64,000 nt of DNA. Origin: Candidatus Hydrothermus pacificus (GTDB taxonomy: Bacteria; Hydrothermota; Hydrothermia; Hydrothermales; Hydrothermaceae). The position numbers and the translations under genes are program-made. The stretch lies in the NCBI GenBank assembly GCA_002011615.1, contig MTOH01000011.1:62001-126000 (forward strand). The letters run 5' to 3'. Each line of letters starts with the position of its first letter. Position 1 is the stretch's first letter. Under the pieces are notes generated by a model. It was given only the letters and a program-made list of their open reading frames with translations, ran no database searches and was not told the DNA's origin. Positions 1 to 64,000 of the stretch are shown here, piece after piece.

Positions 1-1
1 A

Positions 2-187
2 ATTGCAAAATCCATTGCTGAAGCAACAGAAAAAGGTGCATTTTCGCTCGCAGGTGGAGGAGAAACTGTATCAGCTATAAAGCTTGCAGGAGTTAAAGAA
101 AAATTTTCCTATATCTCAACAGGTGGAGGCGCCTCCTTAGAATTTATGGAAAAGGGAACTTTACCCGGAATTGAAGCCTTAACTTAG
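2..187 (+). CDS. pgk: Phosphoglycerate kinase, C-terminal fragment
   Basis: This is the last 61 codons of a gene that begins before the window. The reading frame is open from base 2 to a TAG stop. The translation has the glycine-rich nucleotide-binding end of phosphoglycerate kinase: AGGGET, then [10 protein letters not shown] and a final LPGIEAL. In this family the segment binds the ATP/ADP phosphates and closes the C-terminal domain of the glycolytic enzyme that interconverts 1,3-bisphosphoglycerate and 3-phosphoglycerate. The match to the family end is close, so identity is fairly certain although only about 15% of the protein is visible. Confidence 0.93.
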
Positions 188-192
188 TTCAT

Positions 193-220
193 AAAGTTAC
201 ACACATCATATTGTAACTTT
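193..220 (+). terminator. Possible hairpin downstream of pgk
   Basis: A perfect 8-bp inverted repeat (AAAGTTAC / GTAACTTT, 12-nt loop) starts 5 nt after the pgk stop. No T-run follows it, so it is not a classical intrinsic terminator. It could be a weak or factor-dependent stop, or a 3' mRNA stabiliser. Confidence 0.3.
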
Positions 221-276
221 GAGATAAAATAATACATCAAATATAAGTTATAGGACTCTGTCGCAGTTGATGCCCA

Positions 277-837
277 TTATCTCTTATACTTTCCCATTAA
301 CTCGCCTTTTGCGAGTATATGTCCTTCCATGGCTTTCAGAAGTTCCTCTTTTGTGGCACCGGGGTCAAGGTCAAGCGTTTTATCAATAGCGTATATCTTA
401 AAGAAATACCTGTGAGTGCCACCAGGGGGACACGGACCACCATAACCAATCCTGCCCCAGCTGTTTTTGCCCTGTTTTGCACCATTTTCAAGGACATCGT
501 TTGCAGGTATATTCTCCGGTAATTCACGAGTGTCAGCAGGCAGGTCATACAGAACCCAGTGAACCCATGTTCCCATTGGTGCATCAGGGTCATCGCATAT
601 AATCGCTATACCTTTTGCATTTTCAGGCACTCCCTCCCATTTCAGAGGTGGTGAAATATCGTCACCGTCACAGGTATACTTCACAGGTATCATACCCTCA
701 TGTTCAAAGGCAGGACTTGTTATTTTTATCTCCATTTTCATCTCCTCCTTTTTTACCTCTTTTTTCTCAGTCTTTTTTTCTCCTTGCTGACAGAAAAGAA
801 AAAGAACCATTAAAGAAAGTATACCCTTTAAAAACAT
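277..837 (-). CDS. YbhB/YbcL-type PEBP-family protein (exported)
   Basis: A 186-residue protein of the phosphatidylethanolamine-binding / Raf kinase inhibitor-like family. The family signatures are visible: [14 protein letters not shown] near residues 82-95, and a [18 protein letters not shown] segment whose GTHR is the conserved ligand-pocket motif. The N-terminus is a hydrophobic signal with a Cys at residue 16 (LFLFCQQ), then a Lys/Glu-rich linker. This suggests an exported protein and perhaps a lipoprotein, although Phe before Cys is atypical for a lipobox. Bacterial members have no well-established substrate. It stands alone and is divergent from the aminotransferase gene. A GGGAGG Shine-Dalgarno lies 7 nt before the ATG. 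Confidence 0.9.
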
Positions 838-863
838 CTTTCCACCTCCCGCTTTATATGAAT

Positions 864-893
864 ATTATAAAATCTTTATAATAAAAAATTCAA
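864..893 (-). promoter_or_regulatory. Predicted sigma-70-type promoter for the PEBP gene
   Basis: On the minus strand, TTGAAT (888-893) is separated by 18 nt from TATAAT (864-869), upstream of the PEBP start at 837. A plus-strand TATAAT at 877-882 overlaps it and is placed to drive the divergent aminotransferase gene. The two promoters therefore share the same short region. Confidence 0.6.
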
Positions 894-894
894 T

Positions 895-1992
895 ATGAAT
901 ATGAGAGAACTTTTCCCTATAAAGAATAAATTTATCTATTTCAATTCTGCTTCTACAGGTCCTCTACCAAAACCTGCTTATAAAAAGATAAAAGAGATGG
1001 CAAGGTATACCTGTTTTGATGGAGAAATTGAATACTTTAATATTCTCAAGCCCGTGGTTGAGAGTTTGAGAAAGAATATTGCCTTTTTCTTTGGTTGCAA
1101 AAAAGATGAGATCGCTTTATGTAAAAATACATCTCACGGGATTTTGCTTTCTCTTCTGTCAATACCTTTTAGAAAAACAGATAATATAATTGTTCAGGAG
1201 GATGCGTTTCCTGCAATAAAGGTTCCAGCAATTTACTCAGGTCAGGAAATAAGATTCTGTGATTTCTCAAAAGACCCCTTAAAAAATTTAAAAAAGAAAA
1301 TTAACAAAAATACAAAAGCAGTTATAATTGACTGGGTTCACTTTTATAAAGGGTATGTTCTGGATTTAAAAGAAATAGGAAATTTTTGTAAAGAAAGGGA
1401 TATTTATTTGATTGTAGATGGAATTCAGGGAGCAGGTGTTATTCCACTAACCCTGAATAAAACTCCTGTAGATTTCTTTATGGCTCATTCGGCAAAATGG
1501 CTCTTAGGACCTCAGGGGATAGGTTTTATGTATATAAACCCAGATACTTTTAAAAAGATAAATAAAAAATATGCAGGCTGGATTTCCCTTGACTGGAGAG
1601 ACTTTTCAGATTTTGAAGAATTTCCACCCTTGAGAAAAGGAACACAACTCTTTGAAGAAGGGACCTTTAACTCTCTCGGGGCTTTTGGCTGGAATGAAAG
1701 TATAAAAATATTTGTGAAAATGGGTAAAAGGGAAATTTATAAGAAAATAAGAAATTTAATACTTCATCTGAGAAATATCTTTAAAGAATTAAAATTTGAG
1801 ATTTTACCTGAAGAAACTTCTTCAGTTTCAGGAATAATATCCTTTAAAACACCGGAGCCTGAAAAACTTTATAAAAAACTTTTAAAAAATGATGTTATTG
1901 TCTCTTTAAGGAACGGTTTTATAAGAGTGTCACCTCACTTTTTTAATGATAAAGAAGAGATAAAAAAATTTGAAAAAATTATTCGTGACTGA
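895..1992 (+). CDS. Class V aminotransferase-fold PLP enzyme
   Basis: A 365-residue PLP-dependent enzyme of the class V aminotransferase / cysteine desulfurase superfamily. The PLP-contacting Asp is in IVDGIQGAG (D175) and the Schiff-base Lys is K201 in HSAKWLLGPQGIGF. The GPQGIGF stretch after the lysine resembles isopenicillin-N-epimerase-like and kynureninase-like members rather than IscS/NifS, and no catalytic Cys loop of a desulfurase is obvious. The substrate cannot be assigned. A TATAAT lies 12 nt before the ATG and there is no Shine-Dalgarno, which suggests a very short or absent leader. The 3' end overlaps the convergent HEAT-repeat gene by 14 nt. Confidence 0.85.
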   Translation: MNMRELFPIKNKFIYFNSASTGPLPKPAYKKIKEMARYTCFDGEIEYFNILKPVVESLRKNIAFFFGCKKDEIALCKNTSHGILLSLLSIPFRKTDNIIVQEDAFPAIKVPAIYSGQEIRFCDFSKDPLKNLKKKINKNTKAVIIDWVHFYKGYVLDLKEIGNFCKERDIYLIVDGIQGAGVIPLTLNKTPVDFFMAHSAKWLLGPQGIGFMYINPDTFKKINKKYAGWISLDWRDFSDFEEFPPLRKGTQLFEEGTFNSLGAFGWNESIKIFVKMGKREIYKKIRNLILHLRNIFKELKFEILPEETSSVSGIISFKTPEPEKLYKKLLKNDVIVSLRNGFIRVSPHFFNDKEEIKKFEKIIRD

Positions 1993-3181
1993 TTCTCTCT
2001 ATTTCATTCAATATACCTTTTTTAAACTTTAAAGTTATTTTTAGACTATCATAATCCCACTCCTCCACTCCTTTCTTTTTCCTTATTCTTGCAGGTTTTC
2101 CTATGGAAATATAAACCTCCTCCTGTGTCATTCCCTTTTCATATTTCCCTTCCATTATTTTCTTTAATTTCTCTTTTTCATAAATTTTTGAAAGCTCTTT
2201 AAAAACACTGTCTTTACCCAGAGTTAAAGTTAAATTTTTAAAAGCCCATCTTTTTTGCTCCAGAGGATAATCACCTTTCAGTATCACAATAAATCCCTTT
2301 TCTCTATTCTCCATTTCGTTTATAAGAGTCCTTACCTTTTCTCTTATCCTTTGCTCGGGGTCTTTAAGAAAGCTGTATAAAAGGGGTATTGAAACTTCCG
2401 GAGGCACTTCCTGAAGAATATGAACCACCCTTTCCCTTATAGAGAAATCAGGGTCATTCACAAAATCTTTAATAAGTTCAATAGACCTTTCAGAAAAGTT
2501 CTTTGTAATTGAGAGAATTGCTTCTTTCCTCACCATAGGATTTTCATCATTCAAAAGTTCTTTAAGGACTTTAAAGGAAAGAGTATCTTTAAAATAAGCA
2601 AGTGATTTTGCCAGGGATGTTCTTACAAGAGGATTTTTATCATCCTTTAACTTTATTATAACAGGTAGTAGATTTTTATCACCTGTTTTGCTTAAATAAG
2701 TTAAAGCCTTTGCGCGATTCAGAAAAGCAGGGTCTTCAAGGGATTTTATTAAATAGGGTTTTGCCTTTTCCGGATTTATTCTGTCAAGTGCTTCTATAAC
2801 TGCTCCCCTTACCGCATCATTTTTATCCCCTAAAAGTGAGGCAACCTTTTCAAACCCCGAAGTATCCCTTATCTCGCCTACCGCAATGATACAGTTTCTT
2901 CTTAAAGTTGAAGACCCACTTTTAATACCCTCATAAAGATAAGGCAATAGTGCTTCATCTTTTATTTTTGAAAATGCAATTGCTATTTTCTGTTTTATAA
3001 AAATATCTGTTTCAGGATTCTTAAAGGCATCTATTAGATAAGGAAGTAGAGTATCCTTTGATTTTACCCAGATTGAAATAATTGAATCTGCTTTTTCTGG
3101 ATTTTTCTTTAAAATTTTTGCCTCTTCCTGGAATTTGCTTTGAGATAAAATTAAAAACAGGATGAGGCTAAAACTTTTCAA
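1979..3181 (-). CDS. Exported HEAT-repeat protein with a BamE/SmpA-like tail
   Basis: A 400-residue protein with an N-terminal hydrophobic signal (about residues 1-15) and roughly nine HEAT/PBS-lyase-like helical repeats to about residue 310. The repeat pattern is DxxPxVRxxAxxAL, as in KDDKNPLVRTSLAKSLAYF. Residues from about 345 on (MTQEEVYISIGKPARIRKKKGVEEWDY) fit the SmpA/OmlA/BamE-type fold motif, in which a TxxEVxxxxGxP turn precedes a WxY strand. No catalytic residues are apparent, so a periplasmic scaffold role is inferred. It is last in the minus-strand operon and its start overlaps the M16 gene before it by 14 nt. Confidence 0.75.
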   Translation of the reverse strand: MKSFSLILFLILSQSKFQEEAKILKKNPEKADSIISIWVKSKDTLLPYLIDAFKNPETDIFIKQKIAIAFSKIKDEALLPYLYEGIKSGSSTLRRNCIIAVGEIRDTSGFEKVASLLGDKNDAVRGAVIEALDRINPEKAKPYLIKSLEDPAFLNRAKALTYLSKTGDKNLLPVIIKLKDDKNPLVRTSLAKSLAYFKDTLSFKVLKELLNDENPMVRKEAILSITKNFSERSIELIKDFVNDPDFSIRERVVHILQEVPPEVSIPLLYSFLKDPEQRIREKVRTLINEMENREKGFIVILKGDYPLEQKRWAFKNLTLTLGKDSVFKELSKIYEKEKLKKIMEGKYEKGMTQEEVYISIGKPARIRKKKGVEEWDYDSLKITLKFKKGILNEIERISHE

Positions 3182-4514
3182 TTATTTCAACATTTGCACC
3201 TTTCAAGTCTTTAACATTCCATTTATACTTTGATGTATCTGTAACAATTACAATCAGGATGTTCTCCGGGTCAAGATACTTTTTCGCAGATTCAAGAATT
3301 TGTTCCTTAGAAAGTTTTTGAATTTTCTCAACATCTTTTTCCCAGAAAAATGGCTCAAGACCGTAAAGTTCCTGAGTTAAAAGATTGCTTGCAATCTGAG
3401 AATATGTTTCTGTGATTCTTGGAAGATAACCCTTGAAATAACCCTTTGTATCTTTAATTTCCTCATCCTTTATATCTTTTTTAATCTTATTTATCTCATC
3501 AAAAATAACCTTTATTGCATCATTTGTGTTCTCAATCTTGGTCTGAAGTCCAAATATGTAAGTTGAGGGGAAAGGGTCATTTATTCTAAAAAATGAATAA
3601 ACCGAATAAGCATATCCCCTTTTGTTTCTGATTTCTTCAAAAAGTCTTGAAGCAAAACCTCCTCCACCGAGTATATAGTTCATCACCCTTGCAGAATTGA
3701 AGTCTTCTGATGCCCTTTTTGGTCCAAAATGCCCCATCTCTATGAAAGATTGATTAACCTTCATGTTAAAAATTTTGACATTTATTCCCTCAGGTTTTTC
3801 TGGCACAGGTATTTCAGGCAAATTTACAATTTCTTTTTCACCTTTTCCAAAATATTTTTCTCCTATTTCAATAAGTTTATTTTCTGGTAAAGAACCAACT
3901 ATCACACAGATAGCATTTGAAGGCTTAAAATAATCTTTATAAAATTTCTTTATATCTTCCAGTTCTATGTTTCTAACTGTGTTTTCATCTCCTGCTGAAA
4001 GATGCCCCAATGGATGTTCATTATAAAGGTGTTTTGTAAAAATAACTTCTGAGACATAATCCGGGTCAGATTTGTTTGATATTATCTCATTTATCAATCT
4101 TTCTCTTTCTCTGTTGAATTCCTGTTCAGGAAACACAGGATTGTATATTATATCATACATAAGGCTCAGGGACTTATCAATATTTTCTTCAAGTGTGGTA
4201 ATTGTAAAGGTAGAAAATATTCTTGAAACATCGTAAGAAAATCTTGTCCCAAGTATTGCAAACTCTTCCTGAATCTCTTCAGCACTTTTTGTTCTTGTTC
4301 TTTTTTCAAGCATACTTAAAGTGAGGTTCGCAAGGCCCTCTTTACCTTCAGGGTCATAAACCGAGCCTGCTTTAAAAGCATATACACAGGATACAACTGG
4401 TAGCTTCTCTTTCTGATAAACCAGAAGTGTAAGTCCATTCTTTAAAACTTTTCTCTGGTAACTCCCCAAATTTGAACCTATCAAAATTGCCATGATAATT
4501 ATACTCCTTTTCAT
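3168..4514 (-). CDS. M16-family peptidase homologue, catalytically inactive subunit
   Basis: A 448-residue exported protein with the M16 (insulinase/pitrilysin/MPP) fold. The region that should hold the HxxEH zinc motif reads GLANLTLSMLEKRT, so both His ligands and the catalytic Glu are absent. The second M16 domain keeps the family's arginine/tyrosine patch (RNKRGYAYSVYSF). In two-component M16B enzymes a zinc subunit pairs with an inactive one, and the neighbouring gene supplies an intact HLLEH. The stop of that gene is embedded in this gene's Shine-Dalgarno (AGGAGGTAAA then ATG), so translation is tightly coupled. A periplasmic heterodimeric oligopeptidase is inferred. Confidence 0.9.
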   Translation of the reverse strand: MKRSIIIMAILIGSNLGSYQRKVLKNGLTLLVYQKEKLPVVSCVYAFKAGSVYDPEGKEGLANLTLSMLEKRTRTKSAEEIQEEFAILGTRFSYDVSRIFSTFTITTLEENIDKSLSLMYDIIYNPVFPEQEFNRERERLINEIISNKSDPDYVSEVIFTKHLYNEHPLGHLSAGDENTVRNIELEDIKKFYKDYFKPSNAICVIVGSLPENKLIEIGEKYFGKGEKEIVNLPEIPVPEKPEGINVKIFNMKVNQSFIEMGHFGPKRASEDFNSARVMNYILGGGGFASRLFEEIRNKRGYAYSVYSFFRINDPFPSTYIFGLQTKIENTNDAIKVIFDEINKIKKDIKDEEIKDTKGYFKGYLPRITETYSQIASNLLTQELYGLEPFFWEKDVEKIQKLSKEQILESAKKYLDPENILIVIVTDTSKYKWNVKDLKGANVEIIEKF

Positions 4515-4515
4515 T

Positions 4516-5877
4516 TTACCTCCTGAATTCCTTTTTCATGCCTTCCATCATTTTTTTAAAATATTCTGCCTGATCCCTGGGAGGTATGGGTTCAAGATAC
4601 AAAACCGTTCTGTTGTCTTCTTTAAAGTAATGGTTCGCCACCCTTTTTACATCATCATTACCGACCTTATTTATATCATCCAGCCATGTAAGAAGTTTTC
4701 TCCAGCCTCTTTCAATCTCAAAACTTCCTATAATGAAATTTTGATACATTGTGGACTGTTGATAATAAACAAAGGACGCTTTTGTCTGATTTTTGCCCTT
4801 CAGAAGCTCTTTGTCCGCAACCCCTTCCTGTTTTACTTTTTCAAGTTCTGAAATAATCTCTTTTTCAACTTCTTCAAAAGGACTTTGTAATTTCAAATCT
4901 GCCATAATCAGGAAAAGACCCGGGTCAACTCTTATATCTGCATAGGCAAAAATGTTTGTAACAAGCTCTTTCTCTCTTACAAGTTTTTTATAGAGTCTTG
5001 AACTTTTATCACCTCCAAGAACATAGGCAAGTATTGAAATGGGAATTTCGTCAGGATGACCTGCTTCAGGAATATGATAGGCTATGGCAATCTTTTTTGA
5101 GAATCCTTCTTTTTTAACCACCGCTCTCCTCTCTCCAAGCTGAGGAGGCTCTTTGGTATTTACCCCGGGTATCTCTTTTGCAGGAGGAATTTTCTCAAAA
5201 TATTTTCTCACAAGTTCAAGAGCCTCTTTATCTTTAACATCACCAACAATAACCATAACAGTGTTATTTGGAGAATAGTAGGTTTTATAATGCTTCTTGA
5301 CATCCTCAAGGGTGATATTTTCAATATCACTCATCCATCCAATCACAGGGTTTTTATAAGGATGAGCTCTGTAAGCAAGAGCATAGAGTTCTTCCCAGAA
5401 AACACCCTCAGGAATATTTTCTGTTCTCCATCTCCTCTCTTCCATAACGACATTTTTTTCTGACTCAAACTCTCTAAAAACCAGATTCTGAAGCCTGTCA
5501 GATTCAAGTTCCAGTATTTTTCCCAGGTTCTCTGCAGGAAAAACCTCATAGTATGCAGTCATGTCATTTCCTGTAAATGCATTATCGGTTCCACCCATCC
5601 TCTGAATTATTTTTGAAAATTCTTCAGAACCTATTTTCTCTGTTCCTTTAAACATCATGTGTTCAAGAAGATGAGATATACCTGTTTTTCCTGTAACCTC
5701 ATTTCTCGAGCCCACTCTAAACCAGAGCCCAAGCGAAATTATAGGCGAGGAGTGGTCTTCCAGAATCAACACTTTCATCCCATTTTTAAGCGTATGCTCT
5801 TTTATGTTATAAAAAGCAGATTTATTCAACAAAAGCACAGGAAATATTAGAAAAGTACCAAACAGAAAATCCTTCAT
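4516..5877 (-). CDS. M16-family zinc peptidase, catalytic subunit
   Basis: A 453-residue zinc peptidase with an N-terminal signal or anchor (residues 1-20). The inverted zinc motif HLLEH is at residues 69-73, and a conserved Glu-rich helix about 75 residues downstream (EKNVVMEERR) supplies the third ligand. The GG-DNAFTGND and YYEVFP stretches are typical of M16B processing-peptidase-like enzymes (PqqL/YmxG type). It is expected to degrade oligopeptides in the periplasm together with the inactive partner encoded 1 nt downstream. It follows topA by 52 nt in the same direction. Confidence 0.93.
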   Translation of the reverse strand: MKDFLFGTFLIFPVLLLNKSAFYNIKEHTLKNGMKVLILEDHSSPIISLGLWFRVGSRNEVTGKTGISHLLEHMMFKGTEKIGSEEFSKIIQRMGGTDNAFTGNDMTAYYEVFPAENLGKILELESDRLQNLVFREFESEKNVVMEERRWRTENIPEGVFWEELYALAYRAHPYKNPVIGWMSDIENITLEDVKKHYKTYYSPNNTVMVIVGDVKDKEALELVRKYFEKIPPAKEIPGVNTKEPPQLGERRAVVKKEGFSKKIAIAYHIPEAGHPDEIPISILAYVLGGDKSSRLYKKLVREKELVTNIFAYADIRVDPGLFLIMADLKLQSPFEEVEKEIISELEKVKQEGVADKELLKGKNQTKASFVYYQQSTMYQNFIIGSFEIERGWRKLLTWLDDINKVGNDDVKRVANHYFKEDNRTVLYLEPIPPRDQAEYFKKMMEGMKKEFRR

Positions 5878-5929
5878 TATGTAAATCCTCCTTTTTTATT
5901 TTAAAAACGATATAAAGAAGCGGAAAGTT

Positions 5930-7954
5930 TCATTTAAAATATTTTTTACACTTGGGACAGAAATGAAAAACTTTTTTATTCTTTTTTATTCTCGAAGTTA
6001 TTTCAAAACCACATTCGGCACACTTTCTTTTTACCGGCTCTACAGGCATAGTAAATTTACATTCAGGGTAATTCGAACATCCATAGAAAAAGCCGCTTCT
6101 ACTTTTTCTTTTAACAAGATATCCCTTTTTACATTCAGGACACTTAAACTCTCCATAATTCTCCTTATATTTACATTCAGGATAACCCGAGCACGAGATG
6201 AATTTACCATATTTACTCCACTTGAACACGAGTTCTTTTCCACAAACAGGGCATTTCCTTCCAACCTTTTCCTGAACTTCTTCTTTCATCTCTGAAATTT
6301 CCTCCTTGAATTTTTTAATTTCTCTGTCAAATTTATTATAAAACTCTCTTAAAAATTCTTTCCACTCTTTTTTACCCTCTTCTATTTCATCAAGTTCTTC
6401 TTCCATTCTTGCAGTAAACTTGTAATCAAATATCTCATTAAATCCCTGAACAAGAATCTCAACAATCTTAACACCCAGTTCTGTCGGAACAAGACTTTTC
6501 TTTTCTTTTTTTATGTATTCCCGTTCAAAAAGTATTTTTATTGTGGGTGCATAAGTACTGGGTCTACCTATACCCAGCTCTTCCAGTTTTTTAATCAAAC
6601 TTGCCTCAGTATATCTTGAGGGAGGCTCTGTTTCCTTTTCTAAAAGATTTATCTCTTTTATACTGACCTTTTCCCCTTTTTCAAGTTCCGGGATTTTAAT
6701 ATCTCTGGGTTTCTCTTCAAGTATCTTATAAAAACCATCAAAGATTATTTCCTGTCCCTTTGACTCAAAATTATACTCCCCGCATAGAATTTCAACTTTT
6801 TTTCTTAATACTTTTGCTTTTTCACTCTGGGATGCAACTGCTCTTCTGTAAATTAAGTCATAAACTTTATATTCATCTTCTGACAGACAATCCTTTACAC
6901 TCTCTGGAGCGATGTTCAGTTTAACAGGCCTTATTGCCTCATGAGCTCCCTGAACGAACTTTGACTTTTTCTCAAAAACATTTGGTTTCTCTGGAATATA
7001 ATCTTCTCCAAATTTATCTTTTAAAAATTTTCTTGCATCTTTTAAAAAATCTTCACTCAATCGCAACGAATCAGTTCTCATATAAGTTATCAAACCTGTT
7101 GCTGTTCCATCGATTTCTTTACCCTCATAGAGGCTTTGGGCTATCTGCATGGTTTTATTTGCAGAAAAGCCGAACTTTCTGGAACATTCCTGCTGAAGAG
7201 TGCTGGTTTTTAAAGGTGGTAATACATTTACCTTTTCCTTCCTTTCTCTGATATCCTGCACAATCCCATTGCCTGCTTTTTTAATTTCTTCTAAAATACT
7301 TTCAGCTTCTTTTTTATCTTTTATCTTTTTCTTTGTTTTTAATTTACCCTTGAATTCATCTCCATCCTTTTCAAAAAGGCATTCTATTTCATAATACTTT
7401 TCAGGTACAAATTTTTCTCTTGCCTTTTCTTTTTCTACAATCAGTCTCAAGGCAACAGTCTGCACTCTTCCAGCAGAAAGCCCTTTCTTTATCACTCTCC
7501 AGAGTAAAGGACTTGTTGAATATCCAACAATTCTATCAAGAATTCTTCTTGCAAACTGAGAATTCACCTTGTTCATGTCTATATCTACTGGATTATCCAG
7601 AGCTTCTTTTACCTTCTCTTTTGATATTTCATAAAAAAGCACCCTTTTGCTATCACTCCTTTTTATAGCCTTTGATATGTGATAGGCAATTGCCTCTCCT
7701 TCTCTATCAGGGTCAGAGCCCAGAAAAATCATGTCTGCATCTTCTGCCTGCCTTCTCAAGAGATCAACTATTTTCTTCTTTCCTTTTATAACCTGAAAGT
7801 AAGGTTTGAAATCCTTATTTATGCTTACTCCAAATTTCTTTTCCGGTAAATCAATAATGTGTCCTTTTGATGCCAGAACTTTAAACCCTTTTCCAAGAAT
7901 TTTACTTAGAGTTTTTGCCTTTGTGGGTGATTCAACAATTAAAATTTTTTTCAT
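5930..7954 (-). CDS. topA: DNA topoisomerase I (type IA)
   Basis: A 674-residue bacterial type IA topoisomerase that relaxes negative supercoils. The N-terminal Toprim domain has E8 (VESPTKAKT) and the metal motif DPDREGE (D81, D83, E85). The active-site Tyr is Y291 in GLITYMRTDS, and RPSTYAPTI follows around residue 465. Three C-terminal four-Cys zinc ribbons are present (CPVC...C...C, CPEC...C...C, CAEC...CPKC), fewer than in some relatives and giving a compact C-terminus. The start overlaps the 3' end of the upstream MFS gene by 23 nt, so it is probably translated from the same mRNA. Confidence 0.98.
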   Translation of the reverse strand: MKKILIVESPTKAKTLSKILGKGFKVLASKGHIIDLPEKKFGVSINKDFKPYFQVIKGKKKIVDLLRRQAEDADMIFLGSDPDREGEAIAYHISKAIKRSDSKRVLFYEISKEKVKEALDNPVDIDMNKVNSQFARRILDRIVGYSTSPLLWRVIKKGLSAGRVQTVALRLIVEKEKAREKFVPEKYYEIECLFEKDGDEFKGKLKTKKKIKDKKEAESILEEIKKAGNGIVQDIRERKEKVNVLPPLKTSTLQQECSRKFGFSANKTMQIAQSLYEGKEIDGTATGLITYMRTDSLRLSEDFLKDARKFLKDKFGEDYIPEKPNVFEKKSKFVQGAHEAIRPVKLNIAPESVKDCLSEDEYKVYDLIYRRAVASQSEKAKVLRKKVEILCGEYNFESKGQEIIFDGFYKILEEKPRDIKIPELEKGEKVSIKEINLLEKETEPPSRYTEASLIKKLEELGIGRPSTYAPTIKILFEREYIKKEKKSLVPTELGVKIVEILVQGFNEIFDYKFTARMEEELDEIEEGKKEWKEFLREFYNKFDREIKKFKEEISEMKEEVQEKVGRKCPVCGKELVFKWSKYGKFISCSGYPECKYKENYGEFKCPECKKGYLVKRKSRSGFFYGCSNYPECKFTMPVEPVKRKCAECGFEITSRIKKNKKVFHFCPKCKKYFK

Positions 7955-9182
7955 TTCTAAAAGTATAAATCAAAAGGGAAAGAAAGTTCAAAAGTAAAAG
8001 GAAAACCGACGAGAGTAAAATTGCTGATTTAATCCCAAAAAATTTACCTGTGAAACCGTTAAAAAAGGCAAAAACAAGAAAAAAAGAATTCACGAAGAAT
8101 TCTCTGAATGAAAAAATTCTTCCTCTGTAATACATATCCACTTCTTCATGGATTATGGTATCCTGTGAAATCATGACTGGTGCAAGAAAAAACCCGCCAA
8201 AAAAGGAAATTGTGAGCAGAAGTATAAAATTTTTTATAAAGGGGAATACAATTAAAATAATGGCAAGGGCAATAAAGCTGTAAGATATGACTCTTACTTT
8301 ATTTAAATTTTTACCAAAATTTCCGAGAAAAAAGGCGGATAGCATCATACCAGACGCACTGAATGCACCTGAAATTCCTACACCTTTTGTTCCAAATTCA
8401 AGAATTTGCTGGATGAATATAGAAATTAAAACATATATTACAGAACCTGTAAAGACAAGAGAGGCAACTGAAAAATAAACGAACAGAACATTTTTATTTT
8501 CCTTTGCAATTTTAAGTGCTGACTTTAAATCTTTTAAAAAATTTTTCTCTTCACTTCTTTTCGGGACACTTTTAAATTTTAAAAAATATAAGATAAAAGC
8601 TGATAATAAAAATAAAAATGCATTTATGAAAAGAACAGCATCATACCCCCTTAAATTTAATTTTTTCCAGAACGCGAGTTCCACAAAAATTCCCCCTGAA
8701 ACCATTGCAAGAAGAGTTGAAACTCTCACTATAAAATTGTTCACCGAGTTTGCAGGTAAAATTTCTTCTTTATTTTTTAAAAATTCTGGTATAGAAGAAA
8801 TTTTTGCCATGTTCGAAAAAAGAGAAACTGTGAACAGAAAGAAAATAAATATATATATAATCGGGAGGGAGTTAATCTTGATTGACACAATAACTATTAA
8901 GAGAATAAAAAAACCCCTTGCAGCTTCTGAAAAAATCATTATTTTCTTTCGCTCAAACCTATCAATCAAAATGCCTGAAAAGGGTGCAAAAATTATAACA
9001 GGTAAAGTTATGGAAGCACCCAGAAATGAAAATGCAATAGTAGAGCCAGGAGCAAAATATTTTAAAAGAGCAATAAACGCAAAATGGTTTATCTTATCTC
9101 CTATCTGGGAAGATATCTGACTTATAGAAAATATTGAAAAATCTCTGTTTCGGAAAACCCTGAAAAAATCAGGAATCTGCAT
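7932..9182 (-). CDS. MFS transporter
   Basis: A 416-residue major facilitator with about 12 hydrophobic segments. The MFS motif A is visible after TM2 as GILIDRFERKKIM, followed by a soluble-looking central loop (about residues 205-225, KSVPKRSEEKNFLKDLKSA) between the two six-helix halves. It resembles the MFS_3 / enterobactin-exporter-like group, whose members export diverse small molecules or lipids. The substrate is unknown. The ATG shares one base with the stop of the preceding glycosyltransferase gene (TAATG), and its own 3' end runs 23 nt into topA. Confidence 0.88.
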   Translation of the reverse strand: MQIPDFFRVFRNRDFSIFSISQISSQIGDKINHFAFIALLKYFAPGSTIAFSFLGASITLPVIIFAPFSGILIDRFERKKIMIFSEAARGFFILLIVIVSIKINSLPIIYIFIFFLFTVSLFSNMAKISSIPEFLKNKEEILPANSVNNFIVRVSTLLAMVSGGIFVELAFWKKLNLRGYDAVLFINAFLFLLSAFILYFLKFKSVPKRSEEKNFLKDLKSALKIAKENKNVLFVYFSVASLVFTGSVIYVLISIFIQQILEFGTKGVGISGAFSASGMMLSAFFLGNFGKNLNKVRVISYSFIALAIILIVFPFIKNFILLLTISFFGGFFLAPVMISQDTIIHEEVDMYYRGRIFSFREFFVNSFFLVFAFFNGFTGKFFGIKSAILLSSVFLLLLNFLSLLIYTFRNEKNFNC

Positions 9183-10324
9183 TAAATTTCTTTCACTTTT
9201 TTAAGCTTTTCAATATAATATTTTTCAATTGCTTCTGAAATTTTATCCCAGGAATATTTTTCCAGAACCTTTTCCCTTCCATTTTTACCTATTCTTTTTC
9301 TCAATCTTTCATCCTCTATTAAAATCCTCAATTTTTCTGTAAGGTCTTTTTCATTTTCAGGTTCGAAAAGTAGAGAATCTTTTTCATCGCTTGCCACATA
9401 AGAATAGCCCTGTATTCTGGATGCAACAACAGGTTTACCACTTGAAAAGGCTTCAAGAAGAATTATACCAAAAGATTCATAGCCTATTGCAGGTGAACAA
9501 AAAATATCACAGGAAGCATAATATCTCGGTAAATCTTCTCTTTTTACTTCTCCTTCAAAACATATTCTATCCTTTAAGTTCTTTGAAACCTGAGAGTGAT
9601 ATAATTTTAGGAGTGGACCTTTCCCTACCACTATAAGCCTGAGGTTTTTATAATCTTTATTTAAAATCTCAAAAGCCTTTAAAAGATATTTCAATCCTTT
9701 TCTTGGTTCTATTCTTCCAACAAAAAGTATATTTATTTTATCATCTTTGAATCTTTCAAAAGGTTTCACCTCTGGAGAAAACATATTTACATCTACACCA
9801 TTTGGTATGATTCTGTAATCTCCGGGGAAATACTTTTCCATTGATTCTCTTGCTGCTGGTGATACTGCAATGTGTCCGTGTATTTTGTTAAAATATTTTT
9901 TTAAATAACCGCCAAAAATCTTGTATCCTGTGCTTTCCCCGTGAGCTGCGTGAAATGTGGCAAAATTTAAAGAACTTGAGTGTTTCAAAACCATAAGTGG
10001 TATAACAGGTGCAACAGGGCCATGGGTGTGAATTATATCAAAATTCTCTGATTCAAGAAACTCTCTAACTCTTTTAGAAATTCTGGGCGAAACTGTTAAA
10101 GAGGATATGGATTTATTTGCTATCCATGGAATCATTCTTCCAACCCTCACTACCCAATCAGCGTCTTTATAATCAGGATAATCTTTTTTGCTGTAACCAC
10201 CTGTCAACACCTTAACTTCATGTCCCCTTTTCTTTAAAGATATTGTCAAATTATAAATATGTTCACTTATACCACCAATTTTGGGGAAGTATATGTCTGA
10301 AGCCATCAGGATTTTAAACTTCAT
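9182..10324 (-). CDS. Family 4-type glycosyltransferase (GT-B)
   Basis: A 380-residue retaining GT-B glycosyltransferase. The N-terminal glycine loop is FPKIGGISEHIYNLTISL (residues about 14-31), and the donor-site E-X7-E type motif is ESFGIILLEAFSSGKPVVAS near residue 290. The GRIEPRKGLKYLLKAF strand-turn starts the C-terminal Rossmann domain. Relatives add a mannose or glucose to phosphatidylinositol, diacylglycerol or cell-wall glycans, so a glycolipid or surface-polysaccharide role fits, but the acceptor is unknown. It sits between an aminotransferase gene (6 nt gap) and an MFS transporter (1 nt overlap). Confidence 0.93.
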   Translation of the reverse strand: MKFKILMASDIYFPKIGGISEHIYNLTISLKKRGHEVKVLTGGYSKKDYPDYKDADWVVRVGRMIPWIANKSISSLTVSPRISKRVREFLESENFDIIHTHGPVAPVIPLMVLKHSSSLNFATFHAAHGESTGYKIFGGYLKKYFNKIHGHIAVSPAARESMEKYFPGDYRIIPNGVDVNMFSPEVKPFERFKDDKINILFVGRIEPRKGLKYLLKAFEILNKDYKNLRLIVVGKGPLLKLYHSQVSKNLKDRICFEGEVKREDLPRYYASCDIFCSPAIGYESFGIILLEAFSSGKPVVASRIQGYSYVASDEKDSLLFEPENEKDLTEKLRILIEDERLRKRIGKNGREKVLEKYSWDKISEAIEKYYIEKLKKVKEI

Positions 10325-10330
10325 TTACTA

Positions 10331-11527
10331 TTACTTTGTTCTTCTGTATTCTTTTAATCCTTCTATCACTATTTCCACTGCCTCCTTCATCTTCTCCTCT
10401 TCATAGACAAAACTTATTCTTATCTCATTTTTACCCTTTCCCTTTGTTGAATAAAAACCATCTCCCGGAGCAACCATTGATGTCCTACCATTTTTGCTAA
10501 ATTCTTTTAAAAGGAAAATTGCAAAATCTTCTGCATTTTCAACGGGCAATTTTAACATTGTGTAAAAAGCACCTTCAGGCCTGAAGTAAACTACATCCTC
10601 TGAATTGTTCTCCAGAATCTCCATTGAAATATCTATTCTTTTCTTAAATTTTACCTTGCACATCTGTATGAATTCGCTTTCTTTTTCAATCACCTCTGCA
10701 CAGGCATATTGTTCTACTTCAGGACAGGAAAGTCTTCCCTGAGCAAGCTTTAAAACATTTGCCATAAGTTCCCTGTTCTTTGAAACTATACATCCAACCC
10801 TTGCTCCACATAAAGAATATCTTTTGGAGACAGAATCTATGAGAATACACCTGTCTTTTATCTCTTCAAGTTCCATAACTCCCTTGTGCTTTACATCTCC
10901 ATAAACAAATTCTCTGTAAACTTCGTCCGCAATCAAAAATAAATTATATTCTTTAACAAGTTTCACAAAGGCTTCAAGCTCCTCCTCAGTATAAACCTTT
11001 CCGGTAGGGTTGTTTGGTGAAGCATAAAGAATTGCCTTTGTTCTTGAAGTTATGTATTTTTTTATCTCCTCATAAGGAGGTATTGCAAATTTTTCCTCTA
11101 TTTTTGTTGGAACAGGAACAAGTTTGCAACCCGCGAGTCTTGCAAAGAGGTTGTAGTTTGTATAAAAGGGTTCAAAAACTATTACCTCCTCGTTAGCATC
11201 AGCCACAGCATAAAAGGCAAATATAAGCGCTTCAGAGCCTCCAAGTGTAATTATTACATCATCTGGCTCAATGCCGTAGTGGAATTGGTTGAAATAGTTT
11301 GCAAAGGCTTTTCTTATCTTTTCGGCTCCCTGTGAGGGCGCATAAGTTATCACCTCTTTATTAAAATTCTTGAGGGCTTCAAAGAAACTGGACGGTGATG
11401 ATATATCAGGCTGACCGATGTTTATATGATAAACTTCTTTTCCTTTCTTTTTTGCCTCATCAGCGTAAGGATAAAGTTTTCTTATAGGAGAATATGAAGC
11501 CTCCTGTATTCTTTTTGATAAATTCAT
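10331..11527 (-). CDS. Class I/II aminotransferase (aspartate-type)
   Basis: A 398-residue fold-type I PLP aminotransferase. Visible residues are SPNNPTG (170-176), the cofactor-binding D201 and Y204 (IADEVYREF), and the Schiff-base lysine K235 in DSVSKRYSLCGARVG. The C-terminal FVYEEEKMKEAVE carries no standard IRxSF, but RISF occurs just before it and supplies the carboxylate-binding Arg. Members of this group transaminate aspartate or aromatic amino acids with 2-oxoglutarate; specificity is uncertain. It is the first gene of the minus-strand operon and has a GGAGG Shine-Dalgarno and a clear promoter. Confidence 0.92.
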   Translation of the reverse strand: MNLSKRIQEASYSPIRKLYPYADEAKKKGKEVYHINIGQPDISSPSSFFEALKNFNKEVITYAPSQGAEKIRKAFANYFNQFHYGIEPDDVIITLGGSEALIFAFYAVADANEEVIVFEPFYTNYNLFARLAGCKLVPVPTKIEEKFAIPPYEEIKKYITSRTKAILYASPNNPTGKVYTEEELEAFVKLVKEYNLFLIADEVYREFVYGDVKHKGVMELEEIKDRCILIDSVSKRYSLCGARVGCIVSKNRELMANVLKLAQGRLSCPEVEQYACAEVIEKESEFIQMCKVKFKKRIDISMEILENNSEDVVYFRPEGAFYTMLKLPVENAEDFAIFLLKEFSKNGRTSMVAPGDGFYSTKGKGKNEIRISFVYEEEKMKEAVEIVIEGLKEYRRTK

Positions 11528-11554
11528 AAAAACCTCCTTCTAAAATTGTTTAAA

Positions 11555-11584
11555 ATTTTACAATTAAAAAGCCTTCCAAGTCAA
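11555..11584 (-). promoter_or_regulatory. Predicted promoter of the aminotransferase-topA-M16 operon
   Basis: On the minus strand, TTGACT (11579-11584) lies 18 nt before TAAAAT (11555-11560), 28 nt upstream of the ATG at 11527. An AGGAGG Shine-Dalgarno sits between the promoter and the ATG. The rest of the 213-nt gap up to 11740 shows no other signal that I can support. Confidence 0.65.
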
Positions 11585-11740
11585 TCTTTTAGGTTATTTC
11601 ATTAAAAACCCAACTGAAATAAAAAATCAAATTTTTATATGAGCCTTCAGAAAGTATGAAAAGTATTTATTCTTTTTACTTTACTATCTCCTGTCTTAAA
11701 CTTCCACTTCAAAAAAGCAATGTCAGTTTCTCTATTTTAT

Positions 11741-12634
11741 TTATCTTATAACTACCTTTATAGATTTATTCAATCTTCTGTTTTCGGGTTTTAAAAAGTA
11801 GATACCACTTGAGAGACCTTTAACATCAAGATTTGCGTTTTTAGAGCCCTTATTTATCAAATAAACCTTTACCTTTTGTCCGATAGAATTGTAAAGAGAA
11901 ATTTTTAAATCTTCTCTTAAAGGTTTTCCAAAAACTAATTTGATTTCTTTTGAAACCAGATTTTTAAACAACCTAATATCTGAAACCATTTTTATACCAC
12001 CTTTTTCTTCAACATCTGAACCATAAAACTCGTAAATCTGCAGACCAGTACTACCATTTACGACATAAGCATAAGAGCCTGAAACATATACACCACGAGC
12101 CTTAGCAGGGGTATCATAATACCCAGCCTCTGAAGGATTTGTTGGGTCCGATACATCTATTATACGAAGACCAGCAGTATCATCTGCCACATAAGCATAG
12201 GAACCTGAAACATATACACCATAAGCAGAACCAGGAGTAAAGTAATAACCCAGTTTTAATGGATTTACTTCATCTGATACATCCCATATTTCAAGAACAC
12301 TATGCTTTACTGCAATATAAAGCCTTTGAGTAGAAGGCTCATAAAAAAGTCCCCCTACTATATCTCTTGTATGAATCTTCTCTGAAACCTTTATCGGATT
12401 TTGTGGATTTGAAACATCAATAATATAAACTCCTCCACCTGAACCACAGAAAACAAGATTTCTCACAGCATCAAAACTTACTGCATGAGAATATCCAAAG
12501 GGCCAATTACCAATAAATCTTGTATTCAAGGAATCAAAATCAGCCATCACTTTGGAATTTTCCATATACTTAAAAGGGTCAACCCTTGCATATAAAAGGG
12601 ACGCCACCACCAACCAGATAACTTTACTTAACAT
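11741..12634 (-). CDS. Secreted LVIVD beta-propeller protein with T9SS-like C-terminal domain
   Basis: A 297-residue protein with a signal peptide (about residues 1-17, ending SLLYA). The body has LVIVD-type propeller repeats of about 40 residues: GVYVSGSYAYVADDTAGLRI, then IDVSDPTNPSEAGYY, repeated with variation four times. The last 75 residues have the pattern of a type IX secretion sorting domain: a KISLYNSIGQKVKVYLI strand, then GLSSGIYFLKPENRR and a basic KVVIR end. It is probably exported and attached at the cell surface. Only about four repeats are present, fewer than full-length propeller relatives. It has its own promoter and no operon partner. Confidence 0.85.
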   Translation of the reverse strand: MLSKVIWLVVASLLYARVDPFKYMENSKVMADFDSLNTRFIGNWPFGYSHAVSFDAVRNLVFCGSGGGVYIIDVSNPQNPIKVSEKIHTRDIVGGLFYEPSTQRLYIAVKHSVLEIWDVSDEVNPLKLGYYFTPGSAYGVYVSGSYAYVADDTAGLRIIDVSDPTNPSEAGYYDTPAKARGVYVSGSYAYVVNGSTGLQIYEFYGSDVEEKGGIKMVSDIRLFKNLVSKEIKLVFGKPLREDLKISLYNSIGQKVKVYLINKGSKNANLDVKGLSSGIYFLKPENRRLNKSIKVVIR

Positions 12635-12664
12635 TTTCCCTCTTTTTTAATGATAATTTTTGTT

Positions 12665-12693
12665 ATTATAAAGTATTTTTAAGAAAAAGTCAA
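12665..12693 (-). promoter_or_regulatory. Strong predicted promoter for the LVIVD-repeat gene
   Basis: Minus strand TTGACT (12688-12693), a 17-nt spacer and a perfect TATAAT (12665-12670), 30 nt before the ATG at 12634. A GAGGG Shine-Dalgarno lies between them. Confidence 0.75.
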
Positions 12694-12796
12694 ATAAATG
12701 TAAATGTATGATGCCATAACATATTGGGTTTGAATTTATTTTTAATCCTGAATATGTTTCTTTAGCGCCAGAGGAAATAAGGTAATTTGTAAGTTT

Positions 12797-13489
12797 TCAA
12801 TCTTTTCTTTCCCCGAATAAAGTCCTCCCTATCCTTATCATATTTGCGCCTTCTAAAATTGCATATTCAAAATCCTCGCTCATTCCCATTGAAAGGTAAG
12901 TTAAATTTATGTTGTATTTATGTTCAATTTCCTCTTTTAAATTTCTTAAAAGTGCAAAAGCCTTTCTGGTTTTTACCTCTTCAACAGGATAGGGTCCAAG
13001 TGTAAAAAGCCCTTGAATGGACAGATTTTTTAGAGAAAGAAGTTTTTCAAAGTTTCCGAGTAAATCTTCAGGGGCAAATCCATGTTTTGTTTCTTCAAAA
13101 GAGGTATTAACCTCAATCAGAACTGGAAAGGGCTTTTCAGTTCTCTTATTTATCTCCCCGGCAAGTTTGAGTGAGTCAACTGATTGAATCATTTTAAAAA
13201 GTTTTAAAGCCTTTTTAACCTTGTTTCTCTGCAAAGCCCCTATCATATGCCACTCACATTCTCTTCTAACCTGCGAGATTTTTCCTTCTGTCTCCTGAAC
13301 ACGATTTTCTCCTATAATCCTCACTCCCAGATCAACCGCCATTTCTATCTTATAAGAAGGAACACTCTTTGTCGCCGCCACTACTATTATTTCTTCTTTT
13401 TTTCTTCCTGAAAGAGAACAGGATTTATCTATTTTTTCAAGAAGATTCTGGTAATTTTTCTTTAATCTTTCCCATTCTCTTGAGTTCAT
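12797..13489 (-). CDS. YggS/PROSC-type PLP homeostasis protein
   Basis: A 230-residue alanine-racemase-fold PLP-binding protein of the YggS/PLPBP family, which buffers pyridoxal phosphate. Family markers are VVAATKSVP (Schiff-base Lys), IGENRVQE, WHMIGALQRNK, and the C-terminal LSMGMSEDFEYAILEGANMIRIGRTLFG. The frame stays open upstream to 13591, but the family's N-terminus begins at the Met at 13489, which also has a GGGGAAG Shine-Dalgarno. With that start it still overlaps the preceding membrane-protein gene by 53 nt. It lies downstream of pckG and that small gene, probably in one transcript. Confidence 0.93.
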   Translation of the reverse strand: MNSREWERLKKNYQNLLEKIDKSCSLSGRKKEEIIVVAATKSVPSYKIEMAVDLGVRIIGENRVQETEGKISQVRRECEWHMIGALQRNKVKKALKLFKMIQSVDSLKLAGEINKRTEKPFPVLIEVNTSFEETKHGFAPEDLLGNFEKLLSLKNLSIQGLFTLGPYPVEEVKTRKAFALLRNLKEEIEHKYNINLTYLSMGMSEDFEYAILEGANMIRIGRTLFGERKD

Positions 13490-13847
13490 TGTAAACTTCC
13501 CCGGGGTTATCACACATAAGAAAGACTCCCCGGAAAGGGTCCAACCAAGTCTTTTTTTCAAAAGGAGAAAGGAAAATGCCGTTTTTATCAAGTTCTATTC
13601 TTTTAACCCATTCCCAGTCTTTTTTTATCTCATAAAAGGGTCTTCTAACCAGTATATTCCTATCGGTTATTTCGTATTTTGTCTTTGTGAAAAAATTGGC
13701 ATTTGAACCGAGAAGAACCAGAAGGGCAAGAATTCCGAAGAAAGGTCCAAATGAAATGCCAAAAAGTAAACTAATAAAAATTACAAAAATCAGGAAAAAT
13801 GTAAATTTCTTAGGATTTTTTTTTGCGGGAAGCACCTCCCATTTCAT
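13437..13847 (-). CDS. Small membrane protein, PH-domain-like
   Basis: A 136-residue protein with two closely spaced transmembrane helices (about residues 16-48) that form a hairpin. A C-terminal soluble region follows with the strand pattern of bacterial PH-like/PhlB domains: TKTKYEITDRNILVRRPFYEIKKDWEWVKRIELDKNGIFL. The function is unknown. It begins 6 nt after the pckG stop and ends 53 nt inside yggS, in another frame, so it is likely co-translated with both. The long overlap could mean the true stop region is dispensable, but the coding pattern holds through the visible PH-like part. Confidence 0.7.
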   Translation of the reverse strand: MKWEVLPAKKNPKKFTFFLIFVIFISLLFGISFGPFFGILALLVLLGSNANFFTKTKYEITDRNILVRRPFYEIKKDWEWVKRIELDKNGIFLSPFEKKTWLDPFRGVFLMCDNPGEVYNELKRMGKIKEKLPESS

Positions 13848-13853
13848 AAAAGT

Positions 13854-15713
13854 TTACAAATCAAAGGGAGAAACATATTCCCCTTTTTCCTCTCTTGTCT
13901 TTAAAAGTCTTTGCTTTTGCTCTTCAAGGATTTTGAAAACTATATCAGGTGTATCAGAGATTTCTTTATAAATTTTTGTAATTCTTTCAATTTTTTCGAG
14001 ATGCTCTGGAATTCTCAAGGTGAACTGCTTTACATATTCTTCTTCAGAATAATCTCTATCAAAAACCTCTTTAAACAATCTTTTTAAATCTTCATATCTT
14101 GGAATATATCCTGTTGGTGTTTTTATCGCATCTGCTTCACCATGTATCCTCAGGTCCATCCACTTATACCATATCCTTTTATCCACCTTCTTATTCAGGA
14201 AATTGCCATCTTTATCTTTCAAGAAGTAATTAACCGAGAAAATCTTTGGAAGCTTTTCAAGGTCTCTGGCAAAATCAAGATACATCTGTATGTATTTCCC
14301 TATGGTAACAGACAAAAAGTCAAGGTTTGACATAAGATTGAACTTCCTCACCCCGACCGCTCCAAGTGTTGCAGCAGTTGTCTCAGATTCCAATGAAGCA
14401 CCTTTTGTTATAACTCCATGAACCCAGTCAAGAGCCTCTTCAACAGGAACCCATGTATCTGAATCCCTTCCACCGTAGACAATGCCTCCAATCTCCACTC
14501 CCCGGGGGTCTTCAAGCCCGGGATCAAGATTTTCGAACATATCAAGGCTTATTGTAAACCTTGCATTCGGATGAGACGGAGGAATTTCATTTCCCTTTTC
14601 ATCTTTTTTCCCCTTATACCATTCACCCGAGTGATTTATTCCCTTTTCAGGTTCAGGAGCATCCTTGCCTATCCAGTAAACTTCTTTGTCCTCTGTAACA
14701 AGAACATTTGAAAATATAACATCCCCGGGAGAATGAAGTGCTTTAAAAATTATCGGGTCGTCTTTAGAATTAATTCCCTGAATTATTCCGAACATCCCCT
14801 TTTCCGCATTTACAGCATAAACCTTTCCGTTTTTCTTGTGCAGGTAGGCTATATCATCCCCTATCAGTCTTTCTCCGGACATCATGGCAGTGGATGTTTT
14901 TCCACAAAGAGAAGGAAACGCACCTGTAATATAGGTTACTCTTCCACCAAGCCCATTTATTCCCACAATAAGCATATGTTCTGCAAGCCATCCTTCTTTT
15001 GATGCCTTGTGAATTGCAAGCCTTAAAGACAGTTTTTTAAGACCTATGGAATTACCACCGTACTGGGTATTTATGCTATAAACTATTCTGTCCAGAAGGT
15101 CTATATAGACCCTTCTTTTGCCTATGTTTTTTGAAGTCATTCTTTCATCAAGTTCTCCTGCTGAATGGACAAATCTAAAAAATTCTGCGTCGGGTCCTCT
15201 TCTCAAAAACTCTTCATAACCCTGTCTGTAAAGGATGTTTTCTGAATGGGCAACATAGGCAGAATCAGCAATCTGAACAGTAGGAATAGAAAATTCAGAA
15301 CCCACAGGTCCGAGAACATAGAAACATACATAGACATCCTTACCCTTCATTATGTCTTTCATCAGTTCGTGGATTTCTTCCAATCCCTTATCCTTCTCCA
15401 TCCAGTTTATGTATTTCCCATAGTCAACACCAGGAGGAAGTAAAAACTTGGTTCTTTCTTTATCCCTTGCCTGGTCATAGTATCCATCAAAATGGATGGT
15501 ATGCTCCTCTATCTTCAATCTCATCTCCTCTTTTGTCTCAATTGATTTTTCTTTTATATACTTTAAATCTTCAGGCGTTCCTGCACTCACAAAAATTTTG
15601 TCAGGATTGCAAAGGGTGAGATACTTCTCCACAAATTTGTGGAGTTCTGGATTGTTGATTTTCATGAGTTTATTGAAACTATCCTCTATAAATTTTTCTT
15701 TTAAGTTGTTCAT
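13854..15713 (-). CDS. pckG: Phosphoenolpyruvate carboxykinase (GTP)
   Basis: A 619-residue GTP-dependent PEP carboxykinase (oxaloacetate + GTP to PEP + GDP + CO2). The hallmark kinase loop FPSLCGKTSTAM is present, and GERLIGDDIAYL follows with the metal-binding Asp pair. GGIVYGGRDSDTWVPVEEA supplies the GTP-type specific RDSDT loop. Length matches the GTP family, not the shorter ATP family. The ATG at 15713 was chosen because AGGAGGT lies 6 nt upstream of it; an in-frame Met eight codons earlier lacks one. It feeds gluconeogenesis or anaplerosis and is divergent from an MFS gene. Confidence 0.96.
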   Translation of the reverse strand: MNNLKEKFIEDSFNKLMKINNPELHKFVEKYLTLCNPDKIFVSAGTPEDLKYIKEKSIETKEEMRLKIEEHTIHFDGYYDQARDKERTKFLLPPGVDYGKYINWMEKDKGLEEIHELMKDIMKGKDVYVCFYVLGPVGSEFSIPTVQIADSAYVAHSENILYRQGYEEFLRRGPDAEFFRFVHSAGELDERMTSKNIGKRRVYIDLLDRIVYSINTQYGGNSIGLKKLSLRLAIHKASKEGWLAEHMLIVGINGLGGRVTYITGAFPSLCGKTSTAMMSGERLIGDDIAYLHKKNGKVYAVNAEKGMFGIIQGINSKDDPIIFKALHSPGDVIFSNVLVTEDKEVYWIGKDAPEPEKGINHSGEWYKGKKDEKGNEIPPSHPNARFTISLDMFENLDPGLEDPRGVEIGGIVYGGRDSDTWVPVEEALDWVHGVITKGASLESETTAATLGAVGVRKFNLMSNLDFLSVTIGKYIQMYLDFARDLEKLPKIFSVNYFLKDKDGNFLNKKVDKRIWYKWMDLRIHGEADAIKTPTGYIPRYEDLKRLFKEVFDRDYSEEEYVKQFTLRIPEHLEKIERITKIYKEISDTPDIVFKILEEQKQRLLKTREEKGEYVSPFDL

Positions 15714-15749
15714 TAAGACACCTCCTTTCTTTTTCAAAAAAGAGGTTTA

Positions 15750-15779
15750 ATTATACTGGAATGATTTTTCTAAAAACAA
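15750..15779 (-). promoter_or_regulatory. Predicted promoter of pckG
   Basis: Minus strand TTGTTT (15774-15779), an 18-nt spacer and TATAAT (15750-15755), 36 nt upstream of the chosen pckG ATG. The -35 box lies 9 nt from that of the divergent MFS promoter, so the two genes may be co-regulated. Confidence 0.6.
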
Positions 15780-15788
15780 TTATCTCCT

Positions 15789-15818
15789 TTGACAGAGGTT
15801 ATTCAAAAAACTTAAAAT
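15789..15818 (+). promoter_or_regulatory. Predicted promoter, near-leaderless, for the MFS gene at 15830
   Basis: A perfect TTGACA (15789-15794), an 18-nt spacer and TAAAAT (15813-15818). The ATG follows only 11 nt after the -10 box and no Shine-Dalgarno can fit, so the mRNA is predicted to start within a few bases of the ATG. Confidence 0.7.
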
Positions 15819-15829
15819 TCTTTACTTAA

Positions 15830-17041
15830 ATGAAAGGGATTAAAAAACTTGTATTTTTCTGGTTTGCTCAGTTTATCTCTGCAATAGGAGACAACTTTTT
15901 CTTTGCATCATCTCTATTTCTGATTTTAATAATTGAAAAAGAAAAAAGCAGCCTTAAAACAGGATTTGTTTCCTTTTCAGAAACCCTCCCCTATCTTTTG
16001 TTTGGAATAATAGCAGGAACCGTGATTGACAGGATGAGAAAGAAAAATGTTCTTTTATTTTCAGATATTGCAAGAGCAATTCTTTTGTTTTCAACTCCTC
16101 TTTTATATAGATTCGGACACTTAAATTTTTTGAGCGTTGCACTCATTGCCTTTTTACTTTCAACATTTTCAAGTTTTTTCAATCCCGCAAGAGATGCTGC
16201 AATTCCTCTAATTGCAGAGGGAAAAACCCTTTTAAGGGTGAATGCTTTTGTCCAGAGTTCTTTTCAGATAGCCTCTGTTCTCGGAACATTTCTTGCAGGT
16301 TTAATCTTACATTTTTTAAAGGGTGAGGCAGTTTTCAAGATTATAATCCTTTTCTTACTTGATGGATTAACATTCATATTATCCTTTTTTTTAATTCTGC
16401 CAATAGAAATTAAAGAAAAAAAAGAAGTCAAAATTCCCTTTTTAAAGGATTTGAAAGAAGGACTTATATTAATTTTCAAAGACCCTTTATTAAAAGGACT
16501 TTTAATCTTGACAGCCCTTGACAACTTTTTTATAATGGGTCCTGCTATTGTAGGGGCAAATCTTCTGATAAAAAACTTCTTTAATCTCTCTGTGAAACAT
16601 CTTGCATGGTTTGAAAGTTCCTTATCCTTGGGATGGCTTTTAGGAACAATTTTCATAGCAAAATACGGAATAAAATTTTCAAAAGGCAAACTCTTAATCT
16701 TCGGAATATTTATGGACGGTCTCACGTATGTTCCCTTTATATTTTTAAAGGGGTATATCTCTGCCTTAACAATGATTTTTATCCACGGAATTTTCATAGC
16801 CTTTATAACGGTTCCAAGAACAACACTTATTCAGGAATATGTAAACAAAAATCTCACCGCAAGAGTATTTGCACTCGTTCAACTGACCGTTGTAGGATTC
16901 ATGGCTCTTTCTTCTTTCACAACCGGTGCACTCGGAGAAATCTTTACCCCTCCCCTGCTCTTTTTCCTGGGTGGAACAGGAGGAACATTATCAGGTATAT
17001 TTGCATTTTTGTTTTTCAAAAGGTTGTGGAAGTATAATTAA
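15830..17041 (+). CDS. MFS transporter
   Basis: A 403-residue 12-helix major facilitator, with motif A as GIIAGTVIDRMRKKNVLL after TM2. The TM4 region has SSFFNPARDAAIPLIA, typical of the MFS_3 / macrolide-efflux-like group. It differs from the other MFS protein of the window (complement of 7932-9182) and is not a recent duplicate by eye. The substrate is unknown; drug or lipid export is the usual family role. It is transcribed from a near-leaderless promoter and is followed after 5 nt by a PLP enzyme gene, so the two are probably co-transcribed. Confidence 0.88.
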   Translation: MKGIKKLVFFWFAQFISAIGDNFFFASSLFLILIIEKEKSSLKTGFVSFSETLPYLLFGIIAGTVIDRMRKKNVLLFSDIARAILLFSTPLLYRFGHLNFLSVALIAFLLSTFSSFFNPARDAAIPLIAEGKTLLRVNAFVQSSFQIASVLGTFLAGLILHFLKGEAVFKIIILFLLDGLTFILSFFLILPIEIKEKKEVKIPFLKDLKEGLILIFKDPLLKGLLILTALDNFFIMGPAIVGANLLIKNFFNLSVKHLAWFESSLSLGWLLGTIFIAKYGIKFSKGKLLIFGIFMDGLTYVPFIFLKGYISALTMIFIHGIFIAFITVPRTTLIQEYVNKNLTARVFALVQLTVVGFMALSSFTTGALGEIFTPPLLFFLGGTGGTLSGIFAFLFFKRLWKYN

Positions 17042-17046
17042 AAACT

Positions 17047-18018
17047 ATGAAAGAGATAATAGAAAAATTAAAAAAGAGGAAGATAAATCTTGCATGGAAG
17101 CCTACTCCTGTTGAACTCTTAGAAAATTTCCCTCACCCTGCTAAAATATACATAAAAAGGGATGATTATACAGGTCTTATATCATCCGGAAACAAGATAA
17201 GGAAACTTGAATACTGTCTTTACGATGCAAAGGAAAAAGGATGTGATACTCTTATAACCTGCGGTGGAATACAATCCAACCATTGCAGGGTAACCGTATA
17301 TGCAGGTAGAAAAACGGGTTTTGATGTTTACCTTGTTTTAAGAGGCACTCCTCCAGAAATTACTCAGGGAAATTTTTTACTTGACAAACTGATGTCAGCA
17401 AAGATAAAGTATGTCACATACGAAGAATATAAGGAAAGAATAAATGAAATAATGGAAGAACTTGCAGAAGAATTGAAAAAACAGGATAAAAAACCGTATA
17501 TAATTCCTGAAGGTGCTTCAAATGAGGTCGGGTGTCTGGGCTATATTGAATGTATGGAAGAGATGAAAGAATTTGTTGAGAAAGAGAATATAGAGGCGAT
17601 CTATCTTGCTGTTGGCTCCGGCGGAACATATGCAGGCCTTCTGCTGGGTAAAAAACTTTTAAATGCGAATGTAAAAATCATTGGTGTAATTGTTTGTGAT
17701 TCAATAAAGTTTTTTAAAGGTAAAATAGAGGATATATGCCATAAAGCAATTTTTCAATATGAACTCCCTTTAAGTGTCAGTTCAGAAGATGTTGAACTAA
17801 TAGAAGGCTATATAGGAGCAGGATATGCAATTCCTTATGAGGAAGAAATTGAAACAATTAAAGAGATGGCAAAATATGGCATAATTCTTGACCCTGTTTA
17901 CACGGGTAAAGCCTTTTATGGAATGTTAAAGGAGTCAAAAGAATTTAAAAAGATTTTATTTCTACATACAGGCGGGATTTTCAGTGTTTTCGCTTATAGC
18001 AGGGAAATTATACAATAA
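17047..18018 (+). CDS. D-cysteine desulfhydrase / ACC deaminase-family PLP enzyme
   Basis: A 323-residue fold-type II PLP enzyme. The Schiff-base lysine lies in SSGNKIRKLEYCLYDAKEKG (about residue 53). The substrate-carboxylate loop CGGIQSNHCR is the family's GGIQSNH motif, and GSGGTYAGLLLG binds the PLP phosphate. In this family the substrates are D-cysteine (to pyruvate, H2S and NH3), 1-aminocyclopropane-1-carboxylate, or L-cysteate. A D-cysteine or related desulfhydrase role is most likely in a bacterium like this. It begins 5 nt after the MFS stop, so export or uptake of an amino-acid-like compound could be linked to it. Confidence 0.88.
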   Translation: MKEIIEKLKKRKINLAWKPTPVELLENFPHPAKIYIKRDDYTGLISSGNKIRKLEYCLYDAKEKGCDTLITCGGIQSNHCRVTVYAGRKTGFDVYLVLRGTPPEITQGNFLLDKLMSAKIKYVTYEEYKERINEIMEELAEELKKQDKKPYIIPEGASNEVGCLGYIECMEEMKEFVEKENIEAIYLAVGSGGTYAGLLLGKKLLNANVKIIGVIVCDSIKFFKGKIEDICHKAIFQYELPLSVSSEDVELIEGYIGAGYAIPYEEEIETIKEMAKYGIILDPVYTGKAFYGMLKESKEFKKILFLHTGGIFSVFAYSREIIQ

Positions 18019-18019
18019 C

Positions 18020-18048
18020 TTGATATTTTTCTGAAAATTGTTTATAAT
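18020..18048 (+). promoter_or_regulatory. Strong predicted promoter for the SpoIID-domain gene
   Basis: TTGATA (18020-18025), a 17-nt spacer and a perfect TATAAT (18043-18048). A GGGGG-type Shine-Dalgarno then precedes the ATG at 18076. It starts 2 nt after the stop of the PLP enzyme gene. Confidence 0.75.
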
Positions 18049-18075
18049 TAATTACAGATTTAAAGGGGGTGCACA

Positions 18076-20022
18076 ATGTTATGGGCATTTTTATTCATTG
18101 TAAACTTTGGAGTAAAAAGCGCAGAAGGACAGATATCTTTTAAAATTCAGAATGCATATACGGGTAAAAAAGTTGTATCAACGATAAAAATTTTAAAAGA
18201 TAATAATCTTTTAACAGAAGCCAGATCCAGTGAAAAAAGGGAGTTTATGCTACCCGAGGGAAAGTATGATTTTTATTTTAATGCAGAAGGTTATTCTCCT
18301 CTTAAAACTTATTTTTACATAACTAAAAATAAAAAAATTAATGTCACCGTATATCTGAGTCCCTTAGACAAAAAAAGTCTGTTTCTTCCGGAAAGAGAAG
18401 GTCTTACAGGTATAAGGGGGTATGTAACCAATACAGAAGGAAAACCTCTGGAAAGAGTGGAAGTTACCCTCAAAGGTAAAAACTTAAAAACTTTGACTGA
18501 CAATAAAGGCATCTTTGAGTTCTGGTTTCAAATTCCTGAAAGGGAATACGAATCTCCTGAGGACATTCCAAAGGACACTCTGATTTTGGACTTAAAAGGT
18601 TATAAAACTGTTAAAAGGGAAATAATACTCATACCTGAAAATGCAATATTTAAAATAAAAATGGAAAAGGGTAAGGGAGAAAAATTTGTTCCTGAAATAA
18701 GGGGTAAAGGTACAGGAGGTGAAGAAACGCCCTCTCCTGAAGAAAAAAGAGGAGAAATAGATGAAAACATCTTAAGAACTCCCCTTGACCCCCCATCTTC
18801 AATAAGAGTTGGAAAACCCTGTGATTGCACCGACTGTTATGATGTTGTTGTTATGGATTTAGAACATTATGTTGCAAGCGGTCTTGATGATGAATGGATT
18901 GCTTCATGGGCACAGCATTCTTTAAGGTCAGGAGCAATTCCCTACAGAAGCTATGGAACATGGTATGTTTTTCATCCCCTGCATCAGAATTACGATATAT
19001 GTGATAATGCCTGCTGTCAGGTATGGGATGGAGATGATATCTATCAGAGCTGTATAACTGCAGCCCATATAACAAATGGAATCCTGCTTGAAAGAAACGG
19101 CACTTATGCAAGGTCAGAGTATTCTGCTGAAAATAACGATTGTGGTTGTGGTGATGGCTATGCAGGCACAGGAACCACATGGCCATGTATCTACGACCCC
19201 TTATGCGCAGGACACGCGTGTTACGGGCACGGAAGGGGCATGTGTCAGTGGGGAACTTCAAGATGGGCAAACAGCGGAGAATACTGGAAGTGGATTACAG
19301 AACATTATTATGAGCCAGGAAATATGTTCATCGCAACACCAATTATAATAACTTCTTCAAATCCCTCACCTGGCACGGTTGCACCAGGAGATACATTCAT
19401 AATCTATTATGACGTGAATTCCTATTGTGAAGAAAATCATGAGAATATTCTACTCGGTGCCTCAATTTACGATTCAAGTGTAGGTTTTATAAGCGACCCT
19501 CCAAATGATTCTCTTGTAACAATAATACCGGGAACCCAGACAGTTTCAAGAATTTTTGTTCTTCCTTCAAACACCCCTTCTGGAACATACGACCTTTATA
19601 CTGCACTATGGCTCGATGTGGATGAGGATGCAGGTATTAACAGCAATGACCTTGACCTGTATCTTTTTATTTCCCATGACGCTCTTATTGTTCAACCTAC
19701 AGGTGTTTCAGAGGAAAAACTTCCACCGAATTTTGAGCTGGTTTCTCAGAATGCAAAAAAATTTGGCTGGCTAAAAATATCTCCAAATCTGGTTTATCAG
19801 AAAGTAAATTTAAAATTCAGCACACCAGAAGGTTCAAGGATAAGTTTTGAAATAATTGATGTTACGGGTAAAAAAGTTAAAAAAATTTTTAAAAGATACC
19901 TTAAAAGGGGAATTTACAATTATTCTTTAAATACACAATTTCTGAAAGCGGGAATTTATTTTCTTATTCTTGAAAATGATAAAAAAAATCAGAGTGTCCA
20001 GAAGATAGAAATCATCAGATAA
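18076..20022 (+). CDS. Secreted SpoIID/LytB-domain protein with T9SS-like C-terminal domain
   Basis: A 648-residue exported protein. Residues about 1-20 are a signal peptide. Two carboxypeptidase-regulatory-like beta domains follow (about 20-100 and 113-200), then a Pro/Glu/Gly linker. A Cys-rich SpoIID/LytB-like domain spans about 250-425: MDLEHYVASGLDDEWIASWA holds the catalytic-Glu region, SLRSGAIPYRSY follows, and the signature ends with GHGRGMCQWG. An Ig-like segment and a T9SS-type sorting tail (about 570-648, ending KIEIIR) complete it. SpoIID cleaves denuded peptidoglycan glycan strands. More than ten cysteines in the domain suggest disulfide stabilisation. Confidence 0.85.
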   Translation: MLWAFLFIVNFGVKSAEGQISFKIQNAYTGKKVVSTIKILKDNNLLTEARSSEKREFMLPEGKYDFYFNAEGYSPLKTYFYITKNKKINVTVYLSPLDKKSLFLPEREGLTGIRGYVTNTEGKPLERVEVTLKGKNLKTLTDNKGIFEFWFQIPEREYESPEDIPKDTLILDLKGYKTVKREIILIPENAIFKIKMEKGKGEKFVPEIRGKGTGGEETPSPEEKRGEIDENILRTPLDPPSSIRVGKPCDCTDCYDVVVMDLEHYVASGLDDEWIASWAQHSLRSGAIPYRSYGTWYVFHPLHQNYDICDNACCQVWDGDDIYQSCITAAHITNGILLERNGTYARSEYSAENNDCGCGDGYAGTGTTWPCIYDPLCAGHACYGHGRGMCQWGTSRWANSGEYWKWITEHYYEPGNMFIATPIIITSSNPSPGTVAPGDTFIIYYDVNSYCEENHENILLGASIYDSSVGFISDPPNDSLVTIIPGTQTVSRIFVLPSNTPSGTYDLYTALWLDVDEDAGINSNDLDLYLFISHDALIVQPTGVSEEKLPPNFELVSQNAKKFGWLKISPNLVYQKVNLKFSTPEGSRISFEIIDVTGKKVKKIFKRYLKRGIYNYSLNTQFLKAGIYFLILENDKKNQSVQKIEIIR

Positions 20023-20026
20023 TTTT

Positions 20027-21340
20027 TTATCCAATTAAAAAAACTAAAATATCAGCAAGATTAATTCCTGTATATCCTGTTTCAAGAGCAAGTCTATATT
20101 TTTTTAGAAAACTTGCTGAATCATAATTTTTAAGATATCTTTCAACTTCATTTAACTTTATTTTCCCTAAACTCCTCATAGAAACAATTGCTCCTGCAAT
20201 GCGGGAATTTCCGTCAATTCCATCAGTTCCTGCCAGAAGAAAAGAAACATTTTTAATTTTATTTTTTAAAAGTTCTCTTAGAATTAAAAGAGATAAATGG
20301 CTCATTCTACCACCTTTTCCCGGACTTTTAACATCTATTTTTACAACGGGCTCTCCTCCCCCGATTATCGCAATATTTTTTTTATTTATATTTTCAAAAA
20401 TTTTTCTTAAAAGATAATCCTTCTCTTTATTAACCTCATATTTTACCATTCTCTTTAAGAAAATTACTTTAAATCCCTTTTCATTTAAATAATCTCCTAT
20501 AAACCTCTGAACATCCCTGTTTTTTGCCATTAAAAAGGTAATGTCATTTTTAAAAACGTTTTCATCAACCTTTGTTTTCTTATTTATATTTTTTTTAATA
20601 AAATCCCTTACACTTTCGGGAATCTCATTTTCTATTCTATACTTCAGGAAAATATTATAAGCATCTTTAAACTCTGTATCATCTTTAAACACAGGGCCTG
20701 ATGCAATAAATTTTAAATCATCATTTAAAGTGGGGACATCAGAAAACACTATGTTTATAAATTTATCTGATTTTGAAGCAAGTCTTAATTTACCTCCTTT
20801 AACCCTATCAATTTTTTTCCTTATGGTATTTATCTCTCCTATGTCTGCCCCGCATTTTTTTAAAATTTTAACTGTTTTAATATAGTCCTTTAAACTGATA
20901 CTATTCTCTGGATAAACCATCATATCAGAACCACCCCCTGAAATCAGAAATATTACAACATCATTTTGTCCTGTCATTGAAATCATCCTGTGTATTTTTT
21001 TACCGGATTTCAAACTGTTTTCATCAGGCAAGGGGTGATTACCGTATGCTATTTCAATATTTCCTATATTTTTTTTCTTCGCCTTGATATTTGTAATGGC
21101 AAGTCCTTTTTTTATTCTTTCTCCTAAAATTTCATTTGTCGCTTCAGCCATTTCAAGGGAAGATTTTCCTGTTGAAAAAACAAAGATGTTTTTTCTCTTT
21201 AAATTTACCCTTTTATTTTTTATATTCAGAGCACCCCGGTCTTTATCATAACTCATTTTTTGTCTGAAAATATTAGAAGGCAGAAAAAAGGAAACAATCT
21301 CGTTATGAAGATTCTTTAATAAAGACTTAGAATCAATCAA
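20027..21340 (-). CDS. Glycerate 2-kinase (MOFRL family)
   Basis: A 437-residue glycerate kinase of the MOFRL/GckA type (ATP + D-glycerate to 2-phosphoglycerate). An N-terminal domain with SGGGSDMM (about residue 128) resembles the family's phosphate loop. The C-terminal MOFRL segment has AGTDGIDGNSRIAGAIV near residue 370. The order and length match the family. Its start overlaps the stop of the upstream glycosyltransferase gene by 4 nt, so translation is coupled. The pairing links glycerate phosphorylation to an enzyme resembling glucosyl-3-phosphoglycerate synthase, discussed in the findings. The stop lies 4 nt from that of the convergent SpoIID-domain gene. Confidence 0.92.
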   Translation of the reverse strand: MIDSKSLLKNLHNEIVSFFLPSNIFRQKMSYDKDRGALNIKNKRVNLKRKNIFVFSTGKSSLEMAEATNEILGERIKKGLAITNIKAKKKNIGNIEIAYGNHPLPDENSLKSGKKIHRMISMTGQNDVVIFLISGGGSDMMVYPENSISLKDYIKTVKILKKCGADIGEINTIRKKIDRVKGGKLRLASKSDKFINIVFSDVPTLNDDLKFIASGPVFKDDTEFKDAYNIFLKYRIENEIPESVRDFIKKNINKKTKVDENVFKNDITFLMAKNRDVQRFIGDYLNEKGFKVIFLKRMVKYEVNKEKDYLLRKIFENINKKNIAIIGGGEPVVKIDVKSPGKGGRMSHLSLLILRELLKNKIKNVSFLLAGTDGIDGNSRIAGAIVSMRSLGKIKLNEVERYLKNYDSASFLKKYRLALETGYTGINLADILVFLIG

Positions 21341-22662
21341 ATCTTCATCAGTCCAAAAATAAGAGAGAATTCCTTGATAAATTCCTTTCTGTGTCTTATG
21401 AATTCATCAACCTGTTTCTCTATCCTCTCTTCAGCCATCTGTGTGCTTATATTTGCTGTGTGTTTAACAAAACTTGCTGACCTGAGAAAATATACAGGAA
21501 TCATCAAATCGAGGATATTATCCTTATTAAACTCTATCCTGTCTATATGAGCAAGAGAATATTTAACTATAAAATCATAAACCATCTTGGCCCATTTATC
21601 CATAGCAAACTCTATATCATAATGCATGGAATAAAGGTGTTCAAGATATTCAAAATTCTCTTTTTTTAAGAGTTTTTGATAGTGAGATTTATTCTGGTTA
21701 AACTCCTTTCTAAAATAGTCAATTCTATCTTTCCAGTGAAAGGGAACTTCTTCAGGCTCTATTGGGAAACCAACATTAAAGATCTTAACTTTGAGATTTC
21801 TTCTCAATTCTGAACCATTAAGGTTTATTATAAATCCACGCTGTTCTATTATCCTTTCAAAGAGTGCATGAGCAACCTGTTTGAACATAACTTCCAGTTT
21901 ACCTTCCGAAGGGTCATGTATTTTACTGGTTAGAAACGTCTGGGCAATACTCATTCTGTTAACAATTGCCTCAACAGTTATCCATATATCTATTCCATAA
22001 GTTCCTATATCTGTAAACCAGCTATCAGGTTGCTTTAAAAGAACCTTTACAAACCTTTTTGAAAGACCTATCTCCCCTCCTATGGGCTGTCTTATTCTCT
22101 TCCCATATACTGCGCTTATAATTGGATAGCATATAAAATTTGTAATCGTTCCATCCCACTTATGTCTGATGTAATAGGGGCATACATAATCAAAATTTCT
22201 CTCAATAATTGTGCTATAAATCCATTTTATTGTATCCGGTAAAAGCCCTATTTTTTTCCCGTTTTTATCAATGGTGGTTCTTAAATCTGCATCAAGAAAT
22301 ATAAGGTCAGCATCCAGTATGTTTGCCATATCAAGAGCAACCCTCATTCCCCAACCCTTTCCTCTTACAGGAATAAGAGTGGATATTTTTTTAATGCAGG
22401 AATTGTGAATTTGCGTATTGTCAAAAATCTCTTTACCCGGTTCACTGAATCCTTTCACTCCTACTCCTATTATCAGAACTTTTTTATCAGAATAATAATT
22501 TCTGACACCGTTTTCAATAGTTTTAAGAATTCCTTTAAGGGTCTCGCTTTCTTTGAAAAATGGAATTCCTATGACAAGGTCAAAATATCCATATTCAGAA
22601 AGAGACCTCTTAAGGTCTTTTATAGACCTCCTGTACTCCGAGGCAATCTCATTAATTTCCAT
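21337..22662 (-). CDS. GpgS-like GT-A glycosyltransferase
   Basis: A 441-residue GT-A glycosyltransferase. The donor-binding DAD motif is at residues 124-126 (FLDADLRT), after VIGIPFFKESETL and a conserved PVRGKGWGMRVAL. The IGGEIGLSKRFVKVLL and TDIGTYGIDIWITVEAI stretches resemble GT81 glucosyl-3-phosphoglycerate synthase and related mannosyl-3-phosphoglycerate enzymes. A helical C-terminal extension (about 300-441) is unassigned. The likely reaction is transfer of a hexose from an NDP-sugar to a glycerate-type acceptor, giving a compatible solute or glycolipid precursor. It overlaps the glycerate kinase gene by 4 nt. Confidence 0.72.
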   Translation of the reverse strand: MEINEIASEYRRSIKDLKRSLSEYGYFDLVIGIPFFKESETLKGILKTIENGVRNYYSDKKVLIIGVGVKGFSEPGKEIFDNTQIHNSCIKKISTLIPVRGKGWGMRVALDMANILDADLIFLDADLRTTIDKNGKKIGLLPDTIKWIYSTIIERNFDYVCPYYIRHKWDGTITNFICYPIISAVYGKRIRQPIGGEIGLSKRFVKVLLKQPDSWFTDIGTYGIDIWITVEAIVNRMSIAQTFLTSKIHDPSEGKLEVMFKQVAHALFERIIEQRGFIINLNGSELRRNLKVKIFNVGFPIEPEEVPFHWKDRIDYFRKEFNQNKSHYQKLLKKENFEYLEHLYSMHYDIEFAMDKWAKMVYDFIVKYSLAHIDRIEFNKDNILDLMIPVYFLRSASFVKHTANISTQMAEERIEKQVDEFIRHRKEFIKEFSLIFGLMKI

Positions 22663-22685
22663 CTAAAAACCCGATTTTGATTTTA

Positions 22686-22716
22686 ATTATAAAGTTTTTG
22701 AGATATATCAATTCAA
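22686..22716 (-). promoter_or_regulatory. Possible promoter of the GpgS-like / glycerate kinase pair
   Basis: Minus strand TTGAAT (22711-22716) and TATAAT (22686-22691) with a long 19-nt spacer, 23 nt upstream of the ATG. The -10 box is perfect but the spacing is not optimal. Confidence 0.45.
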
Positions 22717-22717
22717 A

Positions 22718-24592
22718 TCAAAAGTCAATTCCGATACATTTTTCAGAATCAAGATAGGGTTCAACAGGTGGTCTCTGGTTCCATATTTTTCTATTCCCTG
22801 CAAATTTTTCAGAATACTTATCTTTTCCCTGTCCGTCAATGAATATGCCAATGCATTTTATATAATCCCTTAAACCACCCTTTCTCCCGATGTTTGCCCT
22901 TCCCAGTGTTATCTTGCCCTTTGTTCGGTATTCATCATTGCCTTCAAAATCTATAAATATTCCCATACCGTTTGCATTACCTGCACCAAGACTTAAATTG
23001 GGTGATTTGTGAAAATCGTCTCCTTTATAATCAATAAAGTATCCGAGTGAAAAATCATGACCTGCGCCCTGAGCCATGTTTATATCAGCAATAAACCTGT
23101 CATTTCCTGACGAATCTATTAAAACTCCGAGAGCAAAATGGGCACCTGCACCCTGAACATACCATATACCTTTATATTCGTCATCACCTTCAAAATCAGC
23201 AAGAAACCCTGAACCCATCCAGTAAGCACATCCCTGTCCAAAAACACCGCAGGAATACTTATCATTACCTTTCCCGTCAACTAAAAAACCAACTCCTCCT
23301 GCCATTGAATGACCATCAGTAAAATCTGCCCTTACTCCAAATCCTGTTCCCTGTGCAAGGCTCGTGTTGTGCTCTTTACTTTGAGAAGAAGGATACTTTA
23401 TTGTATCATCTCTTGCGATATATTTATCATCTCCCTCTTTATCAAGTAGAATTCCACACCCTTTAACAAACCCAAACCCCTGAACACACTGAAAGCCTTC
23501 ATAGTAATCGTTTCCTCTTAAATCTGCAAGAACTCCTGTTCCAAAAAGCCCTGCACCCTGTCCGTAGGAGTCACATATATATCTATCATCTCCCTCATAA
23601 TCCATTATTATCCCCTGACCAAAAATCCCTGTTCCTGCTCCAAATTTGTCTGCCAGATATTTATCATTTCCCTTTAAATCAATTAAAATTCCTGTCCCGC
23701 AAATACCTGTACCCGACCTCCCTTTATATATATCATTTCCCTTCAGGTCTATAACTATACTCAAAGGAAATTTTTTACCCGATGAACCTGCATCTATATA
23801 CTCATCATTGCCACCAGGCTCTATTATCAAAAGATAGGGCGGTGAATCGTAGTGGGTATTCTTATAATCCCCAAGAATTATTTTGCCATAATCAGTATTA
23901 ATTTCAAAAGAGGTCTTAAAATCCGCTTTCTTTAAAAATTCAATACCTTTTTGAAGGAAAAAACTTAAATCCATTGAAAGCCCTGAAATTATTTTAAAAT
24001 CAGTATTTTCTATAAGTTTCTCAATTTCAGGATTTGAAAGACCATCCTCACCCTCTTCTTCCATCCCTTTTAATATCTTTTCAATATGATTTTCAGAGAT
24101 ATGAGTTGCCCAGGTTTTTATGTCCTTCAAATAAATTTTTATACCCTTTAAAATTAAAATAAAACCCATTAACAACGTATCATTGATATTTTTATATTCT
24201 GACTGTGCATTAATAAATTTTAATAAATTATTGAAGTAATATATTAAATCTGTTTGTTTCAAAGAATCAATAAACCCCTTTACAGGTCTTTGAATAAGCC
24301 CCCTCCTTACCCCTTCATCAATTCTTGAAAAAGGGAAATATGACAATGCCCATAGAGAATCCGAGTAGTTTAAAATTCCCCTTGCCATTTCTCTTGTATA
24401 AGAAGGAACTTTAACAGGTGAAAATATAAGGTTATCAAAAATCTTTAACCTGAATTTACCGTGTCCATAAATTTCAAAACCTTCTTTATCAAGAGAAATC
24501 TCATTTAAAGGAATATTGAATTCCTTTGAAAGTTTTAAAAAATACTTCTCCTCAGGAAATATAAAACTCAAAATAAGAAAAAATTTAATCAC
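22718..24592 (-). CDS. Exported GND-repeat protein of unknown function
   Basis: A 624-residue protein that I do not recognise as a named family. Residues 1-15 form a signal peptide. Residues to about 250 are helical with no recognised motif. From about residue 258 to the end there are roughly twelve imperfect units of about 30 residues. Each has a D-x-x-G-[ND]-D-x-Y core followed by a glycine-rich [QG]GAG turn and a hydrophobic strand, for example IDLKGNDKYLADKFGAGTG. This looks like a beta-solenoid with an Asp-rich, possibly cation-binding, edge. The spacing differs from RTX nonapeptides. It follows fabG by 12 nt. Confidence 0.75.
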   Translation of the reverse strand: MIKFFLILSFIFPEEKYFLKLSKEFNIPLNEISLDKEGFEIYGHGKFRLKIFDNLIFSPVKVPSYTREMARGILNYSDSLWALSYFPFSRIDEGVRRGLIQRPVKGFIDSLKQTDLIYYFNNLLKFINAQSEYKNINDTLLMGFILILKGIKIYLKDIKTWATHISENHIEKILKGMEEEGEDGLSNPEIEKLIENTDFKIISGLSMDLSFFLQKGIEFLKKADFKTSFEINTDYGKIILGDYKNTHYDSPPYLLIIEPGGNDEYIDAGSSGKKFPLSIVIDLKGNDIYKGRSGTGICGTGILIDLKGNDKYLADKFGAGTGIFGQGIIMDYEGDDRYICDSYGQGAGLFGTGVLADLRGNDYYEGFQCVQGFGFVKGCGILLDKEGDDKYIARDDTIKYPSSQSKEHNTSLAQGTGFGVRADFTDGHSMAGGVGFLVDGKGNDKYSCGVFGQGCAYWMGSGFLADFEGDDEYKGIWYVQGAGAHFALGVLIDSSGNDRFIADINMAQGAGHDFSLGYFIDYKGDDFHKSPNLSLGAGNANGMGIFIDFEGNDEYRTKGKITLGRANIGRKGGLRDYIKCIGIFIDGQGKDKYSEKFAGNRKIWNQRPPVEPYLDSEKCIGIDF

Positions 24593-24604
24593 TTCTCACC
24601 TGTA

Positions 24605-25333
24605 TTAAACCATCCCTCCATCTACCTGAATCACACATCCTGTGATATAAGAGGCTTTTTCAGATGCAAGAAATGAAATTAATTCAGCAACCTCTTCGGG
24701 TTTTCCAAATCTTTTTAAAGAGATCTGTTCAAAGTATTTATTCTTAATTTCTTCAGGCAGATTTTCTGTCATTGGAGTCTGAATAAATCCAGGTGCAATT
24801 GCCACCACTCTCACATTTTTTGAGCCAACCTCTTTTGCAAGGGACTTCGTAAAGGCAATAACTCCTGCCTTTGATGCAGAATAATTGCACTGCCCCGCAT
24901 TACCCATTATTCCGACAACTGATGAGAGGTTTATTATAGAACCCGACTTCTGTCTTATCATCATTCTAACAATCTCTTTTGTTAAAAGAAAAATCCCTTT
25001 GAGATTTATGTTCAGCACAAAATCCCAGTCCTCTTCTTTCATTCTTATCAAAAATGTATCCCTTGTGACTCCTGCATTATTTACAAGAATATCTATTTTT
25101 TCTTCCTTAGATTTAATTTCCTGGACAAATTTAGCCACATCTTCTGATTTTGAAATATCCCCTGCAAAATACCAGCCATTATCCCTGACTTCTCTTTCAC
25201 AGAATTCTTTAAGTGCGGACTCATTTATATCAAAAAGAATAACCCTGGCACCGTATTCAATAAATTTAAGTGCTGTTGCTTTTCCTATACCCGAGGCACC
25301 ACCTGTTATAATTGCTGTTTTACCTTCAAGCAT
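24605..25333 (-). CDS. SDR-family reductase, FabG-like (3-oxoacyl-ACP reductase)
   Basis: A 242-residue classical short-chain dehydrogenase. Visible motifs are TGGASGIGKA (NADPH loop, residues 10-19), NNAGVTRD, the catalytic Ser in INLSSVVGIMGNAGQCNYSASKAG with YxxxK, and VAIAPGFIQTPMT. The order and length match 3-oxoacyl-ACP reductase, which reduces beta-ketoacyl-ACP in fatty acid synthesis. Related acetoacetyl-CoA reductases look alike, and no other fab gene is nearby, so a CoA-linked role is possible. A GGAGA Shine-Dalgarno precedes the ATG. A divergent promoter region with a palindrome lies upstream. Confidence 0.88.
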   Translation of the reverse strand: MLEGKTAIITGGASGIGKATALKFIEYGARVILFDINESALKEFCEREVRDNGWYFAGDISKSEDVAKFVQEIKSKEEKIDILVNNAGVTRDTFLIRMKEEDWDFVLNINLKGIFLLTKEIVRMMIRQKSGSIINLSSVVGIMGNAGQCNYSASKAGVIAFTKSLAKEVGSKNVRVVAIAPGFIQTPMTENLPEEIKNKYFEQISLKRFGKPEEVAELISFLASEKASYITGCVIQVDGGMV

Positions 25334-25356
25334 AATCTTCTCCTTTTTAAAAAATA

Positions 25357-25386
25357 ATTATAATAAAAACTTTTATTTGAACTCAA
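25357..25386 (-). promoter_or_regulatory. Predicted promoter of the FabG-like gene
   Basis: Minus strand TTGAGT (25381-25386), an 18-nt spacer and TATAAT (25357-25362), 23 nt upstream of the ATG at 25333. Its -35 box lies inside the palindrome at 25379-25395. Confidence 0.6.
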
Positions 25387-25407
25387 TCAGAGTTCTTTCT
25401 TTATAAT
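25377..25407 (+). promoter_or_regulatory. Predicted leaderless promoter of the YVTN propeller gene
   Basis: TTGAAC (25377-25382), a 19-nt spacer and a perfect TATAAT (25402-25407). The ATG at 25417 is only 9 nt further and no Shine-Dalgarno is present, so a leaderless or nearly leaderless mRNA is predicted. Confidence 0.55.
25379..25395. promoter_or_regulatory. Palindrome GAACTC-N5-GAGTTC between divergent genes
   Basis: A perfect 6-bp inverted repeat with a 5-nt spacer. It covers the -35 box of the minus-strand promoter and most of the -35 box of the plus-strand promoter, so one dimeric regulator bound here could block both. No regulator gene lies next to it. Confidence 0.45.
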
Positions 25408-25416
25408 TAACCCCTT

Positions 25417-26337
25417 ATGAAAATAATGTTTTCTCTTATTTTTGCATTTAATCTTATAAAAGTAAAGGAAATACCTCTTCGCTCATGGGACTATCCAAAA
25501 TCCCTTTACATTTCTCCTGATAATAAAAGGGTGTATGCCTGCAATCTTGAAGGTGAAAACCTCCTTATAATTGACAGGGAAACAAAAGAAATAATAAAAA
25601 AAGTTTCCATGAAAGGAAAACCGGTTGAACTTGATTTTTCTGAAGAAGGGAAAAAGGTTTGGGTGTCCCTTTTAAGGAAAAACCAGATTGTTGTTTATGA
25701 TGCTATTGAAGATAAAATTGTTGCAAGAATAAATGTCGGGAAAAAGCCAAAAATTATAAGAATAAGCCCTGATGAAAAATACGCCTTATCTGCAAACTGG
25801 GATAGCGAAGATGTAAGTGTTGTTGATGTTAAAAATTATAAGGAAATTAAAAGAATATGGGTTGGAAGACATCCAAGAGGAATAGAATTTGATAAAGAAA
25901 AACCATTAGCCTATGTATGTGTTATGGGAGGAGCAAATATTGCGATAATTGATCTTGAAAAATTAAAAGTAATTGATAGAATATATACCCCGATAACACC
26001 AAGGCATATTATTAAAGATTCCTCCTTTTTCTATGTGAGTTTCAACCTCGCAAATTTACTGGCAAAAATTGAGGTAAAGAATAAAAAGATTATTAAAAAG
26101 GTAAAAACAGGTAAAAGACCCAGAACAATAGCTCTTTCCCCGGATTTTAAATACATTTTTGTTGTTAATTACGAATCAAAAACAATGAGTGTATTTGAAA
26201 CAGATTCTTTAAAAAAAATTTCAGAAGTTAAAACCAGTATTCATCCCATAGGAGTTGATGTTTCAAAGGATGGAAAAGAAGTCTGGGTTAGCAATTACTT
26301 CCCAAAATGCTCAATCTGGATTTATGAGATAGAATAA
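25417..26337 (+). CDS. YVTN-type beta-propeller protein, exported
   Basis: A 306-residue protein made of about seven 40-residue YVTN/NHL-like blades: PDNKRVYACNLEGENLLIIDRE, SPDEKYALSANWDSEDVSVVDV, SPDFKYIFVVNYESKTMSVFET. The first 10-12 residues (MFSLIFAFNLI) are hydrophobic and may be an uncleaved or short signal peptide. Such propellers serve as surface or periplasmic binding scaffolds, and in some bacteria as parts of nitrite/heme enzymes. No catalytic motif or heme site is present, so function is open. The ATG at 25417 has a -10 box 9 nt upstream and no Shine-Dalgarno. Confidence 0.85.
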   Translation: MKIMFSLIFAFNLIKVKEIPLRSWDYPKSLYISPDNKRVYACNLEGENLLIIDRETKEIIKKVSMKGKPVELDFSEEGKKVWVSLLRKNQIVVYDAIEDKIVARINVGKKPKIIRISPDEKYALSANWDSEDVSVVDVKNYKEIKRIWVGRHPRGIEFDKEKPLAYVCVMGGANIAIIDLEKLKVIDRIYTPITPRHIIKDSSFFYVSFNLANLLAKIEVKNKKIIKKVKTGKRPRTIALSPDFKYIFVVNYESKTMSVFETDSLKKISEVKTSIHPIGVDVSKDGKEVWVSNYFPKCSIWIYEIE

Positions 26338-26347
26338 TAATATTTAA

Positions 26348-26376
26348 TTGAAATTTCTCTTAAAATCCTTTATAAT
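26348..26376 (+). promoter_or_regulatory. Strong predicted promoter of the DtxR-feoAB operon
   Basis: TTGAAA (26348-26353), a 17-nt spacer and a perfect TATAAT (26371-26376). The start point would be near 26383, leaving a leader of about 25 nt that is almost entirely occupied by the palindrome at 26390-26408. Confidence 0.8.
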
Positions 26377-26389
26377 TAAAACTTAAATT

Positions 26390-26408
26390 AAACTAACAAA
26401 GTTAGATT
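26390..26408. promoter_or_regulatory. Palindromic operator candidate before the DtxR-like gene
   Basis: AAACTAAC-AAA-GTTAGATT, a dyad with seven of eight arm pairs matching. It lies just downstream of the predicted start site and abuts the ATG at 26409. It sits where a self-repressing metal regulator would act. The arm order (CTAAC then GTTAG) is the reverse of the classical actinobacterial iron box (GTTAG then CTAAC), so it is not that motif. The dyad also replaces any Shine-Dalgarno. Confidence 0.55.
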
Positions 26409-26807
26409 ATGGAAACTTTAAGTCCCTCACTTGAGGATTATCTTGAGGCAATTTATATATTAAAAGAGAAAAAGGGATTTACAAGGGTTTCTGAAATAGC
26501 AGATTTTTTGAATGTAAAAATGCCTTCTGTAAACTCAGCTTTAAAAATTCTCGTGGAAAAAGGACTTGTGGTTCATGAAACTTATGGCTATGTCAGTCTT
26601 ACTGAGAAAGGCGAGAAGAAGGCTAAAAAAGTTTATTCAAGACATCTAATTTTAAAAAAATTTTTTAAAGATATTCTGGGTCTGGATGAAAAAAAAGCAG
26701 AAGAAGACGCCTGCAGGATAGAACACCATATAAGCCAGGAATCCCTTGAAAAACTTTTAAAATACATTAAAAAGATTATAAACAAAGATGTCACTATCTC
26801 AGGTTAA
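26409..26807 (+). CDS. DtxR/MntR-family metal-responsive repressor
   Basis: A 132-residue regulator. The N-terminal winged helix-turn-helix reads SLEDYLEAIYILKEKKGFTRVSEIADFLNVKMPSVNSALKILVEKGLV, the classical DtxR/MntR/IdeR DNA-binding pattern. It is followed by the dimerisation and metal region (KKFFKDILGLDEKKAEEDACRIEHHISQESLEKL), whose C-x-x-E-H-H supplies the usual Cys/Glu/His ligands. The C-terminal SH3-like domain of DtxR is missing, as in short MntR-type proteins. It is the first gene of the feoA-feoB operon and probably represses it when Fe(II) or Mn(II) is plentiful. It overlaps feoA by 20 nt. Confidence 0.92.
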   Translation: METLSPSLEDYLEAIYILKEKKGFTRVSEIADFLNVKMPSVNSALKILVEKGLVVHETYGYVSLTEKGEKKAKKVYSRHLILKKFFKDILGLDEKKAEEDACRIEHHISQESLEKLLKYIKKIINKDVTISG

Positions 26808-27009
26808 AAAAGGGAAAGTAAGAATTGCAGGATTTGCGGGGGGTAAAAATTTTCAAAAAAAAATGCTTGCCCTTGGAATCTTTGTGGGGGATATTGTTGA
26901 AGTAATCGCAAACAATTATCCCGGTCCTGTGATAATTGCCAAGAACAGTTTAAGAATAGGCATAGGATTTGGAATGGCAACAAAAATTCTTGTGGAAAAG
27001 ATTTCATAA
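26788..27009 (+). CDS. feoA: FeoA-type ferrous iron transport accessory protein
   Basis: A 73-residue SH3-like FeoA protein: SLSQVKKGKVRIAGFAGG, a GKNFQKKMLALGIFVGDIVEVIA turn, and a GPVIIAKNSLRIGIGFGMATKILV end. This is the typical full length of a stand-alone FeoA, which binds and modulates FeoB. It starts 20 nt inside the 3' end of the regulator gene and shares one base with the feoB ATG (TAATG), so the three are translationally coupled. Confidence 0.95.
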   Translation: MSLSQVKKGKVRIAGFAGGKNFQKKMLALGIFVGDIVEVIANNYPGPVIIAKNSLRIGIGFGMATKILVEKIS

Positions 27010-28985
27010 TGAAGAAAGTAGCAATTGCAGGAAATCCAAATTCAGGGAAATCAACAATATTTAACAATCTAACAGGCCTTTCTCAGAAAACAGGAAACTG
27101 GCCGGGTGTTACAGTTGAAAAAAGCGAGGGTGAATTCACTTATAATGGAGAAAAATTTTATGTTGTTGACCTTCCAGGAACCTATGGGCTCTCCACTTTT
27201 ACCATTGATGAAAAAATAGCAAGAGATTTTCTGGTGAAAGAAAAACCCGATGTTGTTGTAATTGTGGTTGATTCCTCAAATATTGAAAGACATTTTTATC
27301 TTGTTACTGAAATTCTTGAGATGGGTCATAATGTTGTAATTGATTTAAACATGATTGACCTGGCAGAGGAAAAGGGTGATTTTATTGATGAAAAAATGCT
27401 TTCAAAGATTTTAAAGGTTCCTGTTGTTAAAACAATTGCGAATAAAAACAAAGGGACAGAGGAACTAAAAAAATCGATTTACGAAGTTTCAAAAAAAGAA
27501 AAAAATGAGCCCTTAAAAATAAATTATGGAAGAGATATTGAAGAATTCATTGAATTTTTGAGAGATAAAGTCAATCTTCCTGAAAATTTTCCTGAAAGAT
27601 GGGCGTATTTAAAAATATTTTCAAAGGACGAAGAAATATTTGAATTTGTAAAAGATAAAGAGAAAGTAGATGAAAAAATAGACAGGATAGTTAAATCTCG
27701 CGGATTTCCTGACCCGGAAACTTTTATTGTAGAAAAAAAATACGGATTTATAAGAGGTGTTTTAAAGGAATGCATAAAAGAAAAAAGGAAACTGTGGAAA
27801 AGACTTGAAATAAGTGACAAGATTGATAGAGTTATAACAAATCCATGGGTGGGAATACCGCTGTTTTTAATCTTTATGTTAATTATTTTTGAAATTGTAT
27901 TTGGCATCGGTAATCCTCTGGCAGATTTAATAGACAGATTTATAGGTTTTTTAAATGAAAGTTTAAAAACTCTATTTGCCCGAATATTTCCGCACTTTTT
28001 AACATCCCTTTTAACTGATGGAATAATAAGTGGTGTTGGTTCTGTAATTGTTTTCCTGCCGAATATATTCCTGCTTTTCTTTCTAATCTCATTTATGGAA
28101 GACTCAGGATATATGGCAAGAGCAGCCTTTGTAATGGACAGGTTCATGCACTACATAGGTCTTCATGGAAAATCTTTTATTCCAATGATACTCGGTTTTG
28201 GATGCAATGTTCCTGCAATTCTTGCAACAAGAACTCTTGATTCAAAAAAAGATAGAATTTTAACGATAATGATTATACCTTTGATGTCATGTTCTGCAAG
28301 ACTCCCAATCTATATTCTATTTACAGGGGCTTTCTTTAAAAAATTTCAGGCACCGATTGTCTTTTCTCTTTATTTTACAGGAGTTTTCCTCGCCATTGTG
28401 GTTGCAAAAATCTTAAGCAGGACAGTATTTAAAAAAGAGGAATCCCCTCCCCTTATAATGGAACTACCACCTTATAAAAAGCCCGCAATAAGATGGAGCT
28501 TAAAACTCTCCTGGTTCAGAAGCAAATTGTTTCTGAGAAAAGCAGGAACAATAATATTCTCAGCCGTTGTGATTATATGGCTTTTATCGTCTCTTCCCCC
28601 GGGTGTAGAATATGCAAGTAAGGAATCAATCCTGGGCAAGATAGGTTCTTTTATTGCACCGATTTTTTCACCTGCAGGGTTTGGAAGATGGGAGATAGCA
28701 GTTGCTCTTTTAAGCGGAATTGTCGCAAAGGAAGTGGTGGTGGGAACATTGGGAGCAATTTTCGGAGAACAGGGGCTGATATCCTCCCTTCAAAGTATAT
28801 TTACCCCTTTATCGGCCTATGCCTTTTTGCTCATGTCTTTAATATACATACCCTGTGTTGCAACAATAACAGCAATCAAAAACGAAGCAGGAATAAAATA
28901 TCTTTTACTCACAATTCTATATACCTTCCTTCTGGGCTGGCTTCTTGCGGTAATATTTTATCAGATCGGAAGATTTTTTATTTAA
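27009..28985 (+). CDS. feoB: FeoB ferrous iron transporter
   Basis: A 658-residue Fe(II) transporter. The N-terminal G domain (about 1-170) has GNPNSGKST (8-16), NWPGVTVEK, VDLPGTYGLS (G3) and an N-x-x-D-like DLNMIDLA (G4). A linker and guanine-dissociation-inhibitor helical region follow, then the membrane domain from about residue 275. The latter has two gate repeats carrying the conserved Cys residues FGCNVPAI and LMSCSARLPIYILFTGAFF, and near the end a YIPCVATITAIKNE stretch. It imports ferrous iron through the inner membrane. An asparagine-synthase-like gene follows 5 nt after its stop. Confidence 0.97.
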   Translation: MKKVAIAGNPNSGKSTIFNNLTGLSQKTGNWPGVTVEKSEGEFTYNGEKFYVVDLPGTYGLSTFTIDEKIARDFLVKEKPDVVVIVVDSSNIERHFYLVTEILEMGHNVVIDLNMIDLAEEKGDFIDEKMLSKILKVPVVKTIANKNKGTEELKKSIYEVSKKEKNEPLKINYGRDIEEFIEFLRDKVNLPENFPERWAYLKIFSKDEEIFEFVKDKEKVDEKIDRIVKSRGFPDPETFIVEKKYGFIRGVLKECIKEKRKLWKRLEISDKIDRVITNPWVGIPLFLIFMLIIFEIVFGIGNPLADLIDRFIGFLNESLKTLFARIFPHFLTSLLTDGIISGVGSVIVFLPNIFLLFFLISFMEDSGYMARAAFVMDRFMHYIGLHGKSFIPMILGFGCNVPAILATRTLDSKKDRILTIMIIPLMSCSARLPIYILFTGAFFKKFQAPIVFSLYFTGVFLAIVVAKILSRTVFKKEESPPLIMELPPYKKPAIRWSLKLSWFRSKLFLRKAGTIIFSAVVIIWLLSSLPPGVEYASKESILGKIGSFIAPIFSPAGFGRWEIAVALLSGIVAKEVVVGTLGAIFGEQGLISSLQSIFTPLSAYAFLLMSLIYIPCVATITAIKNEAGIKYLLLTILYTFLLGWLLAVIFYQIGRFFI

Positions 28986-28990
28986 GTGAT

Positions 28991-30742
28991 ATGCCGGGTA
29001 TAACTCTGTTATTTACAGAAGATTCTAACACTTCAAATATAATTCTTTTTAGAGAAGAAACAAAATTTAAAAACTATTCCGCTAAAGTTCTCCTTAAAAA
29101 AGACAATTTTTTATTAACCGTTAATAAATATAAAGAATATCCTTTTATTTTTAAAAAATACAAAGACATTTTCTATTTTTTAGAAGGCAAAATTTATAAC
29201 AGGAATGAACCTGAAATTGAAAAATTTCTATATCAGATTTATTGTGATTTTATAGAAAACAAAAACTATGAAGAAAGGATTAAAAATTTTATACTTACGA
29301 CGGACGGTGAATTCTTAGCAGGTATATTTGAAAAGAATAATTCTCTAATCTTTAATGATTTTCTTGGCAGGTTGCCCTTTTACCTTTTTAAAGATAAAAA
29401 TAAATTTATACTATCCAGGGATATCTGGATAATAAGAAAATTTATAAATGTTCCTGAAATTGATATAAATTCTCTGATTGAATATCTTTTATTCATGTAT
29501 CCACTGGGAGAAAAGACTCTTTTAAAAAATGTTTCAAGACTTTTACCCGCAACCTGCATTGAATTCAAAAGGAATACTTTGAAAATTAAAAAATTATTTG
29601 AATGGAATTTTGAAGAAAAAGAAAATATTGATTTTAAATCAGGTGTCCAAAATCTTTACAGCTCATTTTTGAATGCACTGGAAAATAGAGTTCAAACCTT
29701 TAAAGATTATAAAATTGTGCTTTCTTTTAGTGGGGGTTTCGACTCAAGAGCGGTTTTTATGGGTTTAAAAAAAATAAATACTGAATTCCATCCTGTCACA
29801 TTTATTGACCCTGATAAAAAGCATCAGGAAGACTTTATAATTTCAAAGGAAATAAATAAAATAGCAGAAACAGAAACAAAATTTTTTGAAATTAAAGAGT
29901 TTAATCTGAAATCTATGACAGAATTGATAAAAATAAAACAGGGCTTAAACTATGCAGAGATGGGATTTATAATGGACTTTTCTGAGATGTTAAAAAAAGA
30001 ACTGGGTAATAATATTTTTTATATCACAGGAGATGGAGGTGATAAACTTCTACCCTACTTACTTCCCTCAAAAAAATTAAAAAGCATAGATGATTTATTT
30101 CAGTTTATAATAACAAAAAACAAAATATTTGAACCCTTTGAAATTGAAAGAATTACAGGAACAAATTTCAATAAAGTAAAAGAAAAAATTAAAGAAAAAA
30201 TTTCAGAGTATCCTGAAAACAATCTGAATTACAGATACATACATTTTTTAATTTATGAAAGATGCTTTAAATGGCTCTTTGAAGGTGAAGACAGAAACAG
30301 GTATTTTTTCTGGTCAGGAACCCCCTTTTATTCAATTGAGTTTTTTAAAACTGCCGTAAAGTTAAAAGATAACTACAAAAAGTATTACAGGTTGTATAGA
30401 GAATTTTTTAAATTATTGGATGGGGAAATAGCAGGAATCAGGAGAGCAGGATTTGATTACGGGATTTTTGACAGGAAAATCATTATAAGAGAATATTTAA
30501 AATACTTTGTCTTAAAATTTCCTTTTATTTTGAATTTCCTGGAGACCAAACACAGAAGAAAATCTTTTTATAGCCCTACTCAAAACCTTTATAATAAATT
30601 CACGGAAATTTTTGAAGAGAACGATATTGTGAAGGAAATTTTTAATAAAAAAGCATTAGAGGAAATGAAGGAAAATTTGAATAGAGAAAAATTTTTTACC
30701 CTCTTAACACTCTTTCTTTATTTTGATTATCTTCAGTGGTAA
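28991..30742 (+). CDS. Asparagine synthase-like protein without the glutaminase Cys
   Basis: A 583-residue protein of the AsnB superfamily. Residues 1-150 resemble the Ntn glutaminase fold (GEFLAGIFEKNNSLIFNDFLGRLPF), but the chain begins Met-Pro-Gly, so the Cys nucleophile of true glutamine-dependent enzymes is absent. The ATP-pyrophosphatase loop SFSGGFDS is at 245-252 and TGDGGDKLL completes the AMP-forming site. The frame is open upstream inside feoB; the ATG at 28991, 5 nt after the feoB stop, was taken as start. It probably adenylates a carboxylate for amide or macrocycle formation. True asparagine synthesis from ammonia is an alternative. Confidence 0.8.
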   Translation: MPGITLLFTEDSNTSNIILFREETKFKNYSAKVLLKKDNFLLTVNKYKEYPFIFKKYKDIFYFLEGKIYNRNEPEIEKFLYQIYCDFIENKNYEERIKNFILTTDGEFLAGIFEKNNSLIFNDFLGRLPFYLFKDKNKFILSRDIWIIRKFINVPEIDINSLIEYLLFMYPLGEKTLLKNVSRLLPATCIEFKRNTLKIKKLFEWNFEEKENIDFKSGVQNLYSSFLNALENRVQTFKDYKIVLSFSGGFDSRAVFMGLKKINTEFHPVTFIDPDKKHQEDFIISKEINKIAETETKFFEIKEFNLKSMTELIKIKQGLNYAEMGFIMDFSEMLKKELGNNIFYITGDGGDKLLPYLLPSKKLKSIDDLFQFIITKNKIFEPFEIERITGTNFNKVKEKIKEKISEYPENNLNYRYIHFLIYERCFKWLFEGEDRNRYFFWSGTPFYSIEFFKTAVKLKDNYKKYYRLYREFFKLLDGEIAGIRRAGFDYGIFDRKIIIREYLKYFVLKFPFILNFLETKHRRKSFYSPTQNLYNKFTEIFEENDIVKEIFNKKALEEMKENLNREKFFTLLTLFLYFDYLQW

Positions 30743-30751
30743 CCTTATAAT
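30723..30751 (+). promoter_or_regulatory. Predicted leaderless promoter of the radical SAM gene
   Basis: TTGATT (30723-30728), a 17-nt spacer and a perfect TATAAT (30746-30751). The ATG at 30758 comes just 6 nt later, which is the expected transcription start position. The -35 box lies inside the 3' end of the asparagine-synthase-like gene. Confidence 0.7.
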
Positions 30752-30757
30752 TTTTAT

Positions 30758-31828
30758 ATGTTTGTTTATAAAGAATTCTTAAGGTTGAAAAACAATCTAC
30801 CTGCTGTTGCTCACATTACCCTCAATGTAAAATGTATGCATAAATGTAAAACATGCGGATACTGGAGAATTTATGAAAAGGTAAAAGACCGCGGCATGAA
30901 AAAAGAAGAAATATTTAAAATATGTGATGATTTGATTTCTTTTGGAATAAAAAGGTTTTTATTTGTCGATACAGACCCCCTTTTAAGAAAAGACCTTCCT
31001 GAAATAATAAAATATTTAAAAAACAAAGATGCTCATGTTCAGATTGTCACAACAGGAATGAATTTAAATAAAATTTTCGCTGAAAACTTAATTTCTTCGG
31101 GAGTAGATGTCATAAAATTCTCTATAGATGGACACAACGGTTTGAACGATTTTATAAGAGGAATAAAAGGAGCCTATAAAAAATCGGTACAGGGAATAAA
31201 AACTTTAAAAGAATTAAGAAGAAATAAAAACAAACCAAAAATTTATGTGATGACGGTTGTTTCAAAACTAAATATAAATGAAATTGAGAAAATTAAAGAA
31301 AAGATTTATTATGATACAGGAGGGGTTGATAATCATTATTTTGGGCCGGTCCTTGAAATAAAAAAAGATGTTTTTGAAAAAACAAAATGGAAGGGCAAAA
31401 ATGTCGCAAGTTTAAATTTAATTCCTTATGAAAAATCCTATTCACTTAATTATCATGATATAAAAAAACTGCTAAAAATAAACAAAGATAAAGGAACTTA
31501 TTTCTTATTCGGCAGGATAATAAAACTACTTGATGCAATTTTATATATAAAAAGAAGAAAATGCCCTTCCTTTCATCAGGTTCACATAGATGTTGATGGA
31601 AACTTAATTCCCTGCTCCTTTTTACCGGGAATAAAACTGGGAAATTTAAAAGAGAATTCAATTAAAGAACTATGGAGAAAGAGAGAACACTCAAAATTTA
31701 TAAATTATTTGAGGAAAAAAGCATTTCCTGTGTGCTTTGAAATATGCTGGAAAAGAAGTATATTTAATGTCGCTTCTCAAACTGCAAGTTTAAGAGAGCT
31801 GATTTTTAAAAGATTCGGGAAATTCTAA
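30758..31828 (+). CDS. Radical SAM enzyme with SPASM-like C-terminal cysteines
   Basis: A 356-residue radical SAM protein. The [4Fe-4S] motif CxxxCxxC is C26-C30-C33 (NVKCMHKCKTCGYW), very close to the N-terminus. A TIM-barrel core follows (RGIKGAYKKSVQGIKTLKEL). The C-terminal part has CPSFHQVHIDVDGNLIPCSFL, the SPASM/Twitch-type pattern that binds an auxiliary cluster, then a CFEICWKR ending. Such enzymes modify peptides (sactipeptides, PQQ, mycofactocin), nucleosides or lipids. The substrate cannot be told. It lies 15 nt after the asparagine-synthase-like gene but has its own promoter. The stop overlaps the convergent membrane-protein gene by 4 nt. Confidence 0.88.
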   Translation: MFVYKEFLRLKNNLPAVAHITLNVKCMHKCKTCGYWRIYEKVKDRGMKKEEIFKICDDLISFGIKRFLFVDTDPLLRKDLPEIIKYLKNKDAHVQIVTTGMNLNKIFAENLISSGVDVIKFSIDGHNGLNDFIRGIKGAYKKSVQGIKTLKELRRNKNKPKIYVMTVVSKLNINEIEKIKEKIYYDTGGVDNHYFGPVLEIKKDVFEKTKWKGKNVASLNLIPYEKSYSLNYHDIKKLLKINKDKGTYFLFGRIIKLLDAILYIKRRKCPSFHQVHIDVDGNLIPCSFLPGIKLGNLKENSIKELWRKREHSKFINYLRKKAFPVCFEICWKRSIFNVASQTASLRELIFKRFGKF

Positions 31829-32256
31829 TCAAAAAATCTTTTTGTAAAGATAAGGGGTAATATAAAAACCAGGAAAATTATTGAGTTTAAAATTACATTT
31901 ATATAAACTCTGAAATATACTGAAAATCCTGTATCAATTAAAAACCATATCAAAAGTCCTAAAAACATACACATCCATACCCATTTTTCTTTTTTATTAA
32001 AAGCATACCTTGCAATGAATACTATAAAAATTCCCCATCCTGCAATTGTTGCTCCCCATGCTCCATAAACCCATCTCTGAAAATTCTTTGTAGCTGAAAT
32101 AATGTTTTCCTTAACCCAGAAAGTTTTATTTATATTTACATCAAACAATTTAAAAACAGGTGTTCCACTGAAAAATGCCATAAAAATTCCGAATATGGTT
32201 ATTATAATTCCCATTAAAAGTATCCATCTTCTCCAGAAATTAAAATTGTCCTTCAT
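31825..32256 (-). CDS. Small four-helix membrane protein
   Basis: A 143-residue protein with about four transmembrane helices (FWRRWILLMGIIITIFGIF, then AWGATIAGWGIFIVFIA, MCMFLGLLIWFLI and VILNSIIFLVFILPLI). The function is not recognised. The frame is open to 32286, but an AGGGAGG Shine-Dalgarno lies 5 nt before the second ATG at 32256 and too close to the first (32259). I therefore chose 32256, which also avoids overlap with the LuxC-like gene. It is the last gene of the LuxE-LuxC unit and could help anchor those enzymes, by inference. Confidence 0.7.
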   Translation of the reverse strand: MKDNFNFWRRWILLMGIIITIFGIFMAFFSGTPVFKLFDVNINKTFWVKENIISATKNFQRWVYGAWGATIAGWGIFIVFIARYAFNKKEKWVWMCMFLGLLIWFLIDTGFSVYFRVYINVILNSIIFLVFILPLIFTKRFFD

Positions 32257-32267
32257 CATCGCCTCCC

Positions 32268-33464
32268 TTATTTTTCGATAACGCAAAATTTTAAAAACTG
32301 CTTTATTCCGAAAGAACCCTTATTTGCAAAAAATAATGGAGGAAATTGAAGCCTCCCCCACTCTGTAATTCTTATACAGGAAGTTTTTTGGGCAACAGAC
32401 TCAATGATTTTTTTATCAAAAGATGAAAAGGCAAATGCCTGCAGAAAATTTTTAAAAGGCATAAGAGCTTCAAGAATATTGTCCGGTTTTTTATAATATA
32501 CTATCTGAATTATTCCTGGAAAGAAAAGGTCAATTATCTTCGGAGTTTTAATAAATTTAAAGTCACGGTCTTTTAAAATTAAATCTTTTTCAAACAAAAA
32601 TGTGTCAATCACCTGTCTTCTCCTTATTCTTTCATTTAAATCAATCTCCTTTGCTTTGAATTTCTTTTTCAGTTTTTTAATATTTTTATCAATAATCCCT
32701 GTTAATTCCTCGTAATCAATACCTTTTTGAATAAATATCACAAAGGGGCTCATACATCCCCTGTGGTTGTAAAGAAAAATATCAAGGGCGACCCTGTTTA
32801 ATATTCTTTCATTGAAATCTTTTCTTTTTATAAACCCTGCACCGAACATTGTGGGATAATCAATCACCCTTTTCTCTCCTGCAATTCTCTTTATGTTTCT
32901 TATTGTATCCGTGCTTCCCTGAACAACAACTATTTCAGCATCTTTAACAAAATCTTTTAATCTATCTTCATCATCTCCTCTAAATACCTCTATTTCAATA
33001 AAATTTGAGAGTTTTCTAAAGTTTTTTGTAATATACTTTTTGAATTCTTTAAAAAATATATGCATTTTATAGGAAGGCTTTGCATATATACATGTCTTTG
33101 ATAAAAGCGCAGGAAATATTATCTGGGTTTCAATACCCGGGATGTTTCCGGAAAATATTGCGTGTATAAAATCAGGAGAAAATGCTTTTAAATAAATGTT
33201 CTTTTCAATTTTTACCCATTCATCAAGAATTTTCTCATTATAAATCTCATATCTAAGGAGTTTTTTTAAGCTCTTTTTATTTTTATAGGGCAAAAATGCA
33301 TTTTTAATTCCTGTTTTAACCATCTCTTCAGAATAATCAGTGTTTTTTGAAATTCTCTCTGCTATGTAGTCCACATATTTTGATTTCGGGAAATTTGCGG
33401 ATATTTCTGAAATAAAATTAATTATCTGTTTGACCGGAAGTTTTTTTAATTCTTTACTTTTCAT
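32268..33464 (-). CDS. LuxC-like acyl-CoA reductase
   Basis: A 398-residue protein of the LuxC acyl-CoA reductase family, which reduces a thioester-bound acyl chain to an aldehyde with NADPH. The nucleophile region NHRGCMSPFVIF (C237) matches the family's Q-x-x-C-x-S-P motif. The N-terminal half has the aldehyde-dehydrogenase-like HAIFSGNIPGIETQIIFPALL and AKPSYKM stretches, and AEIVVVQGSTDTI follows. The gene begins directly after the LuxE-like stop (TAG then ATG). LuxC and LuxE form the fatty acid reductase of luminous bacteria; no luxA or luxB is visible here, so a non-luminous aldehyde-producing role is likely. Confidence 0.85.
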   Translation of the reverse strand: MKSKELKKLPVKQIINFISEISANFPKSKYVDYIAERISKNTDYSEEMVKTGIKNAFLPYKNKKSLKKLLRYEIYNEKILDEWVKIEKNIYLKAFSPDFIHAIFSGNIPGIETQIIFPALLSKTCIYAKPSYKMHIFFKEFKKYITKNFRKLSNFIEIEVFRGDDEDRLKDFVKDAEIVVVQGSTDTIRNIKRIAGEKRVIDYPTMFGAGFIKRKDFNERILNRVALDIFLYNHRGCMSPFVIFIQKGIDYEELTGIIDKNIKKLKKKFKAKEIDLNERIRRRQVIDTFLFEKDLILKDRDFKFIKTPKIIDLFFPGIIQIVYYKKPDNILEALMPFKNFLQAFAFSSFDKKIIESVAQKTSCIRITEWGRLQFPPLFFANKGSFGIKQFLKFCVIEK

Positions 33465-34526
33465 CTATAAACCGCTATTTTTCAAGTTTAACTCAGAGAT
33501 AAGTGAACATCCCCTTAAGTCAAAACCCTGAACCCTTCCTTTTAAAACAAAACCCTCCCCTCTTTTAATCCCTGTATCTTCTGTTAAAATGGCAATGCAG
33601 GCATCAAAGTTTGCAAGGTCATAGTGAATAAGAACACCCTCTTTTTTGTCCTCAAAAGTATCAGGGTCAACTATTCTCCATTTTAAAAAGGGAAGGGATA
33701 ATTTTATTCTCTCGGTATTTTTGTTTTCAAAATAAAACTTTAAATTCGCATCGTAGTAATGAGAAATTAACTCACACATCCCATACTCATTTACTATAAA
33801 TTTTTCATCAACACCCAATAATTCACTATAACTTTTATATAAATCTCTTTGCTGGACAACAACTTTTAACCCCTTGAATCCTCCTGTATCAAGGATTCTT
33901 GAGCCTTCTGGAAGTTTTATTCTAATTTTATTTTCTTTTAAATACTGAATCAGGTGATAAAGGGAAATTGATGTTCCCAGAATTGCAACCGGCTCTTTTT
34001 CTTTCTTTGTTTTTTTTAAAAATTCATGGAAAAGATATTTACCGTTTTTATAAAAATAGGCACTCTCTTTTTTCCCGAATTTCTCAAATATTCTTTTATA
34101 CATATAGGCAAGGGATGATTGTTTAAATTCCTGAAAATCAGTAAAAAACACAAAAATTTTTATTTTATCCATATCAGGTAAGAAAAATTTTTTAAAACTT
34201 TTATAAATTACATTATCATAAATTTCAGGATAAAATACATATCTTTTACTTCTCAGTCCTTCTGTTGTTCCACTTGAAACAAAAACATATTCTGGTTTTT
34301 TAGTTTCAAAAGCCGTCAACTCAAAGTATTTAAATGCTCTTTGAGGACACGGAGGTATTTGCTTAAAGTTTCTTATATTTCCGGGTGTTATTCCTTTTTT
34401 AATACAAAAATTTTTATAGAATCTATTTCTATTATATTGATATTCAAATATTTCCAGCGCAATAGCATTGAACTCTTTCTCTGACAGGTCCTCTTTTTCC
34501 AAAGTCTCTTTTATTTTCCTTATCAT
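33465..34526 (-). CDS. LuxE-like acyl-protein synthetase
   Basis: A 353-residue protein of the LuxE acyl-protein synthetase family. The adenylate-forming signature SSGTTEG is at residues 84-90, and the N-terminal IPPCPQRAFKYFEL fits the family pattern. A later YGMCELISHYYDANL resembles the family's YGMTE-like motif. It would activate a fatty acid as an acyl-AMP and hold it as a thioester for LuxC-type reduction. It is the first gene of a three-gene minus-strand unit (luxE-like, luxC-like, membrane protein). The 358-nt region upstream has no recognised coding gene. Confidence 0.85.
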   Translation of the reverse strand: MIRKIKETLEKEDLSEKEFNAIALEIFEYQYNRNRFYKNFCIKKGITPGNIRNFKQIPPCPQRAFKYFELTAFETKKPEYVFVSSGTTEGLRSKRYVFYPEIYDNVIYKSFKKFFLPDMDKIKIFVFFTDFQEFKQSSLAYMYKRIFEKFGKKESAYFYKNGKYLFHEFLKKTKKEKEPVAILGTSISLYHLIQYLKENKIRIKLPEGSRILDTGGFKGLKVVVQQRDLYKSYSELLGVDEKFIVNEYGMCELISHYYDANLKFYFENKNTERIKLSLPFLKWRIVDPDTFEDKKEGVLIHYDLANFDACIAILTEDTGIKRGEGFVLKGRVQGFDLRGCSLISELNLKNSGL

Positions 34527-34884
34527 TTAATTTTCATCCAGAATTCAATTGTATAAACCAGTTCCTGCTCGCTTCAAAAATGAGTTCTTTATATCTCAAA
34601 ATCATTGTTTCTCAATATCTTTTCGCCTTTTTTTAAAGCATTTTATTAATGTTATTTCTATTTCAAACTGCCTTATAATTAAATTTACAGAACAAGTTCC
34701 ACTGGCTCAAGTATTTTTTAAACCCGGTTTTTTTCAGGTCTTCTTTCCCACAACCCTGTCCTGTCATGCTCATATCTTATTATTTGCATTCTTCTGTATG
34801 TGTATATCCTTAGTTCTGGAACCCATTTACCATATACTTTCTTACCAGAATACAGGATGAGATGTATTGAATACAGTGGTCTTA
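34527..34884. other. 358-nt gene-free stretch between the LuxE-like and nuoH genes
   Basis: I see no gene that I can support here. A plus-strand open frame (34549-34860) has Phe/Ile-rich content, no Shine-Dalgarno and no family resemblance. The region should hold the promoter of the LuxE-like gene, but only loose AT-rich -10-like matches (TATACAAT near 34550 on the minus strand) are present. No hairpin or tRNA-like structure was found. Confidence 0.5.
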
Positions 34885-35838
34885 TCATAAAACAACTTTA
34901 AATATTGAAACCACTATGAGATTTAAAAAACTCAGTGGTATTAAAAACTTCCAGGAAAATTTCATCAACTGATCAAACCTCACCCTGGGAAGCGATGTCC
35001 TTATCCAGTAAAAGATAAAAATAACAAAAGCAATTTTTATCAGGAAAACAAGAAAAGAAGGAAGTGGAATAAAATAAGCATTACCTCCACCCAGGTAAAG
35101 AACAACAATAAGTGAAGAAATTAAAATTAGATGGGCATATTCTCCAAGGAAAAACCATGCAAATTTTATGCCTGAATATTCGGTATTATATCCTCCCACA
35201 AGTTCTGATTCTGCTTCAGGAAGGTCAAAGGGGATTCTTCCTGTATCAGCAAGTCCTGCAAGAAAAAATACCAGAAATCCAGCAAACTGAGGAAAAATAT
35301 ATGGTATATGCTGACTCTCAATTATTTTTTTTAAAGAAAAGGTCTCTGCCTGTAGAATAACCGCAGTAATAGAAAGTAAAAACGGGATTTCAAAGCTTAA
35401 AAACTGGGCTGCTGAACGAAGACCTCCAAAAAGAGGATATTTACTTCCGGATGATACTCCTCCCAGAACTATACCGTATGTGCTGAAACCAGCAATAACC
35501 AGAACAAAAAGCAGTGATGTGTTTATATCTGCAATAACTGGCTTTGAGCCTATAGGAATTAATGAGAAAGGAATAAACGCAGAGACTGCAGTTATAACAG
35601 GAGCTATAAAATACAAAATTCTATCTCTCTTTTCAGGGAAAACTTCTTCCTTTAATATCAATTTCACAGCATCTGCAATACTCTGAAATATACCAAAAGG
35701 TCCTGCTCTGTTCGGACCATATCTGTTTTGAACCCAGCCCAAGAACTTTCTTTCTAAGTAAACCATATAAGCCACAATAAGAGTGAGAACCAATATCAAT
35801 ATAACACTTTTAATAAAAACAGTTAGAAAAGGTATCAA
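34885..35838 (-). CDS. nuoH: NADH-quinone oxidoreductase subunit H-like membrane protein
   Basis: A 317-residue polytopic protein matching NuoH/ND1. The N-terminal RYGPNRAGPFGIFQSIADAVKLILKEE segment, the quinone-site loop EYSGIKFAWFFLGEYAHLI, and the C-terminal RFDQLMKFSWKFLIPLSFLNL are diagnostic. NuoH links the peripheral arm and quinone cavity of complex I, and homologues occur in membrane-bound hydrogenases. Usually it lies between other nuo genes, but here no other complex I subunit is visible within 30 kb. It overlaps the PBP1A stop by 4 nt. It is either an orphan subunit of a split operon or a hydrogenase-type subunit. Confidence 0.93.
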   Translation of the reverse strand: MIPFLTVFIKSVILILVLTLIVAYMVYLERKFLGWVQNRYGPNRAGPFGIFQSIADAVKLILKEEVFPEKRDRILYFIAPVITAVSAFIPFSLIPIGSKPVIADINTSLLFVLVIAGFSTYGIVLGGVSSGSKYPLFGGLRSAAQFLSFEIPFLLSITAVILQAETFSLKKIIESQHIPYIFPQFAGFLVFFLAGLADTGRIPFDLPEAESELVGGYNTEYSGIKFAWFFLGEYAHLILISSLIVVLYLGGGNAYFIPLPSFLVFLIKIAFVIFIFYWIRTSLPRVRFDQLMKFSWKFLIPLSFLNLIVVSIFKVVL

Positions 35839-37850
35839 AATTCTATCTTCTCCTTAAATTTTTTGTTATTTTCTATGACCTCTGGTGATGTGTGGATATT
35901 ACAAGTTATCTGGGGTTCAGCTCCTTTTCTAAAAACCTCTTCTCTGAAATCCAGACAATAGGGACCCTTTTTTAGCTTGGAATCAAGGCACACTGTATCA
36001 ATTACAACTCCCTCAGGCACAGGAAAGTTTTCACCCTTAAGCGGTAATCTTTTCATAATATTGGCCCAGAAAGGAAGAGCAAACCTTGCTCCTGAAGCTC
36101 CATTTGCTATTGTCCTCAAAGAATCAAAACCCACCCACACACCAAGAACAAGGTCAGGTGTAAAACCTATAAACCATGCGTCTGTAAAATCATCGGTAGT
36201 TCCTGTCTTACCTGCACATGGAAGAGTAAAATCGTATTTTATTCTTGCTTCGATTCCTGTTCCATTATCAATAACAGACTTCATCATATGGATTAAAATA
36301 TAAACACTTTGAGAATCAATCAACTGCTTGCCAAAAGGTTCTTTTTCAAAAATAACATTTCCGTATGCATCTTCTATTTTTTTTATCCACACAATATCCA
36401 CCCTTTTTCCATAATTTGCAATTGTAGAATAAGCATGAACCATTTCAAGCAGGGAAAGTGAAGGGGAACCAAGTGCTATGGAGAGAACTCTTGGAACATA
36501 CGAGTCAATACCAAGTTTGTGAGCATAGTCAACAGTCAGGGGTATTCCCACACTCTGAAGCAGTCTGACAGAGGCAAGGTTTCTTGAATGAGCAAGAGCA
36601 TCCCTTAGTGTTATTTTACCCATAAATTTTTCATCGTAGTTTCTGGGATACCAGGGTTTACCTGACCCATCGTCCTCAATCACTATCGGTAAATCATAAA
36701 CATAATCCACTGGTAAATAACCATTTTCTATCGCAGTAAGATAGTAAAAGGGTTTAAATGCTGAACCTACCTGTCTTTTTGCCTGAGTAGCTCTATTAAA
36801 CTGGCTTTTAAAGAAATTCCTGCCTCCTACAAGCGCCTTTATCTCGCCTGTTTGCGGGTCCATAGCAAGAATAGCTATCTGAAGAGGCATGGTATCGTCT
36901 TTTCCATTTCTTTTTACCCTTTTTTCTATGACAGGGAGAATACTATCCACAACCTTTTCACACACCTTTTGAATTTCACTATTTAAAGAAGTATATATTT
37001 TTGCTCCTTCTTTATAGATAAATTCTTCGCCATAAGCACTTATCACATCTTTCCTTATCTCCTCAATAAAATAAGCTGCAAACCTCTCTCTTTTTTCCTT
37101 TTCTTTTAAAACAATCTCTTCATTCAAGGCATTCTCATACTCTGTTTCATCTATTACTTTGTTTTTCAGAAGTAATTTAAGTATTTTTTTCTGCCTCTTC
37201 AAGGTATTTTCAAAATTTGTATAAGGGTCATAATAGGTGGGAGAGCGAGGTATTGAAGCGAGAAAAACCGACTCTGCAAGAGTCAGGTCCCTGGCATGCT
37301 TACCGAAGTAATAAAGAGATGCTGTCTCAACACCATAAACACCATTCCCGAAATTAATCTGATTTATATATTTCTCAAGAATCTGTTCCTTGGTGAATGC
37401 TCTTTCAATTAAAAGAGCAAGTATTGCTTCTTTTATCTTTCTCTTAACTGACTTTTCAAGAGTTAAGAACATATTTCTCGCAAGTTGCTGGGTTATTGTT
37501 GAAGCTCCCTCAACATATCTTCTCGCCTTTATATCCTTGTAGAGAGCCTTAGCAATCCTGAAAAAATCAATTCCAAAATGTTTAAAGAACCTTTTGTCTT
37601 CAAGAGTTATAAATGTTTTTGTTATATAGGGTGATACATCTTTTAATTTAACATAAATCCTCTTCTCCTGATAATACTCAAAAATCAAATCTTCTTTATC
37701 ATCAAGTATCCGAGTTGTAACAGGTGGTTTATACCCCTCTATCATCTCAAGAGGTGGAAGGTCATATATGAAATAGCGGTATATAAAATAAGACAAAACA
37801 AAGGCAACTATCAGTTCTAACACCACTCCTGTTAAAATCCATTTTTTCAT
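35835..37850 (-). CDS. Class A penicillin-binding protein (PBP1A)
   Basis: A 671-residue bifunctional peptidoglycan synthase with an N-terminal membrane anchor (about residues 5-28). The GT51 transglycosylase domain has the catalytic Glu E84 in LEDKRFFKHFGID, then GASTITQQLARN. The transpeptidase domain has SAFK (the SxxK serine in QVGSAFKPFYY), an SRN SxN motif and KTGT in PCAGKTGTTDDFTDAWF. The length and order fit class A PBPs. Its ATG follows the DegP-like stop directly (TGAATG). It ends in a 4-nt overlap with nuoH, an unusual partner. Confidence 0.96.
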   Translation of the reverse strand: MKKWILTGVVLELIVAFVLSYFIYRYFIYDLPPLEMIEGYKPPVTTRILDDKEDLIFEYYQEKRIYVKLKDVSPYITKTFITLEDKRFFKHFGIDFFRIAKALYKDIKARRYVEGASTITQQLARNMFLTLEKSVKRKIKEAILALLIERAFTKEQILEKYINQINFGNGVYGVETASLYYFGKHARDLTLAESVFLASIPRSPTYYDPYTNFENTLKRQKKILKLLLKNKVIDETEYENALNEEIVLKEKEKRERFAAYFIEEIRKDVISAYGEEFIYKEGAKIYTSLNSEIQKVCEKVVDSILPVIEKRVKRNGKDDTMPLQIAILAMDPQTGEIKALVGGRNFFKSQFNRATQAKRQVGSAFKPFYYLTAIENGYLPVDYVYDLPIVIEDDGSGKPWYPRNYDEKFMGKITLRDALAHSRNLASVRLLQSVGIPLTVDYAHKLGIDSYVPRVLSIALGSPSLSLLEMVHAYSTIANYGKRVDIVWIKKIEDAYGNVIFEKEPFGKQLIDSQSVYILIHMMKSVIDNGTGIEARIKYDFTLPCAGKTGTTDDFTDAWFIGFTPDLVLGVWVGFDSLRTIANGASGARFALPFWANIMKRLPLKGENFPVPEGVVIDTVCLDSKLKKGPYCLDFREEVFRKGAEPQITCNIHTSPEVIENNKKFKEKIEF

Positions 37851-39263
37851 TCAGCCAATCCTGTATTCCAGGTAAAACTTTGTGTTACCCCTTATTATTA
37901 ACATTTCAATATAATCCTTAACTTTTGAAAGTATTTTCTCAAAATCTTTCTTGTTATTTATTCCTTTGCCATTTAAACCTATAATTACATCGCCTTCTCT
38001 AAGTCCCATCTCATCGGCAAAACTTCCGGGCTTAACTTCGGTTATAACCACTCCCTGCTTAACCTTTAAGTTATATTTTTTAACAAAATAGTCATCTATA
38101 TTATCAATGCGGATACCGAGTTTTGTAACTTTTTCAGGCTGGACTGCTTCAACGGTCTTAAAAATTTCTTTACCATTTCTTTCAAATAGAACCCCAACTT
38201 TTTCCTTTTCTAAAAGGTCGTATGTCGCTATTTCGTAGTCCCTTTTATTTCTTATAAGGTGACCGTTTATTTTCTTTATCAGGTCTCCTTCTCTCAAAAT
38301 TTTTGCACAGGGGCCATCCTTTTCAACATGAACCACCACAACACCCTGATTTTTATTCACGCCATACTTATGCCTCAAGTCAGAATTAATGTTTGAAACC
38401 TCTATTTCCAGTTCACCTTTTTTAATTCGTCCATATTTTACAAGATGCTCAATACACTTGTTCAGGAGATTCACGGGTATGGCAAAACCTATACCTTCAA
38501 ATCCTCCTGATTTTGTAATTATAAAGGTATTCATCCCTATCACATTACCATCAGCATTACAGAGAGGGCCTCCTGAATTACCCGGATTAATTGCCGCATC
38601 AGTTTGAATAAGATTTTTGTACTCTCTATTTTCAGACCCTTTAAAATTTCGGTGAAGAGCACTGATTACTCCAACTGTAATAGTTGGCTGAGGGTCATCC
38701 CACAAATATCCAAAAGGATTACCAAAGGCTATGACCCACTCGCCTCTTTTTAAAGAATCAGAGTTTCCAATGGTTACATGGGGGAGGTTTTTCCCTTCAA
38801 TTTTTAAAAGAGCTATATCAAAGTCTTTATCCTTCCCTATCAGTTTTGCATCAAATATCCTTCCATCAGGCAGAGTTACTTTTATTGTATCCGCTTCGGC
38901 TATAACATGCTCGTTTGTAAAAATATATCCATCTTTTGAAATTATAAACCCGGATCCCTGAGAGATTATCCTTTGTCTGTAATATCTCGGAGGAAAAAGT
39001 TCTCCAAAAAATTCTTTAAAAAAAGGGTCTTTAAAAAAAGGAGAAAAACCTTTTACATATCCGGTTTTCATACAGGTAATAGATATAACTGCCTTCTCTG
39101 CTCTCTCGACTGCTTTTACAATTGCGTTCTCTCTTTGTCTGGATATTTTTTGTTCTATACTTAACTCAGATTTTGTGCTTTTCCCATTAGATTTCTGTGG
39201 ATATAAAAGGGAAATTAAAAAAATTAATGTTAAACCTCCGAGAATATAAACAAGTTTCTTCAT
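37851..39263 (-). CDS. Do/DegP-like periplasmic serine protease with two PDZ domains
   Basis: A 470-residue HtrA-family protease with a signal/anchor segment (about residues 4-20). The catalytic triad is H119 (FTNEHVI), D149 (FDIALLKI) and S230 (PGNSGGPL). Two PDZ domains follow (about residues 285-370 and 380-465; the second begins [13 protein letters not shown]). In this family the enzyme degrades or refolds misfolded envelope proteins and needs PDZ-mediated oligomerisation. A Phe-rich region around residues 70-90 may be the L-A loop. The stop abuts the PBP1A start; upstream is talC, with a 4-nt overlap. Confidence 0.95.
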
Positions 39264-39955
39264 TCTCCAAAAACTTTTTTCCAGTCTGAGATAAACCTTT
39301 CAAGTCCTATATCGGTTAAAGGGTGTTTTAAAAGCTTTTCAAGGACACCCGGGGGAACTGTTATGATATCAGCACCTGCAAGGGCTGATTCAACCACATG
39401 TAAAGGATGTCTGCAGCTGGCAACCAGAACCTCTGTATCAAATCCATAGTTGTTGTAAATATCAACTACAACTCTTATAATGTCCATTCCCCAGTGGGAT
39501 ATATCATCAAGTCTTCCTGTAAAGGGTGATACAAAAGCTGCTCCTGCCTTTGCAGAGAGAAGAGCCTGAGATGGTGAAAACACAAGAGTCATATTCACTC
39601 TTATTCCCTTTGAACTTAGAATTTTTGTAGTCTTAAGACCTTCTGGAGTAAAGGGTATCTTTATCACAATATTCTCATGAATTTTAGAAAGTTCCTCTGC
39701 CTCCTTTACCATGCCATCACTATCAGTTGCTATAACTTCTGCTGAAACAGGACCTTTAACAAGTTCACATATCTCAAACAATATCTTTTTTGATTCTTCA
39801 AGAATCTTGCTTTTACTAAAAGAACTGTAATCAGGATACTGTCTGGCAATCTCTTTTGAAAGAAGTGTGGGATTTGTCGTAGCACCATCTATAATCCCGA
39901 GCCCGGTGAGTTTCTTTATCTCATCAACATTCGCAGTATCTATAAATATCTTCAT
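39260..39955 (-). CDS. Transaldolase-like protein, FSA/TalC type
   Basis: A 231-residue transaldolase/fructose-6-phosphate aldolase-like protein. The N-terminal [16 protein letters not shown] and GATTNPTLL are diagnostic, and the Schiff-base lysine lies in [19 protein letters not shown]. The short length puts it in the FSA/TalC group (about 215-230 residues), not the larger TalB type. It may act as a transaldolase in the pentose phosphate pathway or as a fructose-6-phosphate aldolase; sequence alone does not tell which. It is the first gene of the talC, degP-like, PBP1A, nuoH unit and has its own promoter. Confidence 0.92.
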
Positions 39956-39981
39956 TATTCCTCCCTTTTTAAAGTTTATTA

Positions 39982-40011
39982 ATTATAATTTACCTTTAAG
40001 TCTGTAAACAA
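39982..40011 (-). promoter_or_regulatory. Predicted promoter of the talC-degP-PBP1A-nuoH unit
   Basis: Minus strand TTGTTT (40006-40011), an 18-nt spacer and TATAAT (39982-39987). The -35 box lies inside the 3' end of rimI and the -10 box at its stop. A GGGAGG Shine-Dalgarno precedes the talC ATG at 39955. Confidence 0.6.
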
Positions 40012-40432
40012 ACTCTATACCGTCTTCATTCCCATAATAACCTTTTATTATTCCGTTTTTTTCAAAACCAAATTTCTCATAAATAGATATGGCTCTTTTA
40101 TTTGAAACCCTAACTTCAAGTCTTATCTTTTTCTTATTTTCTTTTTTTGCCATTTCAACAATATGTTCAAGTATAGATCTGGCATACCCCTTACCTCTTT
40201 CTTCAGGGTGAACAGCAATATTGGCAAGATGGAATTCTTCTCCCATATCCCATATTATAAAGTAACCTGCTATTTTCTCATCTTTTTCAAGAACATAAAA
40301 AAAAGAAAAGGGATTTTTTAACTCAAATAAAAATGAAGTAAAGGACCAGGGTCTTTCAAAAGACTTTTTCTCTATGCTATGAATAGAAGGTATGTCAGAA
40401 ATTTTAGCTCTCCTGATTGAAAGATTTGACAT
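39983..40432 (-). CDS. rimI: RimI-like ribosomal protein N-acetyltransferase
   Basis: A 149-residue GNAT acetyltransferase of the RimI group. It starts SIRRAKISDIPSIHSIEKKSF, has the acetyl-CoA loop HPEERGKGYARSILEHIV, and the typical RLEVRVSNKRAISIYEKFGFE end. RimI acetylates the N-terminal alanine of ribosomal protein S18. The frame is open upstream to 40495, but the ATG at 40432 gives the family N-terminus. The gene overlaps tsaB by 29 nt, and tsaB-rimI pairing is common in bacteria, which supports both assignments. Confidence 0.9.
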   Translation of the reverse strand: MSNLSIRRAKISDIPSIHSIEKKSFERPWSFTSFLFELKNPFSFFYVLEKDEKIAGYFIIWDMGEEFHLANIAVHPEERGKGYARSILEHIVEMAKKENKKKIRLEVRVSNKRAISIYEKFGFEKNGIIKGYYGNEDGIEFVYRLKGKL

Positions 40433-41039
40433 AGGAAGGTGTATAAAAATACAGAGGTTCTTTTTTTTCCATATCAATAAATTTACCCTGTTCATAAAGC
40501 AGTTCTCCTATACTTATAATGGACTCAATAGAAGGCACTTCCAGAGGATAGCATTTTTTTACTTTCTCTTCTATATCAATATCCTTACCAACATATAAAA
40601 AATCCTTTTCCAGCGGGACATCTTCTGTTTTGCCCATTTTAAACTCAACCTCTTTTCCATCCACAAACTTTTTCCAGAACACCTTATCTTTTTTAATTTC
40701 AATAAACGCTACCAGATTATTGTTTTCTTTTAAAAAAGGGTAAGCAAGAGCATCAAGGGTATTAACTCCAACAAAGTCTACTTTTTTCTTAAACCAGAGT
40801 GCTTTTGCAAAGGAAAACCCTGCCCTTAATGATGTAAAATAACCAGGTCCTTCTGAAATTGCTATAAATTCTATTTTTTTATCCTTAATATGTTCTTCAA
40901 GCATTCTCCATATCTCGATTATATATTCAGAATGTCTGTGATAGGCACCCATGGATATTTCTACAATTCTATTTTCTTCCATATAACCCATTCTTGTAAT
41001 CTTACTTGATGTTTCAATTCCTATTTTTATTCCGTCCAT
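40404..41039 (-). CDS. tsaB: TsaB, tRNA threonylcarbamoyladenosine biosynthesis protein
   Basis: A 211-residue protein of the ASKHA-fold TsaB group, needed with TsaD and TsaE for t6A37 formation in tRNA. The start IKIGIETSSKITRMGYME and the EGPGYFTSLRAGFSFAKALWF segment are diagnostic. The ATG at 41039 was chosen because it places the family's N-terminus; an in-frame TTG at 41051 could add four residues. It overlaps the 3' end of the preceding lipoprotein gene by 13 nt. It overlaps the downstream rimI start by 29 nt. Confidence 0.93.
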   Translation of the reverse strand: MDGIKIGIETSSKITRMGYMEENRIVEISMGAYHRHSEYIIEIWRMLEEHIKDKKIEFIAISEGPGYFTSLRAGFSFAKALWFKKKVDFVGVNTLDALAYPFLKENNNLVAFIEIKKDKVFWKKFVDGKEVEFKMGKTEDVPLEKDFLYVGKDIDIEEKVKKCYPLEVPSIESIISIGELLYEQGKFIDMEKKEPLYFYTPSYVKSFNQES

Positions 41040-42874
41040 TTCAGAACACAAAAACCTTTATTAGAAAAAGAAGATAGATATATGTAATTGCTCTTATTTT
41101 CAATACCATAGACATTATCAATAACATAAGGATAAGAAGAGGTATATACCTTTTTTTTCTGATACACAAACATCTGAAGTTCGTTATCAGAAGACATTAT
41201 AAGAAATGGTGAAAAATATTCCAGCGTTTGAGTTCCTTTTTGCAGAGGCATTCTCTGAATAACTGAATCAGGTAACATATTTGAAAGGTCTATTAAAAAC
41301 AGTGAATCAGCAGGAGAATTATAAGTTGTTAAAGCAAGAGTTGACTCAACAAAAGATATGTTTTTGACATTGTTTATATTTAGTGTCTTTGAATCTTTGA
41401 AAGAAAGATAGAAATCATAAATTTCGATACCGGCAGAATACGCATCACCTGTCAGCACATAGAGATTGCCACCGCTCCATAAATCAAAATCAGATGTGGT
41501 ATACATAGTTCTTATTGAATCATAAATATACGGAGTCTGAGAAAGTTCTATTCTCACAAGACCCTTTTCATCAATCAAAAATAAGGAATTGTTTAAAATT
41601 TTTACTTCTCCTATCCACCCTCTAAGGGTAAAGGAACTTAGAAATTCAAGAGAGTCAGGCAAAACTCTTTTATAAATTTTCACATTATTGCCATATGTCC
41701 CGGATACAATCACACAGAATTCACTGTTTGCCCTGCAAATCCATGGAATTTCATTAAGCAGAAGTTCTTTTACCAAAGAAGGATTTGATGGGTTTGAGAT
41801 ATTATAAATCTTAAGAGAATAATATCTTGTCTCTCCACCAGCCTCATAAAGATAGTCACCATAAACACTAACATCTCTTGAAAATATACCACTTGAATAT
41901 ACTTCGGACATATAAACCTTCTGGGTTCTAAAATTCCACACAGGAGAGATGGTTTCTCCTCCTCTGCCATCTTTTGCTTTTATTTTCCAGAAATAAAACA
42001 CTCCGGGTAAAAGCGAAGAAGAGGGAATAAAATGAGTATCAGGCAGATCAGAATAAAAAATAACAGGATTTTGAAAATTCTGTTTTGTATCCAGATAAAA
42101 GTCATATTTAAGAGAATCACCATCGGGGTCTGAACAACTCCAGTAAAAATCGGGAAGCAGGGCTACAAGGGTATCACCCAGAAAGGGGGAAGGATTGGAG
42201 GGAACATCTGGTGGATTATTGGGCGAAGAGGTCCTGAAATGATTGACAACTGACTCATTCTCTCCGCCTCTTGTGTCTCTGGCTTTTATTTTCCAGAAAT
42301 AAGTCTGCGAATATTCAAGCGTGTCAATCAATACTGTGTCACTGTAGTCAGAAATATAAAGTAAAGGCACCGAATCCTGGGATAAAAATATATCATAAAT
42401 TACGGTATCACCATCGGGGTCAGAGGATTTAAACATAAGGGTGCATACGTTTGAATTAAAAATATATCCATCAGGAGGGAATATAAGTAAAGGAACTAAA
42501 GGAGAATGATTACCATAGGTTATTAAAATATTAATTTCAGGAGAGAAGTTGAAATTTCCTGATTTATCAACCGCTCTTGCTTTAAGAGTATAGTAGGTGG
42601 AATCCGATGAGGCAGTAAAATCAACATCAAAAAACCACACATCCTGCGAATCAGGAGAGTATTTTGTATTAATTTTTATTGTATCATTTAAGAAGAGTTC
42701 AACAAATTCTACATCTCTGTTATCATTTGCCTTAACCTTGACAACAAGAGTGTCAGGGGGATGACTGGAATTATCCGGAGGAAAGATAATTGAAACATAT
42801 GGTTTTTGTTTGTCAGCTCTCCTACATGAAACAAGTAACAGCAGACAAATAAAAATTACAATTTTTCTATTCAT
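41027..42874 (-). CDS. Lipoprotein with Ig/FN3-like repeats and a propeller-like C-terminal half
   Basis: A 615-residue surface lipoprotein. The signal peptide ends in LLLLVSC, a good lipobox with Cys at about residue 17 of the chosen start. The N-terminal half has three Ig/fibronectin-type units: DKQKPYVSIIFPPDNSSHPPD, then two repeats containing PDGDSLKYDFYL, YFWKIKAKDGRGGE and FRT. The C-terminal half is rich in short strands (IYNISNPSNPSLVKE and similar) and resembles an LVIVD/WD-type propeller. The ATG at 42874 was preferred over two upstream in-frame Mets because it gives a clean lipoprotein signal. The function is unknown. Confidence 0.75.
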   Translation of the reverse strand: MNRKIVIFICLLLLVSCRRADKQKPYVSIIFPPDNSSHPPDTLVVKVKANDNRDVEFVELFLNDTIKINTKYSPDSQDVWFFDVDFTASSDSTYYTLKARAVDKSGNFNFSPEINILITYGNHSPLVPLLIFPPDGYIFNSNVCTLMFKSSDPDGDTVIYDIFLSQDSVPLLYISDYSDTVLIDTLEYSQTYFWKIKARDTRGGENESVVNHFRTSSPNNPPDVPSNPSPFLGDTLVALLPDFYWSCSDPDGDSLKYDFYLDTKQNFQNPVIFYSDLPDTHFIPSSSLLPGVFYFWKIKAKDGRGGETISPVWNFRTQKVYMSEVYSSGIFSRDVSVYGDYLYEAGGETRYYSLKIYNISNPSNPSLVKELLLNEIPWICRANSEFCVIVSGTYGNNVKIYKRVLPDSLEFLSSFTLRGWIGEVKILNNSLFLIDEKGLVRIELSQTPYIYDSIRTMYTTSDFDLWSGGNLYVLTGDAYSAGIEIYDFYLSFKDSKTLNINNVKNISFVESTLALTTYNSPADSLFLIDLSNMLPDSVIQRMPLQKGTQTLEYFSPFLIMSSDNELQMFVYQKKKVYTSSYPYVIDNVYGIENKSNYIYLSSFSNKGFCVLKWTE

Positions 42875-44501
42875 AACACAATTTTTTATAAACCTCATAA
42901 TCACTCAAAACTCTAAATGTATATTTTCTCGTTTCCTCAAAAGGACAATCCATTAAAAATTGAAATTCATTTCTCACAACTCCTTTTTCTTTCCATTCTT
43001 TAATTCTGTGAATTCCTGCATTGTATGCTGCAACAGCAAGGTAAACCTCACCCAAAGAATCAATTAACGAAGATATTATTTCTATACCTGCATCAATATT
43101 CACCAAGGGGTTTTTCAATGAATCTATGGCAAAATCTTTATACTTTTCAACACTTTTAAACGTATAGGGCATAATCTGCATAAGGCCTATTGCTCCCTTA
43201 GGGCTAATCGCCCTTTCATTAAACATACTTTCTCTTCTCATAATTGCATAAATGAGATAAGGATTTACATTCTTTTCTCTTGCTCTTTTAAAAATAAAAT
43301 TCTTATAGGGTAATGGAAAAAGTAGTCGCAGTAATTGTAAAGGAAAACATACGGTGTGATTCTCCATTCTTAAAATAGTATAGGCTTTCCTTGCAGTATA
43401 AAGAGAATAGAACCATTTTCCCACCTTATTAAGTTTTTCAGAGAGAGAAAAAAGGAGCTCAAAATCATTTATCTTTTGAATATAATATTTAAAAGCATCT
43501 TCCATATTGAGATGTGCAAAAATTAAAAGTTCCTCACCATCTGTATAGGAAGAGATGGAATTTTCCTCATAACATATTCCCTTTCCTCTAACAGTAAAAA
43601 GACCTAATGGCTCTACACTTTTCATTTTTTCATAAAGTTTTTCTTTTCCTGTTTGTTCGACAAGCAGTTTTAAAACAAATATATTATTCTGTGAAACAGT
43701 TCTTTCATCTTTTAACATCCCTTCTAAATTAATATTCATATCATAATCTATCAAAAACTTTTCATACCATTTCAAAGCAGACATAAATTCCACAGGATAA
43801 AAATTATTCTCAAGCATAACAAGGCGAGCTTCTTTTAAGGCATTTTCTCTTAAAGACTTATATTCACGAGATACTCTAAAGAATTCTTTAATGCTTTTTT
43901 CAACTTCTCCTGTGTATTTGTAAGATAATCCCTTTAATATTTTCGACTTTTCATAATACCATCTACCATCAGAAGGAAGGACTTTTTTAAAATACTGAAT
44001 TGCCTTCTTATAATCTCCCATTTTAAAAAAACAGTAGCCAAGATAATAATGCCTTTTCCTGTTTTTTGTTCTCTGAAAATATAAAACACACTTTTTCCAG
44101 TTTCCTTTTAAAAAATAGTACCTACCTTTATAAAACTCCATGTGTTTTAAAAGGTTTAGTTCTTTTTCATCGAGAAGCAAAGGGTAATTTATAAGTATTT
44201 TTTTCAAAATCTTTTTATAAGAATCTTTATATTTTATCTTTTTATAAACTTCTTTTTTCAAGTTTAGAAAAGAAGGAATCAGATAGGATGGAAATTCGTC
44301 CTCATTACTTTCAAGAAATCTTAAAGCCTTTCTGTAATCTCCTTTTTCAACCAGTGATTGTGCATAATTTATAACTGCATCATAATACAGGACTGAATTT
44401 TTATATTCTGTTACTATTTTTTTGTAATCCCCTTTTTCAAAGGCAACCACATCTCCTCGCAGAAGTATTGTCGCATATATAAATTGCAATGAAACTATCA
44501 T
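42867..44501 (-). CDS. Lytic transglycosylase with TPR-like repeats
   Basis: A 544-residue protein with a short N-terminal signal, a helical TPR-like region (about residues 20-350) and a C-terminal SLT domain. The catalytic Glu is in RRESMFNERAISPKGAIGLMQIMP (about residue 417), and AAYNAGIHRIKEW gives the rest of the Slt70 signature. It cleaves peptidoglycan between MurNAc and GlcNAc with formation of 1,6-anhydro-MurNAc. The start overlaps rapZ by 4 nt and the stop overlaps the lipoprotein start by 8 nt. The TPR-plus-SLT arrangement resembles soluble lytic transglycosylase 70. Confidence 0.93.
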   Translation of the reverse strand: MIVSLQFIYATILLRGDVVAFEKGDYKKIVTEYKNSVLYYDAVINYAQSLVEKGDYRKALRFLESNEDEFPSYLIPSFLNLKKEVYKKIKYKDSYKKILKKILINYPLLLDEKELNLLKHMEFYKGRYYFLKGNWKKCVLYFQRTKNRKRHYYLGYCFFKMGDYKKAIQYFKKVLPSDGRWYYEKSKILKGLSYKYTGEVEKSIKEFFRVSREYKSLRENALKEARLVMLENNFYPVEFMSALKWYEKFLIDYDMNINLEGMLKDERTVSQNNIFVLKLLVEQTGKEKLYEKMKSVEPLGLFTVRGKGICYEENSISSYTDGEELLIFAHLNMEDAFKYYIQKINDFELLFSLSEKLNKVGKWFYSLYTARKAYTILRMENHTVCFPLQLLRLLFPLPYKNFIFKRAREKNVNPYLIYAIMRRESMFNERAISPKGAIGLMQIMPYTFKSVEKYKDFAIDSLKNPLVNIDAGIEIISSLIDSLGEVYLAVAAYNAGIHRIKEWKEKGVVRNEFQFLMDCPFEETRKYTFRVLSDYEVYKKLCYE

Positions 44502-45355
44502 ACAGTTTTTCCTATATCCCTGTGATTGATATTCACCCTGTAACCTTTTTTTCCTAACATTTCTTTTACTTCTTCACCTATAACAACTGACCTGTGAGTG
44601 CCACCTGTACATCCAAACCCAATTACAAGATATATTTTACCTTCGTGTTCGTAAAGGGGAATGAGAAAATTCAGTAAATCTTTTAATTTTAAAAGAAAAT
44701 CTTTTGTGTCTTCTTTCTCAAGAACAAATTTTTTAACTCTGATATCTATTCCGTTTAATTTTCTCAACTCCTCTATGTAATGAGGATTTGGTAAAAATCT
44801 CACATCAAACAAAAGGTCAAGCTGAGAGGGCATACCATATTTAAATCCAAAGGTTATTATCTCCACAGACATCCCGGTTTTTTCCTCAAATATATCTTTA
44901 AGTTTATTTCTTAAATCCCATATAGTTAATTCTGATGTATCAAGAATTATATTAGACCTTTCCTTTAAGTCCATTAACATCTCCCTCTCTCTATCAACAG
45001 CCTCTTTTAAAACAAAACCCTTTTTCTGGAGAGGGTGGGTTCTGCGAGTTTCTTCAAACCTTCTGATTATTATGTCTCTATTTGCTTCAAGAAAAATCAA
45101 CGTGTATTTCTTATTCTTTTCTTTTAATACATCAAGGCTCTTTTCAAAATGGTCAAAAAATTCTTCTTCACGAATGTCAACAGTAAATGCTATTTTTTCC
45201 TTTTGTCTCTTTGCTTTTTCAAGAAAATCAATCACATCTGGAATTAATGTACAGGGAAGATTGTCTATACAGTAATACCCCGTATCTTCAAAAAATTTAA
45301 GTGCACTGGATTTACCCGCTCCTGAAAGCCCTGTTATTATAACAAATTTTTTCAT
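44498..45355 (-). CDS. rapZ: RapZ-like nucleotide-binding protein
   Basis: A 285-residue P-loop protein of the RapZ/YvcJ family. Walker A is GLSGAGKSSALKFFEDTGY (residues 9-27) and CIDNLP follows. The C-terminal domain has FGFKYGMPSQLDLLFDVRFLPNPHY and GCTGGTHRSVVI, the diagnostic HRSV ending. In enterobacteria RapZ senses GlcN6P and guides RNase E to small RNA GlmZ, while in Firmicutes YvcJ is a GTPase/ATPase. Which role applies here is not visible. The hprK stop overlaps its ATG by 4 nt and hprK is immediately upstream. Confidence 0.95.
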   Translation of the reverse strand: MKKFVIITGLSGAGKSSALKFFEDTGYYCIDNLPCTLIPDVIDFLEKAKRQKEKIAFTVDIREEEFFDHFEKSLDVLKEKNKKYTLIFLEANRDIIIRRFEETRRTHPLQKKGFVLKEAVDREREMLMDLKERSNIILDTSELTIWDLRNKLKDIFEEKTGMSVEIITFGFKYGMPSQLDLLFDVRFLPNPHYIEELRKLNGIDIRVKKFVLEKEDTKDFLLKLKDLLNFLIPLYEHEGKIYLVIGFGCTGGTHRSVVIGEEVKEMLGKKGYRVNINHRDIGKTV

Positions 45356-46341
45356 TCCACTTCTTTATAGAAGTCAATTTCTTTTTTCTTTTCCATAATT
45401 TCTTTTTTCAAAATCTCTGATAAATGCTTTGCAGAGTGATATCCCTCCTTTTTAAGCAGATAATCAAGAGCCACAATTTCAACAAGGACAGCTATATTTT
45501 TACCGGGATTCAGTGGAAGAATAACACAGGGAAGTTCGACTCCCATCACTTCTTCCTTGTATTCCTTTAAACCTGTTCTCTCATAGTCAATATTTTCGCT
45601 CCAGTCAATAAGCTTTATCTCCATATCTATTCTCTTAACATTCCTTACAGCTCTTATCCCGTACATTGAAAGTATATCAATAATACCTATACCTCTTATC
45701 TCCACATAGGGATTAAAATAAATTTTTTCTGATGCGCATCGGCCAATAAGAAACTCGTCAGGGTGTTTTATTATCTTTATACCGTCATCAGCGACAAGCC
45801 TGTGACCTCTTGCAACAAGGTCAACAGCACACTCTGATTTACCTATACCACTTCTACCAGTAAAAAGTATCCCGACACCGTATACATCAACAAGAGTTCC
45901 ATGTATAATGCAGAAAGGTGCGAGTCTCAGAGAAAGATAGAGGTAAAGGGCATTCATAAAAGGGGTCGTTGATAAAGGAGTTTTTATCAATGGTATCTTT
46001 TTTTCACATAGCTTTTCCATAAGATAGGAAGGAGGGTCAAGATTTTTTGCTATAAAAACCCCGGGAAAACTGTATTTAACGAATCTATCAATTGCCTTTC
46101 TCTGCTCTTTATCATGAAAAGACAAAAGATACAGATATTCAGTTTCTCCTATTATCTGTATTCTCTCATAGAGAAATATTTTTTCAAAACCTGCAAATAG
46201 AAGCCCGGGCCTGTTTAAATTAGGAGTAGCAACCTTATTTTCAAGTCCATCTGGACAGACAAGCTCCAGCTTCCATCTATCTTTGTTTTCTTCAAATATT
46301 TCTTTTATTCTGACTTCAGGATAGATAACTTTATGTTCCAT
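45352..46341 (-). CDS. hprK: HPr kinase/phosphorylase
   Basis: A 329-residue bifunctional enzyme that phosphorylates HPr on Ser46 with ATP and reverses this with phosphate. Walker A is FTGRSGIGKSECAVDLVARGH, followed by RLVADDGIKI (the capping Asp region). The signature EIRGIGIIDILSMYGI is present as in HprK. The family is usually 310-330 residues, so it is full length. No HPr or PTS gene lies in this window. The start is 1 nt after the hpf stop. In many Gram-negative genomes hprK, rapZ and hpf sit near rpoN, which is not seen here. Confidence 0.95.
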   Translation of the reverse strand: MEHKVIYPEVRIKEIFEENKDRWKLELVCPDGLENKVATPNLNRPGLLFAGFEKIFLYERIQIIGETEYLYLLSFHDKEQRKAIDRFVKYSFPGVFIAKNLDPPSYLMEKLCEKKIPLIKTPLSTTPFMNALYLYLSLRLAPFCIIHGTLVDVYGVGILFTGRSGIGKSECAVDLVARGHRLVADDGIKIIKHPDEFLIGRCASEKIYFNPYVEIRGIGIIDILSMYGIRAVRNVKRIDMEIKLIDWSENIDYERTGLKEYKEEVMGVELPCVILPLNPGKNIAVLVEIVALDYLLKKEGYHSAKHLSEILKKEIMEKKKEIDFYKEVE

Positions 46342-46638
46342 CTATCTTTTCCTGCGTTTCATTTTGCCTTCATATTTTTTAAGCTGTCTTTCTATTTTGT
46401 CTTTTAATTCATCTATTACAAAAAAGAAATCATTTGAGGTGCTTTCTGCTTTTAAAAATTTTCTGTTAACATCGAGGAGTAATTCTGCTCTGAACCTTCC
46501 CCTCTGTTCTTCCACCACAATTTCTGCTTTGTTTATGTGATTTGAAAATCTTTCAATTTTCTTCAATCTTTTATCTATATACGCTTTCATATCTTCTGTT
46601 AACTCCACATTTTTAGATGTTATAATAAGCCTTTCCAT
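46342..46638 (-). CDS. hpf: Ribosome hibernation promoting factor (short HPF)
   Basis: A 98-residue protein of the HPF/YfiA family. It has MERLIITSKNVELTEDMKAYIDKRLKKIERF, the beta-strand IVVEEQRGRFRAELLL and the C-terminal helix FFVIDELKDKIERQLKKYEGKMK. Only the N-terminal domain is present, as in short HPF of Gram-negative bacteria. The protein binds the decoding centre of the 30S subunit and promotes 70S inactivation or dimerisation in stationary phase. A GGAGG Shine-Dalgarno lies 7 nt before the ATG. It lies 12 nt after the mlaF-like gene and 0 nt before hprK. Confidence 0.95.
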   Translation of the reverse strand: MERLIITSKNVELTEDMKAYIDKRLKKIERFSNHINKAEIVVEEQRGRFRAELLLDVNRKFLKAESTSNDFFFVIDELKDKIERQLKKYEGKMKRRKR

Positions 46639-46650
46639 GTTCTCCTCCTT

Positions 46651-47373
46651 TTAAAATGTTTTTACAAAGTATGCCTGTATTTCCTTTACATCAAGCTTTT
46701 TAAATTCATTTACTTTCCCAACAAATTCAAACCTCCCTCCTTTAAGCCATGCTATCCTCGTCGCCACCTCCTCTGTAAAACCAAAGTCATGTGTAACAGC
46801 TATAAATGTTCCTTTTATTTTCTTCCACAAATCTTTCAAAAGTTTTGTGATTTTTAACGCTGTCTCAGGGTCAAGACCTGTAGTTGGTTCATCAAAGAAT
46901 ATATACTTGGGTTCATAAGCAATAGCCCTTGCTATAGCAACTCTTTTTTTCATACCGCCCGAGAGTTGTGCAGGATAGAGTTTTTCAACCCCTTCAAGTT
47001 CCACAAGCTCAAGAGATTTTTTGACCTTATCCTTTATTTCCTTCTTTGTAAGGGAAAAATGTTCGCGAAGAGGAAGTGCTATGTTTTCAAAAACAGTCAG
47101 AGAGTCAAAAAGAGCCGCCCCCTGAAATACAAATCCTATGTTTTTCCTGGCCTTTAAAAGTTCCTTAGGTTCACCATTTGTGACTGAAATATCATCTATA
47201 CTAACCTCACCCCTGTTTGGTCTTATGAGTCCAACAACGGTCTTTATAAACACGGTTTTACCTGAACCGCTTTTTCCGAGAATAACCAAAAACTCTTCAT
47301 CCTCGATATCCAGTGAAACTCCTTTTAAAACAGGGAAATCAAAGTTTACTTCAAGGTCTCTTACTCTTATCAT
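46651..47373 (-). CDS. MlaF-like ABC transporter ATPase
   Basis: A 240-residue ABC ATPase of the MlaF/MCE type. Walker A is LGKSGSGKTVFIK, the signature is LSGGMKKRVAIARA, and Walker B is YIFFDEPTTGLDP. The segment FQGAALFDSLTVFENIALPLREH matches MlaF (Q-loop with DSLTVxENV). It powers inner-membrane lipid transport with MlaE. It overlaps the mlaE-like gene by 4 nt. An MCE-domain protein (MlaD) is the usual third component; none is adjacent. Confidence 0.92.
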   Translation of the reverse strand: MIRVRDLEVNFDFPVLKGVSLDIEDEEFLVILGKSGSGKTVFIKTVVGLIRPNRGEVSIDDISVTNGEPKELLKARKNIGFVFQGAALFDSLTVFENIALPLREHFSLTKKEIKDKVKKSLELVELEGVEKLYPAQLSGGMKKRVAIARAIAYEPKYIFFDEPTTGLDPETALKITKLLKDLWKKIKGTFIAVTHDFGFTEEVATRIAWLKGGRFEFVGKVNEFKKLDVKEIQAYFVKTF

Positions 47374-48119
47374 CCAAAAATAATCACTCCCAGTAAATAG
47401 TCAAATAAAAGAATCAAAAGAGATGCTGTTACCACTGCCTTGGTAGTGGACAGTCCTACCCCCTGTGCTCCTCTCTTTGTCTCCATTCCGTAAAAACAAC
47501 CGGAAAGCGAAAGAATTATACCAAAAGCAGAAGCCTTAATCAATCCTCCAAAAAGGTCTTTTGGCAGGAAGAAAAGTCTGGCTCCTCTTGTAAATAAAAT
47601 ATAATTGGCAATTCCTGTGAAGTGGGAAATTATCATACCACAGAATATTGCAACTATATCTGCAATGATTGTAAGCATAGGAAGAGCAATCATGGCAGCA
47701 ACCACTCTGGGAATAAACAAAAATCTATAAGGTGAAATCCCCATAACTTCAAGAGCATCTATCTGTTCTGTTACCTTCATCGTCCCTATTTCAGCTGCTA
47801 TACCTGAACCCACTCTTCCTGCAACCACAAGCCCTGTAATAACGGGTCCCAGTTCTATCATAACACCCTTTGCAACACCCGCTCCCAGGTAGATAAGCGG
47901 GACATAATCTCTTATCTGATAGGCAGTTTGAACTGCGGCCACCATACCCAGAAAAGCGGATGTGAATATAACAAGTGGCAGCGAATTCACACCTATCTGA
48001 TTAATCTGAAAAACAATATCCTTTCTCGTTTTACCTATTTCCTTCAGGTAAATAAGGGTCTTCCAGAAAGAAGATATAAATCCGCCTGCTTCCTCAAAAA
48101 TACTGACAAATATTCTCAT
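47370..48119 (-). CDS. MlaE-like ABC transporter permease
   Basis: A 249-residue membrane protein of the MlaE/YrbE permease family. It has the characteristic central run ELGPVITGLVVAGRVGSGIAAEIGTMKVTEQIDALEVMGISPYRFLFIPR and six hydrophobic segments. Together with the MlaF-like ATPase (4-nt overlap) it forms the core of an outer-membrane phospholipid transport machine. No MlaD, MlaB or MlaC gene is seen in the window. Its 5' end overlaps dnaB by 4 nt, so it appears to be co-transcribed with a replication gene. Confidence 0.93.
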   Translation of the reverse strand: MRIFVSIFEEAGGFISSFWKTLIYLKEIGKTRKDIVFQINQIGVNSLPLVIFTSAFLGMVAAVQTAYQIRDYVPLIYLGAGVAKGVMIELGPVITGLVVAGRVGSGIAAEIGTMKVTEQIDALEVMGISPYRFLFIPRVVAAMIALPMLTIIADIVAIFCGMIISHFTGIANYILFTRGARLFFLPKDLFGGLIKASAFGIILSLSGCFYGMETKRGAQGVGLSTTKAVVTASLLILLFDYLLGVIIFG

Positions 48120-49474
48120 ATAAAATCACCATAATCTCTATCTATTGAAGTCTCAGGAACAAACTTCATATATTCTTTCAGAAATCCCAGCCTGACAACA
48201 CCTGTCGGTCCATTCCTGTGTTTACCAACAATAACTTCTGCTATACCCTCCTCTGCTGTATGAGGGTCGTAAAAATCCTCCCTGTAAAGAAAAATTACAA
48301 GGTCAGCATCCTGTTCTATTGCACCCGACTCTCTTAAATCTGCAAGTTGAGGTCTTTTATCAACTCTTCTCTCCACCTCTCTTGAAAGCTGAGAAAGAGC
48401 AATTACAGGAATATCAAGTTCCATTGCAAGAGATTTTAATGAAACGGATATATAAGCTATCTGTTGCTGTCTTGTTTCCATTCTTGGTGCCTCTATTAAT
48501 TGCAGAAAATCCACAAAAACAGTGGTAATATCGTATTCCTTGCGTGCCCTTCTTGTTTTTGCTCTGAGTTCCTGAAGAGATATCTTTGGAGTATCATCTA
48601 TATAAATTGGTGCACTCTTAAATTTTTCAGCCGCTTCAGAAAGTTTAATCATATCCTGAGAACTAATATCACCTTTTCTTATTTTCTGCATTTCCACATT
48701 TGCTTCCATTGCAAGGAATCTTTGAATAATCTGGTCCTTGGGCATTTCTATACTGAAAAGAACTACGGGCTTCTTATGCACTATTGCAAGGTTTCTCATT
48801 ATATTCAGGGCAAAACTCGTCTTCCCCATGGCAGGTCTTGATGCGATAACAATAAAATCGCCTCTATGAAATCCTGCAGTAAGAAGGTCAATCTCCTGAA
48901 AACCCGTGGGAATCTCAACTCCTCTACCTTCCATAATTCGGTTCAAATCTGAAAAAAAGCCTTCCAGAAGTTCTTTAACAGGAACAAATCCTCCCTTTAG
49001 CTTGTATCCCCTAACACCAAAAAGCATGGCATCGGCTTCATCAATTATTTCTTCTGCATCTTTTTTTTCATCATAACATTCCTTCATCACCTTATTACAT
49101 ATCTCGATTGTCTTTCTATAAAGGAATTTCTCTATTATAATTTTTGCATGTTCTTCAAGATATTCCGGGTTCATTACCTCTTCAAGCAATGACCCAAGAT
49201 ATGCAGCTCCTCCTGCTTCTTCAAGCTTTCCTCGCCTTTCAAGTTCATTTTTCACTGTTAAAAGATCAGGAATTCTCCTGACACCCGCAGCTCCTTCTGA
49301 AATATCTCTTATAACTTCAAATATTATTCTGTGATTTGGTTGATAGAAAACTTCAGGTGTAAGCATCTCAATACCCTTATAAAGAGCATTCTGGGATGTC
49401 ATCATGGCACCGAGTACAGCCATTTCCAGGTCTATTGCATGAGGTTCTATATCAGGTTTTCTCACTTCCTTCAT
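48116..49474 (-). CDS. dnaB: Replicative DNA helicase DnaB
   Basis: A 452-residue replicative helicase. The N-terminal helical domain (EPHAIDLEMAVLGAMMTSQNAL) and the RecA-like C-terminal domain are complete. Walker A is ASRPAMGKTSFALNIMRN, followed by VLFSIEMPKDQIIQRFLAMEANV. The DnaB-specific ALSQLSREVERRVDKRPQLADLRESGAIEQDADLV is near residue 365. No intein is visible. It unwinds DNA at the replication fork as a hexamer. It overlaps the galE-like gene by 23 nt and the mlaE-like gene by 4 nt. Confidence 0.98.
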   Translation of the reverse strand: MKEVRKPDIEPHAIDLEMAVLGAMMTSQNALYKGIEMLTPEVFYQPNHRIIFEVIRDISEGAAGVRRIPDLLTVKNELERRGKLEEAGGAAYLGSLLEEVMNPEYLEEHAKIIIEKFLYRKTIEICNKVMKECYDEKKDAEEIIDEADAMLFGVRGYKLKGGFVPVKELLEGFFSDLNRIMEGRGVEIPTGFQEIDLLTAGFHRGDFIVIASRPAMGKTSFALNIMRNLAIVHKKPVVLFSIEMPKDQIIQRFLAMEANVEMQKIRKGDISSQDMIKLSEAAEKFKSAPIYIDDTPKISLQELRAKTRRARKEYDITTVFVDFLQLIEAPRMETRQQQIAYISVSLKSLAMELDIPVIALSQLSREVERRVDKRPQLADLRESGAIEQDADLVIFLYREDFYDPHTAEEGIAEVIVGKHRNGPTGVVRLGFLKEYMKFVPETSIDRDYGDFI

Positions 49475-50402
49475 TTTTAAACCACTCCACCACTTTATCT
49501 ACACCCTGCTCAAAAGTAATCACAGGCTTCCAGTTCAGAACTTCACCTGCTTTTTTTGAATCAAGGTAAATTTTATAAACCTCACCCTCTCTTCTGGGCA
49601 TGTAAACAGGTTTTCTATCATATCCAATTCTCTTTGCAAGGATTTTAAAAATAGAATTGACTGAAATTCCTTTACCGGTTCCTATATTAAATTTAAAACA
49701 AAGATTATCAGAATTGAAAAGAAGTTCAAGCGCCTTAACATTAGCCTCTGCCACATCTTCAACATAAACAAAATCTCTTTCCTGATCACCATCACCATAA
49801 ATATAACATTCTTCCTCTTTGAGCATTCTGTAGGAAAAAATGGCTATAACTCCGGCTTCCCCAAAAGGGCTCTGTCTTGGACCATAGACATTTCCATATC
49901 TCAGAGCTATGAAACTTATTCCGAACACATCATGGTAATAGTCAAGATATCTTTCAAATACCATTTTTGAAAAGGCATAAGGACTTACAGGTTCTAATTT
50001 ATGCTCTTCTGATACAGGATTTTTTTCAGGCTCTCCGTATATCGCTCCACCTGTTGATGCAAATATAAACTTAGAAACACCATACTCTTTTGCCATCTCC
50101 AGTAAAATCATTGAACCGTAAACATTGTTTGTAAAATCCTCAAAAGGGTCTTTAACCGACACAGCAACTGAAGACTGAGCAGCATGGTGGTTCACAATAT
50201 CAAATTTCTTTTCTCTAAAAAGGTCTTCCATGCTTTTTTTATCCCTTATATCAACAGGATAAAATTCCGCACCATCCGGGACAAATTCCTTTTTACCTGT
50301 TGACAGGTTATCCACCACAACAACTTCATGTCCTCTTTGCAGGTATCTCTCTGCCACCCATGAACCTATGAAACCCGCACCACCTGTAACTAAAATTTTC
50401 AT
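49452..50402 (-). CDS. NAD-dependent sugar-nucleotide epimerase (UDP-glucose 4-epimerase-like)
   Basis: A 316-residue SDR-extended enzyme. The NAD loop GGAGFIGSWVA is at residues 7-17, STGGAIYGEP holds the catalytic Ser/Thr region, and YAFSKMVFERYL has the YxxxK catalytic pair. RYGNVYGPRQSPFGEAGVIAIF is typical of UDP-glucose/UDP-N-acetylglucosamine 4-epimerases. It probably provides UDP-galactose or a related sugar for surface glycans; the substrate is not determined. It overlaps the 5' end of dnaB by 23 nt and its own start overlaps the T9SS-tail gene stop by 4 nt. Confidence 0.9.
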   Translation of the reverse strand: MKILVTGGAGFIGSWVAERYLQRGHEVVVVDNLSTGKKEFVPDGAEFYPVDIRDKKSMEDLFREKKFDIVNHHAAQSSVAVSVKDPFEDFTNNVYGSMILLEMAKEYGVSKFIFASTGGAIYGEPEKNPVSEEHKLEPVSPYAFSKMVFERYLDYYHDVFGISFIALRYGNVYGPRQSPFGEAGVIAIFSYRMLKEEECYIYGDGDQERDFVYVEDVAEANVKALELLFNSDNLCFKFNIGTGKGISVNSIFKILAKRIGYDRKPVYMPRREGEVYKIYLDSKKAGEVLNWKPVITFEQGVDKVVEWFKNEGSEKT

Positions 50403-53137
50403 TTAAACAGAACCTTTTTATAAGTGTGTATTTCCTTATCATCGTCCTTTATTCTAATAAAATACACACCTTTTTTTAAATTTTTAAGAGTCATTTTTTT
50501 TCCTCTTTTTATATACTTCAATTTTATACTCTCAAGGCATCTTCCTGCAATGTCGTAAATATTTATTTCCAAGTGCCGTGCATCTCTCTGGAACAAAAGG
50601 CTTCTCTCATAAGGTATATTGAGCACCAGAGGTATTGAGGAGGAACTTCTAAATTCTTTTAGAGGGTCAATGACCCATGAATATTTTATAACCTGAGTAT
50701 CAACCAGTGAATTACCACCATAATCAGAAAAATAAACAGGATTTATATACACTGTATCTCCATGGTTTAAAGAAGGAGAACCCTGCTCAAAATTAAAAAA
50801 TATAATAAAAATGTCATCATTAAACATAATCTCTCCGGTTTTTCCACTGCCTGAAACCCATGAATGATTTTTTGAGAGTTTAAAAGCATGATCTATGGTA
50901 GAGGAGTCCACGCTTATATTCATGAACAGGGGTTCAGAGAAGTAAAACACTATGAAATCATCCTTATCAAGAAGAATGTCCTTGAAATTATTTTCATACA
51001 GAATTATTGAATCACACTCTGGAAGTTTCTCATCAAATGTTCCCTCAACAAGAAACCAGCCCTGAGCAGAATTACCCAGTGAATCTTTTATATAAGAAGG
51101 CGATGGATAAATCGTATCTCCTATCTGAATTGTAGGAGATGATGAAGGAATAAGGTTCACAACAAGTGAATCTGAGGTTATCCAGTTAGCATTCACAGAA
51201 TCACCAAAAGTGTGCCCATTGCTTAAATTAAAAACAAGGTTTATATCAACTGTGTCAAAATCGGGCTTATTTGTCGGCTCTGAGAAAACTATGGTCACAA
51301 AATCATCATTATCAATACCGTTCTCTTTAACAACTCCATCAGATGCAACACATATTATGATCTCAGGACCATTCACATCATCAAAACTACCCTGTATTAT
51401 TCCCTGTGATTCTCTGTAAAAACCAAACCTGTCTTTAACCTTTGCAATAACCGTATCTCCTAGAGAAACAGTGGGGTACTGATTTCCGGAATATGCAAGA
51501 AATATCTGCAATGTATCTCCTCTGGTGTTCCATTCTGCACCACCAAAATCTCCATAAATATTTAACCATGAATGACCGTTTGAAAGTGGAAAAATAGAAT
51601 CAACATTGAATTTATCCACCTGAGGTTTTTCTGTAGGTTCATCAAACACAAGTATTACTCTGTCATCAGGGTCTTTACCATTCTTCTGCCATTCTCCGTC
51701 CGAAGCAGTTGCAGAGAGTAAAACAGGTCCGGTTGAATCGTATCCCATTAAAAGTTTAACAGAGTCAAGAATAAAAGGATAAACCTGGGAAAATGGTGTT
51801 ATTTCAAGCCTGTATTGAAAATATCTGTCTCCATCATTTATACCCTGGTAGTTATCTATTATTGTATCCTGTAAATAGGGTAAAGAATCCCACAAAATCG
51901 TATCAGGTGTAACAGAGTCAGAAAAAGTTCGTAATTTTATCTTTACATCCCCACCCGTTGAAAACAACAAAAACTTCTTATATATAGGGTAACTTCCCTG
52001 CCTTTTCAGGTCAATTGCTGAGGAAACAATAGATGCTCTTTTTGAAAAAACTGAATAGAGAATCTCAGGGTCATTTTCGGTTCCGAGGAAGATATGCCCA
52101 TCCCCTATATAGTAGAGAGATTTTGCGGAAAGACCTTCAAGGGAATAATCAAGGGTATCACACACATAAAAATTTTTTCTATCATAAGAAGAATAGAGGA
52201 TATTCTCAGGAGATAAAGTGCTCTTTGAAAGCACATAAAGGACATCCCCTTTCCCCTCTATCAAATCCTCAAAGACCGTGTATGAATCACCCTGAAGTAA
52301 TTTTTGCCAAGAAGAATCAATAAATGAGTAACTGTAAAGGGCAGGAGGGGATTTCACAAGAATAAAAACTCTCTCTGAATCAGCAAGTCCTTTTACTGCA
52401 TAACCTGTGGAATCAGAAGGCGAGGGCAATCTGATAAAAGGTGGATAACCATTGAAAGAATTGTAAACTTTCCAGACGCTATCTTTTCTGGCAAGCACAA
52501 ATATCCCTCTAAAACTGCTGGCAAATATCCATACAATGTCATTCACTTCGTTTCCATCAAATCTGTGGACCTGTTCCCACGAACTGCCATTGAATCTTAA
52601 AACATATCTATAGCTCCCACCCTGAACCGCATACAAGTTATCCTGACACAGAGCGAAATTTCTAAAATCGTTGAGTGTGGTATTAAACACAGGAACAAGA
52701 GGAAAATGATTTAAGGTATCATAAAAAAGAGTATTTTCATTAGCCATCCATAGATAGTTTTGATAAATAAGCATGTCCATTAAAGTGCCTTCCAGGGAAA
52801 AATATTGATTTGAAGAAAAACCTTTATAGAAAAGGGTATAAAATATTCTTGTGCTATCAGGAGAAATAACCCCAATAAAAACCGTATCTGAATTAACAGA
52901 GACTATCTTGTCCACAGCCCCTGAATTTCCAAATAAATTTAAAGGGTAAAACATGAAAAAACTATTTTCCATGAGATAGAGCTTATTGTTTTCAAAATAA
53001 TCTATATTCTGACCATTCCAGAACCCGTTCCAGTTAGAAGTATAAAATATCCCCGGACCATTTTCCCATGTTTTTTGAATTATATAATCCGCCCCTGCCA
53101 CTGAAATTAAAAATAAAAGTATAAGAAAATCCCTCAC
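50399..53137 (-). CDS. Large secreted Ig-repeat protein with T9SS-like C-terminal domain
   Basis: A 912-residue exported protein. The start is a GTG at 53137, 3 nt after the etfA stop, followed by a signal peptide (MRDFLILLFLISVAGA). The first 450 residues have strand-rich, propeller-like content without a recognised family. Three similar Ig-like units of about 115 residues follow (about 470-800), each with a D-DD-x-x-x-x-F-x-EP core (DPDDRVILVFDEPTEKP, DNDDFVTIVFSEPTNKP, DKDDFIVFYFSEPL) and a GDTV/GDTI turn. The C-terminal 75 residues carry a T9SS-type sorting pattern (INIYDIAGRCLESI, then GVYFIRIKDDD and a KVLFK end). Confidence 0.82.
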   Translation of the reverse strand: MRDFLILLFLISVAGADYIIQKTWENGPGIFYTSNWNGFWNGQNIDYFENNKLYLMENSFFMFYPLNLFGNSGAVDKIVSVNSDTVFIGVISPDSTRIFYTLFYKGFSSNQYFSLEGTLMDMLIYQNYLWMANENTLFYDTLNHFPLVPVFNTTLNDFRNFALCQDNLYAVQGGSYRYVLRFNGSSWEQVHRFDGNEVNDIVWIFASSFRGIFVLARKDSVWKVYNSFNGYPPFIRLPSPSDSTGYAVKGLADSERVFILVKSPPALYSYSFIDSSWQKLLQGDSYTVFEDLIEGKGDVLYVLSKSTLSPENILYSSYDRKNFYVCDTLDYSLEGLSAKSLYYIGDGHIFLGTENDPEILYSVFSKRASIVSSAIDLKRQGSYPIYKKFLLFSTGGDVKIKLRTFSDSVTPDTILWDSLPYLQDTIIDNYQGINDGDRYFQYRLEITPFSQVYPFILDSVKLLMGYDSTGPVLLSATASDGEWQKNGKDPDDRVILVFDEPTEKPQVDKFNVDSIFPLSNGHSWLNIYGDFGGAEWNTRGDTLQIFLAYSGNQYPTVSLGDTVIAKVKDRFGFYRESQGIIQGSFDDVNGPEIIICVASDGVVKENGIDNDDFVTIVFSEPTNKPDFDTVDINLVFNLSNGHTFGDSVNANWITSDSLVVNLIPSSSPTIQIGDTIYPSPSYIKDSLGNSAQGWFLVEGTFDEKLPECDSIILYENNFKDILLDKDDFIVFYFSEPLFMNISVDSSTIDHAFKLSKNHSWVSGSGKTGEIMFNDDIFIIFFNFEQGSPSLNHGDTVYINPVYFSDYGGNSLVDTQVIKYSWVIDPLKEFRSSSSIPLVLNIPYERSLLFQRDARHLEINIYDIAGRCLESIKLKYIKRGKKMTLKNLKKGVYFIRIKDDDKEIHTYKKVLFK

Positions 53138-53140
53138 AGG

Positions 53141-54088
53141 CTATCCTGCTTTTCTTATTTCTTCTTCAAGAGCAGGAACTATCTCAAAAAGGTCTCCGAT
53201 TATACCATAATCAGCAATTTCAAAAATAGGAGCATTTGGGTCCTTGTTTATTGCAACAATCACTTTTGATGTTCTCATACCTGCAAGATGCTGCATTGCT
53301 CCTGAAATACCACATGCTATATAAAGAGAAGGAGAAACAGTTTTACCGGTCTGACCAACCTGATGAGAATGGTCAATCCAGCCTGCATCAACAGCTGCTC
53401 TGGACGCACCCAGAGCAGCCTTTAAAACTCTGGCAAGCTTTCTCAGGGGTTCAAACCCCTGTGGTCCTCCCACACCTCTACCACCAGAAACAATTATATC
53501 AGCCTCTGTAACGTCAGGTTCTTCTTCTTCCTTTGGCTTCAAATCCTTCAACTTCAGTCTGTCAACATCTTCTATCTCTTTTTCCTCAACATCGCCTTTA
53601 CCCTCTTTTTCAACAACCTGAAAAACATTTGGTCTTATAACAACCACAACCTTCTCTCTTAAAAGTTCTTCCCACACATAAGCCTTACCAGCAAAAACAG
53701 GTCTTTTAACATGCACCTTATCACCTTCTATTTTAAAATCAACTATCTCTTCTCCAAAAGATGCAGAAATTTTAGCACATATTCTTGCAGCAAGGTCCCT
53801 TCCATTAATTGTGCTTCCACATATAAAAAGATTTATATTTTCTGATTCAATCTTTTCCTGTATGAGTTTTGTAAAAGTTTCTGGTATGTAAAGATTTTGT
53901 CCTTTAAAATAATATACCTTATCAGCACCTTTTGATAAAAGTCTTTCAGGGTTTTCAATTTCACCAAACAAAAAGGCAAATGTTTTTCCACTCTTTTCAG
54001 AAGCAATTTTTGAAACGCCACCAAGGGCTTCCAGAGAAACTTTTTTAAATTCTTTTCCATCGTGTTCAACGAAAACACCTGTATTCAT
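53141..54088 (-). CDS. etfA: Electron transfer flavoprotein alpha subunit
   Basis: A 315-residue ETF alpha subunit. The FAD-binding C-terminal domain has SGGRGVGGPQGFEPLRKLARVLKAALGASRAAVD, SHQVGQTGKTVSPSLYIACGISGAMQHLAGM and INKDPNAPIFEIADYGIIGDL, all diagnostic. ETF shuttles electrons from acyl-CoA dehydrogenases and similar flavoproteins to the quinone pool or, in bifurcating forms, to ferredoxin. Which form this is cannot be read from the visible residues. It follows etfB by 13 nt, and a 3-hydroxyacyl-CoA dehydrogenase gene lies 9 kb away. Confidence 0.96.
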   Translation of the reverse strand: MNTGVFVEHDGKEFKKVSLEALGGVSKIASEKSGKTFAFLFGEIENPERLLSKGADKVYYFKGQNLYIPETFTKLIQEKIESENINLFICGSTINGRDLAARICAKISASFGEEIVDFKIEGDKVHVKRPVFAGKAYVWEELLREKVVVVIRPNVFQVVEKEGKGDVEEKEIEDVDRLKLKDLKPKEEEEPDVTEADIIVSGGRGVGGPQGFEPLRKLARVLKAALGASRAAVDAGWIDHSHQVGQTGKTVSPSLYIACGISGAMQHLAGMRTSKVIVAINKDPNAPIFEIADYGIIGDLFEIVPALEEEIRKAG

Positions 54089-54101
54089 CTTCTCCTCCTT
54101 T

Positions 54102-54860
54102 TTAAATAATCTTTGATTCTTCTTTTAAAAGTTTTACAAGCTCTTTTACATTGTCAGGAAAAGGCAGGTCTATTATCTTACCCTTTTTTCTTTCCGGTGG
54201 TGGTTCATAGCTCAGGATATTTGTAGAATTTGCAGGCAGGTTCGATATCTCATTAACATCCACTGGCTTTTTCTTTGCCATCATAACACCCCTTAAAGAG
54301 GGAAACCTGGGTTCAAACTTTGCTTTTTCAAAACTTATTATAAGAGGTGACCGGGCTTCAATTATTTCAACCCCATATTCTGTTTCCCTTTCAAGAACAA
54401 ATCCTGAATCCTTTATCTCCATATTTGTAACACAGGTCTCAAGGGGAAAACCAAGCTTCTCAGAAAGATAAGCGGGAACAAGACCTCTATCATAATCTAC
54501 TGCCTTTTTACCCATAAGGATAAAATCAGGGTTTTCAGATTTCAAATAATCAGAAAGAATATCAGCGGTCTGAACCGAATCAGTAATCTCATCATTCACT
54601 TTGAGAAGCACGCCTCTATCCGCTCCCATTGCAAGAGCATGTCTTATTGTCTCTATTGAGTCTTCAGTGCCACAGGAAACAGCAATAACTTCACCATCTC
54701 CTATTTTTTCTTTTATCCTCAAAGCTGCCTCGGTTGCGTATTCATCATAAGGATTTATCACATAGGGCAACCCCTCTCTGTCTATACCTGTCCTGTCAGA
54801 TTTTACTCTCAGTGGAACGCCTGTATCAGGGACTCTTTTCACCGTAACAAAAATTTTCAT
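54102..54860 (-). CDS. etfB: Electron transfer flavoprotein beta subunit
   Basis: A 252-residue ETF beta subunit. It has the N-terminal VKRVPDTGVPLRV, NPYDEYATEAALRIKEKIG, the AMP-binding-type GADRGVLLKV region, and the recognition-loop-like FILMGKKAVDYDRGLVPAYLSEKLGFP. It pairs with EtfA to form the flavoprotein that carries electrons from beta-oxidation-type dehydrogenases. It overlaps the glyS stop by 4 nt (54857-54860), a coupling with tRNA synthetase genes that is unusual for an ETF. Confidence 0.95.
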   Translation of the reverse strand: MKIFVTVKRVPDTGVPLRVKSDRTGIDREGLPYVINPYDEYATEAALRIKEKIGDGEVIAVSCGTEDSIETIRHALAMGADRGVLLKVNDEITDSVQTADILSDYLKSENPDFILMGKKAVDYDRGLVPAYLSEKLGFPLETCVTNMEIKDSGFVLERETEYGVEIIEARSPLIISFEKAKFEPRFPSLRGVMMAKKKPVDVNEISNLPANSTNILSYEPPPERKKGKIIDLPFPDNVKELVKLLKEESKII

Positions 54861-56953
54861 CCTTTACCTCCTTGAATTTCTTCAATTTCTTTATTACTTA
54901 CAACAATTTTTGAAAAATCAGCATACTTGTCAAAAAGTTCTTTTACACTTTCCAGAAGTGCCAGCCTGTTTTTTCTAATTTCAATGTTTTCTGTCATCAC
55001 AAAAACATTGTCAAAGAATCTGTCTATATAGGGCTTAAGCATAAAAAGATATGCTATTGATTTTTCAAACTTTTCTTCGGAAAGACTTTTGAGATATTCA
55101 TCTCTCAATTCTTCGACTTTGCTGTAAAGTTTCTTCTCTTCCTCTTCTTTAAAGAGTGTAACATTAATAAAGGAAGCTGTTTTTTCATTTCTCAATATAT
55201 TCGCGACTCTTTTCTGACCTACAACAACTCCGAGAAAAGTTCTCCTCTCTTTTTTATAATACTCTTCTAACCAGTAGGCTTTTAGATAAATTCTATACAG
55301 GTCATCATCATCTGATGCAATTATAGAATCAACTATATCATATCTTATACCCTTTTTCTCTTCAAGGTATCTGTCATATCTTTTAAATATGTAATCAAGA
55401 ATCTGCTCTTTATTATTTTCTCTCTGGTAAATATCCATCATCTTCTCTGACCATTCTTTTAAAGAGAATCTAAATTTAAAATGGATTAAAAGGTCAAAAA
55501 AACCATAAATTATTTTTCTCATCCCCAGAGGGTCTTTTGAACCTGTAGGTCTGTACCCTTTTAAAAAATAACCTATAAAAGAATCCCACCTATCAATCAA
55601 ACCCAGTATGGCTGATTCCTTAAGCTCGGGCATTGAATCACCAATTGCTCTTGGCTTTAAAAACTCTCTCAGTATTTTTACAACCCTTTCATCCTCCCCC
55701 TGCCTCTTTGCATATTCAGATGCCACAACTCCCTCAAGGAGAGTAAACTCTTTACCATCTTTAATCATTTCGGTAGTTAAATCAGTTCTTGAGAGAAAAA
55801 TCGCTCTTTTTATTGATTCTCTGTGAAGTTCATCGGGCAAATTTATGACCTCAAAAAATCTATCTATCCTGTAAATTTTATCATACACTGTTCCAAGTTC
55901 TTCATCCCAGTAGAGTTCCTTTAAGCTGTCAATTCTCTTTTCAAGGGGAATTTTTAAATCTTCCATCATATAGAATTCCGCATCTTCAAGCCTTGCAATT
56001 AAAACCTTTTCAAGACCCTCAACTATTTTTTCGTATTTGTCTTCGGTATTATTTATAACAGCTATAAAATATGGCAACAGGTTTCCCTCTCTGTCTTCAA
56101 CTGCAAAATATCTCTGGTGAACTCTCATTGCAGTTACTACGAAATCACGGGGCATCTCAAGATACTTCTCAGGAAATTCTCCCATAACAACACCTGGATA
56201 CTCAACAAGACCTGTGACTTCTTCGAGAAGTTCGTCATCATAAAAAAGTACACCTTTCTTCTTTTTCACAAGATTCTTTGCTTTCTTGAGAATAAGAGAT
56301 TTTCTCTGCTCAAAGTCAGGTAAGACAAAGTTCTCCTTCAAAAGTTCTTCATAATCTTTCTCATCGTTTACTCTAATCCATTCATTACCTTTTAATCTAT
56401 TACCTTTTGTTTTCTTTCCTGATTTTATTCCATCTACCTTAAAGTTTATAATCTTTTTATCCATCAAACATAAAATCCACTTTATGGGTCTGGGAAAAAG
56501 AAAAGACCTTCCCCAGTTCATCATCAAGGGAAATTTTAAAGACTTAATAAACTCAGGTAAATTTTCTGAAAGCACATCTCTGGTTGGCAACCCTCCCTTT
56601 TTTATTTTTACCGCAATGTATTCACCTTTACCTTTCTGAACAACAAATAGCTCATTCTTTGAAACTCCTTTACTTTCAGCAAATTTTATTGCAGCGGGCA
56701 GAAATTCGCCTTTTTCATCAATTCCAAATTTTTTGGGTGGTCCCGTAATAACTTCTTCTATTTGTTTCTGTTTATCTGAAAGATTCGCTCTCACAGCCCA
56801 TCTTCTCGGAGTTGAAAATGTTTTTATATTAGAAAATTCTATCAAATTTTCTTCCAGAAACTTCAAAAAATCTATTTTTAAAATCTCTTCACCCTTTTTA
56901 ACAAGGAAAGGTGGCAACTCTTCAAGCCCGATTTCGAGAAGAAAATTCTTCAT
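54857..56953 (-). CDS. glyS: Glycyl-tRNA synthetase beta subunit
   Basis: A 698-residue beta chain of the heterotetrameric alpha2-beta2 glycyl-tRNA synthetase. The N-terminal [21 protein letters not shown] is diagnostic, as is TPRRWAVR, which binds tRNA. The domain [28 protein letters not shown] follows and an HD/DALR-type anticodon region lies at the end. It supplies tRNA recognition while the alpha subunit makes glycyl-AMP. Its 5' end overlaps glyQ by 4 nt, as expected for a glyQS operon. Confidence 0.96.
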
Positions 56954-57804
56954 TCTACAGTGGCTCCAATTTTTTCAAGATATAGCGAAGCACATTGCTT
57001 TGCATAGTTTCTTATCCTCAGAATTCTCGCATTTCTCTCCTTCGGAGAAAAAGCCCCTCTTGCATCAAGTATATTAAAAATATGAGAAAATCTTACAACA
57101 TTATGATAAGCAGGATAAAGGAGTTTCTTCTCAAGTAAAGTTTTTATCTCTCCTTCTATCTTTATAAATTCTTCCAGATAAATTTCTGCATCAGCAATCT
57201 CATAATAAAATTTTGAAAACTCCTCTTCGTTAATTCTGTAAATATCTCCCCATGTAGTTTCCTTATTCCATTTAATATCAAATATAGAGTCTTTATTCTG
57301 AAGATACATTGTTATTCTTTCAAGACCATAGGTAATCTCACATGTAATAGGATTCAGGTCAAATCCTCCCATCTGTTGAAAATATGTAAACTGGGTTATC
57401 TCCTGCCCATCAAGCCATACCTCCCATCCAACACCCCATGCACCGAGTGTGGGTGACTCCCAGTTATCCTCAACAAATCTTATGTCATGCTCAGAAGGGT
57501 CTATACCAAGAGATTTTAAACTGTCAAGATAAATTTCCTGGACATCATCAGGAGGCGGTTTCAAGATAACCTGAAGCTGATAATACTGGCACACCCTGTT
57601 AGGATTCTGAGCATATCTTGCATCCTTGGGTCTTTTTGAAGGCTCAATATATACACATTTCCATGGGTCTGGTCCAAGACACTTTAAAAATGTTGCAGGG
57701 TTAAATGTGCCCGCCCCCACCTCTGAGTTATAGGGCTGGAATACAAGGCACCCCTTTTTTTTCCAGAAAGTCAAAAGTTTCAATATCACATCCTGAAAAT
57801 ACAT
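56950..57804 (-). CDS. glyQ: Glycyl-tRNA synthetase alpha subunit
   Basis: A 284-residue alpha chain of bacterial-type glycyl-tRNA synthetase, the catalytic class II subunit. [28 protein letters not shown] opens the family signature. [47 protein letters not shown] and [14 protein letters not shown] complete motifs 2 and 3. The ATG at 57804 was chosen. A TTG one codon earlier is in frame, but no Shine-Dalgarno is available for either. The -10 box lies 7 nt before the ATG, which suggests a leaderless start of this long operon. Confidence 0.97.
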
Positions 57805-57811
57805 CAATTAT

Positions 57812-57841
57812 ATTATATAGAAAATTTGGAGCACAGAGCAA
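57812..57841 (-). promoter_or_regulatory. Predicted leaderless promoter of the glyQ operon
   Basis: Minus strand TTGCTC (57836-57841), an 18-nt spacer and TATAAT (57812-57817). The -10 box ends 7 nt before the glyQ ATG. No T-box-like leader fits in the short 5' region, so the synthetase genes are not regulated that way. Confidence 0.5.
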
Positions 57842-57899
57842 ATAAAAGTACAAGGGTAACCACGACACACAACATCTGTGAAAAATTAAGAGGCAAAAC

Positions 57900-58748
57900 T
57901 CAAAACATCCTCCAAATAATTCCCAGACTTATGTTCTCCTTTATCTGAGCTCTCTTTTCCTGTTCTTTATCATAAAAAATCTGAGCATAGATTGAAATCT
58001 GGATATATTTACTCAGTGATACACTCAAGGTATTTTCAAAGTCAATATCAGGCTCTTTCCAGTAATTTTCATAAGGAGTTCCTTTTAAATTTTCAGATTC
58101 TGAATTCAGAAATGCCTTGAATATCCTTAACTTTGTTTCATATAGAAGATTTTTTGCCATTTTAAATTTTCCTGTTGATAGAAATTCAATCCCGCCGTAA
58201 ACCGTAGTTTTTGTCCCTGATAATTTATTCATAAGAGTATCAATCGTTTTCTCAATATGTTCCTTTGCACCAAAACCCACTCTTGCATCAAAATTTCTCC
58301 TTTCATTTTTTATAAGAAATTTTAAAATACCGATGGTTTGAGTAAGGTCAACAGGATGGATGTATCTCACAATCTCAGGATATGAGTTATCATAAAACTG
58401 ACTCAGAAATCGGTTTGAAATATAGGGTGAGACAATCCATCCTGGAGAATAGGTAAGTGTTATCTCATCATCTATTTTATCAGTTGATTTTTGAGGTACT
58501 TCCCAGTCCTCTGTTTCACTGTTCTGGAAATAAGTCTGTCCGAATGCCAGCTTAAGTGAGTTTAAAAGAATTAAATTCTTGCCAGCAGGTCCTTTTAGGT
58601 CAGAATTCAAAAACAAAGTCCATGTTATACTTCCTATATCACCACCCGTCCATGCTGAATTGTAGTAATTCTGGGTAAGGTTCAGTCCCGTATCAAGAGA
58701 CTTTTCCCATCCATTAAAAAGACAAAATAACATTAAAATTTTTAGCAT
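57900..58748 (-). CDS. DUF3078-like outer-membrane beta-barrel protein
   Basis: A 282-residue exported protein resembling DUF3078. It has a short signal (MLKILMLFCLFNG), then SLDTGLNLTQNYYNSAWTGGDIGSITW, the family's beta-strand with an NxxxxxWxxGG core. Alternating hydrophobic and polar strands continue to the end (SLGIIWRMF, aromatic final residue). It is probably a small outer-membrane porin-like barrel of unknown substrate. The ATG at 58748 was chosen because GGAGG lies 5 nt upstream of it. An ATG four codons earlier is part of that Shine-Dalgarno. It is divergent from the FadL-like gene. Confidence 0.8.
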   Translation of the reverse strand: MLKILMLFCLFNGWEKSLDTGLNLTQNYYNSAWTGGDIGSITWTLFLNSDLKGPAGKNLILLNSLKLAFGQTYFQNSETEDWEVPQKSTDKIDDEITLTYSPGWIVSPYISNRFLSQFYDNSYPEIVRYIHPVDLTQTIGILKFLIKNERRNFDARVGFGAKEHIEKTIDTLMNKLSGTKTTVYGGIEFLSTGKFKMAKNLLYETKLRIFKAFLNSESENLKGTPYENYWKEPDIDFENTLSVSLSKYIQISIYAQIFYDKEQEKRAQIKENISLGIIWRMF

Positions 58749-58770
58749 ATAAACCTCCATCTTTATTTTA

Positions 58771-58799
58771 ATTATAATCTATTCATCAAAAAGATTGAA
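58771..58799 (-). promoter_or_regulatory. Predicted promoter of the DUF3078-like gene
   Basis: Minus strand TTCAAT (58794-58799), a 17-nt spacer and a perfect TATAAT (58771-58776), 22 nt before the ATG at 58748. The -35 box is poor. Confidence 0.5.
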
Positions 58800-58833
58800 A
58801 CATGACGCTTAAATTCTTTAAAATTTTTAAAAC

Positions 58834-58849
58834 TTAAAAAGGGTCGGGG
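58834..58849 (+). repeat. Left arm of a 16-bp inverted repeat flanking the FadL-like gene
   Basis: TTAAAAAGGGTCGGGG here is the exact reverse complement of 60117-60132, on the other side of the FadL-like gene. See the finding on this pair. Confidence 0.7.
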
Positions 58850-58906
58850 TTTATTTTTTAATCCCTTGACTATAAAGGGGTGAAAAGTAACCCGGGAGGA
58901 AGGAAT

Positions 58907-60094
58907 ATGAAAAAAATAATTGCTGGAATAGCTCTGGTCTCATTCCTCTATGCAGGAGGATGGGACCATCCTGTCCAGGGAATAAGGGGGCTGGGGATGG
59001 GAGATGCCTATACAGCACTTGCAGAGGATGCGACAGCAATATGGTGGAACCCTGCAGGACTTTCTTTTCAGAAGAGTATGCTTGAAGTAAATGTAGGTGG
59101 AACAGTAGATATGCCAATGCATGTCTGGAAATTTCCTGACCCTGCAAATCCTTCTGCAGAAAAAGAAGCAACTTCAAATCTTGTGAAAATTGTGCCTCAG
59201 GCATTTATTTCCTACAAACTGAACAAGTTCGGTCTGGGTTTCGGATATTATGTTGCATACGGTGGCGGTGGTGTTGACTGGAAAGAAGAAGATGCTGGTA
59301 TGGACATATACTCTGTTCTTGGTGTCATGTCCTTCACCCCAGCATTTTCCTACATGATAAATGAAAAATTCGGAATAGGAGCAAGGATAAACATACTTTA
59401 CGGAACCTATGAAAGCAAAACCAGCATGAGCCAGCCTGTTCAATTTTCTTCAAAAGATGAAGGAAGCGGATGGGCATTTTCAGGAGGTGCAGGAATTCTT
59501 TACAAACCTCTTGATATCCTTTCAGTGGGATTTAATTTCAGGGGACCATTCACATTAAAACCCTCAGGAACCCATACAGAAGATACTCTTGAATTTGACA
59601 CAGAATCAGAGGTTGATTTCCCGATGACTTTCGGGATAGGTTTCGGACTGACCCCGATGCCCAATTTAACACTCGGACTTGACTTTGAATACACAACATG
59701 GTCAACCCTTGATTACTTCATAACCACTGTTAAAACACCCATGGGAGAATCTGTTGACACAACAGAACTTTTATTTGAGGATGCCTTTAAAATAAAGCTG
59801 GGTGGTGAATATGCATTTCCTGAAATTGGTCTCGCATTAAGAACAGGATTCGCTTATGATAAAGCAGCATCTCCTGATTCAACCCTCTCCGCCGGGAATA
59901 TTGACCCTGATAAATTTGTGATTTTCGGCGGAATAGGATATGAAAGGGCAAACTTTGGAATAGATTTATCAATTTTAAAAGCATTCGGCTCAGAGAGAAA
60001 GTATGAGGAAGAGGTTGCACCGGGAGTTACAGTTACAAATAAATACAACATGAACCCCATGGCAATAGGGGTTGCATTAAAGTACAAACTTTAA
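58907..60094 (+). CDS. FadL/OMPP1/TodX-family outer-membrane transporter
   Basis: A 395-residue outer-membrane beta-barrel of the FadL/TodX family, which passes hydrophobic molecules such as long-chain fatty acids. A signal peptide (MKKIIAGIALVSFLYAGG) is followed by the family N-terminus GIRGLGMGDAYTALAEDATAIWWNPAGLSF, whose NPA motif is the classic FadL pattern. Amphipathic strands run to a YKL end with an aromatic close to the C-terminus, suited to the Bam machinery. The ATG at 58907 was chosen because a GGAGG Shine-Dalgarno lies 7 nt upstream. A short hairpin (CCCTT, 7-nt loop, AAGGG) lies just before it. Confidence 0.9.
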   Translation: MKKIIAGIALVSFLYAGGWDHPVQGIRGLGMGDAYTALAEDATAIWWNPAGLSFQKSMLEVNVGGTVDMPMHVWKFPDPANPSAEKEATSNLVKIVPQAFISYKLNKFGLGFGYYVAYGGGGVDWKEEDAGMDIYSVLGVMSFTPAFSYMINEKFGIGARINILYGTYESKTSMSQPVQFSSKDEGSGWAFSGGAGILYKPLDILSVGFNFRGPFTLKPSGTHTEDTLEFDTESEVDFPMTFGIGFGLTPMPNLTLGLDFEYTTWSTLDYFITTVKTPMGESVDTTELLFEDAFKIKLGGEYAFPEIGLALRTGFAYDKAASPDSTLSAGNIDPDKFVIFGGIGYERANFGIDLSILKAFGSERKYEEEVAPGVTVTNKYNMNPMAIGVALKYKL

Positions 60095-60116
60095 AAACTT
60101 AACTTTTAAAATTCAC

Positions 60117-60132
60117 CCCCGACCCTTTTTAA
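60117..60132 (+). repeat. Right arm of the 16-bp inverted repeat flanking the FadL-like gene
   Basis: CCCCGACCCTTTTTAA is the perfect reverse complement of 58834-58849. It lies 22 nt after the stop of the FadL-like gene and just before the GlmU-like gene. Confidence 0.7.
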
Positions 60133-60136
60133 ACAA

Positions 60137-61276
60137 ATGAGAGTTATTTTTTTTGAAGATTTGAGGTATATAAAATTCTGGTTTCCGATTTTCAGATTAA
60201 ATCCCTTTTTCAAACTTTCCTTTTTCAATCCCTTTGTAAAAAACAAAAAATCGTATCTCCTCATAAGGGAAGAGATATTTGAGATTTCAAGAAATTATTT
60301 TAGAAAAGAAAAAATTTTGAAGGAAGTTAATTCAGAAAATGCCTTACTCCTCTCCTCTTTTTTTATACCTGAAAAAATAAAAAACTTTAAAGAAAATACT
60401 ATTTTAGCCTTTAAGAGTGAAAAAGTGGGGATTTTTCTGAAAAGGGCAAAATTTAAAAACCTGAATGAATTACTTGAAGAATTCAATAAAAATTATGATG
60501 AAAAAGAAATAAAAGGAAAATTTATAAATACTCCTTTTAAGTTAATATCCGAATTTGAAGAAATCTTAAATAATTACCTGAATTTGATAAAATCAGAATA
60601 CAAAAGAGTCAGCAAAAACCTTTATTCAAATTCAAAAATTTCAAAAAATGTGGAGATTGATACAAAAAACGGAATAGTTATAATTGAAGAAAATGTTGAA
60701 ATAGAGCCTTTTTCCTTTATAAAGGGACCTGCATTCATAAGAAAAGGAACAATAGTAAAGTCGGGTTCAAAAATTTATTCCTCATACATAGGTCCTGTCT
60801 GCAGAATCGGTGGTGAAGTGGATACATCACTTTTTACGGGATACTCAAACAAGTCTCATCAGGGATTTATAGGACATTCAATCATCGGAGAATGGGTTAA
60901 TCTCGGTGCAATGACAACAAACTCAGATTTAAAAAACAACTATTCAGAGGTAAGGTTAAAGATAAAGGATGAAACGATATCAACAGGCACGGTTAAGTTT
61001 GGAGCAATAATAGGGGACCATGTAAAAACAGGAATAGGAACATTAATACCCACGGGTGCCTATATAGATTTTTTCACAAATATATTTTCAGGGGGGAAAT
61101 TCTGTCCCAAATACATTCCACCCTTTTCATGGGTATCGGATAAAGGAATTGAGGTTTACAAAATAGATAAGGCAATAGAGACTGCAAAGAGGATGATGAA
61201 AAGAAGAAATTTAGAAATGGGAATAGAATATGAAAAAAGAATAAGTAAAATTTTTAAAGAGGAAATTGAAAAGTAA
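60137..61276 (+). CDS. GlmU-like protein with left-handed beta-helix
   Basis: A 379-residue protein whose C-terminal half has hexapeptide repeats (EENVEIEPFSFIKGPAFIRKGTIVKSGSKI and later GHSIIGEWVNLGAMTTNSDLKNNYSEV). This is the left-handed beta-helix of sugar nucleotidyltransferase/acyltransferase proteins. The N-terminal half begins VIFFEDLRYIKFW and lacks the LxGGxGxRM loop of authentic GlmU uridyltransferases. It matches the GlmU-like family described in Bacteroidetes (unknown substrate). An activated-sugar or acyl-transfer role is inferred. No Shine-Dalgarno is visible before the ATG, and the FadL-flanking repeat lies just upstream. Confidence 0.8.
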   Translation: MRVIFFEDLRYIKFWFPIFRLNPFFKLSFFNPFVKNKKSYLLIREEIFEISRNYFRKEKILKEVNSENALLLSSFFIPEKIKNFKENTILAFKSEKVGIFLKRAKFKNLNELLEEFNKNYDEKEIKGKFINTPFKLISEFEEILNNYLNLIKSEYKRVSKNLYSNSKISKNVEIDTKNGIVIIEENVEIEPFSFIKGPAFIRKGTIVKSGSKIYSSYIGPVCRIGGEVDTSLFTGYSNKSHQGFIGHSIIGEWVNLGAMTTNSDLKNNYSEVRLKIKDETISTGTVKFGAIIGDHVKTGIGTLIPTGAYIDFFTNIFSGGKFCPKYIPPFSWVSDKGIEVYKIDKAIETAKRMMKRRNLEMGIEYEKRISKIFKEEIEK

Positions 61277-61294
61277 CAGTGTTTCCTTTATAAT
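61266..61294 (+). promoter_or_regulatory. Strong predicted promoter of the SurA-like lipoprotein gene
   Basis: TTGAAA (61266-61271), a 17-nt spacer and a perfect TATAAT (61289-61294). The -35 box is inside the 3' end of the GlmU-like gene. A GGAGG Shine-Dalgarno follows before the ATG at 61324. Confidence 0.75.
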
Positions 61295-61323
61295 TTTTAT
61301 TTAAAAAATTCTGGAGGATTTTT

Positions 61324-62136
61324 ATGAAAAAAGTTGCAGTAATGATGGTGATGGCTATTGTGTTTTACGCCTGTAAAAAAACAGAACAGCATGGGAAAAC
61401 TCCGCTTGCAAAAGTTGGAAATATTGTGATAACAGAAGAAGAACTAAAATCACAGCTCCCTGAACTTGCCTCACAATTTATGGAAGAAGAACAAAAGTCA
61501 CAAATTCTAAATTTCGGGATAGAAGCAACTGTATTCTATCTTGCTGCAAAAGATGAAGGACTTTTTGAGGACCAGCAAATAAAGGACAAAATAAGATGGA
61601 TGGAAAGACTTTTGATTGCAGATGAGTATTTAAAAAGAAAAGTTCAGTCAGATATAACAGTTACACAAAAAGAAATTGAAGATTTTTATAACCGGTATAA
61701 GAGTGAATTTCAAAAGCAAATTGATATTGCTTATGTTATAGGTAAGAGAAAAGAAGATGTTGAAAAGGCAAGAAAAAGAATGTTGCAAACTACTCCTGTA
61801 AGGGCAATCACAGAATTTCAAAAAAACCCTGATCTGGCTGCCGATATACTGCAGGGACTCAATGTTGGAGGTTTAAGAATATATCCCAGTCTCCCTCAGG
61901 AAATGATAGATGTCATATTCTCTATAAGAGTGGGAGATGTAAGTGAAATAATCCAGATAGCACCTGACCAGTACGGATTCATAAGGATACTTGATGAAAC
62001 AAAAGCAAAAGTGACAAAAGAAGAAGTGATGGAAAATATAAAATCCTTTCTTCTTGTTCAGAAAGCGCAGATAAAAAAAGATTCTATTTTTAATGTCTTA
62101 AAGGAAAAATACAAAGTTGAAATTCTAAATAAATAG
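61324..62136 (+). CDS. SurA/PrsA-like lipoprotein chaperone
   Basis: A 270-residue lipoprotein whose signal ends VFYAC (lipobox Cys at residue 17). It resembles the SurA N-terminal/parvulin-associated group: [23 protein letters not shown], then a helical segment, then [31 protein letters not shown], and a parvulin-like stretch toward the end. The classical parvulin motif (GG-DLG, HI--F) is weak, so prolyl-isomerase activity is uncertain and a chaperone role for outer-membrane proteins is more likely. It precedes the 3-hydroxyacyl-CoA dehydrogenase by 8 nt. Confidence 0.8.
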
Positions 62137-62144
62137 GAGGTCTT

Positions 62145-62999
62145 ATGGAAATAAAAAAAGTTGGTATCACTGGTGCAGGGACAATGGGTAACGGAATTGC
62201 CCATGTTTTTGCTCTAAAAGGATACGATGTCTTATTAAACGATTTAAATGAAGAAATTCTGCAAAAGGCACTCGCAACGATTTCAAAAAATATGGACAGA
62301 CAGGTAAAAAAAGAGATAATAAAACCCGAGGATAAAGAAAATGCTCTTAAAGGAATTAAAACAACAACCGATTTTTCCGAATTCAAAGACTGTGATATGG
62401 TAATTGAGGCTGTTATAGAGGACACAAAAACCAAAATAGATGTTTTTCAGAAACTTGATGAAATTGTAAAGCCCGATGCTATATTCGCATCAAATACATC
62501 CTCAATATCAATAACTCTCCTCGCAACTCACACAAAAAGACCTGAAAAGTTCATAGGGATGCACTTTTTCAACCCTGTCCCTGTGATGAAACTGGTTGAG
62601 GTTGTTAAAGGGGAAAGAACATCTGATGAAGTGGTAAATCTAACTGTTGAACTCGCAAAAAAACTTGGTAAAGAACCCGTGGCAGTCAACGACTTTCCGG
62701 GTTTTGTTTCAAACAGGGTTTTAATGCCAATGATAAACGAAGCAGTTTACTGTCTTATGGAAGGAGTTGCAGAAAAAGATGCAATAGACAATGTTATGAA
62801 ACTCGGAATGAACCATCCGATGGGTCCACTGGCACTTGCAGACCTGATAGGGCTTGATGTTTGCCTTCATATAATGAATGTTCTTTACAAAGAACTCGGA
62901 GACCCGAAATACAGACCCTGTCCCCTTTTAAAGAAAATGGTTGCAGCAGGATTTCTGGGAAGGAAGACAGGAAGAGGATTTTATGATTACACAAAATAG
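62145..62999 (+). CDS. 3-hydroxybutyryl-CoA dehydrogenase
   Basis: A 284-residue NAD-dependent 3-hydroxyacyl-CoA dehydrogenase. The NAD loop is [14 protein letters not shown] (residues 8-21). The catalytic dyad region is [19 protein letters not shown], and the C-terminal domain has [19 protein letters not shown] and [22 protein letters not shown]. Length matches the short PaaH/Hbd type that acts in butyrate-type metabolism or beta-oxidation, interconverting 3-hydroxybutyryl-CoA and acetoacetyl-CoA. An AGGAGG Shine-Dalgarno lies 4 nt upstream. ETF genes are nearby, but no thiolase or crotonase is in the window. Confidence 0.95.
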
Positions 63000-63003
63000 G
63001 TGC

Positions 63004-63031
63004 AGAATACAGGATACAAAATACATAAACA
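63004..63031 (+). repeat. Heptamer array, A-rich (AGAATAC-like, 4 units)
   Basis: Four imperfect 7-nt units starting 5 nt after the dehydrogenase stop: AGAATAC, AGGATAC, AAAATAC and ATAAACA, in register. The first three share the consensus AnnATAC. It is followed after 2 nt by the ACGCCAT array. Confidence 0.6.
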
Positions 63032-63033
63032 AT

Positions 63034-63089
63034 ACGCCATACGCTATATTCCATAAGCCATACGCCATTTGCTATAAGCCATAAACCAT
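63034..63089 (+). repeat. Heptamer tandem array, consensus A(A/C)GCCAT (8 units)
   Basis: Eight consecutive 7-nt units in one register: ACGCCAT, ACGCTAT, ATTCCAT, AAGCCAT, ACGCCAT, TTGCTAT, AAGCCAT, AAACCAT. This is a short tandemly repeated heptamer array in the intergenic gap before tRNA-Val. Confidence 0.8.
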
Positions 63090-63106
63090 CCCGACATAGT
63101 CGGGAT
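63088..63106 (+). repeat. Perfect hairpin ATCCCGAC-ATA-GTCGGGAT before tRNA-Val
   Basis: An 8-bp perfect stem with a 3-nt loop overlaps the last bases of the heptamer array and ends 2 nt before the tRNA 5' end. It lacks a T-run. It could be a processing signal, an attenuator hairpin or part of a dispersed repeat. Confidence 0.65.
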
Positions 63107-63108
63107 CT

Positions 63109-63182
63109 GGGCGGGTAGCTCAGCTGGTGAGAGCATCGGCTTCACATGCCGGGGGTCGCAGGTTCGAGTCCTGCTCCGCCCA
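63109..63182 (+). tRNA. tRNA-Val (anticodon CAC)
   Basis: A 74-nt cloverleaf fits. Acceptor GGGCGGG pairs with TCCGCCC (one G-U pair at position 7). D stem is GCTC/GAGC. Anticodon stem TCGGC/GCCGG has loop TTCACAT, so the anticodon is CAC, reading GUG. Variable loop is GGGTC. T stem is GCAGG/CCTGC with loop TTCGAGT. The discriminator is A and CCA is not encoded. A T-run follows and could terminate transcription. Confidence 0.95.
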
Positions 63183-63223
63183 TTTTTAAAATTTGTATCA
63201 TAAATAAAATCAAAAGGAGTATC

Positions 63224-64000
63224 ATGAAAAGAGCAAGGTTTTTTATAATTTTTTATTTTGTTTTCCCCTTTATGCTTAACTCTCAAATAGGTCCAACAAA
63301 GGGATTAAGAGAGAATCCTCCAGAGGTGTTTGCCCTGAAAAATGCAAGGATAATTGTAAACTCAGAAAAGACAATAGAAAAAGGGATAATAATTATAAAG
63401 AACCGAATAATTGAAAGTGTCGGGAAAAACATCAAAATACCTTCTGATGCTTATGTCATTGATTACAAAGGGAAATGGATTTATCCCGGATTTATAGAAC
63501 CCTATCTTGTATATAAAGAAGAAAAACAGGAAAAAAGTATGCCTTCCTTCAGAGGAGAGGAGCCTCAAAAGAAAAAAGAGGGAAAAGGAACCTCCTACTG
63601 GAACCCTCTTGTTCACCCTGAAAAAGAGATTTCAGAAATTATTTCATTTGATAAGAAATTACTTGAAAAATACAGAAAAAATGGCTTTACTGCAGGACTT
63701 TTTGTTTACGCGGATGGAATATTCAAGGGAAAAAGTTCTCTATTTTCTTTAAAAGACGCAAAGCCTTCTGAAAATCTCATTAAAAAGGATATTTTCCAGC
63801 ACATAGCCTTTTACTATGCAAGAATGGGAGGAGAATATCCAAACTCCCTTATGGGTTCAATAGCCCTTATAAGGCAGGTGTTTTACGATGCCATCTGGCA
63901 TAAAGAAATATGGGACTATTATAAAAAGAGAAAAAACATTGAAAAACCACCTTTTATAAAATCCTTAAAGGAACTTGAAGCCTTTTTATTTAAAAACAAA
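63224..64000 (+). CDS. Amidohydrolase-like exported protein, 5' part
   Basis: The first 259 codons of an exported protein whose 3' end lies beyond the window. A signal peptide (MKRARFFIIFYFVFPFMLNS) is followed by an amidohydrolase-type beta-sandwich: VFALKNARIIVNSEKTIEKGIIIIKNRIIESVG, then VIDYKGKWIYPGFIEPYLVY. In typical enzymes the latter is PGFIDxHxH, but here the His ligands are Tyr and Leu, so metal binding at that site is lost in the visible part. The domain may be a paired inactive copy or a binding protein. An AAGGAG Shine-Dalgarno lies 5 nt before the ATG. Confidence 0.75.
   Translation, partial: MKRARFFIIFYFVFPFMLNSQIGPTKGLRENPPEVFALKNARIIVNSEKTIEKGIIIIKNRIIESVGKNIKIPSDAYVIDYKGKWIYPGFIEPYLVYKEEKQEKSMPSFRGEEPQKKKEGKGTSYWNPLVHPEKEISEIISFDKKLLEKYRKNGFTAGLFVYADGIFKGKSSLFSLKDAKPSENLIKKDIFQHIAFYYARMGGEYPNSLMGSIALIRQVFYDAIWHKEIWDYYKKRKNIEKPPFIKSLKELEAFLFKNK

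Follow-up and report, generated by a model that had tools for sequence, protein, structure and literature searches.

Repressors of the DtxR family bind double-stranded DNA, as described in PMC10317159 and in keeping with general knowledge of the family. In Saccharopolyspora erythraea the 14-bp sequence TTAGGNNNNCCTAA is reported as an IdeR site that takes a single dimer, and the iron box has been generalised to this unit (PMC8464063). On mneP, MntR dimers are described at 18-bp sites lying 1 bp apart, which gives a 19-bp pitch, and as touching through dimer-dimer contacts; the spacing at E. coli mntS is reported in the same source to be that of mneP (PMC11275975). The window, by which is meant the whole 64-kb stretch of DNA analysed here, contains a dtxR-feoA-feoB operon headed by what is probably its autoregulatory operator for metal-dependent repression, most likely a tandem of two classical-polarity boxes with a 19-bp pitch.

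Promoter, boxes and start codon

The features concerned are the following.

26348-26353, + strand: -35 hexamer TTGAAA, read from the letters
26371-26376, + strand: -10 hexamer TATAAT, after a 17-nt spacer from TTGAAA
26383-26396, + strand: box 1, TTAA-ATTAAA-CTAA (TTAAATTAAACTAA), a 14-bp box of classical DtxR/IdeR polarity with 7/8 core letters
26390-26408, no strand: dyad AAACTAAC-AAA-GTTAGATT, the right half-site of box 1 plus the left half-site of box 2
26397-26401, + strand: CAAAG, the 5 bp that separate the two boxes (19-bp pitch)
26402-26415, + strand: box 2, TTAG-ATTATG-GAAA (TTAGATTATGGAAA), left half 4/4, right half 2/4 (6/8 overall)
26409-26807, + strand: regulator of the dtxR family (132 aa), made up of a winged helix and a metal/dimerisation domain, without an SH3-like domain
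26788-27009, + strand: feoA (PF04023), overlapping the end of dtxR
27009-28985, + strand: feoB, ferrous iron transporter (TIGR00437), overlapping feoA

The two hexamers match the promoter consensus at 11 of 12 positions, and shuffles of the promoter stretch contain a mean of 1.3 promoter-like sites; from the usual distance to the -10, transcription is predicted to start at ~26383. The dyad, with its core CTAAC-AAA-GTTAG at 26393-26405, abuts the dtxR ATG at 26409 and there is no Shine-Dalgarno sequence; the preliminary description of hexamers, spacer, dyad, ATG contact and missing Shine-Dalgarno holds in every letter and coordinate. An in-frame TAG at 26403-26405 within the dyad makes 26409 the first usable start. 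An SD-like 4-mer precedes 23 of the 50 window genes, so that dtxR is not unusual here in lacking one. The letters of the dyad are not in themselves rare: exact CTAAC-N3-GTTAG occurs once in the 2.06-Mb genome, and with one mismatch allowed it occurs twice in the window, a count reached by 39 of 100 shuffles. It is position and conservation, rather than rarity, that set the dyad above chance. The same core lies at the ATG of the dtxR homologue (locus L034/L081) in G002, a genome of the same order and the nearest one with a comparable operon, where TTAAATTAGGCTAACAAAGTTAGAAAA precedes the ATG and the seam is letter-identical to that of the window; in an alignment of the two upstream regions the shared stretch consists of the -10 and the operator.

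The dyad is most likely the seam of two ordinary tandem iron-repressor boxes, i.e. the operator would be real and the motif not new. The preliminary description had read the arm order as opposite to that of the classical iron box and proposed a new binding motif, but this reading appears to be a slip of register: since the inner half-sites of two classical-polarity boxes at 19-bp pitch together form the dyad, its arms appear reversed and no new motif is needed. The left half of box 1 is degenerate, with TTAAATTAGGCTAA at the same place in G002, and the dtxR start codon lies within the spacer of box 2. Only one box pair at any pitch of 12-30 bp is present in the window, at 26383/26402 by the dtxR ATG, and the boxes have 12/19 matches to the full IdeR consensus as counted by eye. 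At 3 mismatches in 16 the paired pattern is found at three places in the genome, the two others being unsupported, and the window pair by itself is therefore weak and needs its position and its homologues for support. The pattern TTAG-N6-CTAA at 7/8 is strongly depleted in the window (6 sites against 47.65 expected for first-order Markov sequence).

Conservation of the box and its pitch

Homologues of dtxR were sought in 147 genomes of the phylum, 57 of which gave a match at E 1e-12, with an initial look at 100 relatives; at least 80 named genome loci were added from the best matches listed, so that these represent a sample of the best. After exclusion of upstreams shorter than 70 nt, 136 were reduced to 114 non-redundant ones by similarity (22 removed) and scanned from -130 to +25 with a threshold of 7/8 letters of TTAG-N6-CTAA. 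A script took the ATG closest to the homologous start as the start codon; not all of these assignments are certain, above all in family f22, several of whose starts fall within boxes; in L075, L076 and L077 of this family a possible start codon lies inside box 1, the true starts being uncertain. The set of 112 aligned proteins is the 114 minus two proteins of 90 aa or less, one of them L081 of G002, and tandem loci accordingly number 36 among the upstreams and 35 among the aligned proteins.

The box is conserved. It is present at 7/8 or better in 87 of the 114 upstreams; in the first pass, for which L010 was too short to be counted, it was found in 32 of 41 upstreams, where shuffles gave 3.6 on average and at most 9. 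A G precedes it in 52% and a C follows it in 78% (n=82), and several upstreams contain perfect iron boxes of classical polarity, e.g. TTAGGTTAGCCTAA in L012 and TTAGGTGAACCTAA in L039. The pitch is conserved as well. In 36 of the 114 upstreams a second box of at least 6/8 stands at a distance of exactly 19 bp. Shuffling everything except the best box gave 1.48 such upstreams on average and no more than 5 in any of 100 trials, and every other pitch from 1 to 40 is represented in only 0-4 upstreams. When both boxes are held to 7/8 or better, 17 pairs fall at pitch 19 and at most one at any other pitch from 12 to 44. Half-sites taken alone behave likewise, exact TTAG at +19 being found in 20/87 loci and exact CTAA at +29 in 13/83, against 0-2 loci at other offsets. 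The 112 aligned loci divide into 50 with a single box, 35 with tandem boxes and 27 with none; the tandem loci are spread over the window's own phylum and at least eight named phyla beyond it, and a quick protein tree gives, as a rough figure, at least 17 changes between tandem and single.

The relation of the pair to the ribosome site varies. In L080 the start codon lies within the box 2 spacer as in the window (TTAGTTATGCCTAA), in family f28 this spacer carries a Shine-Dalgarno sequence (TTAAAGGAGGCTAA and variants), and in L082, L085 and L090 a TATAAT-like -10 (promoter assigned by eye) is located in the seam. The constant feature is the box pair, not its placement relative to the ribosome site. 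Homologues in G001 and G003, of the same order as the window's genome, have no upstream box, and their proteins also lack several metal ligands; in L032 (G001) and L033 (G003) these are lost at the positions of Asp10, Glu13, Glu105 and His106, and the two are possibly metal-independent paralogues. In L081 (G002), dtxR at C2:72910-73223 has a broken frame of two overlapping pieces with an internal stop, possibly an assembly error or a pseudogene, and the operator is intact.

Alternative readings of the operator

Box 1 could be the sole operator, bound by a single dimer, with the GTTAG at +19 a leftover or a chance occurrence and the dyad incidental. Box 2 of the window retains its left half only (TTAG...GAAA) and single boxes are common among the homologues (50/112 aligned loci), which makes this a possible if less favoured reading; yet +19 is the only enriched offset for exact TTAG (20/87 against 0-2) and the seam CTAACAAAGTTAG is letter-identical in G002. 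Far less probable is a new type of DtxR operator, CTAAC-N3-GTTAG, with inverted arms, on which a single dimer would have its centre at 26399. In its favour, the dyad exists and is exact, and 10 of the 87 upstreams that contain a box have its core at the seam, as counted from printed sequences. The other 77 seams lack the exact core; the conserved unit across all 87 loci is instead TTAG-N6-CTAA, and wherever the core does occur it joins two half-sites of that kind. Least probable of all, and hardly to be expected, is an mRNA hairpin at the start codon serving translational control or as an RNA switch. The leader could pair CUAAC-AAA-GUUAG beside the AUG, but the candidate was rejected on folding no better than that of shuffles (z -1.05, with 28 of 200 folding equally well), and since the -10 assigned by eye lies inside the seam in L082, L085 and L090, the seam of these loci cannot be a leader hairpin. 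The tandem-box reading is that followed below.

Operon and regulon

The boxes are linked to the gene order of the operon. A box stands at the first gene in 64 of the 69 loci with feo downstream of dtxR (the other 5 have no 7/8 box), in 0 of 8 where dtxR follows feo, and in 23 of 37 where no feo was seen in the fetched DNA. In L084, where feoA is first, the pair TTAGGAATACCTAA-CAGTA-ATAGGTTAATCTAA has moved to feoA and ends 5 nt before its ATG; L087 is an exception, with none at feoA and a pair after dtxR ahead of a TonB receptor. The earlier proposal of a DtxR-type operator before dtxR-feoAB, probably autoregulated, is supported by this distribution. The window feoB is the only strong FeoB of its genome. 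Downstream of it, 28991-31828 contains an ORF weakly similar to asparagine-synthase-type cyclases/amidotransferases followed by a radical SAM/SPASM protein, which by similarity are possibly peptide modification genes.

The regulon of the relatives was approached by a pair scan of the phylum, after which 11 regions chosen among the matches were examined, with a domain scan that covered the ORFs beside their pairs except in L199 and L203. Pairs lie ahead of four TonB receptors (L198, L201, L204 and L087), and one short contig of G102 (L205) has two, at 496-528 and 2419-2451, before a flavodoxin and a HmuY-domain gene. Further pairs precede an FmdE-type gene (L207), proteins without a Pfam match (L200, L202) and a DUF5320 gene (L208), targets with no obvious iron role. 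By their annotation, the TonB receptor, flavodoxin and HmuY targets look like an iron-starvation regulon. L206 (G105:C84) shows three boxes in series at 19-bp pitch, at 3069-3120, with no ORF of at least 70 aa starting within 200 bp. Enrichment of the paired pattern by count in the phylum was discarded as a measure, the reversed control outscoring the real pattern at 2 mismatches.

A genome-wide search of the window's own genome with exact and relaxed box patterns yielded no second target. Exact TTAG-N6-CTAA is found there at three places, all within ORFs, and TTAR-N6-CTAAC at two, one being the dtxR operator and the other not ahead of an ORF of at least 90 aa.

The regulator and its metal

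The window regulator scores 54.8 bits with PF01325 (cut-off 26) and 68.6 bits with PF02742 (cut-off 27); it ends at residue 132 with no third domain, the C-terminal SH3-like domain being absent. No other DtxR homologue was found at E 0.001 in the 2.06-Mb genome, which also encodes one Fur-family protein that could share iron control. Its metal ligands are D10, E13, H79, C102, E105 and H106. The Fe-type set Met10, Cys102, Glu105, His106 is thus incomplete, the last three being present and position 10 being Asp, while five of the six residues of the Mn-type set Asp8, Glu11, His77, Glu99, Glu102, His103 are found, Glu99 being replaced by Cys. Read from the alignment, the set is a hybrid of the Fe type and the MntR type. 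The ligands are conserved: C102, E105 and H106 occur in 35/35 aligned tandem-locus proteins and D10 and E13 in 34, and the hybrid set is nearly universal among the homologues compared. The NCBIfam MntR model scores 99.7, under its cut-off of 138.

Met10 and Cys102 are linked to Fe selectivity in PMC10317159. That the regulator senses Fe is favoured from its target genes, and we hold this with good confidence. It could instead be an MntR-like sensor of Mn(II) rather than Fe(II), with an operon that moves both metals: the closest solved structures are those of MntR (1on1, E 1.6e-26), the SH3-like domain is absent, Asp occupies the position of MntR D8, and P. gingivalis PgMntR, a related protein with the same hybrid set, is reported to show tighter promoter binding with Mn and weaker binding with Fe (PMC4805248). 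Against this, each of the 35 tandem-locus proteins has Cys102 where MntR has Glu99, and the targets are feoAB, TonB receptors, flavodoxin and HmuY, so that Mn sensing seems rather unlikely.

Proposed mechanism

Under iron sensing and tandem boxes, the operator would work as follows. Box 1 lies where transcription is predicted to start, and box 2 covers the start codon. With sufficient Fe(II), the short regulator would dimerise on box 1; a second dimer would probably settle on the weaker box 2 through contact with the first, as MntR does on mneP. By analogy with MntR, short regulators like that of the window would bind as neighbouring dimers at 19-bp pitch, probably cooperatively, although the weakness of box 2 makes double occupancy at the window operator itself about an even bet. 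The bound repressor would block RNA polymerase and so switch off both the regulator and ferrous-iron uptake. The preliminary description had supposed that occupancy would also block the ribosome landing site; the repressor acts on DNA, as the family is described (PMC10317159), so repression is expected at transcription and a ribosome block is unlikely. The overlap of box and ATG is a matter of compactness.

Comparison with known systems

Every ingredient of this operator is already published; what is apparently new is their combination, together with how widely it occurs and its connection with dtxR-feoAB, and no description of 19-bp-pitch pairs of IdeR type at dtxR-feoAB operons was found in open-licence PubMed Central papers. 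It may be, and we regard the chances as evenly balanced, that they represent a widespread class of iron operator, in which IdeR-type 14-bp boxes at the MntR pitch of 19 bp are bound by a short hybrid-ligand DtxR as a cooperative two-dimer array. Such operators would have been gained or lost at least 17 times across the window's phylum and at least eight other, named phyla; they would control feoAB as well as TonB receptors, flavodoxin and HmuY, often with the start codon or Shine-Dalgarno sequence inside box 2. Boxes 19 bp apart give a simple searchable rule for predicting iron regulons in uncultured phyla. The dimer-array geometry solved for MntR activation is perhaps in wide use for iron repression, as is suggested here, and a testable link is offered between this geometry and a short regulator that lacks the SH3-like domain.

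Treponema TroR is likewise a DtxR-family Mn-/Fe-dependent repressor whose operator is reported just downstream of, or overlapping, a sigma-70-type promoter, but it is described with a single 18-bp dyad ahead of an ABC transporter operon (PMC2628430). S. mutans SloR at sloABC and mntH shares tandem promoter sites and cooperative repression of metal uptake, and differs, in the account of PMC12096823, in having 18-bp sites separated by 4 bp (a pitch of 22 bp), arms of AATTAA, Mn as the metal and a 25-kDa regulator. With the IdeR/DtxR iron box the window operator has in common its polarity, the 10-bp half-site spacing, the position at the transcription start, here a predicted one, and iron-uptake targets (PMC8464063, PMC10317159). 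Unlike the known 19-bp palindrome, as there described, in which two boxes overlap at 5 bp, the two 14-bp boxes here are separate with a 19-bp pitch; the regulator of the window is without the SH3-like domain and carries Asp instead of Met at position 10.

B. subtilis MntR at mneP/mneS resembles the window system in its 19-bp pitch, its short SH3-less regulator and a possible dimer-dimer contact. The MntR contact residue Tyr22 is Phe in the window regulator. A tie between an aromatic residue at this position and tandem boxes was considered and set aside: it is found in 11/35 tandem as against 2/50 single-box loci, significant by Fisher test (p 0.0012), and tree-aware independent pairs gave no clear outcome. 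MntR differs in the reported use, at mneP/mneS, of four weak sites to activate Mn efflux. Compared with these MntR arrays as described, the window operator has two boxes, half-sites of the IdeR type and genes for iron uptake as its targets.

Follow-up and report, generated by a model that had tools for sequence, protein, structure and literature searches.

Beta-lactam synthetase and CarA are AsnB-related proteins with a dead N-terminal domain, and both form amides in an ATP-driven manner. In glycan biosynthesis, WbpS, a member of TIGR03108 (the XrtA/EPS amidotransferase family), converts uronic acids to uronamides, and PGN_1234, a WbpS-type gene of P. gingivalis, adjoins wzx (PMC7468200; also PMC6025236). 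Moreover, the listed genes of an S-layer glycan cluster include wsfA, an asparagine synthase homologue (PMC2943079), and McjC-type lasso cyclases have no working glutaminase (PMC4979651). Literature searches on AsnB in WOR-3 and on AsnB in glycan amidation found nothing. Here, an AsnB-like gene and its radical SAM neighbor were analyzed in a 64,000-nucleotide stretch of DNA, referred to below as the window, from Candidatus Hydrothermus pacificus, a bacterium of candidate division WOR-3. Judged from its residues, the AsnB-like protein appears to be a glutaminase-dead, AsnB-like enzyme.

Locus layout and the two encoded proteins

The genes of the locus are summarized in Table 1. The regulator gene, feoA, and feoB were tightly packed, with overlaps or short gaps. 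As the feoB stop ends at 28985, the gap to the AsnB-like gene is 5 nt, and a gap of 15 nt separates the latter from the radical SAM gene. Because of these overlaps and short gaps, the five genes from the regulator to the radical SAM gene likely form one transcript. A promoter-like TTGAAA-17-TATAAT sequence was found at 26348–26376 with an 11/12 match, the total of such sites being at chance level, and an Rfam search of the region gave no match. The start codons of the AsnB-like ORF, ATGCCGGGT, read MPG, and the frame is open upstream as far as 28688. Relatives in WOR-3, Zixibacteria, and haloarchaea also begin with MPG, which makes it very probable that translation starts there.

Table 1. Positions in the window of the AsnB-like gene, the radical SAM gene, and the genes around them
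Feature	Position	Strand	Remarks
MntR/DtxR-like metal regulator	26409..26807	+	gene 1 of likely transcript
feoA-like gene (short feoB partner)	26788..27009	+	assigned by position and sequence; syntenic remnant in G002
feoB, ferrous iron transporter	27009..28985	+	
AsnB-like protein	28991..30742	+	583 aa, MPG start, glutaminase site lost, PP-loop SGGFDS kept, motif EGEDRNRYFFWSGTPFYS
Radical SAM protein, half SPASM motif (C-x11-G-x4-C plus CxxxC)	30758..31828	+	356 aa
Convergent three-gene unit: small membrane protein, LuxC-like reductase, LuxE-like synthetase	31825..34526	-	neighbor outside the pair

On alignment to two canonical MCG proteins, the window protein had P, K, E, and N where these have the glutamine-site Cys, Arg, Asn, and Asp. 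The Cys nucleophile after Met is absent, with Pro at position 2, and this loss goes together with the three further replacements in the glutamine site. The ATP loop SFSGGFDS was located at residues 245–252 (SGGFDS at 247–252). Where canonical AsnB has the Asp-Glu of GGDE, the window protein reads Asp-Lys, and its C-terminal motif, EGEDRNRYFFWSxTPFYS, is unlike its counterpart in canonical AsnB. In a profile-profile comparison, residues 56–358 matched canonical AsnB with a probability of 99.5 and an E-value of 3.5e-22, and an AlphaFold2 model built from three sequences had a pLDDT of 36.

In the radical SAM protein, the CxxxCxxC cysteines are at residues 26, 30, and 33. Pfam recognized Radical_SAM (1.6e-20) and SPASM (5.5e-09), and the best NCBIfam match was W_rSAM_matur (TIGR04317; 85 of 380 bits). 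The seven-Cys SPASM motif was incomplete, with just C269, C286, C326, and C330 found. These observations bear out an earlier note on this DNA, which had described an AsnB-like chain starting Met-Pro-Gly without the N-terminal Cys, its intact ATP loop, its start 5 nt past feoB, and a radical SAM neighbor with CxxxCxxC at 26–33 and C-terminal cysteines. The same note had reported no precursor peptide, and indeed the gaps of 5 and 15 nt are too short for a precursor ORF, and downstream the radical SAM gene runs into the convergent gene. No PqqD/RRE domain was found beside or fused to the radical SAM protein. The genome's sole PqqD match, over the Pfam cut-off, lies on contig C4 (L148:5148-7474, about 103.1–105.5 kb) with an NTP_transf_5 nucleotidyltransferase, an HprK-like protein, and a 60-aa ORF with RRKLLKIGVWAVPVIITFSSRKVWAG. 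This cassette looks like an uncharacterized HprK/PqqD peptide system.

Across five consecutive genes on both strands (28991–34526), the GC content was 27–30% vs. the 34% average, while GC3 was nearly normal (z −0.4 to −1.2). The low GC may therefore merely reflect the amino-acid make-up, and it was ruled out as evidence of foreign origin. The minus-strand LuxE-LuxC-like pair and a gene for a 153-aa membrane protein converge on the radical SAM gene. LuxC/LuxE was considered as a part of the system and rejected, because LuxE occurs throughout the order: each of the four genomes has it elsewhere, without the AsnB or radical SAM gene. Farther upstream, at 22718–24592, the window encodes a 624-aa protein with many repeated Gly/Asp units (e.g., LKGNDKY), for which no Pfam or NCBIfam match was found.

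Relatives of the two genes and their surroundings

The genome of the window (2.06 Mb, 19 contigs) contains a single copy of the AsnB-like gene. Among 147 WOR-3 genomes, the close clade was found in two, namely, this genome and the same-order genome G004, and the next matches were far weaker. Outside WOR-3, relatives were detected in one Zixibacterium (L025) and on six haloarchaeal plasmids, with matches covering 78–96% of the query; the haloarchaeal search covered plasmids, and these six make up its sample. Among the haloarchaeal relatives is WP_224338536.1 of Haloprofundus halobius. A scan of viral contigs found no relatives. In a maximum-likelihood tree, the nine members formed one branch with 100/100 support, which excluded the canonical MCG proteins as well as the MPG-type proteins found at greater distance in WOR-3; this tree comprised 18 rows with several long branches flagged, and the fork setting off the nine sits at its midpoint root. 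The clade profile matched solved asparagine synthetases (best 4e-11), and its matches to beta-lactam synthetase and CarA were weak (2e-4 and 3e-3, respectively).

The loss of glutamine-site residues extends through the clade. None of the nine members shows the Cys, the Asn is replaced by Glu and the Arg is lost in all nine, and a single member retains the Asp. Pro2 was not shown in two haloarchaeal rows, of which one begins MVG, and the other, as extracted, leaves the MPG start uncovered. The PP-loop SGGxDS is kept in 9/9 members. The Asp of the GDGGD motif is missing in two of the nine, so that the clade members may not all share one substrate or activity.

All six haloarchaeal copies are located among surface-glycan genes, with flippases, glycosyltransferases, DUF354 proteins, a sugar-transfer ATP-grasp protein, acetyltransferases, and sulfatase-like or alkaline-phosphatase-family genes as neighbors. 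An annotated radical SAM gene was beside none of the six, the gene table being incomplete. On the Halorientalis plasmid among them, a second, divergent AsnB-like protein (MVG start; L060:2959-4851) adjoins a sulfatase-like gene. In WOR-3, a Polysacc_synt flippase and glycosyltransferases adjoin the more distant MPG-type proteins. The three bacterial clade members were found outside glycan loci, near feoB and the radical SAM gene (window), PASTA/ybgC genes (G004), and groEL (L025). Moreover, all nine members matched TIGR03108 weakly, the score of the window protein being 31 of 816.9 bits, far below the curated cut-off.

Full-length orthologues of the radical SAM protein (28–35% identical), in which all seven cysteines are invariant, are confined to the WOR-3 family f27, in surroundings with neither AsnB nor a clear glycan locus. 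Within the 147 WOR-3 genomes over which co-occurrence was assessed, both genes were present in one, that of the window, and in no other, an outcome that the earlier note had named as a refutation of its pathway. The radical SAM gene is probably an unrelated neighbor of the AsnB-like gene.

The link to iron was evaluated using the same-order genome G002, in which fabG (75% identical) adjoins an mntR-feoA-feoB operon in decay, with a PLP-dependent enzyme coming after it. At that locus (L114:4911-6568), feoB is in pieces with stops, mntR was matched as two pieces in different frames, and the PLP-dependent enzyme next to them is unrelated. No trace of the AsnB/radical SAM pair was found in the 12-kb stretch around the decayed operon. 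Since this feo locus has no pair, the pair is not established as a long-standing member of the feo operon; the difference may reflect either gain in the window's lineage or loss in G002. The iron link of the pair is confined to the likely shared feo transcript, and in the case of the window, adjacency to feoAB alone is no evidence for an iron-linked pathway. Of the earlier note, the glutaminase-dead AsnB-like enzyme beside a radical SAM/SPASM enzyme, probably on the feo transcript, is upheld; a joint peptide-modification pathway tied to iron supply is not supported, and the linkage to feo is absent in G002.

Weighing the explanations

As the best relatives are found in sugar-coat gene clusters of haloarchaea, the AsnB-like enzyme probably amidates a sugar acid. 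In the best explanation, to which we give about an even chance, the protein is an amide-forming synthetase without glutamine hydrolysis, likely acting on a surface-glycan carboxylate, and an orphan behind feoAB. By analogy with its family, the PP-loop synthetase domain would activate a carboxylate as acyl-AMP with ATP, free ammonia or another amine would attack the acyl-AMP, and the N-terminal domain would persist as a scaffold. The company of the relatives suggests that the most likely substrate would be a carboxylate of a surface glycan, e.g., a uronic acid, like that of WbpS-type enzymes. In the window's lineage, the gene would be transcribed as an orphan behind feoAB, and the radical SAM gene would be an unrelated neighbor or a lineage-specific partner. 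Points against this explanation are the bacterial members outside glycan loci, the TIGR03108 matches far below the cut-off, the lasso cyclase model, which slightly outscores TIGR03108 for the window protein, the two members without the GDGGD Asp, and the structure model, whose pLDDT of 36 was too low for use. A further-reaching version is quite unlikely; here, the clade would be a new branch of glycan amide synthetases, mostly with an N-terminal Pro, exchanged between haloarchaea and bacteria and taking the amine from a non-glutamine source (e.g., an amino acid or amino sugar joined onto a sugar carboxylate), and in the WOR-3 lineage it would work with a radical SAM enzyme under metal control. 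If the glycan amide reading is true, a well-supported, uncharacterized AsnB-like clade no longer uses glutamine and may instead draw on ammonia or another amine to form amides on surface sugars of archaea and bacteria. This reading can be tested, since the haloarchaeal members are encoded on plasmids of strains in culture.

The protein could also be an ammonia-dependent asparagine synthetase or a small-metabolite amide synthetase with no tie to glycans, which is considered unlikely. The sequence family common to asparagine synthetase, beta-lactam synthetase, and CarA is consistent with such a role, as are the bacterial clade members outside glycan loci; however, the Asp-Lys in place of Asp-Glu in GGDE, the departure of the C-terminal motif from the canonical one, and the glycan-locus position of every haloarchaeal relative found argue against it. 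Joint action of the two window enzymes on a lineage-specific surface sugar or lipid, with iron from the same operon, is improbable as well. It would agree with the likely single transcript and with distant radical SAM relatives in three WOR-3 genomes (G051, G043, and G140) that, judged by sequence reading, lie near glycosyltransferase or nucleotide-sugar genes. However, the f27 orthologues lie amid other genes, and the pairing occurs once.

Very unlikely is a RiPP pathway in which the AsnB-like enzyme would close an amide or isopeptide bond, the radical SAM enzyme would add a second modification, and the precursor would be encoded elsewhere. The best NCBIfam match of the AsnB-like protein was the lasso cyclase model NF033535 (1.4e-9), with 37 of 525 bits, under the curated cut-off; McjC-type cyclases likewise have no working glutaminase, and the PqqD/HprK-like/nucleotidyltransferase cassette with its 60-aa ORF exists on contig C4. 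However, the pair is not conserved, G004 carries an AsnB orthologue and no PqqD match, the pair leaves no space for a precursor, and the haloarchaeal relatives are in glycan loci, so that the joint peptide-modification pathway of the earlier note could not be upheld. Moreover, neither a B protein (transglutaminase-like) nor a precursor was found adjoining the AsnB-like gene, and the genome's sole Transglut_core3 match is partial and lies in a 488-aa Transglut_core-family protein on another contig. Without a conserved pairing, a precursor, or a B protein, a RiPP/lasso pathway was not retained as the best reading, and a split RiPP pathway is unlikely, with nothing in its favor.

Comparison with known systems

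Both domains of asparagine synthetase B align with the window protein, but the glutamine-site residues and the Glu of GGDE are replaced in the latter. Beta-lactam synthetase and CarA differ in that their match is weak and no carbapenem or clavam genes were noticed near the window gene. McjC and NF033535 resemble the window protein in being AsnB-like without a working glutaminase and with the PP-loop kept, whereas the window locus has no B protein, precursor, or conserved RiPP context. In the case of the radical SAM/SPASM proteins (TIGR04317), the window enzyme shares CxxxCxxC and C-x11-G-x4-C but is without the CxxCx5C half of the seven-Cys SPASM motif. Compared with WbpS, WbqG, and PGN_1234 (TIGR03108), the window protein has lost the glutamine-site residues and its gene lies outside a glycan locus, yet the AsnB two-domain layout is shared, as is the glycan-locus company in the relatives of the window protein.
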